A stretch of 36,815 nucleotides of DNA from an uncultured Bacilli bacterium. GTDB lineage: Bacteria > Bacillota_I > Bacilli_A > RFN20 > CAG-449. Both the position numbers and the translations under genes were made by a program. The notes beneath the pieces were generated by a model. That model was not told the origin of the DNA. It was given only the letters and a program-made list of their open reading frames with translations, and did no database searches. Numbering within the stretch: position 1 is the first letter of the stretch; each line of letters opens with the position of its first letter. The stretch is taken from contig CANQEO010000009.1 in NCBI GenBank assembly GCA_947595215.1, forward strand, positions 1-36,815, in the 5' to 3' direction. This document shows positions 1-36,815 of this stretch, piece by piece.

Positions 1-453
1 GTCAATTATAATTCTTGGATATATGGCTTGATGCGATTCTATGTCATATGCTTTGACCAGCCCTAATCCATAAACAACATTATCACTAATATGTAATTGA
101 TCTACTACAACTGCTCCTCGCATAAACAAAGAACCTACCCGAAAAAGAGACATTAAAATAGAATTGACTACATTTAGCACATCAGTAACAGCAACAGAAG
201 AGTTGTTTTCATCTATTTCTTCACAAATTAAAATGTTGTCAGAAAAAATTTTGATTTTGATTCTTTCATCATTTTTCCACATAGAGGCAATGGAACTATT
301 TTGTAACCAGGTCCAAATAAATGCCCAGTCTGAGCCATCAATTATTTTTTGTTTGATACCCAAAATATCTATATATGCAATGGCACATTTGCGTTGATAT
401 GGCAATCCATTTTCATCTCGCATTTGGGCATGTAGAATTTCTTGATTTTCCAT
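1..453 (-). CDS. Partial protein with nucleotide-cyclase-like motifs (3' end outside window)
   Basis: An uninterrupted minus-strand reading frame runs from ATG at 451-453 to the window edge, giving 151 visible residues without a stop. Motifs in order are YIDILG (residues 27-32), FSDNI (70-74), RGAV (112-115), GLGLVKAYDIE (129-139) and YPRIIID (145-151). The two Asp-containing motifs (D29 and D72) are spaced like the metal-binding Asp pair of class III nucleotidyl cyclases. The whole pattern resembles a widespread group of uncharacterised bacterial proteins with a cyclase-like fold. It starts 8 bp after the stop of the KilA-N gene and so is probably the last visible gene of the XRE operon. AAAGGAT lies about 13 bases upstream as a weak ribosome site. 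Its base composition is more AT-rich than the rest of the element. Whether it makes a cyclic nucleotide cannot be told from sequence. Confidence 0.7.
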   Translation of the reverse strand, partial: MENQEILHAQMRDENGLPYQRKCAIAYIDILGIKQKIIDGSDWAFIWTWLQNSSIASMWKNDERIKIKIFSDNILICEEIDENNSSVAVTDVLNVVNSILMSLFRVGSLFMRGAVVVDQLHISDNVVYGLGLVKAYDIESHQAIYPRIIID

Positions 454-461
454 ACTTAAAA

Positions 462-1286
462 TTATCCTTTTTTCCCATCCATAAGTAAGCGAGAATTGCT
501 TTGCTGCAACACACGCAGTTGAGCGCGCGCCATATCATTGAGACGTTGCAAACGCTCTGCTTGTGGAACGCCTTGCTCAATCAAAATGGCGTTATAACTC
601 TCCATATTGGCGATCACCAAAAGTTGTTCCACCGTGGCGTAGTCGCGGATATTGCCTTTTAATGACGGGTTCTCCTTGCGCCACTGAGCGGCGGTTTTTC
701 CGAACAGGGCAACATTGAGTAGATCAGCTTCGTCGGCATAGACATATTTGAGTTGTTCCTCGGTAAGGGTAGGAACGATATTCTCTTTGATAGCGTCCGT
801 GTGTATGCGATAGTTGACTTTGGCAAGTTCACGCTTTGCCGACCATTCGAGAACTTGCTGCTCTTGCGCTTTGAGCCGCTGAAACTCCGTGACTAAATAC
901 AACTTGAATTCAGGACTTAACCAACTTGCAAACTCAAAAGCAATATCCCTATGCGCGAACGTTCCGCCATTGTTTCCCGACTTGGAAATGATACCAATCG
1001 CATTGGTTGCGTCTATCCATTTTTGCGGCGAAAGGTAGAAGCTGTGTCTGCCTGCCGCATTCTCAAAGGCCTCGAATTCGTGCCCTTTGAAATCGGGGTT
1101 ATGCAACGTCTCCCACAGCCCAAGATAGGATATGACGTCCTTGCTACGCATCCATGTGGCAATCGGAACTTTCGGTTCGGTCGGATTTGCGTAACGCGCC
1201 AAATCGGTGAGAGATATATAGTCCTCTTTGTCTATTTTCTTATATCTGACATCTAACCCTTTGACGGTAATTTCTTTATTTGACAT
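462..1286 (-). CDS. KilA-N domain protein
   Basis: The product has 274 residues. The N-terminal half resembles the KilA-N DNA-binding module: ISLTDLARY near residue 24, the ATWMRSKDVISYLGLWE segment, HSFYLSPQKWIDATNA, and GGTFAHRDIAFEFASWLSPEFKLYLVTEFQRL. KilA-N proteins are typical of phages and mobile islands and are thought to bind nucleic acid; most lack a defined role. The C-terminal half (from about residue 150) is mostly helical and unrecognised, with LLNVALFGKTAAQWRKENP and a predicted coiled tail. AAGGAG lies about 12 bases before the ATG. It lies 55 bp downstream of the helicase gene and 8 bp before the cyclase-like gene, so an operon is likely. Identification of the domain is firm; the function is not known. 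Confidence 0.88.
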   Translation of the reverse strand: MSNKEITVKGLDVRYKKIDKEDYISLTDLARYANPTEPKVPIATWMRSKDVISYLGLWETLHNPDFKGHEFEAFENAAGRHSFYLSPQKWIDATNAIGIISKSGNNGGTFAHRDIAFEFASWLSPEFKLYLVTEFQRLKAQEQQVLEWSAKRELAKVNYRIHTDAIKENIVPTLTEEQLKYVYADEADLLNVALFGKTAAQWRKENPSLKGNIRDYATVEQLLVIANMESYNAILIEQGVPQAERLQRLNDMARAQLRVLQQSNSRLLMDGKKG

Positions 1287-1341
1287 AACACCTTATCTCC
1301 TTGATGTTAGTACTTCAATCCTCAAAATTGCAGAACTTAAT

Positions 1342-3471
1342 TTATATTTCTTTTATACCTATACTCTTCAAATATTGATAGGTGCCGTCGTAATATTCGG
1401 GCAAGCGAGTGCTATCCTCCCAAAAACCGCCGGCTGTTTTATTTGCATTCCCGTAAGGAACACAGATCACCATCCCGGCTCTCGCGCGTGTCAGCAAAAC
1501 TCGATATGCGTTTAACATATATTTCATGAGTTCTTGCTTATTTTCAGTAGTCGCCGTCTGCTCCACCCATTTTGTTTGGCCGTTGAACCTATAAAAATGC
1601 CATTCGTTATTTATGCACCGCATATCTGCGTCCCAAAGCACACAAGTATAATCAAGCTCAAGCCCCTGAACTTGTATTTCCGTCGCGGCGTCTTCAAGAT
1701 AGTTTGATGACCGTACGTCTGTCTTATCCTCCAAAAACCAGTGCACGGCGTTCTCGTCGCCGGACGGCAGCAAGTGGATAGACAACGGTTTGAATCTTGC
1801 AGATTCTTTCGTAACCAAAACGCCCGTTCGCTCCGAACCGCGCGCTTTTTGGTGAAGCCATGCTTTTGCTTTTTCCATATCTCTCGTCAAAACAATCGGA
1901 TATTTATCTTTAATTTCATTGTAAAGCGCTACCGCACCGATGTCAAACGCCAAAACTGCATGTACAAAAGCGGAGAGTTTTTCGGCCCGGTAAGAACGAA
2001 GAGAGACGCCCAAGTGCAGAGCCTCTGCATATGTCACATTGGGATTATCTTTTAATAACTCGTCTACCTTGCCTTCCGCGTATTCGGGTTCCGTCAATTT
2101 AGGCGATATATAAACATCCCAATTCGTAAATTTTTCATTGAGGGCCTTAATCCACTCGGAGATTCCCGCCTCTCCGGTGTTAATCTCTTGTCCGCCGCCG
2201 ACAAGGCAGACGATTGTGGCCCAATCTTCTCTTTGATCGAGCGACCAGATCAAAAACGCGGCTTCCGATACCGGAAAGTTCGGAACCTTGAGCTTATTCC
2301 CGTAAGTGCCGCCGCGCTTCAAATAATCGGCAAGCCTTTTATGGGTCCACGAGCGCTGTGCTTCGTCAAAAATAGCCACGTGTTCAACCTCGCCGAACCC
2401 GGCCATTTCTATCTTGACGGCTTTTTCGGGATCAATTTCGAGAACTTCATTTTCTACTGGATTTTTAATTTTTGCGAGCATATTATCGCGATAGCGGTGG
2501 ATCATCTGAATAGATTTTGCCACCTCGCGGCGAGAATCGCTCAATTTCTTTTTTTGCCCCCTCGACAGGCATTTTTTATAATTATCTTGTGAAAGCGCTT
2601 CCGTCAGCACCGCCACCAAAGGACCGTTGCCGGAGAGGTAAACGGCACCTTCGTCCTCGACCGGTTCGTCACCGCCTTGGTAAGTTTGTTTGATAGCAAC
2701 GTCAAGTCCCACAAGCGTTTTGCCCGCTCCGGGCACGCCGGTAACAAAGCATATGCTCTTTTTTCGATTGATTTTGCTTTTATGAATAACCTCAAGGATA
2801 TATGCGATCGTCCTATCCGTTGAAACGTTGTCGGCCTCATGCCGAGTTATATTCTCCACGCTGTGGTTTTCATACAGTGATCTTGCTGCCTCGATTATAG
2901 TCGGGGTAGGGGCGTAAGGACTTATCACCCAATTGGGGTCAATATTCGGTTCACCGGGGAAACACGTAAGCACTTTTTCTATTAAATCGGCGATCCCGGT
3001 TTTCCCACAGATCAAAGGATTTACGATCCGATCGTCGTATATAGACATGTGGACTTGTGTAGAAGAGTGGCGGTGTTCTGTGGCAATTAGAACGGGCACG
3101 ATAATATGATCGTGGCTGAACTTATGAAAATTCTTCAAATCAAGCGCATAATCAAGCACTTGGTCAATGTCGCTCACTAAAATTTTTGTTTCGCCGACTT
3201 TGAATTCAAGACAAAATATGATACCTTTGAACAACAAAACAACGTCGATCCGCTTGCCGAGCCGAGGAATATCATATTCAAAAATAATTTGTCCATGCAC
3301 GCCCGAAAAAGAGTGCAAGACATCCTTCATGATGGATATCTCGGCACTCCACGCCTCACGCGTCGTGGTGAGCGCTTCTCCGTGGTAATTCTCACACAGT
3401 TCGCCCAAAATCGTTCTGCCGTCCATCCCGATAAAATCGCTAAAATTGTTGTTATATAAGCATCTGTTCAT
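1342..3471 (-). CDS. RecB-like nuclease fused to DUF2075 (Schlafen-type) helicase
   Basis: The product has 709 residues. The N-terminal 120 residues show a PD-(D/E)XK nuclease pattern: E44, D76 in KRIDVV, E89-x-K91 in CLEFKVG, then Q104-x3-Y108, the QxxxY motif of RecB-family nucleases. The ATPase part has Walker A GVPGAGKT (245-252) and Walker B DEAQ (369-372), followed by LVGGGQEINTGEAG, VQGLELDYTCVLW and LLTRARAGMVICVP near the C terminus, as in DUF2075/SF1-like ATPases. A protein that both cuts and translocates on nucleic acid is expected. The start is the first ATG in frame; its ribosome site is poor (GGAT about 18 bases away), so M16 is an alternative. It is the second gene of the XRE operon. 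Proteins of this type are common in defence islands, but the exact role here is inference. Confidence 0.85.
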   Translation of the reverse strand: MNRCLYNNNFSDFIGMDGRTILGELCENYHGEALTTTREAWSAEISIMKDVLHSFSGVHGQIIFEYDIPRLGKRIDVVLLFKGIIFCLEFKVGETKILVSDIDQVLDYALDLKNFHKFSHDHIIVPVLIATEHRHSSTQVHMSIYDDRIVNPLICGKTGIADLIEKVLTCFPGEPNIDPNWVISPYAPTPTIIEAARSLYENHSVENITRHEADNVSTDRTIAYILEVIHKSKINRKKSICFVTGVPGAGKTLVGLDVAIKQTYQGGDEPVEDEGAVYLSGNGPLVAVLTEALSQDNYKKCLSRGQKKKLSDSRREVAKSIQMIHRYRDNMLAKIKNPVENEVLEIDPEKAVKIEMAGFGEVEHVAIFDEAQRSWTHKRLADYLKRGGTYGNKLKVPNFPVSEAAFLIWSLDQREDWATIVCLVGGGQEINTGEAGISEWIKALNEKFTNWDVYISPKLTEPEYAEGKVDELLKDNPNVTYAEALHLGVSLRSYRAEKLSAFVHAVLAFDIGAVALYNEIKDKYPIVLTRDMEKAKAWLHQKARGSERTGVLVTKESARFKPLSIHLLPSGDENAVHWFLEDKTDVRSSNYLEDAATEIQVQGLELDYTCVLWDADMRCINNEWHFYRFNGQTKWVEQTATTENKQELMKYMLNAYRVLLTRARAGMVICVPYGNANKTAGGFWEDSTRLPEYYDGTYQYLKSIGIKEI

Positions 3472-3573
3472 AATATATATTTGCGTTGCTATCCTTTGCG
3501 CAATTGGCGCGTCACCGTATTGTCAGCTTTTGGGTATATCGACCCGAATTTGTTCTTTTGTTTTCGGCATAGA

Positions 3574-3765
3574 TCAGTCCTCAAACGTCAGTCCTTGTTC
3601 GGCACAAAAGTCCCGAAACAATCTTTTTGCTTTCAAAGTCGGTTCGCACTTGCCGGTTTCCCATCTGCAAACCGTAACCGAGTTCACTCCGAGTTTCGCA
3701 GCAAATTCTTCCTGCGTAAGCAGTAACCTCTCACGAGCGCTCTTGATTTTTTCAGAATAAGTCAT
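3574..3765 (-). CDS. XRE-family HTH regulator
   Basis: This 63-residue protein is almost entirely one Cro/CI-type helix-turn-helix: LLLTQEEFAAKLGVNSVTVCRWETGK at about residues 14-39, with the usual Q-x3-A-x3-G-V-x4-V-x3-E spacing. GCGGAG lies about 10 bases before the ATG. It is first behind the strong minus-strand promoter at 3797-3825 and 102 bp ahead of the nuclease-helicase gene. A likely job is repression of its own operon, and perhaps of the divergent plus-strand operon across the 3766-4068 gap. It has no effector domain, so it probably responds by loss or competition rather than by ligand binding. The family is certain; the targets are inferred. Confidence 0.92.
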   Translation of the reverse strand: MTYSEKIKSARERLLLTQEEFAAKLGVNSVTVCRWETGKCEPTLKAKRLFRDFCAEQGLTFED

Positions 3766-3796
3766 CTTATACTCCGCTTAACATCTTATTAGCAAT

Positions 3797-3825
3797 ATTT
3801 TAGCATATTTCGGCGCGTACGTCAA
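3797..3825 (-). promoter_or_regulatory. Promoter of the XRE operon
   Basis: Read on the minus strand, TTGACG (3825-3820), a 17-bp spacer and TAAAAT (3802-3797) with a TGC extension form a near-consensus sigma-A promoter. Transcription would begin near 3790, giving a leader of about 25 bases before the XRE ATG. Confidence 0.8.
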
Positions 3826-4029
3826 GGGCTTTGATATACTTGCCGCCTATTCTTACCATAAAATTTCCGATCAAACACAAAAGCGGGTTTCCCGCTTGTT
3901 GAGGGGCGAAGTTGTGGCACTTGTGACCAACTTCCTTATCCTGCTTAGGCATCCGTTTTTCTGCCCATTTTGTGGCACTTTTGGTATGGGGTATGCCCAC
4001 TAAAATTTCTTTGGAAAATTTTATAATGG

Positions 4030-4062
4030 TGACAGGTATTGTCATGTTTGGTGTGGTATAAT
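4030..4062 (+). promoter_or_regulatory. Extended -10 promoter with inverted repeat, sigma-like gene
   Basis: TGGTATAAT (TATAAT at 4057-4062) is an extended -10 element without a good -35. The inverted repeat TGACA-N5-TGTCA (4030-4044) occupies the place of the -35 and could be an operator. The predicted start of transcription (about 4069) coincides with the ATG at 4069. Confidence 0.55.
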
Positions 4063-4068
4063 TGTCGT

Positions 4069-5094
4069 ATGGATAAGTTAGCGTATCATTTGAACAAGAA
4101 GAAACAGCCTGCGCCTACGGACGGCAAAGTTCTCTACTATTACCCCGCAGACGAGGAGATTGCAAACGCGCACGTCGGCAACAAGTATTACATCACGGTT
4201 GAGGTCAGCGAACAGGAATGGGAAACGCTCATCGAGATGGATCGGTTGGAGTATAACAACACCCATACATACCAACGCCATAATACCATCCTCCCGGACA
4301 GGGACACCGAAGTCTTGCTCTCACCCAAAGAACAGGAACAGTTCATAGATAAGAATTTCAGTTTTGCCGAGGCAGAAAGGAATCCGCCGAAAGCGTTGCG
4401 GAATACAGATGACCTGACAGACAGAGAGTTTGAGGTTTACACTCTCTGCGTGATTGAGGACAAGACGCAGGCGGAAGCGGCGGAAGAACTCGGTCTTACG
4501 CAGGGCTATATTTCCATGACGCTCAAAAAGGCAAAAGAGAAAGTCACGAAAGCCGAATTGAAGAAAGCAAGCCCCGAAGCGTATGTCCGCAAATGTTGGG
4601 ATATTTTCCTCGATACAAGCACGATGCCTAATTATTTAGACGTCGAACTCGAATTTGTCATTCGTTGGCTTTTATTGGATTTGCTACCGTTCGCCCATTG
4701 GTATTACAGCGTGGGAGAGTTCTGCCGCTACCTTATGACCTATTACCTCTTTGACGAGGACAAAATAGACGAAGATATAGCGAAATACAAAGAAGCCGCA
4801 GACGAAGAAGAACGCTTGCACTTTGAGGAGTATTACGGCGAAAGACCGCCCATTGTGCAAGCCGTCTATGTACGCCTTATGACGGAAATGAACCGTCGGC
4901 GGCAATCGGGACTCCACGACTCGGACAAAGCCTATACAAGCATCTACTCCACGGCGGAGAAGATCGCAATCCGCCTGAAAATATCTACTTACGACTTTCT
5001 CACTCAACGCTTTTATCCGTTCTTTGCAAAGTCAAGAAACAAGCGTATCGAGCAATTCTATAAAGCCTATTCGGGCAAAAAGTTGCTAAAATAA
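4069..5094 (+). CDS. Sigma-70 region 4-like regulator of the mobile element
   Basis: The product has 341 residues. Residues about 115-158, LTDREFEVYTLCVIEDKTQ followed by AEELGLTQGYISMTLKKAKEKV, match the helix-turn-helix of sigma-70 region 4. The long C-terminal part has acidic, aromatic-rich helices and no recognised domain. No region 2 (-10 binding) is visible, so it is more likely a DNA-binding regulator than a complete sigma factor. Similar genes are common in mobilisable elements of gut Firmicutes. I chose ATG 4069 because the -10 box at 4057-4062 would place the transcript start there; the longer frame from 4039 would start upstream of the promoter. No Shine-Dalgarno sequence precedes the ATG. 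A terminator-like hairpin follows at 5169-5195. Confidence 0.75.
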   Translation: MDKLAYHLNKKKQPAPTDGKVLYYYPADEEIANAHVGNKYYITVEVSEQEWETLIEMDRLEYNNTHTYQRHNTILPDRDTEVLLSPKEQEQFIDKNFSFAEAERNPPKALRNTDDLTDREFEVYTLCVIEDKTQAEAAEELGLTQGYISMTLKKAKEKVTKAELKKASPEAYVRKCWDIFLDTSTMPNYLDVELEFVIRWLLLDLLPFAHWYYSVGEFCRYLMTYYLFDEDKIDEDIAKYKEAADEEERLHFEEYYGERPPIVQAVYVRLMTEMNRRRQSGLHDSDKAYTSIYSTAEKIAIRLKISTYDFLTQRFYPFFAKSRNKRIEQFYKAYSGKKLLK

Positions 5095-5168
5095 AAAATT
5101 TTTCGTAACGACTAATAATTTCGGCGTTCCCGTGGCTTATAATTGAGGGAGTATCGAAACGTGATAAG

Positions 5169-5195
5169 CAGTCCTTGAACAAAGGGCTGTTTTTT
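5169..5195 (+). terminator. Intrinsic terminator, possible attenuator before the MobV-like gene
   Basis: CAGTCCTT (5169-5176) pairs with AAGGGCTG (5182-5189) and is followed by a run of T. The 3' arm (AGGGC) can instead pair with GCCCT at 5197-5202, just before the AGGAGG of the next gene, so the two folds exclude each other. Confidence 0.6.
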
Positions 5196-5221
5196 CTGCC
5201 CTCGAAAGGAGGTGAAACAAG

Positions 5222-6001
5222 ATTTACAAGTATTACGAGAACAAAATGGGAATGCCAGAACAGAAGTACCCGCGAGATAAGCACGCGACAATTTCCGTCA
5301 TATCGCATAAGGCGCAAGACTTCCAAAGTATAGACGAATACCTCAAAGACTGCGAACAGCGGTATAAGGTAGAATACTTCAAAAAGGCGTCCTCGACCGA
5401 ACAGGCGTGGGCAGATGTAATGAAGTCTACGAACGCGAGATTCAACAACCGAGGCAAGAACGTTGTTTTGGAGTGTCTGCAATTCGGTGGCAATCGTGAG
5501 TTTTGGGACGGTTTCAATTCCGAACAGGATATACGAGCCTATTTCAAAGTTTGCTACCAATACGCCATAGACAAAGTGGGCTTCTTGCGCACACATGAGA
5601 ACATCATCTGCGCAGTAATCGTCACCGAGCCGAACAGGCGAAACCTCTTTGTCTATTATCTTCCAATTACGGAAGTATGGCAAGAAAAGATTATGAGCAA
5701 TGACAAAAGCGAGGTAGGCAACAGACTTCAACTGCGCGACGAGTACGATATGCCTATGTATAGGCATCGGGAAGAGATAGACAATCCACTGCTTTCCCAT
5801 AGCGCATTCTGGAAAGCGCGCGGCGGGTTGGTGTCATACTCTGCTTTGCAAGAGGACTTCTTCAAGGAAGTATCCGAGAAATACGGAGCGAAGCGCGGCG
5901 AGAGCTTCTCCCTCATCAAGAATACGGTGGAAAGCCATCGTAAGCGTTACCATCGGACAGACGGCGACCTTTACGACGAACTTTATTACGACGGCTTTTA
6001 A
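5222..6001 (+). CDS. MobV/Pre-like mobilisation protein lacking the HUH motif
   Basis: The frame from ATG 5246 gives 251 residues. The segment KNVVLECLQFGG through EPNRRNLFVYYLPITE (about 71-143), and SHSAFWKARGG then SALQEDFFKEVSEKYGAKRGES, follow the plan of plasmid Mob/Pre relaxases. In active MobV proteins the strand ending in VP is preceded by PHxH; here that place reads R-N-L-F (N133, L134, F135 from ATG 5246), so the metal-binding histidines are gone. It may be a non-catalytic DNA-binding descendant. The GGAGG at 5208-5212 is 9 bases from ATT at 5222 but 33 bases from ATG 5246, so I give the ATT start, which adds eight residues (IYKYYENK). No canonical start codon lies between. The family call is by pattern; the loss of histidines is seen directly. 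Confidence 0.7.
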   Translation: MYKYYENKMGMPEQKYPRDKHATISVISHKAQDFQSIDEYLKDCEQRYKVEYFKKASSTEQAWADVMKSTNARFNNRGKNVVLECLQFGGNREFWDGFNSEQDIRAYFKVCYQYAIDKVGFLRTHENIICAVIVTEPNRRNLFVYYLPITEVWQEKIMSNDKSEVGNRLQLRDEYDMPMYRHREEIDNPLLSHSAFWKARGGLVSYSALQEDFFKEVSEKYGAKRGESFSLIKNTVESHRKRYHRTDGDLYDELYYDGF

Positions 6002-6019
6002 GAATCTCGCTTGAATCTC

Positions 6020-6060
6020 TTGACAAACCTCAAAGAAAAAGATATAATCGTATTCATACG
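6020..6060 (+). promoter_or_regulatory. Perfect consensus promoter with operator-like palindrome
   Basis: TTGACA (6020-6025), exactly 17 bp, then TATAAT (6043-6048). CGTAT-TC-ATACG (6049-6060), a perfect inverted repeat, covers the expected transcription start and is well placed for repression, perhaps by the product of the next gene. Confidence 0.85.
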
Positions 6061-6085
6061 ACACGCATATTTTACGGAGGTTATT

Positions 6086-6367
6086 ATGGAAAAGAAACCG
6101 AGAGCGATCAAAGACAAGCGTTATGAGGAGAAGCACAAAGCGGAGAGAAAGGCAAAAAGCCTTTCGTGGGGAACGAGCGTACCGAGGGAAACAGCTGAGA
6201 ACATCAACTTTTTTCTCAAAAAGTATGGATTTACCAAAATACAACTAATAGAAGCCGGCTATAAGGCTTTGCTCGACGAAGCGGCGGAACACAACACTTC
6301 TTTGGCAAAGATTATGGACGGTTATGACGATTTCTTCGGATTTGAGTCGGACAAGTCCGAGAAATAA
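6086..6367 (+). CDS. Small basic regulator, possibly ribbon-helix-helix
   Basis: The product has 93 residues with a charged N terminus (MEKKPRAIKDKRYEEKHKAE). It continues with WGTSVPRETAENINFFLKKYGFTKIQLIEAGYKALLDEA, which looks like a short strand followed by two helices as in ribbon-helix-helix DNA-binding proteins. The ATG at 6086 is preceded by ACGGAGG at 5 bases; the longer frame from 6011 would begin upstream of the promoter. The consensus promoter with a palindrome at its start site suggests that the gene is strongly expressed and self-repressed. It lies between the MobV-like gene and the recombinase, as small copy or transfer regulators often do. The fold assignment is tentative. Confidence 0.6.
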   Translation: MEKKPRAIKDKRYEEKHKAERKAKSLSWGTSVPRETAENINFFLKKYGFTKIQLIEAGYKALLDEAAEHNTSLAKIMDGYDDFFGFESDKSEK

Positions 6368-6456
6368 TTTTACACCGACAAAACGGATAGAGTCCGGTTG
6401 AACAAACTGTTTCTACCCACAATTTACAAAATCTAAAAAGGAGGATTTTTGTGAAT

Positions 6457-6520
6457 ATGGAGAGAGAACATTGTATCCATTCAGCCAGAGAACATCGTAA
6501 CTGCACAAATAGAAAAATAA
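6457..6520 (+). pseudogene. Short, possibly disrupted ORF ahead of the recombinase operon
   Basis: AAGGAGG (6438-6444) precedes ATG 6457. In the ATG frame the peptide is poor in sense, but two bases further on the frame reads RENIVSIQPENIVTAQIEK and stops with TAA at 6518-6520. Four extra bases in the GAGAGA tract after the ATG would explain the shift. The frame after the TAA is the same as that of the next ORF, so both may once have been a single gene of about 85 residues. This is inference from reading frames only. Confidence 0.3.
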
Positions 6521-6526
6521 GGAGAA

Positions 6527-6718
6527 TTGAAACAAAACTGTGCAAAGGTAGATTTACAAACCAAACAAACAACTTATGGGGAACTTAATCTCCCCGATGA
6601 GAAATTAAAAGCAAGTGCGACGATACTTGCAAACATACTGCTCGACTATATGAGAAGCGGCGGCGATATGAGCAATATTACGCCAAGCAGAGTGTTCGGG
6701 CAAAGGAGAAAACAATGA
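6527..6718 (+). CDS. Small unrecognised protein coupled to the recombinase
   Basis: This 63-residue frame begins at TTG 6527 and contains KVDLQTKQTTYGELNLPDEKL, then a helical part ASATILANILLDYMRSGGD. I do not recognise a family. Its TGA overlaps the ATG of the recombinase (ATGA at 6715-6718), so translation is probably coupled. AAGGAG lies only two bases before the TTG, which is too close, so the start is doubtful. The frame upstream is open back to a TAA at 6518-6520 and continues a plausible peptide before that stop, so this may be the 3' part of a split gene. A role in control of the recombinase is a guess from position. Confidence 0.5.
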   Translation: MKQNCAKVDLQTKQTTYGELNLPDEKLKASATILANILLDYMRSGGDMSNITPSRVFGQRRKQ

Positions 6719-8274
6719 AAAAGAGAACAGTTATTTATGCAAGGTTTTCCTCGCACACACAGACGGAGCAATCCATAGAGGGACAACTCCGCGAATGTTA
6801 TGATTACGCCAAACGGCAGGACTTAACTGTCGTTGGAGAATATATAGACAGAGAATTAACGGGAACTACGGACAAACGTCCGCAATTCCTGAAAATGATC
6901 GAGGACAGCAAGAAAAAGACATTTGATTACGTCCTCGTCTACCAGTTAGACCGCTTTGCTCGTAACCGCTACGACAGCGCAAACTACAAGGCTAAACTGA
7001 AAAAGAACGGCGTGAGAGTCCTCTCGGCAAAGGAAAATATAACCGAGGATGCGAGCGGCATACTCATCGAGGGTGTCCTTGAAAGCATGGCGGAATATTA
7101 CTCCGCCGAACTTTCGCAAAAGGTCAAGCGCGGCATTAAAGAAAGCCTCACAAAAGGTTATTTCATCGGTGGAAATTGTTTATTCGGCTATGACATTGTG
7201 GATAAACATTGGGCAGTCAATCCCACCGAAGCCGAAATCGTGCGAGATATGTTTGCCCGCTATAAGAGCGGAGAGAAAGCCAAAAGCATTGTGGACAGGC
7301 TAAACGCGCAAGGTATCCGCAACAAAAGTGGAGCGGCATTTACGGTCAATTCGTTTGCCAAAATTATCCGCAACAGCAAGTATGCGGGAATTGTCATCAA
7401 CAATGGCGAAACCTATGAAAACGTCGTCCCCGCTATTGTGGACAAGGACACATACGAAACTTGCAACCGTATAATGGACAATCAACGGCACAAGCAAAAG
7501 ACCGTACAGGAACACAGCGAATACGTTTTGTCCGGAAAACTCTTCTGCGGATACTGCGGCACGCTCATGACCGCCGAGGACGGAACGAGTCATACGGGCA
7601 AGATCTATCACTATTACAAGTGTTTTAACCGCAAGAAGAACAAGGATCAATGCAACAAGAGCAACATTACAAAAGAGAAGCTCGAAAACCTCGTCTTTGA
7701 AGCAACAATCGAATACGTCTTAAAACCTCAGGCGATAGACAAAATTGCCTCGGCGGTCGTGGAAAAATTCAACAGTAGCATTACAAAGTCCGACTCGCTC
7801 GCTCTGCTCGAAAAGGAGCAACAGCAAGTGCAAAAGTCCATAAACGGCTTCTTGAACGCTATCGCCGAGGGAGTTGTTACGAAGTCTACCAAAGAAAGAC
7901 TGCTTGCTTTGGAACAGCAAAATGATATTCTCGAAGAAAAGATTGCATTGGAAAAAGCAAGACAAGTTCAACCGTTACAATACGAAACGGTAAAGGCGTT
8001 CCTGACTTACTTTGCGAGGAAGAAATACCAAAACGACGAGGAAAAAAACGAATTTTTCAACTCGTTCATCTATCGTGTTGTCCTCTTTGATGACTGCGTT
8101 TATATCTTTTACAACACTTCGCCCGACGCGCCAACAAAAGTTAAACTCGACAAGGACGAACTTGACGAGTTAAAAAGCCCCGAACATAGAAAAAGCACCA
8201 GACTTCAACCGCTTGGGTTCAAATTGGGTGCTAATGGCGGAGGAAGAGGGATTCGAACCCTCGCACCCGATTAA
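6715..8274 (+). CDS. Large serine recombinase (integrase of the element)
   Basis: The product has 519 residues. It contains the resolvase catalytic domain with YARFS (R10, nucleophile S12) and LDRFARNRYD (79-88), the recombinase domain (about 155-260), a zinc ribbon (C278, C281, C303, C313), a coiled coil (about 365-425) and a short tail. It cuts and joins attP and attB through a 5' phosphoserine link. AAAGGAG stands before the ATG, which overlaps the stop of the preceding ORF. The last 12 codons (8236-8271, GGGRGIRTLAPD) and the stop are the antisense of the 3' part of tRNA-Ser. This places the recombinase at the element-chromosome junction and implies that its C terminus differs, or is supplied by attP, in the excised form. 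Classification is certain; use of the tRNA as target is inferred. Confidence 0.95.
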   Translation: MKKRTVIYARFSSHTQTEQSIEGQLRECYDYAKRQDLTVVGEYIDRELTGTTDKRPQFLKMIEDSKKKTFDYVLVYQLDRFARNRYDSANYKAKLKKNGVRVLSAKENITEDASGILIEGVLESMAEYYSAELSQKVKRGIKESLTKGYFIGGNCLFGYDIVDKHWAVNPTEAEIVRDMFARYKSGEKAKSIVDRLNAQGIRNKSGAAFTVNSFAKIIRNSKYAGIVINNGETYENVVPAIVDKDTYETCNRIMDNQRHKQKTVQEHSEYVLSGKLFCGYCGTLMTAEDGTSHTGKIYHYYKCFNRKKNKDQCNKSNITKEKLENLVFEATIEYVLKPQAIDKIASAVVEKFNSSITKSDSLALLEKEQQQVQKSINGFLNAIAEGVVTKSTKERLLALEQQNDILEEKIALEKARQVQPLQYETVKAFLTYFARKKYQNDEEKNEFFNSFIYRVVLFDDCVYIFYNTSPDAPTKVKLDKDELDELKSPEHRKSTRLQPLGFKLGANGGGRGIRTLAPD

Positions 8275-8325
8275 AAGTCTACTAGCTTTCCAAGCCAGCC
8301 CCTTCAGCCACTTGGGTATTCCTCC
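8235..8325 (-). tRNA. tRNA-Ser (GGA anticodon)
   Basis: On the minus strand the acceptor stem GGAGGAA/TTCCTCC with discriminator G and encoded CCA, the GGTTCGAATCC T-arm, a long variable arm typical of serine tRNA, and the anticodon loop TTGGAAA all fit. The 3' end points into the mobile element and overlaps the end of the recombinase gene, so it is the likely attachment site. Confidence 0.95.
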
Positions 8326-8337
8326 AACGCAAAAAGA

Positions 8338-8366
8338 ATTATACTATAAAAAAATAATAATGTCAT
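8338..8366 (-). promoter_or_regulatory. Promoter of tRNA-Ser
   Basis: Read on the minus strand: ATGACA (8366-8361), 17 bp, TATAAT (8343-8338). Transcription would start about six bases before the mature tRNA. Confidence 0.7.
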
Positions 8367-8394
8367 TAAAAAAATATTTTTTATTACCATTAAC

Positions 8395-8423
8395 TTAAGA
8401 AGTGAAGATTAAGATGATATAAT
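8395..8423 (+). promoter_or_regulatory. Promoter of the pseudouridine synthase gene
   Basis: TTAAGA (8395-8400), 17 bp, TATAAT (8418-8423), 21 bases before the ATG. The -35 box is only a partial match. Confidence 0.55.
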
Positions 8424-8444
8424 AGGAAAGAAAAGAGGATAGTT

Positions 8445-9425
8445 ATGAAAGAAATCGTAGTCACTAATAAAGAAAGTGGACAACGCATCGATAAATTGAT
8501 TAGGAAAACTTTAAACGAGGCTCCGCTTAGTTTTATCTATCGTCTTTTTAGAAAAAAAGATATTAAAGTTAATGGTAAAAAAATTGATATCGCATATCAG
8601 GTTAAGGAAAATGATTTAATTACAATTTATGTAACTGATAATCAGTTGTCAGAATTTATAAAGCCTAGAACAATAATAAATTCTCATGTTAAACTAGATA
8701 TTGTTTATGAAGATGATAACATATTAATTGTTAATAAACCTTCTGGAATTTTAGTTCATGGTGATCAAGATGAAAAACGTATCACTTTAACAAATCAAGT
8801 ATTAGGTTATTTAAGTGAAAAAGGTGAGTTTGAAACATCTTCAAATACTTTTATACCTTCACCAGCGCATCGTTTAGATCGAAATACTTCTGGAATGGTG
8901 CTCTTTGGTAAAACAACTGAAGCACTTCAACAATTGATGGAACTATTTAAAGAAAAAGATCAAATCGAGAAAGAATATTACGCTCTTCTTGTCGGAGATG
9001 TTAAAACTAAAGGGAGTATAGATTTACCTTTAATCAAAGATGAAAAGAAAAACTTGGTCCACGTTGGAAGTTTAAAGAATGGCTCTAAAGAGGCGCATAC
9101 AAAATATGAAAAAGTAATCTATAAAGATGGTTTTAGTCTAGTTAAAGCAAAACTTTTAACTGGTAGGACTCATCAATTGCGTGTTCATTTTCAAGCTATT
9201 GGTCATCCGATAGTAGGAGATGGAAAATATGGCGATATCGATGCAAATCGTAGATTTAAGGAAAGATTTAACTATGAAGGTCAATTTCTCCACGCTTATA
9301 AATTTTCGTTTAAAAAGATTGATGGAAAGCTTTCTTATTTATCAAATCGTACGTTTAAAATAGAATTTCCAAAAAAAGAAAAAGAAATTATTAGTCTTTT
9401 ATATAGAAATGACTATAATGTTTGA
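8445..9425 (+). CDS. RluA-family 23S rRNA pseudouridine synthase
   Basis: The product has 326 residues. An N-terminal S4 RNA-binding domain (about 1-75, QRIDKLIRK...IKVNGKKI) is followed by the RluA catalytic domain with VNKPSGILVHG and the HRLDRNTSG motif, whose Asp (near residue 144) is the catalytic nucleophile. LLTGRTHQLRVHFQAIGHPIVGDGKYG is the usual C-terminal signature. It converts uridine to pseudouridine in 23S rRNA; RluC- and RluD-type substrates cannot be separated from sequence alone. Length and order of domains are normal. It is the first chromosomal protein gene next to the element and precedes a membrane-protein operon. Confidence 0.92.
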   Translation: MKEIVVTNKESGQRIDKLIRKTLNEAPLSFIYRLFRKKDIKVNGKKIDIAYQVKENDLITIYVTDNQLSEFIKPRTIINSHVKLDIVYEDDNILIVNKPSGILVHGDQDEKRITLTNQVLGYLSEKGEFETSSNTFIPSPAHRLDRNTSGMVLFGKTTEALQQLMELFKEKDQIEKEYYALLVGDVKTKGSIDLPLIKDEKKNLVHVGSLKNGSKEAHTKYEKVIYKDGFSLVKAKLLTGRTHQLRVHFQAIGHPIVGDGKYGDIDANRRFKERFNYEGQFLHAYKFSFKKIDGKLSYLSNRTFKIEFPKKEKEIISLLYRNDYNV

Positions 9426-9457
9426 TATATTATTTATATATAAATAAGGAGACAAAC

Positions 9458-10012
9458 ATGAGCATTTTAACTGTGTCTAATGTTCTAATCGTTATAGCTA
9501 TTGTCATCTTGTTTTTTGAATTATGTTCATCAGATTCTAAAATAAAACGTCAAAGCATTAGTATTTTGTTGGCATCAAGTCTTACTACCATATGGTATTT
9601 CTTAGATAAATACATTCCATTTTGTCAAAAGTTCCGTAACAAGTTTGTACGTGAAATAAAATCGTCAGGTAAAGTTATCTTCGATGAATATCAATTAGAT
9701 GATCAGACTATAAAACTTATGCTAAGCGTGCTTTTCTTTTTACTAGCGTTGGTTTTAGCCTATATTGTAATCCGCTTGATTACACTTTGCTTATTTAAGA
9801 AGAAATATCTTATGAAACGTGTTAAGTATGGAGTGGATTTTAAATCATTCTTTATTCATTTGCCACTTATCATTTTTAATAGCGCAGTATTTATGGCTTT
9901 TGCTTTTGTTTTAACATATGTATTAAAAAATCTATCATTCTTAGACATAGGCATTTTAAAAGATGCTTTTATTTGGATTGAGGAAATTCTAAAAGGAGGC
10001 TTAGGATTATGA
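9458..10012 (+). CDS. Unrecognised membrane protein
   Basis: The product has 184 residues. Hydrophobic segments are seen at about 4-23, 30-48, 85-108 and 130-155, with a charged loop between (KFRNKFVREIKSSGKVIFDEYQ). The general look is like CvpA-type proteins, but I do not recognise a family. ATG 9458 is preceded by AAGGAGAC; the longer frame from 9422 lacks a site. Its stop overlaps the next ATG (ATGA at 10009), the first of three such overlaps that tie it to phosphoglucomutase. Confidence 0.8.
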   Translation: MSILTVSNVLIVIAIVILFFELCSSDSKIKRQSISILLASSLTTIWYFLDKYIPFCQKFRNKFVREIKSSGKVIFDEYQLDDQTIKLMLSVLFFLLALVLAYIVIRLITLCLFKKKYLMKRVKYGVDFKSFFIHLPLIIFNSAVFMAFAFVLTYVLKNLSFLDIGILKDAFIWIEEILKGGLGL

Positions 10013-11100
10013 AAAAAATCGAAAAAGCTGTTCTTTTAGCAGATATCTTTGGAGCGGATACTGAGAAGTTTTTACCATCATATCTTGATACATTGAAAAA
10101 TTCTAAAGAATATGCAGAACTAAAATATAATTTAAATAAAAATCGCAATTATTATTCTTCGTCAATCTTTAAGATTAAAGATTTATACGAAGGCATATCT
10201 TTTGAAAATGTTGAAAGTTATGAAGATGCGGTTATTTTATCAGGAAAAATATTTTATTTATTACATATTTCTAACGATTTAAATCATATTAATCCATTGC
10301 TTTATCTAGAAAAGAAAAAACGTTCTGTCACTTTAGGTGATATTAAAATGGAATTTGATGGAAAAGATCGTTCACTTAGTGATATCGCTCAAGATAGTAA
10401 CTATACTAGTAGGTTTAAAGTCGAACGTGTTAAAAAAGTATTCTCAAATTGGGTACTTGATGCAGAAACATTAATAATTAACCCAATGAGGGTTATTATG
10501 TTTAAAAGAAGAAATTTACCTAAGCGTAAGATATATAATCGTTCAAAGAAATTCTTACTATTAATGTCGATTCTTCTTTCGCTTGTAGCTCTTGCTAGTT
10601 TCATGTTTAAGAATCCAGTTCACAATTATTTTATGTTACTTCAAGAAGGAGAGGGAAATTTAAAAAATATTCTCTATTGGACAGCAGGAGTATCATATAT
10701 TGTCTTCTTAGTATTTGTGTTTTTATTTGATATGTTCTTTATATTTGACATCTCAAGAAGAAGAAAGTTCTTAAGAAGATATATTTCTGCTCGCCATATG
10801 TTAGTAGTGAATGGTAGAGATATCATTGAAAAATATAATCGTGATAAAGCTCGCCTATATGTTGATTTAATGGATTCGATTACCAATCGCACCGCTTTAG
10901 AGAAAAAAGCCTCAATATATTGCGATCTAGCTAAATATTACCCATGTTTAGTTTATCTAGACAAGATTAACCATCATCGTCGCCGCATTCGTCGTGAAGA
11001 AGAAAAGGGAATCTATTCATTCCTAATGGGTGTAACTATTTTCGCATTACTTATTGTTGGCGTTATTATGGGTCTTATGATAGGAGGTGTCATTAAATGA
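10009..11100 (+). CDS. Unrecognised membrane protein with large cytoplasmic part
   Basis: The product has 363 residues. A soluble N-terminal part (about 1-180) is followed by three hydrophobic segments: about 184-202 (FLLLMSILLSLVALASFMF), about 224-247 and 340-361 (glycine-rich, IVGVIMGLMIGG). A basic region lies between, ending HHRRRIRREEEKG. No family is recognised. It overlaps its neighbours by ATGA at both ends, so it must be made together with them. An envelope role next to phosphoglucomutase is plausible but not shown. Confidence 0.8.
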   Translation: MKKIEKAVLLADIFGADTEKFLPSYLDTLKNSKEYAELKYNLNKNRNYYSSSIFKIKDLYEGISFENVESYEDAVILSGKIFYLLHISNDLNHINPLLYLEKKKRSVTLGDIKMEFDGKDRSLSDIAQDSNYTSRFKVERVKKVFSNWVLDAETLIINPMRVIMFKRRNLPKRKIYNRSKKFLLLMSILLSLVALASFMFKNPVHNYFMLLQEGEGNLKNILYWTAGVSYIVFLVFVFLFDMFFIFDISRRRKFLRRYISARHMLVVNGRDIIEKYNRDKARLYVDLMDSITNRTALEKKASIYCDLAKYYPCLVYLDKINHHRRRIRREEEKGIYSFLMGVTIFALLIVGVIMGLMIGGVIK

Positions 11101-11801
11101 GTTTTACAATAACGATAAAAGATCGTGAAATTTACTCGTTTGAAGACTTTGGTCTTGTCATTAACGAATATCCGGAAGAATGTTTTAAGTTAATAAATAG
11201 CATTAAATTTTTAAGAATTTTAAAACTAGAAGATCCGGAAAAGTATGAAAAAGTTATTGAATTAGCAAAAAGAGAAAAAGACTTTTATCCATTCATTTTT
11301 GAGATTCAATATATCTTTAATCCTTTTATGGAACTCCGTTATCATGGTTATAGTTTCGATAATTTGAAAGATTTAGGAAGAAAGATTCTTTCATATGGAC
11401 CACTTATAGATATTTACTTAAAAGATTTCTTGAAATATAAGTTACTGTCTAAATACATGGAGTTTAGCGGACTGAAAGTCAGTAACCCACGTACTTATGA
11501 TGAGGTGCTTAAACTTGAACAAGAATTTGTCACTAACGAAAATAAAGCATATTTTAAATTAGGGTTCTTGCTCGCTGAAACAGAAGTTATTATCTATGAC
11601 AATCGCCCCTATGCCGATATTAAGACCTTTTTTGAAGCGATGCTTAGCAATTACTATTTATCTAGATTCAGCGCCAACTTTGAAAAAGATCAGTATGTGT
11701 ATGCATGGATTGAGGTATTAGGGTACGGATCGGGCATTGACCGTTATAAGAATTTGGTCGATACGATTGAACAACAGGAAGCAGGCGTAAGAGATTTATG
11801 A
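11097..11801 (+). CDS. Unrecognised soluble protein
   Basis: The product has 234 residues, with no signal peptide or membrane segment. It is rich in aromatic and charged residues (EKDFYPFIFEIQYIFNPFMELRYHGYSFDNL, KDFLKYKLLSKYMEFSGLKV) and probably all-helical. I recognise no domain. It overlaps the membrane protein before it and pgcA after it (ATGA at 11097 and 11798), so the four genes form one translationally coupled unit. Confidence 0.78.
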   Translation: MSFTITIKDREIYSFEDFGLVINEYPEECFKLINSIKFLRILKLEDPEKYEKVIELAKREKDFYPFIFEIQYIFNPFMELRYHGYSFDNLKDLGRKILSYGPLIDIYLKDFLKYKLLSKYMEFSGLKVSNPRTYDEVLKLEQEFVTNENKAYFKLGFLLAETEVIIYDNRPYADIKTFFEAMLSNYYLSRFSANFEKDQYVYAWIEVLGYGSGIDRYKNLVDTIEQQEAGVRDL

Positions 11802-13507
11802 CAGTTAAAGAAAAATATCAACGTTGGTTAAGTGACGAAAAAGTTACTGACGACACTAAAAACCAATTAATTAATTATACTCCCGAGCAAATTGAAGACG
11901 CTTTTTATCGTGAGTTAGAATTTGGTACCGCTGGATTACGCGGAATTTTAGGTCCCGGAAGCAATAGATTAAATGTTTTCGTGGTCCGTAAAGCGACCAT
12001 TGGTTTTGCTAAATATTTGCTTCAAAAATATAATGATGCGCGCAGCCGTGGTGTAGTTATTTCTTATGATAATAGATTATTCTCAAAAACTTTCGCTAAT
12101 GAAGCTGCTCAAGTTCTTTCGCAATCTGGAATAAAAACCTATCTTTTTGAATCTTTGCGTCCTTCTCCAGAACTTTCTTTCGCAGTTAGAAAGGCAAATG
12201 CGGTTGGTGGTATTATGATTACTGCGTCTCATAACCCAAAAGAATATAATGGTTATAAAGTTTATGATAAAAACGGATGTCAAATCGTTCCTGATGAAAT
12301 TCAACCACTTGTTGAAATTATTGATAAATTAGGATTTGAACTCGATGTTAAAGTTGAGCGTTATGTTTTAGAGGGCCAAATTATCAAGATTGGCAAAGAT
12401 TTTGATGATGATTACGTTAAACATATTAAGAGTATTGAATTTGATAATACGCTTTCTAAAAAGGATTTTAAGATTGTGTTTTCACCACAGCATGGTGCAA
12501 GCTATCTTCCAGCTATGCGAGTTTTTAAAGAACTCGGTTATGAAGTGATTCCAGTTGAAGAGCAATGCGTTGCCGATCCGCTTTTTTCAAAAACTGAATC
12601 TCCAAATCCTGAAGATCCGCGATCATTTGAATTACCATTAGAATATGCACGTAAATATGATGCGGATATCATTCTTGTCACAGATCCAGATGGTGATCGT
12701 GTTGGCTTTGCTTATAAAAATAGCGAAGGAGATTACACTTTATTAAGTGGCAATAAAACCGGTGCTTTAATGATTGATTACATCTTATCACAACGTCAAA
12801 GAAGAGGATTTTTAAAGAATAATAGCGTTATTTTTGATACTGTCGTAACTTCTTCTTTAGGTAGAGAAATTGCAAAATATTATGGCGTTCAATCTGAATC
12901 GGTCTTAACTGGCTTTAAGTATATCGGGGAAAGAATTGAGCATTACAATAAAACTAACGAAAAAACGTTTGAATTTGGTTATGAAGAATCTTATGGTTAT
13001 CTTGTCAAAGATTTCACTCGTGATAAAGATTCATTGCAAGCTATGATTACTATCGCTGAATTATCCAATTATCATCGTTTGCATGGTGTTAATATCGATG
13101 TCGCTTTAGATGAGATTTATCGCCGTCACGGCTATAGCCAAGATAAATTATTCTCGATTTATTTTAAAGGTAAAACCGGATTTGATAAGATGAAAGAAAT
13201 CATGGATACTTTACACGAAAAACCACTTCAAAAAATCGGAAGTCAAAAAATAGTAATCTTTGAGGATTATTTAAAGCAAATACGCATTGATAAAGAAGGC
13301 AAGCATGTAATGGATCATTTACCAAAAACTAACTTAGTTAAATTTTATTTAGCGGATGGCTCCTCAATCGCTATTAGACCTTCCGGAACCGAACCGAAAT
13401 GTAAGTTCTACTATGAAGCTAAAGGCGCTTGCTTAAAAGATGTATTAAAGAAACCGGATTTAATTCATAAAGCACTTCTTAAGTCTTTAAATTTCGAAGA
13501 CCTGTAG
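11798..13507 (+). CDS. pgcA: Phosphoglucomutase (alpha-D-phosphohexomutase family)
   Basis: The product has 569 residues, the usual length for the Bacillus PgcA type. It interconverts glucose 6-phosphate and glucose 1-phosphate, feeding UDP-glucose and cell-envelope glycans. The active-site serine lies in TASHNP (near residue 142), the metal loop is DPDGDR (near 296), the sugar-binding loop is FGYEESYG, and the phosphate-binding loop is RPSGTEPK (near 527). All four are intact. It ends an overlapping operon with three unknown genes, and its stop lies in the loop of the following terminator. Confidence 0.95.
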   Translation: MTVKEKYQRWLSDEKVTDDTKNQLINYTPEQIEDAFYRELEFGTAGLRGILGPGSNRLNVFVVRKATIGFAKYLLQKYNDARSRGVVISYDNRLFSKTFANEAAQVLSQSGIKTYLFESLRPSPELSFAVRKANAVGGIMITASHNPKEYNGYKVYDKNGCQIVPDEIQPLVEIIDKLGFELDVKVERYVLEGQIIKIGKDFDDDYVKHIKSIEFDNTLSKKDFKIVFSPQHGASYLPAMRVFKELGYEVIPVEEQCVADPLFSKTESPNPEDPRSFELPLEYARKYDADIILVTDPDGDRVGFAYKNSEGDYTLLSGNKTGALMIDYILSQRQRRGFLKNNSVIFDTVVTSSLGREIAKYYGVQSESVLTGFKYIGERIEHYNKTNEKTFEFGYEESYGYLVKDFTRDKDSLQAMITIAELSNYHRLHGVNIDVALDEIYRRHGYSQDKLFSIYFKGKTGFDKMKEIMDTLHEKPLQKIGSQKIVIFEDYLKQIRIDKEGKHVMDHLPKTNLVKFYLADGSSIAIRPSGTEPKCKFYYEAKGACLKDVLKKPDLIHKALLKSLNFEDL

Positions 13508-13524
13508 TTGCAGGTCTTTTATTT
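13497..13524 (+). terminator. Intrinsic terminator after pgcA
   Basis: AAGACCTG/CAGGTCTT with a six-base loop that contains the TAG stop, followed by a T-rich run. Confidence 0.85.
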
Positions 13525-13597
13525 TAACTAGATAATTTAAACAATTTCTTTTTTCAAAAGATTCCACTATAATAGAATGAGTATGCGAGGTAACCTT

Positions 13598-14446
13598 ATG
13601 GATGGTATTTTATTAGTTAATAAACCAATCGGATTAACTTCAAGACAACTAGTTAATTCTATTTCAAAAACATTAAAGGTAAAAAAAGTTGGTCACACAG
13701 GAACTCTTGATCCTTTTGCTAATGGATTAATGGTAGTAACAGTTAACAAAGCCACTAAAATTGCACAATATCTTGAAGGTTTAAATAAACATTATATCGC
13801 TGAAATAACTTTAGGTGCCAATACCGATACTTTAGATTGCACTGGAAATATCGTTGAGAAAAAAGGTGTAAGGTTACCATTAGATCGTGATGAAGTTTTG
13901 AAAGTTTGCGCTTCTTTTGTCGGCAAGATTAAACAAGTACCTCCGATGTATTCCGCCATTAAAAAAGATGGTGAAGAGCTATATAAAAAAGCGAGGCGTG
14001 GTGAAGTAGTTGAACGCAAAGAACGCGTAGTCACCATTGAAAAAATCGATGTACTTTCAATTACTCTTAATAAGATTATCATTGATGTTGTTTGCTCAAA
14101 AGGAACTTATATTCGTACTCTTGGAGAAGATATCGGTAACAAGCTTGGGTTTGGCGGATTTTTAAGTATGTTAACAAGAGTTGGTGTTGGACCATATGAT
14201 CTCAAGCAAGCTAAAGAAGTTAATGATATAACTTTAGAAGATTTCATTCCGATCGAGGAGGCTTTAAATCATCTCCCTTCATTTAAAGTGTTTGGTAAAA
14301 TTGAAAAAATGGTTAGAAATGGTGTTGCAATTAACATTGATGATTCTAATGATTTATTGGTGATTAAAAACGCCGAAGGAATCGCACTTGCTGTCTATCG
14401 CCGTGAAGATAGTAACTTATATCGTTGCGAACGCGGATTGCTTTAA
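13598..14446 (+). CDS. truB: tRNA pseudouridine-55 synthase
   Basis: The product has 282 residues. It makes pseudouridine at position 55 in the T-loop of tRNAs. The motif HTGTLDPFANG near residue 41 holds the catalytic Asp; LLVNKPIGLTS near the start and SKGTYIRTLGEDIG near residue 168 are also typical. I chose ATG 13598 (GAGG seven bases before) over ATG 13577, because a TATAAT box at 13568-13573 would start the transcript at about 13580. ribF follows one base after the stop, the usual truB-ribF pair. Confidence 0.95.
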   Translation: MDGILLVNKPIGLTSRQLVNSISKTLKVKKVGHTGTLDPFANGLMVVTVNKATKIAQYLEGLNKHYIAEITLGANTDTLDCTGNIVEKKGVRLPLDRDEVLKVCASFVGKIKQVPPMYSAIKKDGEELYKKARRGEVVERKERVVTIEKIDVLSITLNKIIIDVVCSKGTYIRTLGEDIGNKLGFGGFLSMLTRVGVGPYDLKQAKEVNDITLEDFIPIEEALNHLPSFKVFGKIEKMVRNGVAINIDDSNDLLVIKNAEGIALAVYRREDSNLYRCERGLL

Positions 14447-14447
14447 T

Positions 14448-15362
14448 ATGAAGACTTTAAAGCTCAAATTATATGAAGTGGATTATATTGATGATCTTGC
14501 TTTATGCTTGGGCTTTTTTGATGGACTACATCAGGGACATCTTCAATTGGTGAAAGAAAGTTTGCAGTGTAATTTAAAAAGTGCCGTGATGACATTTTCT
14601 ATATCACCATTTTTTTATAGTAAGCATAAAAAAGAACAATTATTGACGCCGATCGAAGAACGAAAAAAAATACTAGAGGCATTAGGTATTAATTATTTAA
14701 TTGTTCTTGAATTTGATGATGAAGTCATGAAACTTTCAAAAGAGGATTTTATCGAAAAGGTTATAATTAAATTAGGCGCTAAAAAAATCATTTGTGGATT
14801 TGATTACTCGTTTGGGTATCGTGCAGAAGGAAAAGTCAATGATCTCGTCAATCTTTCAAAAGGTAGATATGAAGTAAAAGTGATTGAAAAGGTTTTAGAT
14901 GAAGAAGAAAAGATATCTTCAACGAGGATAGTTAATTTGATTAAAAATGGTCAAATTGAAAAAGCTAATGAGTTATTAACTCGTCCTTATAAGATAATTG
15001 GTACTGTTGTTAAAGGTCTTCAAAATGGTCGCAAGTTTGGTTTTCCAACCGCAAATGTGAAGCCTTTATATTCATATGTATTACCTAAAAATGGGGTTTA
15101 TATCGGAAAAGTAATAGTGGACGATAAAGAGTATTTATCGATGATTAATATCGGAAGACATCCTACTATAATGGAACTTGAAGAACCGATTATTGAAACT
15201 CATATTTTAGATTATTCTTCTGATATATATGGGAAAAGAATTGAAGTAATATTTTATTCTTTTTTAAGAAATGAACAAAAATTTGCATCATTCGAGGAAT
15301 TGATAAAAATGCTTAGTAAAAATAAAGAAGATGTACGCAATTATTTTAGTAAAAAAGATTAA
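14448..15362 (+). CDS. ribF: Bifunctional riboflavin kinase / FAD synthetase
   Basis: The product has 304 residues. The N-terminal nucleotidyltransferase domain has GFFDGLHQGHLQLV (the HxGH-like motif), CGFDYSFGYRAEGKV and SSTRIVNLIKNGQIEKAN. The C-terminal riboflavin kinase domain (from about 180) has GRKFGFPTANVKP. It makes FMN and then FAD from riboflavin. The ATG at 14448 lies one base after truB, so the two are co-translated; the longer frame from 14388 would overlap truB deeply and lacks a ribosome site. Confidence 0.95.
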   Translation: MKTLKLKLYEVDYIDDLALCLGFFDGLHQGHLQLVKESLQCNLKSAVMTFSISPFFYSKHKKEQLLTPIEERKKILEALGINYLIVLEFDDEVMKLSKEDFIEKVIIKLGAKKIICGFDYSFGYRAEGKVNDLVNLSKGRYEVKVIEKVLDEEEKISSTRIVNLIKNGQIEKANELLTRPYKIIGTVVKGLQNGRKFGFPTANVKPLYSYVLPKNGVYIGKVIVDDKEYLSMINIGRHPTIMELEEPIIETHILDYSSDIYGKRIEVIFYSFLRNEQKFASFEELIKMLSKNKEDVRNYFSKKD

Positions 15363-15367
15363 ACTTG

Positions 15368-15396
15368 TTGCACTAACTAATTATAAAGTTTATATT
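15368..15396 (+). promoter_or_regulatory. Promoter of rpsO
   Basis: TTGCAC (15368-15373), 17 bp, TATATT (15391-15396). This leaves a leader of about 80 bases before rpsO, ending in AGGAGG; S15 commonly regulates its own mRNA in such leaders. Confidence 0.7.
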
Positions 15397-15480
15397 AATA
15401 GAGCGACTTATCCGCAGATTATCGAATCTCCAACGATCTTCTATGAATAAGTTAAGAAAAGCTGATAGGAGGATAAAAAA

Positions 15481-15750
15481 ATGGCATTAGCAAAAGAGAC
15501 AGTTCAAGAACTAGTCAAAAAGTACGGAAAAGATGAAAAAGATACCGGTTCAACTGCTGTGCAAATCGCATTAATGACTGCACAAATCAATTCTTTAACT
15601 GAACACCTTAAAGTTCACAAGCATGATCACCATTCACGTAGAGGATTATTTATGCTTGTCGGTAAAAGAAGAGGATTACTTGACTACTTAAGCCGTAATG
15701 ACTACGATGCTTATGTAAAGTTGATTGCTGAATTAGGAATCAGAAAATAA
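15481..15750 (+). CDS. rpsO: 30S ribosomal protein S15
   Basis: The product has 89 residues, the normal size. It binds 16S rRNA helices 20-22 early in assembly of the small subunit. [36 protein letters not shown] and [10 protein letters not shown] are diagnostic. AGGAGG lies before the ATG. It is an independent unit with its own promoter and a clean terminator. Confidence 0.98.
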
Positions 15751-15772
15751 CATGCTTCGGCATGTTTTTTTT
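15749..15772 (+). terminator. Intrinsic terminator after rpsO
   Basis: AACATGC-TTCG-GCATGTT, a stem closed by a stable TTCG tetraloop, followed by a run of T. Confidence 0.92.
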
Positions 15773-15800
15773 CTACTCAGTTTTAACTTTTGTTTTCGTG

Positions 15801-15809
15801 TGGTATACT
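15801..15809 (+). promoter_or_regulatory. Extended -10 promoter
   Basis: TGGTATACT, an extended -10 element, 27 bases before the next ATG. No good -35 is seen. Confidence 0.5.
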
Positions 15810-15835
15810 TTTTATAAAAGAGAGGAGAAATTTAA

Positions 15836-16558
15836 ATGGCACAAATACAAGTTAGTGATCGTTTAAATAATGTCAAAGAAAAGAAAATCGGGTTTTCATG
15901 GCGATATCTTATCTTTGGACCTTTTTATCTTCTTTTTAGATTGAGAATTTTTTCGTTTTTGATTTTAATTTGTCTTTATTACTATTTCACACCACTTCCA
16001 GGAATGGAGTACATTGTAAAAACCATTAATTATATTCCATTACCAGCGGAAATCATTAATCTAGCGACTAAATTATTAATGCTTTTTAGGCGCAAATACT
16101 ACTTTGTATTTGGAACTGCATTTATTGTTATCCTTCATTTATTTTTTACTTTCTATGTTGAAGGATTTATGTTAAAACGCATCTTAAAGCGAAAAGAACT
16201 TCTTCCGGTGACTGAAGCGGATGCAAGAATGCTTATCAAGTACCATGTTGTCAATCAAAATGTAAAACTGGCGGCATCTTTTAGCATTCGTAATATGAAT
16301 AGTTATCAAATTGCTGAAAAGAGTTGGTATCAACAAAATCAAGATCGGTTGAAAAAGCCTAAACTTGATAAAGGCACACATTTCATCAACACTATTTCTC
16401 CGACACCAAATAGATTGAGTGATACCGAAATTAAAAAAGTTCAAAGTATACAAGTTCAATTAGAGCATCTTCAAAATCTTTTCAATACCGGCATGCTCAC
16501 CGCAGAAGAATATGAAAAGAGAAAGACTGCTTTAATCGTGGAGAAATACAAAAAGTGA
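15836..16558 (+). CDS. Membrane protein with C-terminal SHOCT-like segment
   Basis: The product has 240 residues. After a short soluble start, IGFSWRYLIFGPFYLLFRLRI and the next segments give about three membrane helices (roughly 20-47 and 85-110). The C-terminal 35 residues (QLEHLQNLFNTGMLTAEEYEKRKTALI) match the SHOCT pattern, a short helical hairpin that is thought to mediate oligomer contacts. The FSWRYLIFGPFYLLFR segment recalls proteins of the DUF2628 type. The function is unknown. GAGGAG precedes the ATG, and the small gene that follows overlaps its stop. Confidence 0.75.
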   Translation: MAQIQVSDRLNNVKEKKIGFSWRYLIFGPFYLLFRLRIFSFLILICLYYYFTPLPGMEYIVKTINYIPLPAEIINLATKLLMLFRRKYYFVFGTAFIVILHLFFTFYVEGFMLKRILKRKELLPVTEADARMLIKYHVVNQNVKLAASFSIRNMNSYQIAEKSWYQQNQDRLKKPKLDKGTHFINTISPTPNRLSDTEIKKVQSIQVQLEHLQNLFNTGMLTAEEYEKRKTALIVEKYKK

Positions 16559-16830
16559 TTGTGGTAAGAATTATACTTATTATTTTAATAGTGATGATGG
16601 CCTTTATCGGTGCAGGATTATTTAATGTAGAAAAGTTTGCTAAGTTTAAGAATTATGGTTTTACATTAGTTATTGGAGCATTTATAAGCGGATTATTATT
16701 CGTTTTATTAGACGTATTACTTGAAGGGCAAGATAATCAATTAGCCTTAGTACTTTGTTTTACATTATTATCGATTGGATTATCCATAGTAACTGTAGTG
16801 ATTCAATATTCCTTATTTAAAAATAAATAA
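16555..16830 (+). CDS. Small membrane protein
   Basis: The product has 91 residues, nearly all in three hydrophobic helices (about 3-21, 33-53, 60-84). It begins at a GTG that overlaps the stop of the gene before (GTGA), with GGAG about 12 bases upstream. I recognise no family. Co-translation with the SHOCT-like protein suggests a shared membrane role. Confidence 0.7.
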   Translation: MIVVRIILIILIVMMAFIGAGLFNVEKFAKFKNYGFTLVIGAFISGLLFVLLDVLLEGQDNQLALVLCFTLLSIGLSIVTVVIQYSLFKNK

Positions 16831-16845
16831 TAACAACTAATATAA

Positions 16846-16875
16846 AAAATAGGGCGCTTATCAGCGTCCTATTTT
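16846..16875. terminator. Bidirectional terminator
   Basis: AAAATAGGGCGCT-tatc-AGCGTCCTATTTT forms a long stem with flanking A and T runs on both sides. It serves the converging plus-strand operon and the mreB-like gene, whose stop codon lies in it. Confidence 0.85.
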
Positions 16876-17849
16876 GAATTTAAATTATTGGTGTAAATTT
16901 TTAATCCGATCGTTACTGAGTTTAATGGCTCAGGCGCAAGTCTTACCGGGATGTTTAAAACTTTTTCGAGTTGGGAGCGAAGTCCGTTTAAAAGAGCGCC
17001 ACCGCCAGCGATAACAATACCCGATTCCATAATGTCACTTGCCAATTCGGGAGGAGTCATTTCCAAACAATCGACAATGGTTTCGGTTAATGAATCAAGT
17101 TGCTTTAATAAGACTGATTTTAATTCGGCAGTAGAAACGATAACGGAGTGAGGTAAAGAAGAAATAATATCTCTTCCAGTTACTTCAACAAGACGATTTT
17201 CTGGGAATTGTTCAACAGAACCGATTTTCATTTTGATAAATTCAGCAGCTTTAGAACCGACAATTAAGTGATGCTTATTGCGGAGGTAACGAAGGATAGC
17301 TTCATCAAGTAACATTCCAGAAAATGGTGCAGATTTACTAATTACGATATTTCCGCTTGAAAGGACGGCGACATCAGAAATGCCTCCACCGATATTAACG
17401 GTCAAAGAACCTTTTGGCGATTCTAATGAGATACCAGAACCAAGTGCCGCTAATTTAGCAGAACTTTCCAAAATGACATTTCTCGCACCTAAGCGATAAC
17501 CGACTTCGTATAGAGCTCTTTTTTCTATTGATGTAATTGCGGCAGGCACGGCGAAAATAAGGGTTGATTTACGAACATAACGTTTCATTCTTAAATTTGA
17601 GAAAACTTTCTTTAAGTACAAAACGGAGTGCGATAGATTAGCGATAGTACCATTCTTAATGGGGGCGACAACCTTAACATTTTCAGTTGTACGTCCGATG
17701 AGTTTACTGGCTAAATAACCAATTTCTTCCACCTTGTGCGATTTAGTATTAATGGCTAATAAAGTTGGTTCGTTAAAAACCAATCCTTTTTTGTAAGCGT
17801 AAATAAATGTATTTGAAGTTCCGAAGTCAATACCGATGTATTTTTTCAT
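16869..17849 (-). CDS. mreB: MreB-like actin homologue
   Basis: The product has 326 residues and an actin-fold ATPase core: phosphate 1 loop IGIDFGTSNTFIYA near the start, NEPTLLAI, phosphate 2 loop VNIGGGISDVAVLS near residue 155, and adenosine motif IVIAGGGALLNGL near 275. MreB and Mbl filaments guide side-wall peptidoglycan synthesis in rod-shaped cells. I chose ATG 17849 (MKKYIGIDFG) with GAGGTG before it; the frame from 17888 adds 13 unlikely residues. It stands alone, with no mreC or mreD in view, so it could equally be an Mbl or MreBH paralogue. Confidence 0.9.
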   Translation of the reverse strand: MKKYIGIDFGTSNTFIYAYKKGLVFNEPTLLAINTKSHKVEEIGYLASKLIGRTTENVKVVAPIKNGTIANLSHSVLYLKKVFSNLRMKRYVRKSTLIFAVPAAITSIEKRALYEVGYRLGARNVILESSAKLAALGSGISLESPKGSLTVNIGGGISDVAVLSSGNIVISKSAPFSGMLLDEAILRYLRNKHHLIVGSKAAEFIKMKIGSVEQFPENRLVEVTGRDIISSLPHSVIVSTAELKSVLLKQLDSLTETIVDCLEMTPPELASDIMESGIVIAGGGALLNGLRSQLEKVLNIPVRLAPEPLNSVTIGLKIYTNNLNSK

Positions 17850-17896
17850 ATGTAGCACCTCTTTTAATATTCTATTATATGATAACATCTTTTTTC

Positions 17897-17916
17897 TATA
17901 ATTTCTAGAAATTATA
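17897..17916. repeat. Perfect 20-bp palindrome between mreB and pnp
   Basis: TATAATTTCT followed directly by its exact reverse complement. It lies about 50 bp upstream of the mreB-like gene and about 180 bp upstream of pnp, in a place suited to an operator. AT-rich DNA makes chance palindromes more likely, but 20 perfect bases is long. Confidence 0.6.
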
Positions 17917-18092
17917 TTACCGAATATATATAAATATTCAAACTTTTACATAATAGTGTAGTTTAACTGAAATTCTAAAAGAATTTTCAACAATTTTTAC
18001 TTAAAATTTAAATGAATGTGAAATAAGATTTGATTTTTTTATATCAAAATATAATTAATGTGCTAAAATAAGAAAGTTAAAGGAGTAAAAAA

Positions 18093-20264
18093 ATGTCAAA
18101 AAAGGTTTTTGAACTAGATTTTGAAGGAAAAAAACTGATCGTTGAAGCAGGCGAAATTGCTAAACAAGCAGATGGCGCTGTGTTAGTTCGCTTGAATGAT
18201 ACCGTAGTTTTATCCACAGCTTGTGCCTCTGACCAAGCAAAAGATACCGACTTTTTCCCGCTGACTGTCGGTTATGAAGAAAAACAATATGCGGTTGGAA
18301 AAATTCCAGGAAGTTTCTTAAGAAGAGAGGGGCGCCCGGGAGAACATGCTACCTTAACTGCACGTCTCATCGATCGTCCAATTCGTCCGATGTTCTCAGA
18401 AGGTTTTAGAAATGAAGTTCAAATCGTTAACACAGTGATGTCGGTGGATAAAGATGCGACTCCAGAAATGACTGCGATGTTTGGTTCTTCATTAGCATTA
18501 GGAATTTCAGATATTCCATTTGATGGACCGATTGCCGGTGTTTACGTTGGTAGAGTTGATGGTAAATTCATCATTAACCCAAGTGTTGAAGAAAATGCTA
18601 AATCTGATATTCATCTTGCTGTAGCCGGTACTGCTAAGGCTATTAATATGGTGGAAGCCGGTGCTGCTGAAGTTGGTGAAGAAGATATGTTAGCTGCTTT
18701 AATGTTCGGCCACGAAGCCATCAAAAAATTATGTGCTTTCCAAACTGAAATCATTAAAGAAATCGGTAAAGAAAAGAGAACCATCGAACTATATCAAATT
18801 GATGAAAATTTAAAAACTGCAGTTGAAAATGTCGCTAAAGATCGTTTGATCAAGGCTGTTTCAATTGTTGATAAACTTGAAAGATATGCTGCAATCGATA
18901 CTATTGATGATGAAGTTATCGCTAGTTACGAAGAGCAAAAATATGAAACCGAAAAAGAAAAACAAGATGTTATTAAACAAGTAAAGGATATTTTACACGA
19001 CATCGTTAAAGACGAAGTGAGACGTTTAATCACCATCGATAAAGTTCGTCCTGATGGACGTAAGCTTGATGAGATTCGTCCACTCGATGCTCAAATTGAT
19101 ATCTTGCCACGCACTCATGGTTCTGCAATGTTTACAAGAGGACAGACTCAAGTTATTTCTGCTTGTACGTTAGGTGCTGCTAACGATGAACAAATCATTG
19201 ATAATTTAACAGATGAAGAAAGCAAACGTTTCATGCACCATTATAACTTCCCACCATATTCAGTCGGTGAAGTCGGGAGAATGGGGTCTCCAGGAAGAAG
19301 AGAAATCGGTCATGGTGCTTTAGGTGAAAGAGCACTTTCCTACGTCATTCCTTCTGAAGAAGAGTTCCCATATACTATCCGTTTAGTTTCTGAAGTTGTC
19401 GAATCGAATGGCTCTTCTTCTCAAGCTTCAATTTGTGCTTCCACGTTATCATTAATGGCAGCCGGTGTCCCAATTAAAGCTCCAGTCGCGGGTATTGCAA
19501 TGGGATTAATCACCAGTGGCCCACTTGAAGAAGGTTGCCCATACACCATTCTAACCGATATCCAAGGTATGGAAGACCATTTGGGTGATATGGACTTTAA
19601 AGTTGCCGGTACTAAAAATGGTATCACCGCACTTCAAATGGATATCAAGATTAAGGGTATTACTGAGCAAATCTTACGCGAAGCTCTATACCAAGCTCAT
19701 GGCGCTCGTGAAAAAATTATGAATGTTCTTCTAGGGGCTATTGATAAACCACGTTCAGATGTCGGCAAATACGCTCCAAAACTTCATCAAATGAAAATCA
19801 ATATCGATAAGATTAAAGATGTTATCGGTTCTCAAGGTAAAGTCATTAATGATATCATTGCTAAATGTGATAACGTCAAGATTGATATTGAAGATGACGG
19901 CCGTGTTATCATTTATCACCAAGATCGTGAAAGTATCAACAAAGCAGTTAAGATGATTGAAGATATTGTTAAAGAAGCAAAAGTCGGTGAAATCTATGAA
20001 GGTAAGGTCGTAAGAATTGAAAGTTTCGGTTGCTTTGTAAATCTCTTTAATAACGTTGATGGTATGGTTCACGTTTCTCGCTTATCATGGGACCGCATCA
20101 ATCATCCAAAAGATTTTGTAAAAATGGGACAAACTTTAAAGGTTATCGTCACTGAGATTGATGAAAAAGGACGTATCAATCTCTCCCATAAAGAATTCGA
20201 ACCAAAACCAGAAAAGAAGGTTGAACCAAAAGTCGAAACTAAGAAAGAAGACGAACAACAATAA
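18093..20264 (+). CDS. pnp: Polyribonucleotide nucleotidyltransferase (PNPase)
   Basis: The product has 723 residues. It degrades RNA 3' to 5' using phosphate and takes part in mRNA turnover. Two RNase PH domains (about 10-230 and 315-550; the second has [16 protein letters not shown] and [12 protein letters not shown]) flank an all-helical linker. A KH domain (about 566-625, GSQGKVI) and an S1 domain (about 631-705, [21 protein letters not shown]) follow, with a lysine and glutamate-rich tail. AAAGGAG precedes the ATG. It is an independent unit with its own terminator. Confidence 0.98.
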
Positions 20265-20275
20265 TCAATATTATA

Positions 20276-20300
20276 ACGCGGAGTAAAATCCGCGTTTTTT
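20276..20300 (+). terminator. Intrinsic terminator after pnp
   Basis: ACGCGGA-gtaaaa-TCCGCGT followed by a T run. Confidence 0.92.
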
Positions 20301-20432
20301 AATATTATTAATAAACGATGAATCTTCTTTAGTTTTTCTTATCTGATTTTTGTATGTGCAAAAAAATACAATCAGTTTCTTACACAAATTAGGCGTTTGT
20401 CGCATATTCTAAAATGAAAGTGGGGATTTCCT

Positions 20433-21278
20433 ATGTTTGGCAAAGTGATAAATGCGATGGTGACACCTTTTAATGCACAAGATGAAATAGATTATGGGGA
20501 AGTATTAAAGTTATTAAAACTTGCTGAAGAGAATGGTAATGATTCTTTAGTGATTGGTTCTACAACCGGAGAAGGTTCTTCTTTAACATATAAAGAAAAA
20601 AAAGAACTTTATTCTTTTTGTAAAGAACATACAAAATTACCACTGCTTTACGCATTATGTCACAATACTTTAAAACATGCTTTTGAAGAGTTAGATTATA
20701 TTCATAATCTTGATGTGGATGGATTTTTAATTGTGACTCCATATTATGTAAATCCACCTCAAAATGGACTTTTCTTATATTTTAAAAACCTCGCTAAGCG
20801 TATCGATAAGCCTATTATCTTATACAATGTTCCTTCCAGAAGCAAAGTAAGTTTACATTTTATTACCTTAAAAAAATTAATTAAAAATTATCCGCATATC
20901 ATCGGCTTAAAAGAAGCAAGCAGCGATTTTAATTTAATTAGTTTAATCAAAAATTCATTTCCAAATTTTAGAGTTTATACTGGTGATGATCATTATCTTT
21001 TTGAGTGCATTTCTCGTCAAGGTGATGGAATTATTTCTGTAGCCTCAATCATATACGGAAAAGACTATCAACAATTGATAAAAGATTACGAATTAGGATT
21101 CAATAATATTGTTCTTAGAGATTTTTTAAAATTAGTCGCTGATGTTTTAAGTATTGAAATAAACCCTATTCCTATCAAAGGCCTATTAGAACATTACGGA
21201 TTTAAAAGTATGAATTTAAGGTTACCATTAATTAAATTAACTAAAGAACAAAAAGATAAATTAGATATGCTTTTTTAA
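20433..21278 (+). CDS. dapA: 4-hydroxy-tetrahydrodipicolinate synthase family aldolase
   Basis: The product has 281 residues. It is a class I aldolase that joins pyruvate and aspartate semialdehyde in lysine and diaminopimelate synthesis. GSTTGEGSSL matches the T-T-G-E loop, YNVPSR (near 130) carries the catalytic Tyr and the carboxylate-binding Arg expected in DapA, and GLKEAS (near 158) holds the Schiff-base Lys. Keeping the Arg argues for DapA rather than N-acetylneuraminate lyase. It stands alone; no other lysine genes and no lysine riboswitch are seen in the 130 bases before it. GGGGATTT is a modest ribosome site. Confidence 0.85.
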   Translation: MFGKVINAMVTPFNAQDEIDYGEVLKLLKLAEENGNDSLVIGSTTGEGSSLTYKEKKELYSFCKEHTKLPLLYALCHNTLKHAFEELDYIHNLDVDGFLIVTPYYVNPPQNGLFLYFKNLAKRIDKPIILYNVPSRSKVSLHFITLKKLIKNYPHIIGLKEASSDFNLISLIKNSFPNFRVYTGDDHYLFECISRQGDGIISVASIIYGKDYQQLIKDYELGFNNIVLRDFLKLVADVLSIEINPIPIKGLLEHYGFKSMNLRLPLIKLTKEQKDKLDMLF

Positions 21279-21287
21279 CGATATCAT

Positions 21288-21316
21288 TTGTAAGTGGCAT
21301 AAACTTGACTTATAAT
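21288..21316 (+). promoter_or_regulatory. Promoter of the alaS T-box leader
   Basis: TTGTAA (21288-21293), 17 bp, TATAAT (21311-21316). Transcription would begin near 21323, giving a leader of about 220 bases. Confidence 0.75.
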
Positions 21317-21322
21317 AAATAA

Positions 21323-21541
21323 AGTCAAAGAAAAAGATAAGCTTTCTTTAATATTTTAGAGAGGATCTATTTGGTGAAAAGATCTATAAAGAAGCAAGCA
21401 CGCCACTTTTGAGACTATGGCTAATCCCATCGTTGACTGCGTTAAAGTCATAATTGAGAGCGTCGTAAATATAAGACGAATCAGGATGGTACCGCGAGAT
21501 TTCGTTCCTGAGGTACTTTTTTATTTTTTTTGGAGGACTTT
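21323..21541 (+). promoter_or_regulatory. T-box riboswitch controlling alaS
   Basis: The core AGGATGGTACCGCGA (21483-21497) is the conserved T-box sequence whose TGG pairs with the free CCA end of uncharged tRNA. TCAGGA (21481-21486) can pair with TCCTGA downstream, while GTACC in the T-box can pair with GGTAC (21512-21516), which is followed by a T run to 21530. These are mutually exclusive antiterminator and terminator folds. Stem I lies in about 21350-21450, and GCA at 21394-21396 is a possible alanine specifier. Uncharged tRNA-Ala should allow read-through into alaS. Confidence 0.92.
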
Positions 21542-24148
21542 ATGAAGAAATTATCAAGTGCACAAATTCGTAATATGTGGTTGGAGTTTTTTGCTAGTAA
21601 AGGACATTTTATTGAGCCTGGCGCTTCACTTATTCCACATAATGATCCGACATTGTTATGGATTAATTCTGGTGTTGCTGCATTAAAAAAATATTTCGAT
21701 GGTTCAGAAATTGCAAAACACAATCGTATCACGAATGCACAAAAATCAATTCGTACAAATGATATCGATAATGTTGGAAAAACTGCGCGTCATCATACTT
21801 TCTTTGAGATGCTTGGAAACTTTTCAATCGGTGATTATTTCCGCACCGAAGTAATCGAGTGGGCCTCCGAGTTACTTTTTGATCCTAAATATTTTGCGAT
21901 TGAAAAAGAAAGATTGTATATTACCTATCATCCCAGTGATGAAGCAACTAAAAAAGAATGGATGAAACATGGCGTTGCAGAAGATCACTTAATACCATTA
22001 GAACATAACTTTTGGGAAATCGGTGAAGGACCTTGTGGACCAAATACCGAAATGTTTTATGATCGTGGTGAAAAATACGACCCAACTCATCGTGGTATCG
22101 AACTTCTTAGAAATGATGAGGAAAACGATCGTTACATTGAAATTTGGAATATAGTTTTCTCTCAATATAATGCTGAAACTGGTGTAAAAAGAGAAAATTA
22201 TAAAGAATTACCACGTAAAAACATTGATACCGGTGCAGGTTTAGAAAGAATTGCTTGTATTTCTCAAGGAACAGAGACTAATTTTGAAACCGATTTATTC
22301 TATCCTTACATCGAAGCAGTTCAAAAACTTTCTTCTTATCCATATGAAGGAGAATATTTAATCGCTTATCGCGTGATTGCTGATCATATTAGAACTTGTA
22401 CTTTTGCTCTTGCTGACGGCGCGTTATTTTCGAATGAAGGACGTGGTTATGTCTTAAGAAGAATCCTTCGTCGCGCTGTGCGTTATGGTAGAAAATTAGG
22501 CATTACGAAACCATTTTTACACGAATTAGTTCCGGTCGTTTGTAAAGTTATGAATTCTTATTATCCATATCTTGAAGAAAAGCAAGATAAAGTTATGAAG
22601 ATGATTAGAACAGAGGAAGAAAAGTTTGCGACTACTTTAAGCGCCGGTGAACAAATGCTTTCAAAATTGATTGAGGATAATCACAAAGTTCTTTCTGGAA
22701 GCGATGCTTTTAAACTTTATGACACATATGGATTCCCAATTGAATTAACTGAAGAAATTTGTTTAGAAAAAGGTGTTAAAGTTGATATTGAAGGATTCAA
22801 AGAAGAAATGAATAAACAAAAGGAAAGAGCACGCCTTGCTCGTGGCGACCTTCAATCGATGAATCGTCAATCTGTCGATTTATTGAATTTTAAAGAAAAA
22901 TCTACTTTTACCTATTGTGCCTCTGATTTAAAGGCTAAAGTTATCGGATTATTTAAAGATGGTGTTAAGGTTGATGTCATCGTAGATGAAGGTGAAGTCG
23001 CTTTTGATAACACTAATTTCTATGCAACAAGCGGCGGACAACTTCACGATACTGGAACTATTGAAAATAATGAATGTGAAGCAGATGTCGTTGATGTCAA
23101 TAAGAGCGTCAATAAACAAAATTTACACACTGTAAATGTCAAATACGGAAGTATCAAAGTTGGTGATATATTTATATTAAAAATTGATAAAGCTAAAAGA
23201 GAGGCAACTAGAAAGAATCACTCTTCTGTTCACTTACTACAAAAGGCATTACAAATGATTTTAGGTGAACATGTCCATCAAGAAGGTTCTTTCGTTTCAT
23301 CTGAATATCTTCGTTTTGACTTCAATCATTTTGAAAAGATCAGTCATGAACAATTAAATCAAGTTGAAAAGATAGTTAACGAGATGATTGCAAGTGCATT
23401 ACCTTGTACCATAAAAGAAATGCCGATAGAAGAAGCAAAAAAAACTGGTGCGATGGCATTATTTTCAGAAAAATACGACGATGTCGTACGCGTAGTTGAT
23501 TTTGGTGGTGTTTCACGCGAATTATGTGGTGGTACTCATGTCGATAATACTATTTCAATCGGTTGCTTTGTTATCGTAAGTGAAGAATCAATCGCTTCTG
23601 GTATTAGAAGAATCGAAGCTAGAAGTTCTATTAATGCATATGAATTATTAAAAACGAGGGAAGAGATTCTTTATCGTTCAATGCTCGAAGTAGGAACAGG
23701 TTCCTATGGAAATATTGAAACAAAGATTAAATCTTTGAAACGTGATAATGAAGAACTTAAACGTGAAAACAATATCTTAAATGAAAAATTAGCTACTTTA
23801 CAAGCACGTGAATTAAAGAATCGCTTTGTTGAAAAAGAACATTGCCATTTGTTAGTGCTAAAACTGGATAGTATGAAAAAAGAAGCATTAATGACCATCT
23901 TTGATTATGTCAAAAACGCTTATGATGATGCAGTTGTTTTCTTAGCGATGGTCGAAAACGAAAAGGCGACATTCTTATGTGGAGTGAATAAATTGGCTTT
24001 AAGTAACTACAAAGCGGGCATGATTATGAAAGATGTATGTGCCTTAGTCGGTGGATCTGGCGGCGGACGTCTAGATAGCGCTCAAGGCGGAACTAAAAAT
24101 ATCGCTGATATCGATAACGCCTTAAAAGAGTTGGAAGGTAAATTTTAA
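21542..24148 (+). CDS. alaS: Alanyl-tRNA synthetase
   Basis: The product has 868 residues. The class II catalytic core occupies the first 450 residues (SAQIRNMWLEFFASKGH at the start, GEGPCGPNTEMFYDRG), followed by the editing domain with HSSVHLLQKAL and CGGTHVDNT zinc ligands, and a C-Ala domain ending GGSGGGRLDSAQGG. ATG 21542 follows GGAGG by five bases; the longer frame from TTG 21530 would begin in the T run of the leader terminator. It overlaps ruvX by one base. The tRNA-Ala at 34545 carries the G3:U70 pair that AlaRS recognises. Confidence 0.98.
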   Translation: MKKLSSAQIRNMWLEFFASKGHFIEPGASLIPHNDPTLLWINSGVAALKKYFDGSEIAKHNRITNAQKSIRTNDIDNVGKTARHHTFFEMLGNFSIGDYFRTEVIEWASELLFDPKYFAIEKERLYITYHPSDEATKKEWMKHGVAEDHLIPLEHNFWEIGEGPCGPNTEMFYDRGEKYDPTHRGIELLRNDEENDRYIEIWNIVFSQYNAETGVKRENYKELPRKNIDTGAGLERIACISQGTETNFETDLFYPYIEAVQKLSSYPYEGEYLIAYRVIADHIRTCTFALADGALFSNEGRGYVLRRILRRAVRYGRKLGITKPFLHELVPVVCKVMNSYYPYLEEKQDKVMKMIRTEEEKFATTLSAGEQMLSKLIEDNHKVLSGSDAFKLYDTYGFPIELTEEICLEKGVKVDIEGFKEEMNKQKERARLARGDLQSMNRQSVDLLNFKEKSTFTYCASDLKAKVIGLFKDGVKVDVIVDEGEVAFDNTNFYATSGGQLHDTGTIENNECEADVVDVNKSVNKQNLHTVNVKYGSIKVGDIFILKIDKAKREATRKNHSSVHLLQKALQMILGEHVHQEGSFVSSEYLRFDFNHFEKISHEQLNQVEKIVNEMIASALPCTIKEMPIEEAKKTGAMALFSEKYDDVVRVVDFGGVSRELCGGTHVDNTISIGCFVIVSEESIASGIRRIEARSSINAYELLKTREEILYRSMLEVGTGSYGNIETKIKSLKRDNEELKRENNILNEKLATLQARELKNRFVEKEHCHLLVLKLDSMKKEALMTIFDYVKNAYDDAVVFLAMVENEKATFLCGVNKLALSNYKAGMIMKDVCALVGGSGGGRLDSAQGGTKNIADIDNALKELEGKF

Positions 24149-24567
24149 TGGTAGGTAAAGCTTTAGGTTTGGATTTAGGCGAAGTGACATTAGGAATCGC
24201 TGTTTCTGATCCATTACGAATCATTGCGAGCGGTGTTGAAAATTTTCGTTTCCCACGTCTTGAATTAGATAAGGCTGTGGAAAGAGTGAAATATTATTGC
24301 AAATCACAAGATATCAAAGATATCGCTTTGGGATTACCGCTTCATATGTCCGGTGATGAAAGTGAGCATTCACGTATGTGTCGTGATTTCAAAGCGATGA
24401 TTGAAAAAGAAATACCAGGTATACCTGTTCATTTAGTCGATGAAAGATGGACTACTAAGCAAGCGACTAGAGTTTTGATTGCGGCAGATATGTCTCGTAA
24501 TAAACGTAAAAAAGTCATTGATAAAATGGCAGCAGTCATCATTCTAGAAACATATTTAGGTATTTAA
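24148..24567 (+). CDS. ruvX: RuvX/YqgF family putative Holliday junction resolvase
   Basis: The product has 139 residues with an RNase H fold. GLDLGEVTLGIAVSD near the start carries the first catalytic Asp, GLPLHMSGDES matches the family glycine-rich strand, and VDERWTTKQA and DKMAAVIILETYL near the end give the last acidic residues. The family processes the 5' end of pre-16S rRNA, and a Holliday junction activity has been reported. The ATG shares one base with the alaS stop (TAATG), as is common. Confidence 0.95.
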   Translation: MVGKALGLDLGEVTLGIAVSDPLRIIASGVENFRFPRLELDKAVERVKYYCKSQDIKDIALGLPLHMSGDESEHSRMCRDFKAMIEKEIPGIPVHLVDERWTTKQATRVLIAADMSRNKRKKVIDKMAAVIILETYLGI

Positions 24568-24584
24568 TAAGGAGGTATCAGAAT

Positions 24585-24827
24585 ATGGAACCAGAAAAAA
24601 TCGTATTTGTAGATGAAAATGGTGTGCAAACTGAATTGAAGATTTTATTTACGTATCATAGTGATGAAAAAAACAAAAATTATGTAGTCTTCTTCGATGA
24701 AAATGATGATGAACTTTTAGCGGGTATCATCGATGAAAAAGGTAATGTACTCGATATTGAAACTGATGAAGAGTACGATGAAATCGAAGAACAAATCGAT
24801 TTATTTTACGAAGAACAAAATCAATAA
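24585..24827 (+). CDS. DUF1292 family protein
   Basis: This 80-residue, very acidic protein (EPEKIVFVDENGVQTELKILF, ENDDELLAGIIDEKG, EEYDEIEEQIDLFYEE) matches DUF1292, a family that usually follows ruvX in Firmicutes. AAGGAGG precedes the ATG. The function is not known. A long stem-loop follows and overlaps the start of tspO. Confidence 0.9.
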   Translation: MEPEKIVFVDENGVQTELKILFTYHSDEKNKNYVVFFDENDDELLAGIIDEKGNVLDIETDEEYDEIEEQIDLFYEEQNQ

Positions 24828-24832
24828 TCATG

Positions 24833-24873
24833 AAATCACCTCATTTTACATAGACTAAAACGAGGTGATTTTT
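24833..24873 (+). terminator. Long stem-loop that holds the tspO ribosome site
   Basis: AAATCACCTC (24833-24842) pairs with GAGGTGATTT (24862-24871), and TTTTA (24044-like position 24844-24848) pairs with TAAAA (24856-24860) inside. A short T run follows. It fits a terminator of the alaS operon, and the 3' arm contains the GAGGTG ribosome site of tspO. Confidence 0.75.
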
Positions 24874-25347
24874 ATTAAAGATAAATTTATTGTTTTTGCA
24901 AAAACGATTTTACCGAGTATTCTTGCCCTAGTGCTTGGTGGTTTGATAATGCTTTTTTCTAAAGTTGATTATCAATCTTTAAATAAGCCACCATTTGCAC
25001 CTCCAGCATGGTTATTTGCTCCAGTTTGGATTGTTCTTTATACATTAAATGCGATTGCGACATTTCTCTTTTATCGAGCAAGTGATGGACAAAGAGAACT
25101 TCGTTCAAGAGGATTATCAATAAATTATATTTTTCTTTTTCTAACTGTTTTATGGCCACTAGTATTCTTTGTTTTAGATTTTAAGATTATTAGCGTAGTA
25201 CTAATTATATTTATCTATTTCGTATTAATCAGTTCTATTTTCTTTTATAGTAAGGCGACACGAATAAGTGTTTACATTTTAATTCCAATGGCAATTTGGA
25301 TTACAATTGCTACTTATCTCAACATTGGGGTCGCTTTTCTTAATTAA
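24865..25347 (+). CDS. tspO: TspO/MBR family membrane protein
   Basis: The product has about 160 residues and five membrane helices. KVDYQSLNKPPFAPPAWLFAPVWIVLYTLNAIATFLFYRA is the family signature around the first loop, and the family binds tetrapyrroles such as protoporphyrin IX. No ATG lies near the expected N terminus. The only standard start is GTG 24865, which lies within the GAGGTG that should serve as its ribosome site; ATT 24874 is eight bases from that site and is a possible unusual start. The whole site is buried in the stem-loop described above. The family is certain, the start is not. Confidence 0.85.
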   Translation: MIFIKDKFIVFAKTILPSILALVLGGLIMLFSKVDYQSLNKPPFAPPAWLFAPVWIVLYTLNAIATFLFYRASDGQRELRSRGLSINYIFLFLTVLWPLVFFVLDFKIISVVLIIFIYFVLISSIFFYSKATRISVYILIPMAIWITIATYLNIGVAFLN

Positions 25348-25379
25348 CGAAAATTTTCTCTAGCATTCATATGAAGTTT

Positions 25380-25388
25380 TGCTATAAT
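25380..25388 (+). promoter_or_regulatory. Extended -10 promoter of greA
   Basis: TTGCTATAAT, with TATAAT at 25383-25388 and a TGC extension. The -35 region is poor. It lies 31 bases before the greA ATG. Confidence 0.6.
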
Positions 25389-25419
25389 ATATTAGTGCTA
25401 CAAAGGAGAAAAACTTATT

Positions 25420-25896
25420 ATGGCAAATGATAAAGTTATTTTAACAAAAGAAGGTAAAAAGAAATTAGATGACGAATTAAGAAATCTTATTGATGTTGTT
25501 CGTCCTGAAGTAATCGATGAATTAAAAGCTGCTCGTGCTCAAGGTGACCTTTCCGAAAATGCTGACTATGATGCTGCTCGTGCTCGTCAGGCTGAAGTTG
25601 AAGGAAGAATCAAACAAATCGAAGATATGTTAGCAAATGCTAAAATCATCGAAGATGGCGGACGTGCTACAAATGGTATCAAAGTCGGATCGAGAGTGAA
25701 AATTAAAGATTTATCAGATAATGAAGAATATGAATACCTCATTGTCGGATCAGTAGAAGCTAATCCACTAGAAGGAAAGATTTCAAACGAATGTGTGCTT
25801 GCCGAAGCAATTCTCGGACACAAAAAAGGAGAAATCGTTACTGTTAAAGTTAAGACTCCATACCAAGTTGAAATTCTTGATTTCGTAAATGAATAA
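25420..25896 (+). CDS. greA: Transcription elongation factor GreA
   Basis: The product has 158 residues. The N-terminal coiled coil (about 1-75, LTKEGKKKLDDELRNLIDVVRP and GDLSENADYDAARARQAEVEGRI) carries the acidic tip DLSENADYD that enters the secondary channel of RNA polymerase and helps cleave stalled transcripts. The C-terminal FKBP-like domain has VGSRVKIKD and the closing PYQVEIL. It has its own promoter and terminator. Length is normal. Confidence 0.97.
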   Translation: MANDKVILTKEGKKKLDDELRNLIDVVRPEVIDELKAARAQGDLSENADYDAARARQAEVEGRIKQIEDMLANAKIIEDGGRATNGIKVGSRVKIKDLSDNEEYEYLIVGSVEANPLEGKISNECVLAEAILGHKKGEIVTVKVKTPYQVEILDFVNE

Positions 25897-25904
25897 AAAT
25901 TATT

Positions 25905-25934
25905 AAACATCGTCTAGGCGGTGTTTTCTTTTTA
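25905..25934 (+). terminator. Intrinsic terminator after greA
   Basis: AAACATCGTC pairs with GGCGGTGTTT (two wobble pairs), followed by a T-rich run. Confidence 0.8.
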
Positions 25935-25970
25935 CAAAAATTTCCCTATTGAAAAGTAGGAGGAAAAAAT

Positions 25971-26501
25971 ATGTTAAAAATTTTAGCCGTTGTAGTAATT
26001 GCTATCATCGGATTATTTGTAATGACACAGATTGATCCGAATATTCAGGTGGAAAATACGATTGTAAGTGAGTATCGTTCAGGTGATTATTTAACTATCG
26101 TCATCGAAGGTCAAGTAGTATATCCTGGCGCATATTCAATTGAAGCCACAAAAACGATAGGAGATTTGATTGATGCTAGCGGTGGATTATTAGAAAGTGC
26201 TGATGAAAATGCGTTTAATCGTGACACGCCACTAGAAGGAAGAGATAGAGTTTATATTCCCAGCAAAGTTAGTTATAATCCGGATTGTGAAATCTTGGAT
26301 ACACCTAAAAAGATTAATATTAATACTGCTACTGTAGCACAACTTGCGTCTGTTGATGTAATTTCAAACAGCGTTGCTGAAGCAATTGTTGCGTATCGAG
26401 AAGAAAATGGACCGTTTCTAGCAATTGAAGATTTAATCAATGTAAAAGGAATCGGAACAAAAACTTACGAAAAACTTCGTGATATAGTTACTTTGAAATG
26501 A
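25971..26501 (+). CDS. comEA: DNA-binding competence protein ComEA
   Basis: The product has 176 residues: an N-terminal membrane anchor (about 3-20), an SLBB domain (about 40-100, VIEGQVVYPGAYSIEA) and a C-terminal double helix-hairpin-helix (ININTATVAQLASVDVI, EAIVAYREENGPF, LINVKGIGTKTYEKL). It binds incoming double-stranded DNA at the cell surface. TAGGAGG precedes the ATG. The comEC ATG overlaps its stop by ATGA, so both are translated together. Confidence 0.95.
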   Translation: MLKILAVVVIAIIGLFVMTQIDPNIQVENTIVSEYRSGDYLTIVIEGQVVYPGAYSIEATKTIGDLIDASGGLLESADENAFNRDTPLEGRDRVYIPSKVSYNPDCEILDTPKKININTATVAQLASVDVISNSVAEAIVAYREENGPFLAIEDLINVKGIGTKTYEKLRDIVTLK

Positions 26502-28507
26502 TTCTTTGGTTTTTTATCTCTTTAGTTGTTATCCTTTATGCTTTTAAATATCATTTTTTATTAGTTCCAATCATCATCGCCTATATTTTTTTGTTTCGCA
26601 AAAATAAAAAGATATTTAAATCATGTTTTTGTGGATTATGTATAGCAATTTTATTTTATTTAGTACAATTGTTTATAAAATATATTCCGATGAATTCTAA
26701 TGTTGCTCTAGTAATTGAAGCAAGGGATAACTATATTATAATCATAAAAGACTTTCAGAGATTCTATGTTCCAATTAATAATAATCATCTTGAAGTATTT
26801 GATATTTTAATAGTTGATGGAAATGTTGATAACATCGATTTTGAGGTTTTAGAAGGAGCTTTTGATTTTAATGCGTATTTAGAAACTAAAGGGGTTTTTC
26901 AATCAATATCAACTAACAATATTAAAGTAATATTACAATTTCCAATTAGATGTAAAGAAATAAAAACTTTTGTTCTCGCATTTTATAATGATAGAGTAAA
27001 AGAAATCATTTCCCAGTTGATTTTTAACAGCAAATTTAAAAATGATTTTTTTCAAGATTTAATATATGGTTTAGATATAGGTCATATTTTTACAATTGGA
27101 ACAATTCATTTATATTTCTTACAAAAAATATTTTATCGATTTTTGCATGTAAAATTTAATCATAAACGAGCGGAAAATCTCTCTCTGATATTATTGATTC
27201 CATTATTATTTTTCGGAGGATTTCGGTTTTCAGTAACAAGATTTTTTGTTTTTTTTATCATCAAAAAATTTAGCGAATACCTATTGAAAAAAGAATTAGA
27301 TAGAAAAGTGCAAATTTCTTTATTTGGAATTTTTGTCATTATCGTTAATCCATATTTTGTTTATTCACAGACATTTGTTATAACTTTTACGATTCTCTTT
27401 TTTATTGATTCGATTAGATATATATTAGCCATTCATGAATTTAAATATCCTCGCCTAGTTTTTTTAGGACTTATTCAATTAGTTATAACTCCATTAATAA
27501 TTTTTTATAACCATTATTTAAATCCATTAACATGGTTACTATCTTTTATTATGTATCCACTAAGCGAATTTTTATTAATAATAATTCCTATTGTTCCTTT
27601 TATGAATCTTATCGCTCCATTAATTATAAAATTATTAGAATTAGTAAGCCATTTGAGTCTTAAATTATATTTTGAAGACGGAATAATTTGGGGTATCATT
27701 TTTGGGATTGAAGTAATTATGATAATCTACAATCTCGAATGTAAAAATAAACGTCTTTTTAAAAGATTATCGCATATTTGTATTTTATTATTACTATTTT
27801 CTCAATGTCCTATTAACGATCTTTTATATGATGAAATAATATTTATAAATGTAGGACAAGGTGACGCTATATTAATTAATAGTCATCATACTCATATTTT
27901 AGTGGATACTGGTGGTAAAAATAATATCAATATTGGAACGGAAGTTATTATTCCTCTTCTAAAGAAAAGACATATTTATAAATTAGATGCTTTAATAATT
28001 TCTCATGATGATTTTGATCATAGTGGTGCAAAAGATACCATTATTGAAAATTTTAATGTTTCACGATTAATAGAAGGGAGCGATTATGAACAATTAAATA
28101 TCGGTTCGATAACAATAAATAATTTAAATCGTTATTGCAGTTATGGAACAAATACAAATGATTGCTCGTCGGTTTTAAATTTTAATGTTGGAAAGTATAA
28201 TTTCCTTTTAACAGGAGATATATCAGAAACAATCGAAAAGAAAATAATAAAAGATAATCCCAATTTAAAAGTAGATTATCTTAAACTTGCCCATCATGGA
28301 TCAAAAACTTCTTCTTCGGAAGAATTCCTAAAAGCACTAAATCCAAAAGAGGTGATAATTTCGGTTGGTAAAAATAATCGCTATGGTCATCCTAGTGAAG
28401 AAGTATTAAGTAGATTAAATTATTTAGGTATTACCATTAGAAGGACCGATAAAGAAGGAAGTATTTTCTATCGATATAGTTTTTTTGATTTATTATTTGC
28501 GTTATAA
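26498..28507 (+). CDS. comEC: DNA uptake channel ComEC/Rec2
   Basis: The product has 669 residues. Two early membrane helices (about 3-55), a soluble OB-like part (about 65-160), a polytopic competence domain of several helices (about 190-440), and a C-terminal metallo-beta-lactamase-like domain (about 445-660) appear in the usual order. The last has DTGGKNN, SHDDFDHSG and LAHHGSKTSS. ComEC passes one DNA strand into the cell. The metal-binding residues are intact, so competence could be functional. Its length is near the short end of the family. Confidence 0.95.
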   Translation: MILWFFISLVVILYAFKYHFLLVPIIIAYIFLFRKNKKIFKSCFCGLCIAILFYLVQLFIKYIPMNSNVALVIEARDNYIIIIKDFQRFYVPINNNHLEVFDILIVDGNVDNIDFEVLEGAFDFNAYLETKGVFQSISTNNIKVILQFPIRCKEIKTFVLAFYNDRVKEIISQLIFNSKFKNDFFQDLIYGLDIGHIFTIGTIHLYFLQKIFYRFLHVKFNHKRAENLSLILLIPLLFFGGFRFSVTRFFVFFIIKKFSEYLLKKELDRKVQISLFGIFVIIVNPYFVYSQTFVITFTILFFIDSIRYILAIHEFKYPRLVFLGLIQLVITPLIIFYNHYLNPLTWLLSFIMYPLSEFLLIIIPIVPFMNLIAPLIIKLLELVSHLSLKLYFEDGIIWGIIFGIEVIMIIYNLECKNKRLFKRLSHICILLLLFSQCPINDLLYDEIIFINVGQGDAILINSHHTHILVDTGGKNNINIGTEVIIPLLKKRHIYKLDALIISHDDFDHSGAKDTIIENFNVSRLIEGSDYEQLNIGSITINNLNRYCSYGTNTNDCSSVLNFNVGKYNFLLTGDISETIEKKIIKDNPNLKVDYLKLAHHGSKTSSSEEFLKALNPKEVIISVGKNNRYGHPSEEVLSRLNYLGITIRRTDKEGSIFYRYSFFDLLFAL

Positions 28508-28523
28508 TAGAAGCGGTGAAAAT

Positions 28524-29483
28524 ATGATCTATGTAATTTATGGTGAACAATATCCTCTTTTAAAAAAAAGAATGAAAAAATTAGTAAAAACATTGCTTTC
28601 AGATCAAATTGATGCGATGAATTTTTCGCGCTATTCGCTTCGTAATGATTTAATACAAGATATTGTAAATGAATTGGATTACTCAGCCTTAGGTTATGAT
28701 AAGAAGGTGGTGGTTATCGAGGATTTTTATCCTCTAGCAAACGATAATAAGAATAATGATAAAAGTCAAAATTTTGATTCCTTAATAGATTACTTATCTC
28801 ACCCGAGTGAATCAAATGATTTAATTTTATTGATTGAAACAAAAACTATAAACAAAAAGAGCGAGATATATAGAGCCTTAGAAAAACACGCTAGATTATT
28901 GTTTGAAGAAAGCTTAAAAAGAGAAAATCTTATTTCTACTGGTGAGGTTTTTTTTGAGAAAAAGGGTGCTAAAATATCTAAAGATGCCTTAGAATTATTG
29001 GTAGAAAAAACAGCTGGAGACGTCCAAAGTTTTATGAACGAAAGTGAAAAATTAATTATTTATACTAAAGATATAAAGTTACAAGATGTTGAATTACTTG
29101 TTCCGACACCACTTGAAATGAACGCTTTCACAATCGCTGATTCTCTCATTAAAGGTAATAAGGCTAAAGCTTTAAAAACATATACTGATTTACGAATGAT
29201 GAAAGAAGAACCGGTTCGCTTAATCGCCTTATTGACGACGCAAATCCGATTCTATTTACAAGTGAATTATTTATTGAGTTTAGGTCATAATCAAAATGAA
29301 GTGGCCGGAGAACTTGGAGTTCATCCGTACCGTGTCAAATTATGCGCACAAAATTTAATCCGATTTGATCAAACAAAAATAATTAGAACTTTAGAAAAAT
29401 TATATCAATTAGATTGTGATATTAAAGAAATGAAAGTTGACCCATATTTTTCTTTTGAACTTTTTATGCTTAATTTTGAGTAA
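28524..29483 (+). CDS. holA: DNA polymerase III delta subunit
   Basis: The product has 319 residues. HolA opens the sliding clamp as part of the clamp loader. MIYVIYGEQYPLLKKRMKKL at the start, EKTAGDVQSFMNESEKLIIY in the middle and the C-terminal collar helices fit the family, which usually follows comEC in Firmicutes. I chose ATG 28524; the longer frame from 28485 overlaps comEC and begins with TTG. The ribosome site is weak (GCGGTG). Confidence 0.93.
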   Translation: MIYVIYGEQYPLLKKRMKKLVKTLLSDQIDAMNFSRYSLRNDLIQDIVNELDYSALGYDKKVVVIEDFYPLANDNKNNDKSQNFDSLIDYLSHPSESNDLILLIETKTINKKSEIYRALEKHARLLFEESLKRENLISTGEVFFEKKGAKISKDALELLVEKTAGDVQSFMNESEKLIIYTKDIKLQDVELLVPTPLEMNAFTIADSLIKGNKAKALKTYTDLRMMKEEPVRLIALLTTQIRFYLQVNYLLSLGHNQNEVAGELGVHPYRVKLCAQNLIRFDQTKIIRTLEKLYQLDCDIKEMKVDPYFSFELFMLNFE

Positions 29484-29505
29484 AAAAAAACTCCTTACGG
29501 AGTTA
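29484..29505 (-). terminator. Terminator of rpsT
   Basis: On the minus strand, AACTCC-gtaa-GGAGTT is followed by nine T. It lies directly after holA, which converges. Confidence 0.85.
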
Positions 29506-29766
29506 GTTGATACCATTGACGAGCAATTGTAAATGTGATTTTTGTCTCGCAGCGGTTTTTTTATGTTGAATGCCTTTAGATACAGACGCATCAATCTTCG
29601 AGACGGCAAGAGGAAGTAATCTTTTCGCTTCTTCGACATCTTTAGCTTTGCAAGCGGCCTCGACTTTTTTGATCGCGGTTCTCATCGCGGATTTGTAACT
29701 TGCGTTTCTGCTTCTAGCTTTTTCGTTTGTCTTAATTCTCTTAACTTGTGATTTAATGTTTGCCAT
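29503..29766 (-). CDS. rpsT: 30S ribosomal protein S20
   Basis: The product has 87 residues, a basic all-helical protein (MANIKSQVKRIKTNEKARSRN) that binds the 5' domain of 16S rRNA. ATG 29766 has GAGGTG six bases before it; a GTG three codons earlier falls in that site and is not used. It has its own promoter and terminator and faces away from gpr, the common holA-rpsT-gpr order of Firmicutes. Confidence 0.97.
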   Translation of the reverse strand: MANIKSQVKRIKTNEKARSRNASYKSAMRTAIKKVEAACKAKDVEEAKRLLPLAVSKIDASVSKGIQHKKTAARQKSHLQLLVNGIN

Positions 29767-29797
29767 AATGTTCACCTCATTTCATCGATACGTGGTG

Positions 29798-29826
29798 ATT
29801 TTATCACATTCAATTTTTTCTTTCAA
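29798..29826 (-). promoter_or_regulatory. Promoter of rpsT
   Basis: On the minus strand: TTGAAA (29826-29821), 17 bp, TAAAAT (29803-29798) with a TGA extension. Confidence 0.8.
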
Positions 29827-29871
29827 TAGTTTAATGGATTTTAGCAAATGCTAATCTATGAGGTGAACTAG

Positions 29872-30759
29872 ATGGAATACGACGATATCATTAAAGAAAG
29901 TTATGATTTCGCTGATGAAATATATAATAAAAAGGATTTAAAGAATAGTTTTGTATCACGTCATTATCAACGTGGCAAAGCGAAAATTGCTAAAACGATT
30001 ATTAAAGATGAAAATAACCCGTATGGAAAAGAAAAGGGAACCTACCTTTCAATCGAATTAGAAAATATCGATGATAGTGATGACTATGATAATTATAAGA
30101 AAGTTCTTTCTTCCCATTTAGCTTCACTTATAAAATCGAATATTATTAAGAAAAAACCATTTATCTTAGTTGTCGGTCTTGGTAATGAAGACTATGCTCC
30201 TGATGCATTAGGACCACGAGTAATCAAAAAAATGAATGCAACATCGCATTTAATGTCTTTTAAAGATCTTGAAGTGAAAACAAAAGTGGCATGTTTAATA
30301 CCAGGAGTAATGGCACTTACTGGTTTAGAAAGTGCTTCAATCATTCAAAGTGTTATCAAAGAATTTAATATTGACTTAGTAATTGCTATTGATTCTTTGG
30401 CCTCTAGAAATCTTTCTCGCCTTAACAAAGTGATTCAAATAACGGATACTGGTATCGCACCAGGAGGAGGTGTAAATAATTATCGTCGTGCTTTAAATAA
30501 AAAAGAATTAGATGTTCCTGTTATAGCTTTAGGGGTAGCTACAGTTGTTTCATCAACCGCGATTTTATATCAAGCATTACAAAAACTTCGTGATGAAATG
30601 AGTATCGATTATGATAAAGAAGTTCTAAAGGATATTTTTTCTTCATTTGGGCAAGACTTAGTACTGACGACAAAAGAGATTGATCAACGTATTGAAATTT
30701 TAACTTCTCTAATCGCGGATAGTTTAAATATGACACTTAATCCATCACTATATCGTTAA
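29872..30759 (+). CDS. gpr: Germination (spore) protease GPR
   Basis: The product has 295 residues, shorter than the usual 350-370. GPR cleaves small acid-soluble spore proteins during germination and is made as a zymogen. VGLGNEDYAPDALGP carries one catalytic Asp (D111) and VIAIDSLASR the other (D174), as in peptidase family A25; ITDTGIAPGGGVNN is also typical. The N terminus (FVSRHYQRGKAKI) matches the region after the propeptide. AGGTG precedes the ATG. Its presence argues that the host forms spores, or that its ancestors did. No clear sporulation sigma promoter was found upstream. Confidence 0.93.
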   Translation: MEYDDIIKESYDFADEIYNKKDLKNSFVSRHYQRGKAKIAKTIIKDENNPYGKEKGTYLSIELENIDDSDDYDNYKKVLSSHLASLIKSNIIKKKPFILVVGLGNEDYAPDALGPRVIKKMNATSHLMSFKDLEVKTKVACLIPGVMALTGLESASIIQSVIKEFNIDLVIAIDSLASRNLSRLNKVIQITDTGIAPGGGVNNYRRALNKKELDVPVIALGVATVVSSTAILYQALQKLRDEMSIDYDKEVLKDIFSSFGQDLVLTTKEIDQRIEILTSLIADSLNMTLNPSLYR

Positions 30760-30813
30760 ATCGACAAAATCTTCTTTTATTACTCACTATGATAAATATA
30801 GGAGGTCATAAAT

Positions 30814-31119
30814 ATGAAAAATTTCTGGAAACATGGGTTATTATTTCTTTTTATTTTAGTGGTAGTCGGTTCCTTACTTGGCAGTTCAACTGAAAGCGAA
30901 AGAAAAAGTAATAATATGTCTGATGCGATAGTTAATGTTGAAGAACACTTATCAAATAGTCAAGTAATTGAAGATGGAATTCTAAAAGAAGAGGCACAAC
31001 ATTATGATGATGGAAATTTCTTTGCTAATGCTGGAGAAACTATCGGTGGATTTATTATAAATGTGATTTCTACTGTGTTAGAGTCATTTGCTAGATTAGT
31101 GTCGAAAATGATGGGATAA
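30814..31119 (+). CDS. Small unrecognised membrane protein after gpr
   Basis: The product has 101 residues. A membrane or signal segment (about 8-24, LLFLFILVVVGSLLGS) is followed by a charged stretch and a C-terminal amphipathic or hydrophobic helix (ETIGGFIINVISTVLESFARLVSKMMG). TAGGAGG stands before the ATG. In many spore formers spoIIP follows gpr; this is not SpoIIP, but its place makes a sporulation role worth considering. No family recognised. Confidence 0.65.
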   Translation: MKNFWKHGLLFLFILVVVGSLLGSSTESERKSNNMSDAIVNVEEHLSNSQVIEDGILKEEAQHYDDGNFFANAGETIGGFIINVISTVLESFARLVSKMMG

Positions 31120-31176
31120 TCAATTAGACACAAATTAGATACTATGATATCATATTAAAGTTGAGGAGGAACTTTT

Positions 31177-32115
31177 ATGAATCATAAAGAAATGCGAATC
31201 TTATTTATGGGAACTCCTAAAATTGCTGCGCATATTTTAAACGGATTAATCGAAGATGGTTATAACATAATCGGATTAATCGCTCAAAAGGATAAACCAG
31301 TTGGAAGAAAAGGGATTATAGAACCAGTTCCAACTAAAAAAGTAGCACTAGAACATAATATTCCAGTTTATCAAGTCGAAAAAATCAGATTAGAATACGA
31401 ATTTGTTAAAGAGATAAAACCAGATTTAATCGTTACTTGTGCATATGGACAAATTGTCCCACAAGGACTTTTAGATATTCCTTTATATGGATCGATAAAC
31501 ATCCATGGTTCATTACTTCCTGAACTTCGTGGTGCTTCTCCGATTCAGTCAGCAATCATTGAGGGTAAAACTGTGAGTGGTGTTACGATTATGGAAATGA
31601 TTGATAAGATGGATGCCGGTGCCATGTATCTTAAAGAAGAAGTTATAGTCGAAAAAGAAGATAACTATACATCTTTATATGATAAAATCGCTGAAGCCGG
31701 ATTAAAAGCTTTAAGAAAATTTTTACCGCAATATGATTTTGGAAAACCAAATGGAGAAGAACAAGATGAAAGACTTGTGACATTTTGTAGTAAAATAACT
31801 AAGGAACAAGAACATTTAAACCTCGAATTAAGTACGCAACAATTTGTAAATTGGGTTCGTGGTTTAAGTGAAACTCCTGGTGGATATTTATTATTAGATG
31901 ATCGCATTTTTAAAATTTATAAAGCTGATATTATAGCGGATAGCGTAAATCATGATATTGGTGAAATTATTAGGGCTGACAAGATAGGATTATACTTGCA
32001 ACTTTCTAATGGTGTCGTAAGTTTGCTTGAGGTTCAACTGCAAGGAAAATCAAAAATGTCTTATCGTGATTTTGTAAATGGTAATAAAAATCTTGTCGGT
32101 AAAATATTAAAATAA
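31177..32115 (+). CDS. fmt: Methionyl-tRNA formyltransferase
   Basis: The product has 312 residues. It formylates Met-tRNA(fMet) using 10-formyl-tetrahydrofolate. RILFMGTPKIAAHIL near the start, NIHGSLLPELRGASPIQ (catalytic Asn and His) and MDAG (catalytic Asp) are intact; the C-terminal OB domain (from about 205) has WVRGLSETPGGYL. GAGGAGG precedes the ATG. It is not next to def here. Confidence 0.96.
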   Translation: MNHKEMRILFMGTPKIAAHILNGLIEDGYNIIGLIAQKDKPVGRKGIIEPVPTKKVALEHNIPVYQVEKIRLEYEFVKEIKPDLIVTCAYGQIVPQGLLDIPLYGSINIHGSLLPELRGASPIQSAIIEGKTVSGVTIMEMIDKMDAGAMYLKEEVIVEKEDNYTSLYDKIAEAGLKALRKFLPQYDFGKPNGEEQDERLVTFCSKITKEQEHLNLELSTQQFVNWVRGLSETPGGYLLLDDRIFKIYKADIIADSVNHDIGEIIRADKIGLYLQLSNGVVSLLEVQLQGKSKMSYRDFVNGNKNLVGKILK

Positions 32116-32162
32116 AATTTAGGCTTAAAGAGCCCATTTATTAGGCAAACCACCAAAAATTT

Positions 32163-32195
32163 AAAAATTAGGCTTTTACCGCCTAATTTTTCTTT
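32163..32195 (+). terminator. Intrinsic terminator after fmt
   Basis: AAAAATTAGGC pairs with GCCTAATTTTT around a seven-base loop, followed by TCTTTTT. Confidence 0.85.
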
Positions 32196-32254
32196 TTAAA
32201 TCATATCTTATAGTGTAAGTAGAAATACTTTACCTCTAAGAACACCGCATAACT

Positions 32255-32288
32255 TAAAAAAGGAACGTAACCGTAGACGTTCCTTTTT
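32255..32288 (-). terminator. Terminator of the ABC-F gene
   Basis: AAAAAGGAACGT and ACGTTCCTTTTT form a long stem with an eight-base loop; on the minus strand it is followed by T. The stop codon of the ABC-F gene is at its edge. It could also act on plus-strand transcripts. Confidence 0.85.
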
Positions 32289-34141
32289 CATTCATTTTCG
32301 ATTATTGAAAAGTATTCTTCTTCAAGTGTCTCTAAATTTTTCTGTAGATTATTTAATTCTTCGTCGATAATTTTCATTTTATTAGAATCCATATAATTTT
32401 CTTCTTTGAATTGTTCATCTTTTAATTTCTTAATCTTGTTTTCTATTTTTTCAATTTCGCTTTCAAGTTTATTTAATGAATGGTGAGGTTTTGATTTTGA
32501 ATTAGAAACTTTATGGCTAATAGTTTTTTCTTCTTCATCAACAAATAATTTTGCTTCTTGTACTTTAAAGTCTTGGTAGTTACCTTCGTGATAATAACTC
32601 TGTTTATGATGGAAAAGCAAAACCTTATTAGCAATCTCATCAATGAAATAGCGATCATGCGAAATAAATACTATTGTTCCCAAATAATCTTTTAAAGCGC
32701 TTATTAATGCCTGTTTAGAAGTCATATCAAGGTGATTGGTCGGTTCGTCTAAAAGCAAAATATCGTATGAATTAAGCATAATTTTTGCAAGAACCACACG
32801 CATTTTTTCACCACCGGATAAAACATCTAACGATTTTTGGAAATCGTCGCCCCCAAAATTAAAACGACCTAGATGATTGCAAATTTCTTTTTCTCCCATC
32901 ATCGGAAATTCTTTATGAATCTCTTCGACGATAGAATGAGACCCCTGAAGGTCAAATTGGTGTTGTTCGATGTAGCCGATATGAAGTTCGCGAAGCATGG
33001 TAACTTTGCCTTTGAGAGGTTCTATAATATGCATAATTACTTTAAAAAAAGTGGTTTTACCGCTCCCATTGTTACCGATGACAGCTAAATGATCTCGTCC
33101 ATAAATGGTAAAATCAATGCCTCCGATTAATGGTTCTTCATATCCAATAGAAAGATCTTCGAATCGAATTAATTGTTTTCCTTCGACAATATCTCCTTTA
33201 AAGTTAAGTTTTAAAGTGCTATTGCTGGAAAGAGGTTTATCAAGAACTTCCATGTGACGCAATTTACTAACTCTATCTTTAGCGCGCGAAACAAAACGAG
33301 GTTTAGGCATATAATATTCGATAAAACGTTTAATACGGGCGATTTCTTTTTGCTGTAAATTATATGCTTTTAAGGCTTGCTCATAACGAAGTTTCTTTTC
33401 TTCGATATAATAGTCGTAATTGCCTTTATAATATTCCATTTTTTGATTTTCGATTTCGATGATTTTATTACAAATAGAATTAATAAAATATCGATCGTGC
33501 GAAACAAATATCAAAGCACCTTCATAAGATTTTAAATAGTTTTCTAACCATTCTATAGTAATTACATCAAGGTGATTGGTCGGTTCATCTAGAATTAAAA
33601 GATTAGGCTTTAAAAGTAATAACTTAACAAAAGCCATCTTAGTTTTTTCGCCACCCGAAAAAGAATTGATCGGACGATTAAATTGATCTTTAGTAAAACC
33701 GAATTTTGATAACATCATTGTCACTAAATACGGATAATCATAACCATTACGATTGGCAAATTCGATTTGTTTACGACCATAATTATCAATCAATGATTGA
33801 TTAGTTGGTTCTTCGCTGATTCTTTTTTCAAGAATTGATAATTCTTGTTCCATTTTTATGACATCTTCAAAAACTAATAATGCTTCTTGATAAAGAGTGT
33901 TATTTTCAGATTGAATTACTTGTTGGGAAAGATATCCGATAGTAACTCCTTTAGAAAAAACAACGTCGCCTTTAGTTTTATCTTCTTTACCGAGTATTAT
34001 CTTTAAAAGGGTGGTTTTACCACAACCATTATTTCCAAGAATAGCGAGACGATCTTTATCGTTTATCGTAAATGTGACATCACTAAAAAGAAGTTCATTT
34101 CCAAATTCCTTTTTTAGATTCATCACATTTACAATAGTCAT
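32288..34141 (-). CDS. ABC-F family ATPase
   Basis: The product has 617 residues. There are two ABC domains without membrane segments: the first with GNNGCGKTT, FSGGEKTK and LILDEPTNHLD, the second with GNNGSGKTT, LSGGEKMR and LLLDEPTNHLD, joined by a linker rich in charged helices (AYNLQQKEIARIKRFI). A C-terminal coiled coil follows (about 555-610). ABC-F proteins bind the ribosomal E site and act on stalled translation; some give antibiotic resistance. Which subfamily (Uup, YdiF or resistance type) is not clear from sequence. I chose the ATG at 34141 rather than the frame from 34180. Confidence 0.9.
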   Translation of the reverse strand: MTIVNVMNLKKEFGNELLFSDVTFTINDKDRLAILGNNGCGKTTLLKIILGKEDKTKGDVVFSKGVTIGYLSQQVIQSENNTLYQEALLVFEDVIKMEQELSILEKRISEEPTNQSLIDNYGRKQIEFANRNGYDYPYLVTMMLSKFGFTKDQFNRPINSFSGGEKTKMAFVKLLLLKPNLLILDEPTNHLDVITIEWLENYLKSYEGALIFVSHDRYFINSICNKIIEIENQKMEYYKGNYDYYIEEKKLRYEQALKAYNLQQKEIARIKRFIEYYMPKPRFVSRAKDRVSKLRHMEVLDKPLSSNSTLKLNFKGDIVEGKQLIRFEDLSIGYEEPLIGGIDFTIYGRDHLAVIGNNGSGKTTFFKVIMHIIEPLKGKVTMLRELHIGYIEQHQFDLQGSHSIVEEIHKEFPMMGEKEICNHLGRFNFGGDDFQKSLDVLSGGEKMRVVLAKIMLNSYDILLLDEPTNHLDMTSKQALISALKDYLGTIVFISHDRYFIDEIANKVLLFHHKQSYYHEGNYQDFKVQEAKLFVDEEEKTISHKVSNSKSKPHHSLNKLESEIEKIENKIKKLKDEQFKEENYMDSNKMKIIDEELNNLQKNLETLEEEYFSIIENE

Positions 34142-34238
34142 AAGAATCTCACTTTCTTCTTTATTATAGACTAATATCAATTTTTTTCACTAAAAAAATT
34201 TTTATAGAAAAAAAGTAGAAAATTTGCATATATTGTAA

Positions 34239-34267
34239 TTGCAAAAACAAAATGAATTTGTTATTAT
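34239..34267 (+). promoter_or_regulatory. Promoter of the tRNA cluster
   Basis: TTGCAA (34239-34244), 17 bp, TATTAT (34262-34267), 21 bases before the first tRNA. Confidence 0.75.
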
Positions 34268-34288
34268 TACAAATGCGTTAAGCGTAAT

Positions 34289-34362
34289 GGTTCCTTAGCC
34301 AAGTGGTAAGGCAACTGACTGCAACTCAGTGAGCGTCGGTTCAACTCCGTCAGGAACCTCCA
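34289..34362 (+). tRNA. tRNA-Cys (GCA anticodon)
   Basis: GGTTCCT/AGGAACC acceptor stem, discriminator T, encoded CCA, anticodon loop CTGCAAC between ACTGA and TCAGT. First of four tRNAs in a row. Confidence 0.96.
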
Positions 34363-34375
34363 TCCATTAGTGTAT

Positions 34376-34452
34376 GCGCCCATAGCTCAACTGGATAGAG
34401 TATCAGACTACGAATCTGGGGGTTGCGAGTTCGAGTCTTGCTGGGCGCGCCA
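34376..34452 (+). tRNA. tRNA-Arg (ACG anticodon)
   Basis: GCGCCCA/TGGGCGC acceptor stem, discriminator G, encoded CCA, anticodon loop CTACGAA. A34 is normally edited to inosine by TadA to read CGN codons. Confidence 0.96.
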
Positions 34453-34460
34453 TTGTATGT

Positions 34461-34537
34461 CGGGAAATAGCACAGCTTGGTAGTGCACCTGTTTTGGGAA
34501 CAGGGGGTCGCAGGTTCGAATCCTGTTTTCCCGACCA
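34461..34537 (+). tRNA. tRNA-Pro (TGG anticodon)
   Basis: CGGGAAA/TTTCCCG acceptor stem, discriminator A, encoded CCA, anticodon loop TTTGGGA between CCTGT and ACAGG. Confidence 0.96.
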
Positions 34538-34544
34538 TTTTTAT

Positions 34545-34620
34545 GGGGCTGTAGCTCATTTGGGAGAGCGATTCGTTCGCAACGAATAGGTAGCGAGTTC
34601 GATCCTCGTCAGCTCCACCA
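34545..34620 (+). tRNA. tRNA-Ala (CGC anticodon)
   Basis: GGGGCTG/CAGCTCC acceptor stem with the G3:U70 identity pair, discriminator A, encoded CCA, and anticodon loop TTCGCAA between ATTCG and CGAAT. The CGC anticodon should read GCG only, which is a rare choice in AT-rich genomes; a second tRNA-Ala with TGC is expected elsewhere. Confidence 0.94.
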
Positions 34621-34766
34621 AAGAAAAATATCCGATTATAGTCGGCATTATAAAAAATTGAGAAATATGTTACACTATTAGAGAACTCTAGTGGTGTTTT
34701 TTATTAACTTATTATTTGCAAGAATAAGTAAAATACAAATTATATTTCTTTTAAAGGAGAGAAAGC

Positions 34767-35969
34767 ATGAACTTTTTTAAAAAGTTAATCTTTAGAACTT
34801 ATCAATTTTGTTTTAAAATCATATTACCAATTTTGCCTTACAAAGATCCGATTATTTTAAATTCTTTATGTGAAGTGCCTAATGCTTTAGAAAATAAAAA
34901 TAAAATATTAATCGTTACTGATAAAGCAATTAGAAATTTAAATTTGATGTTACCTTTAGAAGAAAGTTTGAAAGAAAAGAATATAGAGTATTTTATATAC
35001 GATGGAGTTGTAGCCAATCCGACAACAGATAATGTTAAAGAAGCTTTAAAAATTTATTATGACAATTATTGTGAGGCCATAATAGCTTTTGGCGGAGGAT
35101 CTCCAATTGATTGTGCCAAAGCTGTTGGTGCCTTGATTGCAAGACCAGAAAAGAATTTAAAGCAATTAAAAGGTATTTTAAAAGTAAGAAAAAAGATTCC
35201 TTTACTAATAGCGATACCAACAACAGCAGGAACAGGGAGTGAAACCACATTAGCTAGCGTTATTGTCGATAGTAAAACACACCATAAATATGCGATAAAT
35301 GATTTTGTGCTAATTCCAAAATATGCTGTTTTAGATGATTCAGTAACAGAGACTTTACCTAAAAATATAGTAGCTACTACTGGAATGGATGCCTTGACTC
35401 ATGCTATCGAATCATATATTGGAAGAAGTGGTAATCGTAAAACCAGAAAAGATGCCTTAGAGGCGATAAATCTGATTTTTCAAAATCTTGAAAAATCGTA
35501 TGATATTGGAGATAGAGAGTCTCGCAAAAATATGTTAATTGCATCTTTCAAAGCAGGACGCTCATTTTCAAAAGCATATGTTGGATATGTTCATGCTTTA
35601 GCGCATTCATTAGGTGGGAAATACAATATAGCACATGGTTTCGCCAATGCAGTTATATTGCCAATAGTACTAAAAGAGTATGGAAAAATTATTTATAAAA
35701 AAATGCACAAAATAGCATTATATTGCAATTTAATTAAAGAAAAAACTTCTTATGAAGAAGCAACAATGCTACTTATTAACAAAATTGAAAAACTAAATGA
35801 GCATTTTAATATTCCTAAATCAATTGATGAGATACAAGAAGAAGATATTGATCAAATGGCTTATTATGCTTACAAAGAGGCAAATCCTTTATATCCTGTT
35901 CCGGTTTTATGGGATCTAGATATTTTGAAAAGAATGTATCACATAATTGGAAACTTTAAAAAAATATGA
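34767..35969 (+). CDS. Iron-containing alcohol dehydrogenase
   Basis: The product has 400 residues. The N-terminal nucleotide-binding part has AFGGGSPIDCAKAVG and IPTTAGTGSETT; the C-terminal helical part has the metal-binding residues in MDALTHAIESY and HALAHSLGGKYNIAHG. The group III family reduces aldehydes or oxidises alcohols with NAD(P) and usually Fe2+. The substrate (for example butanol, 1,3-propanediol or lactaldehyde) cannot be told. The extra N-terminal stretch (MNFFKKLIFRTYQFCFKI) is hydrophobic and basic, seen in a subgroup of these proteins. AAAGGAG precedes the ATG. It is monocistronic as far as seen. Confidence 0.9.
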   Translation: MNFFKKLIFRTYQFCFKIILPILPYKDPIILNSLCEVPNALENKNKILIVTDKAIRNLNLMLPLEESLKEKNIEYFIYDGVVANPTTDNVKEALKIYYDNYCEAIIAFGGGSPIDCAKAVGALIARPEKNLKQLKGILKVRKKIPLLIAIPTTAGTGSETTLASVIVDSKTHHKYAINDFVLIPKYAVLDDSVTETLPKNIVATTGMDALTHAIESYIGRSGNRKTRKDALEAINLIFQNLEKSYDIGDRESRKNMLIASFKAGRSFSKAYVGYVHALAHSLGGKYNIAHGFANAVILPIVLKEYGKIIYKKMHKIALYCNLIKEKTSYEEATMLLINKIEKLNEHFNIPKSIDEIQEEDIDQMAYYAYKEANPLYPVPVLWDLDILKRMYHIIGNFKKI

Positions 35970-36032
35970 AAATAAATTATTATTTTATCTGATATTTTGA
36001 ATTATAATCAATATTTTATTCACATAACAAAA

Positions 36033-36061
36033 TTGACATAGAGTTTTAAAAGTACTATTAT
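36033..36061 (+). promoter_or_regulatory. Promoter of the lipoprotein gene
   Basis: TTGACA (36033-36038), 17 bp, TATTAT (36056-36061), 35 bases before the ATG. Confidence 0.85.
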
Positions 36062-36096
36062 ATTTTCTATGAATATTGATATTAGGAGGTATGGTT

Positions 36097-36720
36097 ATGA
36101 GATATTCAAAAATTGTATTAGGGGTGCTTCTTTCGTCGGCAATGTTAGTATCCTGTGGTGGAGATAATTATAAGGAAATAACAATTGATGAAGCAAAGGA
36201 TTTAGTTAAAGCTAATTTAGAAAAAGATGCTGGATATACCGGTGGTGAATCAGTGACAAAGGTTATTAAATCCCAAATATCACTCAATGCTCCTGAAGAA
36301 GTACTTCAAGGAATGACCGAAGAGGAATTTATCGATGCAACGCTTGGTGGCATGGATATTCCAGAAGAGGGATCTGAAGAAAAAGAAACTATCGCTGCAG
36401 GCGAAGTAGACTATTTGCGTGTTACTGAGGATCAAATTCTTACTATTAATAGTAACGATTCTGCATCAGTTAAATATTACGTTTCTGGTGATTCATTACG
36501 CATTGAAGTAGACATGAATGAGGAAAATACCGAGACCCAAGCGGGTATGACTATGACCATGAAAATATCCCTAAAACAAGTCTATGAATTTGATGATTAC
36601 GGCTATGTAGTTAAAGAAAAAGATTCCGAAACAGCTGAAGTAACTATGACAATGGGAGACATTGTAATTACCATTAATGTTGTTGCTGAAGCTGAAACAA
36701 CTGTTACTTACACTAAATAA
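36097..36720 (+). CDS. Predicted lipoprotein
   Basis: The product has 207 residues. A lipoprotein signal peptide (RYSKIVLGVLLSSAMLVSC) has the lipobox LVSC with Cys20, so the mature protein would be lipid-anchored at the outer face of the membrane. The rest is acidic, rich in Thr, Glu and Met, with probable beta-strands (VSGDSLRIEVDMNEEN, GDIVITINVVAEAETTVTYTK); no family is recognised. I chose ATG 36097, seven bases after AGGAGG, over ATG 36091 and TTG 36076. It has a strong promoter and its own terminator. Confidence 0.85.
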   Translation: MRYSKIVLGVLLSSAMLVSCGGDNYKEITIDEAKDLVKANLEKDAGYTGGESVTKVIKSQISLNAPEEVLQGMTEEEFIDATLGGMDIPEEGSEEKETIAAGEVDYLRVTEDQILTINSNDSASVKYYVSGDSLRIEVDMNEENTETQAGMTMTMKISLKQVYEFDDYGYVVKEKDSETAEVTMTMGDIVITINVVAEAETTVTYTK

Positions 36721-36739
36721 TTAATCTTAAAATGAATGG

Positions 36740-36791
36740 GGGATGTTGAAAAACCTAACTGAAAAAAGAGGTTAAAAAGCATCCCTTTTTT
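36740..36791 (+). terminator. Intrinsic terminator after the lipoprotein gene
   Basis: GGGATG (36740-36745) pairs with CATCCC (36780-36785), with an inner AACCT/AGGTT stem, followed by six T. Confidence 0.85.
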
Positions 36792-36815
36792 CATGGGTTA
36801 AAATTGAAGAAATTC

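Follow-up and report, generated by a model that had tools for sequence, protein, structure and literature searches.

A large serine integrase gene ending inside the tRNA-Ser gene that its element targets, and an inferred exchange of the integrase C-terminal tail

A stretch of 36,815 nucleotides from an uncultured Bacilli bacterium (hereafter the window), which is the whole of contig C9 in a 24-contig assembly with 65% completeness, holds a serine recombinase gene whose stop codon lies inside a tRNA-Ser gene on the opposite strand. This arrangement raises two questions: whether the recombinase belongs to an element integrated at the tRNA, and whether the end of the protein differs between the integrated and the excised states. 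The features around the junction are as follows.

6715..8274, + strand: large serine integrase ORF, 519 aa when integrated, with the element supplying the codons to about 507
8235..8325, − strand: host tRNA-Ser(GGA), 91 nt, the attB target, intact after integration
8186..8232, − strand: terminator-like hairpin with T-run, borne by the element and immediately after the tRNA CCA, antisense within integrase codons
8445..9425, + strand: host pseudouridine synthase gene adjoining the tRNA, also beside the empty site in genomes G004 and G006
1..8234: element part inside the window, the remainder being C18:10901-11372 on an overlapping contig

The encoded CCA of the tRNA occupies 8235-8237, and integrase codons 508-519 (12 sense codons) and the stop are the antisense of the tRNA. 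The initial annotation had placed the recombinase C terminus and its stop inside the opposite-strand tRNA-Ser, and its coordinates, the 12 codons and the stop were all borne out, as was the shift in G+C content at the junction, from about 0.45 in the element to about 0.29–0.31 in the host. The Pfam domains of the integrase (PF00239 at 6-148, PF07508 at 170-256, and PF13408 at 272-330) follow the order of large serine integrases, namely resolvase catalytic, recombinase, and zinc ribbon, and S12 and S13, either of which may be the catalytic serine, were invariant across 18 aligned relatives. The best PDB relatives were a putative conjugative-transposon recombinase and the TP901-1 integrase for the catalytic domain, and the A118 integrase for the DNA-binding part. 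An AlphaFold model of the integrase of the related locus L021 has long helices at 360-384 and 390-416, and their length and place suggest that this protein has a coiled-coil insertion between zinc-domain helices. The window ORF is a member of the large serine integrase family and a real new variant of it.

Positions 1-77 of the window are identical to 11296-11372 of contig C18, its last 77 bases, and this exact identity resembles an overlap in the assembly graph. The sequence at C18:10901, TGGCGGCACGTTGGCATCCGAATTTGAAC, recurs at element left ends in other genomes and was located as the left end via a tandem junction at locus L050. From there to the tRNA junction, the element measures 8,629 bp. 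As the left end is on a separate contig, the join would rest only on the 77-bp overlap and on weak synteny; the genes left of the equivalent tRNA in G017 resemble C18 genes at 39% (tblastx), so the join is weakly supported. In G004 and G006, which are of the same genus, an identical 91-nt tRNA-Ser(GGA) and the pseudouridine synthase gene were found with no element, and the site is thus unoccupied there. The host locus of G005 was uninformative for this comparison, as no tRNA was called. Integrase matches at E 1e-60 or better were present in 2 of the 18 genomes of the family (G000 and G005). A second copy of the tRNA 3ʹ end had initially been expected at the left boundary. When a long direct repeat of this kind was sought at the far boundary, it was absent, and the common sequence was the 6-bp core TGGCGG only, which is normal for a serine integrase. 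The proposal of a serine-recombinase element integrated at the tRNA-Ser 3ʹ end was supported by the C18 left end, by the empty sites of G004 and G006, and by 32 of 40 related loci described below.

The element carries the following further genes within the window.

462..1286, − strand: cargo KilA-N protein (PADLOC candidate PDC-S22)
1342..3471, − strand: cargo Schlafen group 3 helicase-domain protein (PADLOC candidate PDC-S41)
3574..3765, − strand: small HTH_3 protein, cargo or regulator
4069..5094, + strand: backbone ORF with a sigma-70 region 4-like HTH, upstream of the integrase in several relatives
5246..6001, + strand: backbone ORF conserved in relatives, family unassigned (no Pfam family above the cut-off)
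6086..6367, + strand: small backbone ORF conserved in relatives
6527..6718, + strand: small backbone ORF conserved in relatives, overlapping the integrase start

The KilA-N and Schlafen-type proteins are candidate defence cargo. The cargo in other elements or arrays included Lamassu LmuB, a DpdF/PsyrT-like helicase, and type I and II methyltransferases, and 2 of the 10 proteins searched had no match. Among the window-element ORFs scanned, no virion family (Pfam) was found and no conjugation family or relaxase was recognised, with the ORF at 5246..6001 left unassigned, and the exact right- and left-end patterns had no match in viral_contigs.

Several other arrangements were observed in passing. 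In the same genome, C18:8280-8860 (L004) is a decayed remnant of an older related element, with a degenerate core and a recombinase 3ʹ end to which pieces of the Schlafen-type gene are fused, and it lies near an IS3-like insertion at about 9690-10890. L150 (1166-5746) holds the same KilA-N and Schlafen-type pair without a recombinase. Two left-end sequences bound it, along with a copy of the region of the host terminator, and it is a candidate non-autonomous cassette in an array. L140 (G027:C35, 2666-8782) encodes a predicted surface protein of 2,038 aa, lipoprotein-like, and lacks evident defence genes.

A contig scan for relatives returned 64 loci and, with the window included, 40 loci had an integrase at least 50% identical. 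An intact tRNA-Ser was joined at the same base in 32 of the 40, with the anticodons TGA (15), GCT (8), GGA (5), and CGA (4), and a tRNA-Met was at the junction in one. Such recurrence shows that the overlap with the tRNA did not arise by chance. The other seven had no tRNA at the junction: L021 and L050 had tandem left ends, L043 had a left-end-like 0.3-kb segment followed by tRNA-Ser, L029 had a fragment of a tRNA-Ser 3ʹ end, L033 had such a fragment with the intact tRNA about 0.1 kb further, L013 had another recombinase, and the match in L049 stopped short of the integrase end, near the contig edge. Among distant relatives, L011 (39%) adjoins a tRNA-Ser, L052 (30%) a tRNA-Leu, and L051 (35%) and L158 a tmRNA.

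Some of these loci have features of their own. In L029 (5327-5349) and L033 (1620-1760), displaced 21–23-nt tRNA-Ser 3ʹ-end fragments lie beside the serine element, such as tyrosine-integrase islands leave, and two integrase types may share the site. In L013 (11520-12249), the core is also met from the opposite side, by a second and different serine recombinase gene whose end resembles a tRNA-Ser 3ʹ end in sense orientation. Segments of about 0.3 kb in L043 (3493-3760) and L049 (8417-8676) have a left-end-like start and a terminal hairpin that precedes tRNA-Ser or the next left end, and may represent a miniature non-autonomous element. The integrases of L045-L048 are 39–45% identical and read through another core (GCTCCACCA-like), away from any tRNA. 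Here too the ORFs change past the core, and an att site inside the integrase gene is possibly common in this clade.

The geometry of the attachment site is described by three short features.

8235..8240: core TGGCGG, common to the left element end (C18:10901), with an inferred central dinucleotide GG at 8239-8240
8252..8258: TTCGAAC, the tRNA T-loop read antisense, putative zinc-domain motif of attB
8217..8225: GTTCAAATT, within the ORF, the matching arm motif in the P' half of attR, on the element side

The L050 tandem junction yields the attP GGTTCAAATTGGGTGCTGATGGCGGCACGTCGGCATCCGAATTTGAAC, the arms of which are nearly symmetric about the middle of TGGCGGCACG, and this symmetry suggests GG as the central dinucleotide. 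In attP, AATTTGAAC lies 16–24 bp from the centre on the left-end side, and the T-loop TTCGAAC in attB is exactly 5 bp nearer the centre than TTTGAAC in attP (GAAC at position 21 in attB and 26 in attP). All 33 tRNA junctions had the T-loop motif at the same offset, in one case as TCGGAC. For the LI integrase, the accessible part of the work of Rutherford and colleagues (PMC3783163) places the zinc-domain motif at bp 16–24 in attP and at bp 11–19 in attB, 5 bp inward. No clear motif was found in the downstream attB half-site. The attR cores that were not TGGCGG were TGGCGC in three loci and TGGT in one. The genome of L015, one of the TGGCGC loci, also has another element junction with TGGCGC (L133), which is consistent with matched dinucleotides, in a single case.

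In intact relatives there is no stop in the integrase frame before the crossover, so the integrated protein terminates at the first stop in tRNA-antisense or host DNA, and the integrated tails were arbitrary, from 3 to 84 codons. The left ends read in the integrase frame gave a consistent peptide, for example GGTPSPEFELFMYKEHFGMNMPL-stop. The left-end pattern had 39 matches compared with 15 for a reversed control pattern; 17 of the 39 were analysed, and the 22 others, nearly all with 2 mismatches, were dropped for failing a stricter expression or lying outside the fetched loci. An extra match with 1 mismatch (G019:C44:5746) also fits by eye. Frame 0 was open in 17 of 17 analysed left ends, with the stop 14–21 codons past the half-site, and none of 2000 shuffles matched this openness. 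As the search pattern fixes the first 28 nt of each left end, the coding test holds only from codon 10 onward, but for one base. Over 24 left-end pairs, which are not independent, there were 17, 20, and 82 differences at codon positions 1, 2, and 3, respectively, and the third-position excess together with the open frame is the mark of protein-level selection on the tail.

This conservation implies that the excised circle would encode the native integrase and that integration would remove its last ~23 codons; no circle has been observed. That the protein end may differ between the two states, as the initial annotation had suggested, is supported at the sequence level only, by the conserved in-frame left-end tail, the L050 tandem junction, and a phage/prophage split described below. 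The L050 junction joins the recombinase frame and the tail in the assembly, in a copy without the N-terminal part. The fit is incomplete in places: the predicted tail of the window element, GGTLASEFEPKIYLSYKRFVAFVKM, matches the consensus only in its first part, the L013 and L043 junctions have tails that depart from it, the right-hand junction of L021 is of another type, and the recombinase frame of L133 is broken upstream.

The phage/prophage split was found in Faecalibacterium phage Lelie and the prophage-type record FP_Toutatis, which have the integrase in common up to GTCTGGTCC. Past this point, Lelie continues into a tail finishing in ...SARLWRTA, and FP_Toutatis continues into the 3ʹ end of a tRNA, with the Lelie continuation located at its other end (53396-53727, 99.4% identity). 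An uninterrupted copy of that tRNA end, with similar downstream sequence, is the tRNA-Pro(GGG) of MT839983, and here too GAAC is shifted by 5 bp, from 26 in attP to 21 in the tRNA. The pair is like the window element in its serine integrase, its tRNA 3ʹ-end target, the tail exon moved to the far prophage end, the hairpin in integrase codons, and the 5-bp motif shift, but differs in that the integrase is 36–37% identical, the target is tRNA-Pro, and the phages are 53–55 kb. The word 'tRNA' does not occur in the text of the paper describing these prophages (PMC5883640). Inverted repeats were also searched in 13 phage or plasmid relatives, with shuffled controls that were at times positive too. 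The result was clear only for the circular genome of Dulem virus 37, which has a 48-bp attP-like inverted repeat (12-bp arms) in the integrase frame, 24 codons before the stop; it was plausible for L158, and attP-like inverted repeats were not convincing in the remaining relatives of the 13.

Of 34 related junctions, 33 have a hairpin and T-run downstream of the tRNA, in antisense within the integrase codons, the exception being L011. Of 12 element left ends that were folded, most have a host-side hairpin just to their left (weakest in L127), as expected if these hairpins were once downstream of the tRNA. Integration thus appears to swap the host tRNA terminator for that of the element, termination itself being inferred.

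Considering all of this, we put at about 0.85 the probability that the locus is an integrative element of 8.6 kb, carrying candidate defence genes and inserted at the tRNA-Ser(GGA) 3ʹ end by its own large serine integrase, with attP in the integrase gene and an inferred swap of the tail. The attB half-site would be the tRNA 3ʹ end, where TGGCGG is the antisense of the CCA, the discriminator, and the first acceptor bases, and the T-loop TTCGAAC, 11–19 bp from the centre, would be read by the zinc-ribbon domain. The putative attP lies within the 3ʹ part of the integrase gene, and in the circle the integrase frame would run through TGGCGGCACGTTGGC into the tail. Recombination would then replace the final ~23 native codons, which in most relatives read GGTSAPEFELFMYKEHFG...-stop, with 3–84 arbitrary tRNA-antisense codons, and would set the integrase-antisense terminator-like hairpin behind the tRNA in place of that of the host. 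Most likely, integration is aided by the circle-only tail, and the integrated enzyme is then quieted or redirected by the loss of this tail combined with antisense transcription from the tRNA over the gene end; there are no activity data for either step, and the function of the tail is inferred only. The whole integration model was drawn from DNA sequence, with no excision, circle, or activity observed.

Other readings of the tail have to be weighed. The tail may have no function, the integrase merely lacking a stop before attP, with the left-end conservation due to attP DNA binding and shared descent. The arbitrary integrated tails (3–84 aa) fit this, as do the first nine tail codons, which overlap the attP half-site, and the L021 model, in which residues 485-526 are disordered and no role for the tail is shown. 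However, codons 10-18 are almost wholly outside the 25-bp half-site and still differ mostly at third positions (17/20/82), and the 17 open frames all reach a stop within a narrow window, so we regard a functionless tail as unlikely, though not to be set aside. We give about the same low weight to the possibility that the integrase is silenced mainly by antisense RNA, with the precursor and trailer of the tRNA pairing to the integrase mRNA at its 3ʹ end, and that the tail swap is secondary. The tRNA is oriented for transcription into the integrase end as far as the hairpin, but the hairpin would restrict the antisense trailer to some 50 nt, and there are no transcript data. Slightly less probable still is that the tail is a degradation tag or a similar stability switch, as in mycobacteriophage integration-dependent immunity, rather than a part of the recombination machinery. 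Mycobacteriophage repressors share the geometry, with attP in a coding gene and a changed C-terminus, in the part of PMC8092301 that was available, and the left-end tails mostly finish in hydrophobic residues; against this, no ssrA-like ending was seen in the tails, and the conservation spans the tail and not its end alone. A chimeric assembly, in which a Clostridia fragment of 45% G+C was falsely joined to a host contig of 31% G+C, might be suspected from the incomplete, fragmented assembly (65%, 24 contigs) and from close relatives in Clostridia bins, but hardly survives the identical precise junction on 31 other contigs, a tRNA that is the host's own (identical to those of G004 and G006), the decayed relative in the same genome (C18:8280-8860), and a 39% relative at tRNA-Ser in the same genus.

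The preferred reading, a functional tail exchanged by integration, can be compared with known systems, for which the sources were available in part. The A118/LI large serine integrases (PMC3783163) are like the window system in their resolvase, recombinase, and zinc-ribbon domains, short core, attP of about 50 bp, and an attB zinc-domain motif lying 5 bp closer to the centre, whereas the window element targets a tRNA 3ʹ end and has attP inside the integrase reading frame. Self-altering integrases are already known. According to the authors of PMC4701971, streptococcal rumA ICEs have their att site within the gene of the serine integrase, whose C terminus differs in the excised form. These ICEs share both traits with the window element, but they are conjugative and target a protein gene, rumA, and no test of tail conservation was found in the accessible text of that paper. 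For Myxococcus phage Mx8, the same text describes an attP inside the integrase gene and a modified enzyme, reported to be less active, whose C-terminal end is replaced upon integration; unlike the window element, Mx8 uses a tyrosine integrase, and 112 residues are replaced by 13. In the archaeal suicidal (SSV-type) integrases, attP is likewise within the gene of the integrase, which is split on integration, and the review PMC8371274 calls such integrases exclusive to archaea in the part that could be consulted. The attP-in-integrase-gene criterion of suicidal integrases is met here, as the frame crosses attP in L050 and runs into the left ends. However, the SSV-type enzymes are described there as tyrosine recombinases with separate N- and C-terminal parts and the catalytic domain in one, whereas the window element has serine recombinase domains and only about 23 codons moved.

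As far as the available portions of these sources go, Islander states that no serine integrase at tRNA genes was known in 2014, a survey of M. abscessus puts the sites of serine integrases in protein genes or at other places, and the integrases at tRNA genes listed in an IME review are all of the tyrosine type. No serine integrase targeting tRNA genes was found in the literature searched, for which sources were partly accessible and most subscription papers were outside the scope. Within this literature, the reading of the T-loop with a 5-bp shift and the protein-level conservation of a circle-only tail appear to be new. We tentatively extend the model, at somewhat less than even odds, to the clade as a whole, which would use the universal T-arm and 3ʹ end of tRNA or tmRNA genes (Ser, Pro, Leu, Met, and tmRNA seen) as attB with a commitment latch, in which a circle-only tail is present, integration rewrites the enzyme activity, and an element-borne terminator keeps the tRNA expressed.

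Surveys describe serine integrases as avoiding tRNA genes. Those that target tRNA-Ser contradict this, and the way in which tRNA targeting works is suggested by the fit of the zinc-domain motif geometry to the T-loop of any tRNA. Such elements would escape island mapping that ties tRNA sites to tyrosine integrases or that needs long tRNA-end repeats. The use of serine integrases in genome engineering is limited by their directionality, and if the tail is a switch, this property would be open to study by simple truncation. Given the defence genes, known and candidate, that these elements bring with them, the tRNA-Ser genes of gut Clostridia and relatives appear to be docking sites for defence cassettes.
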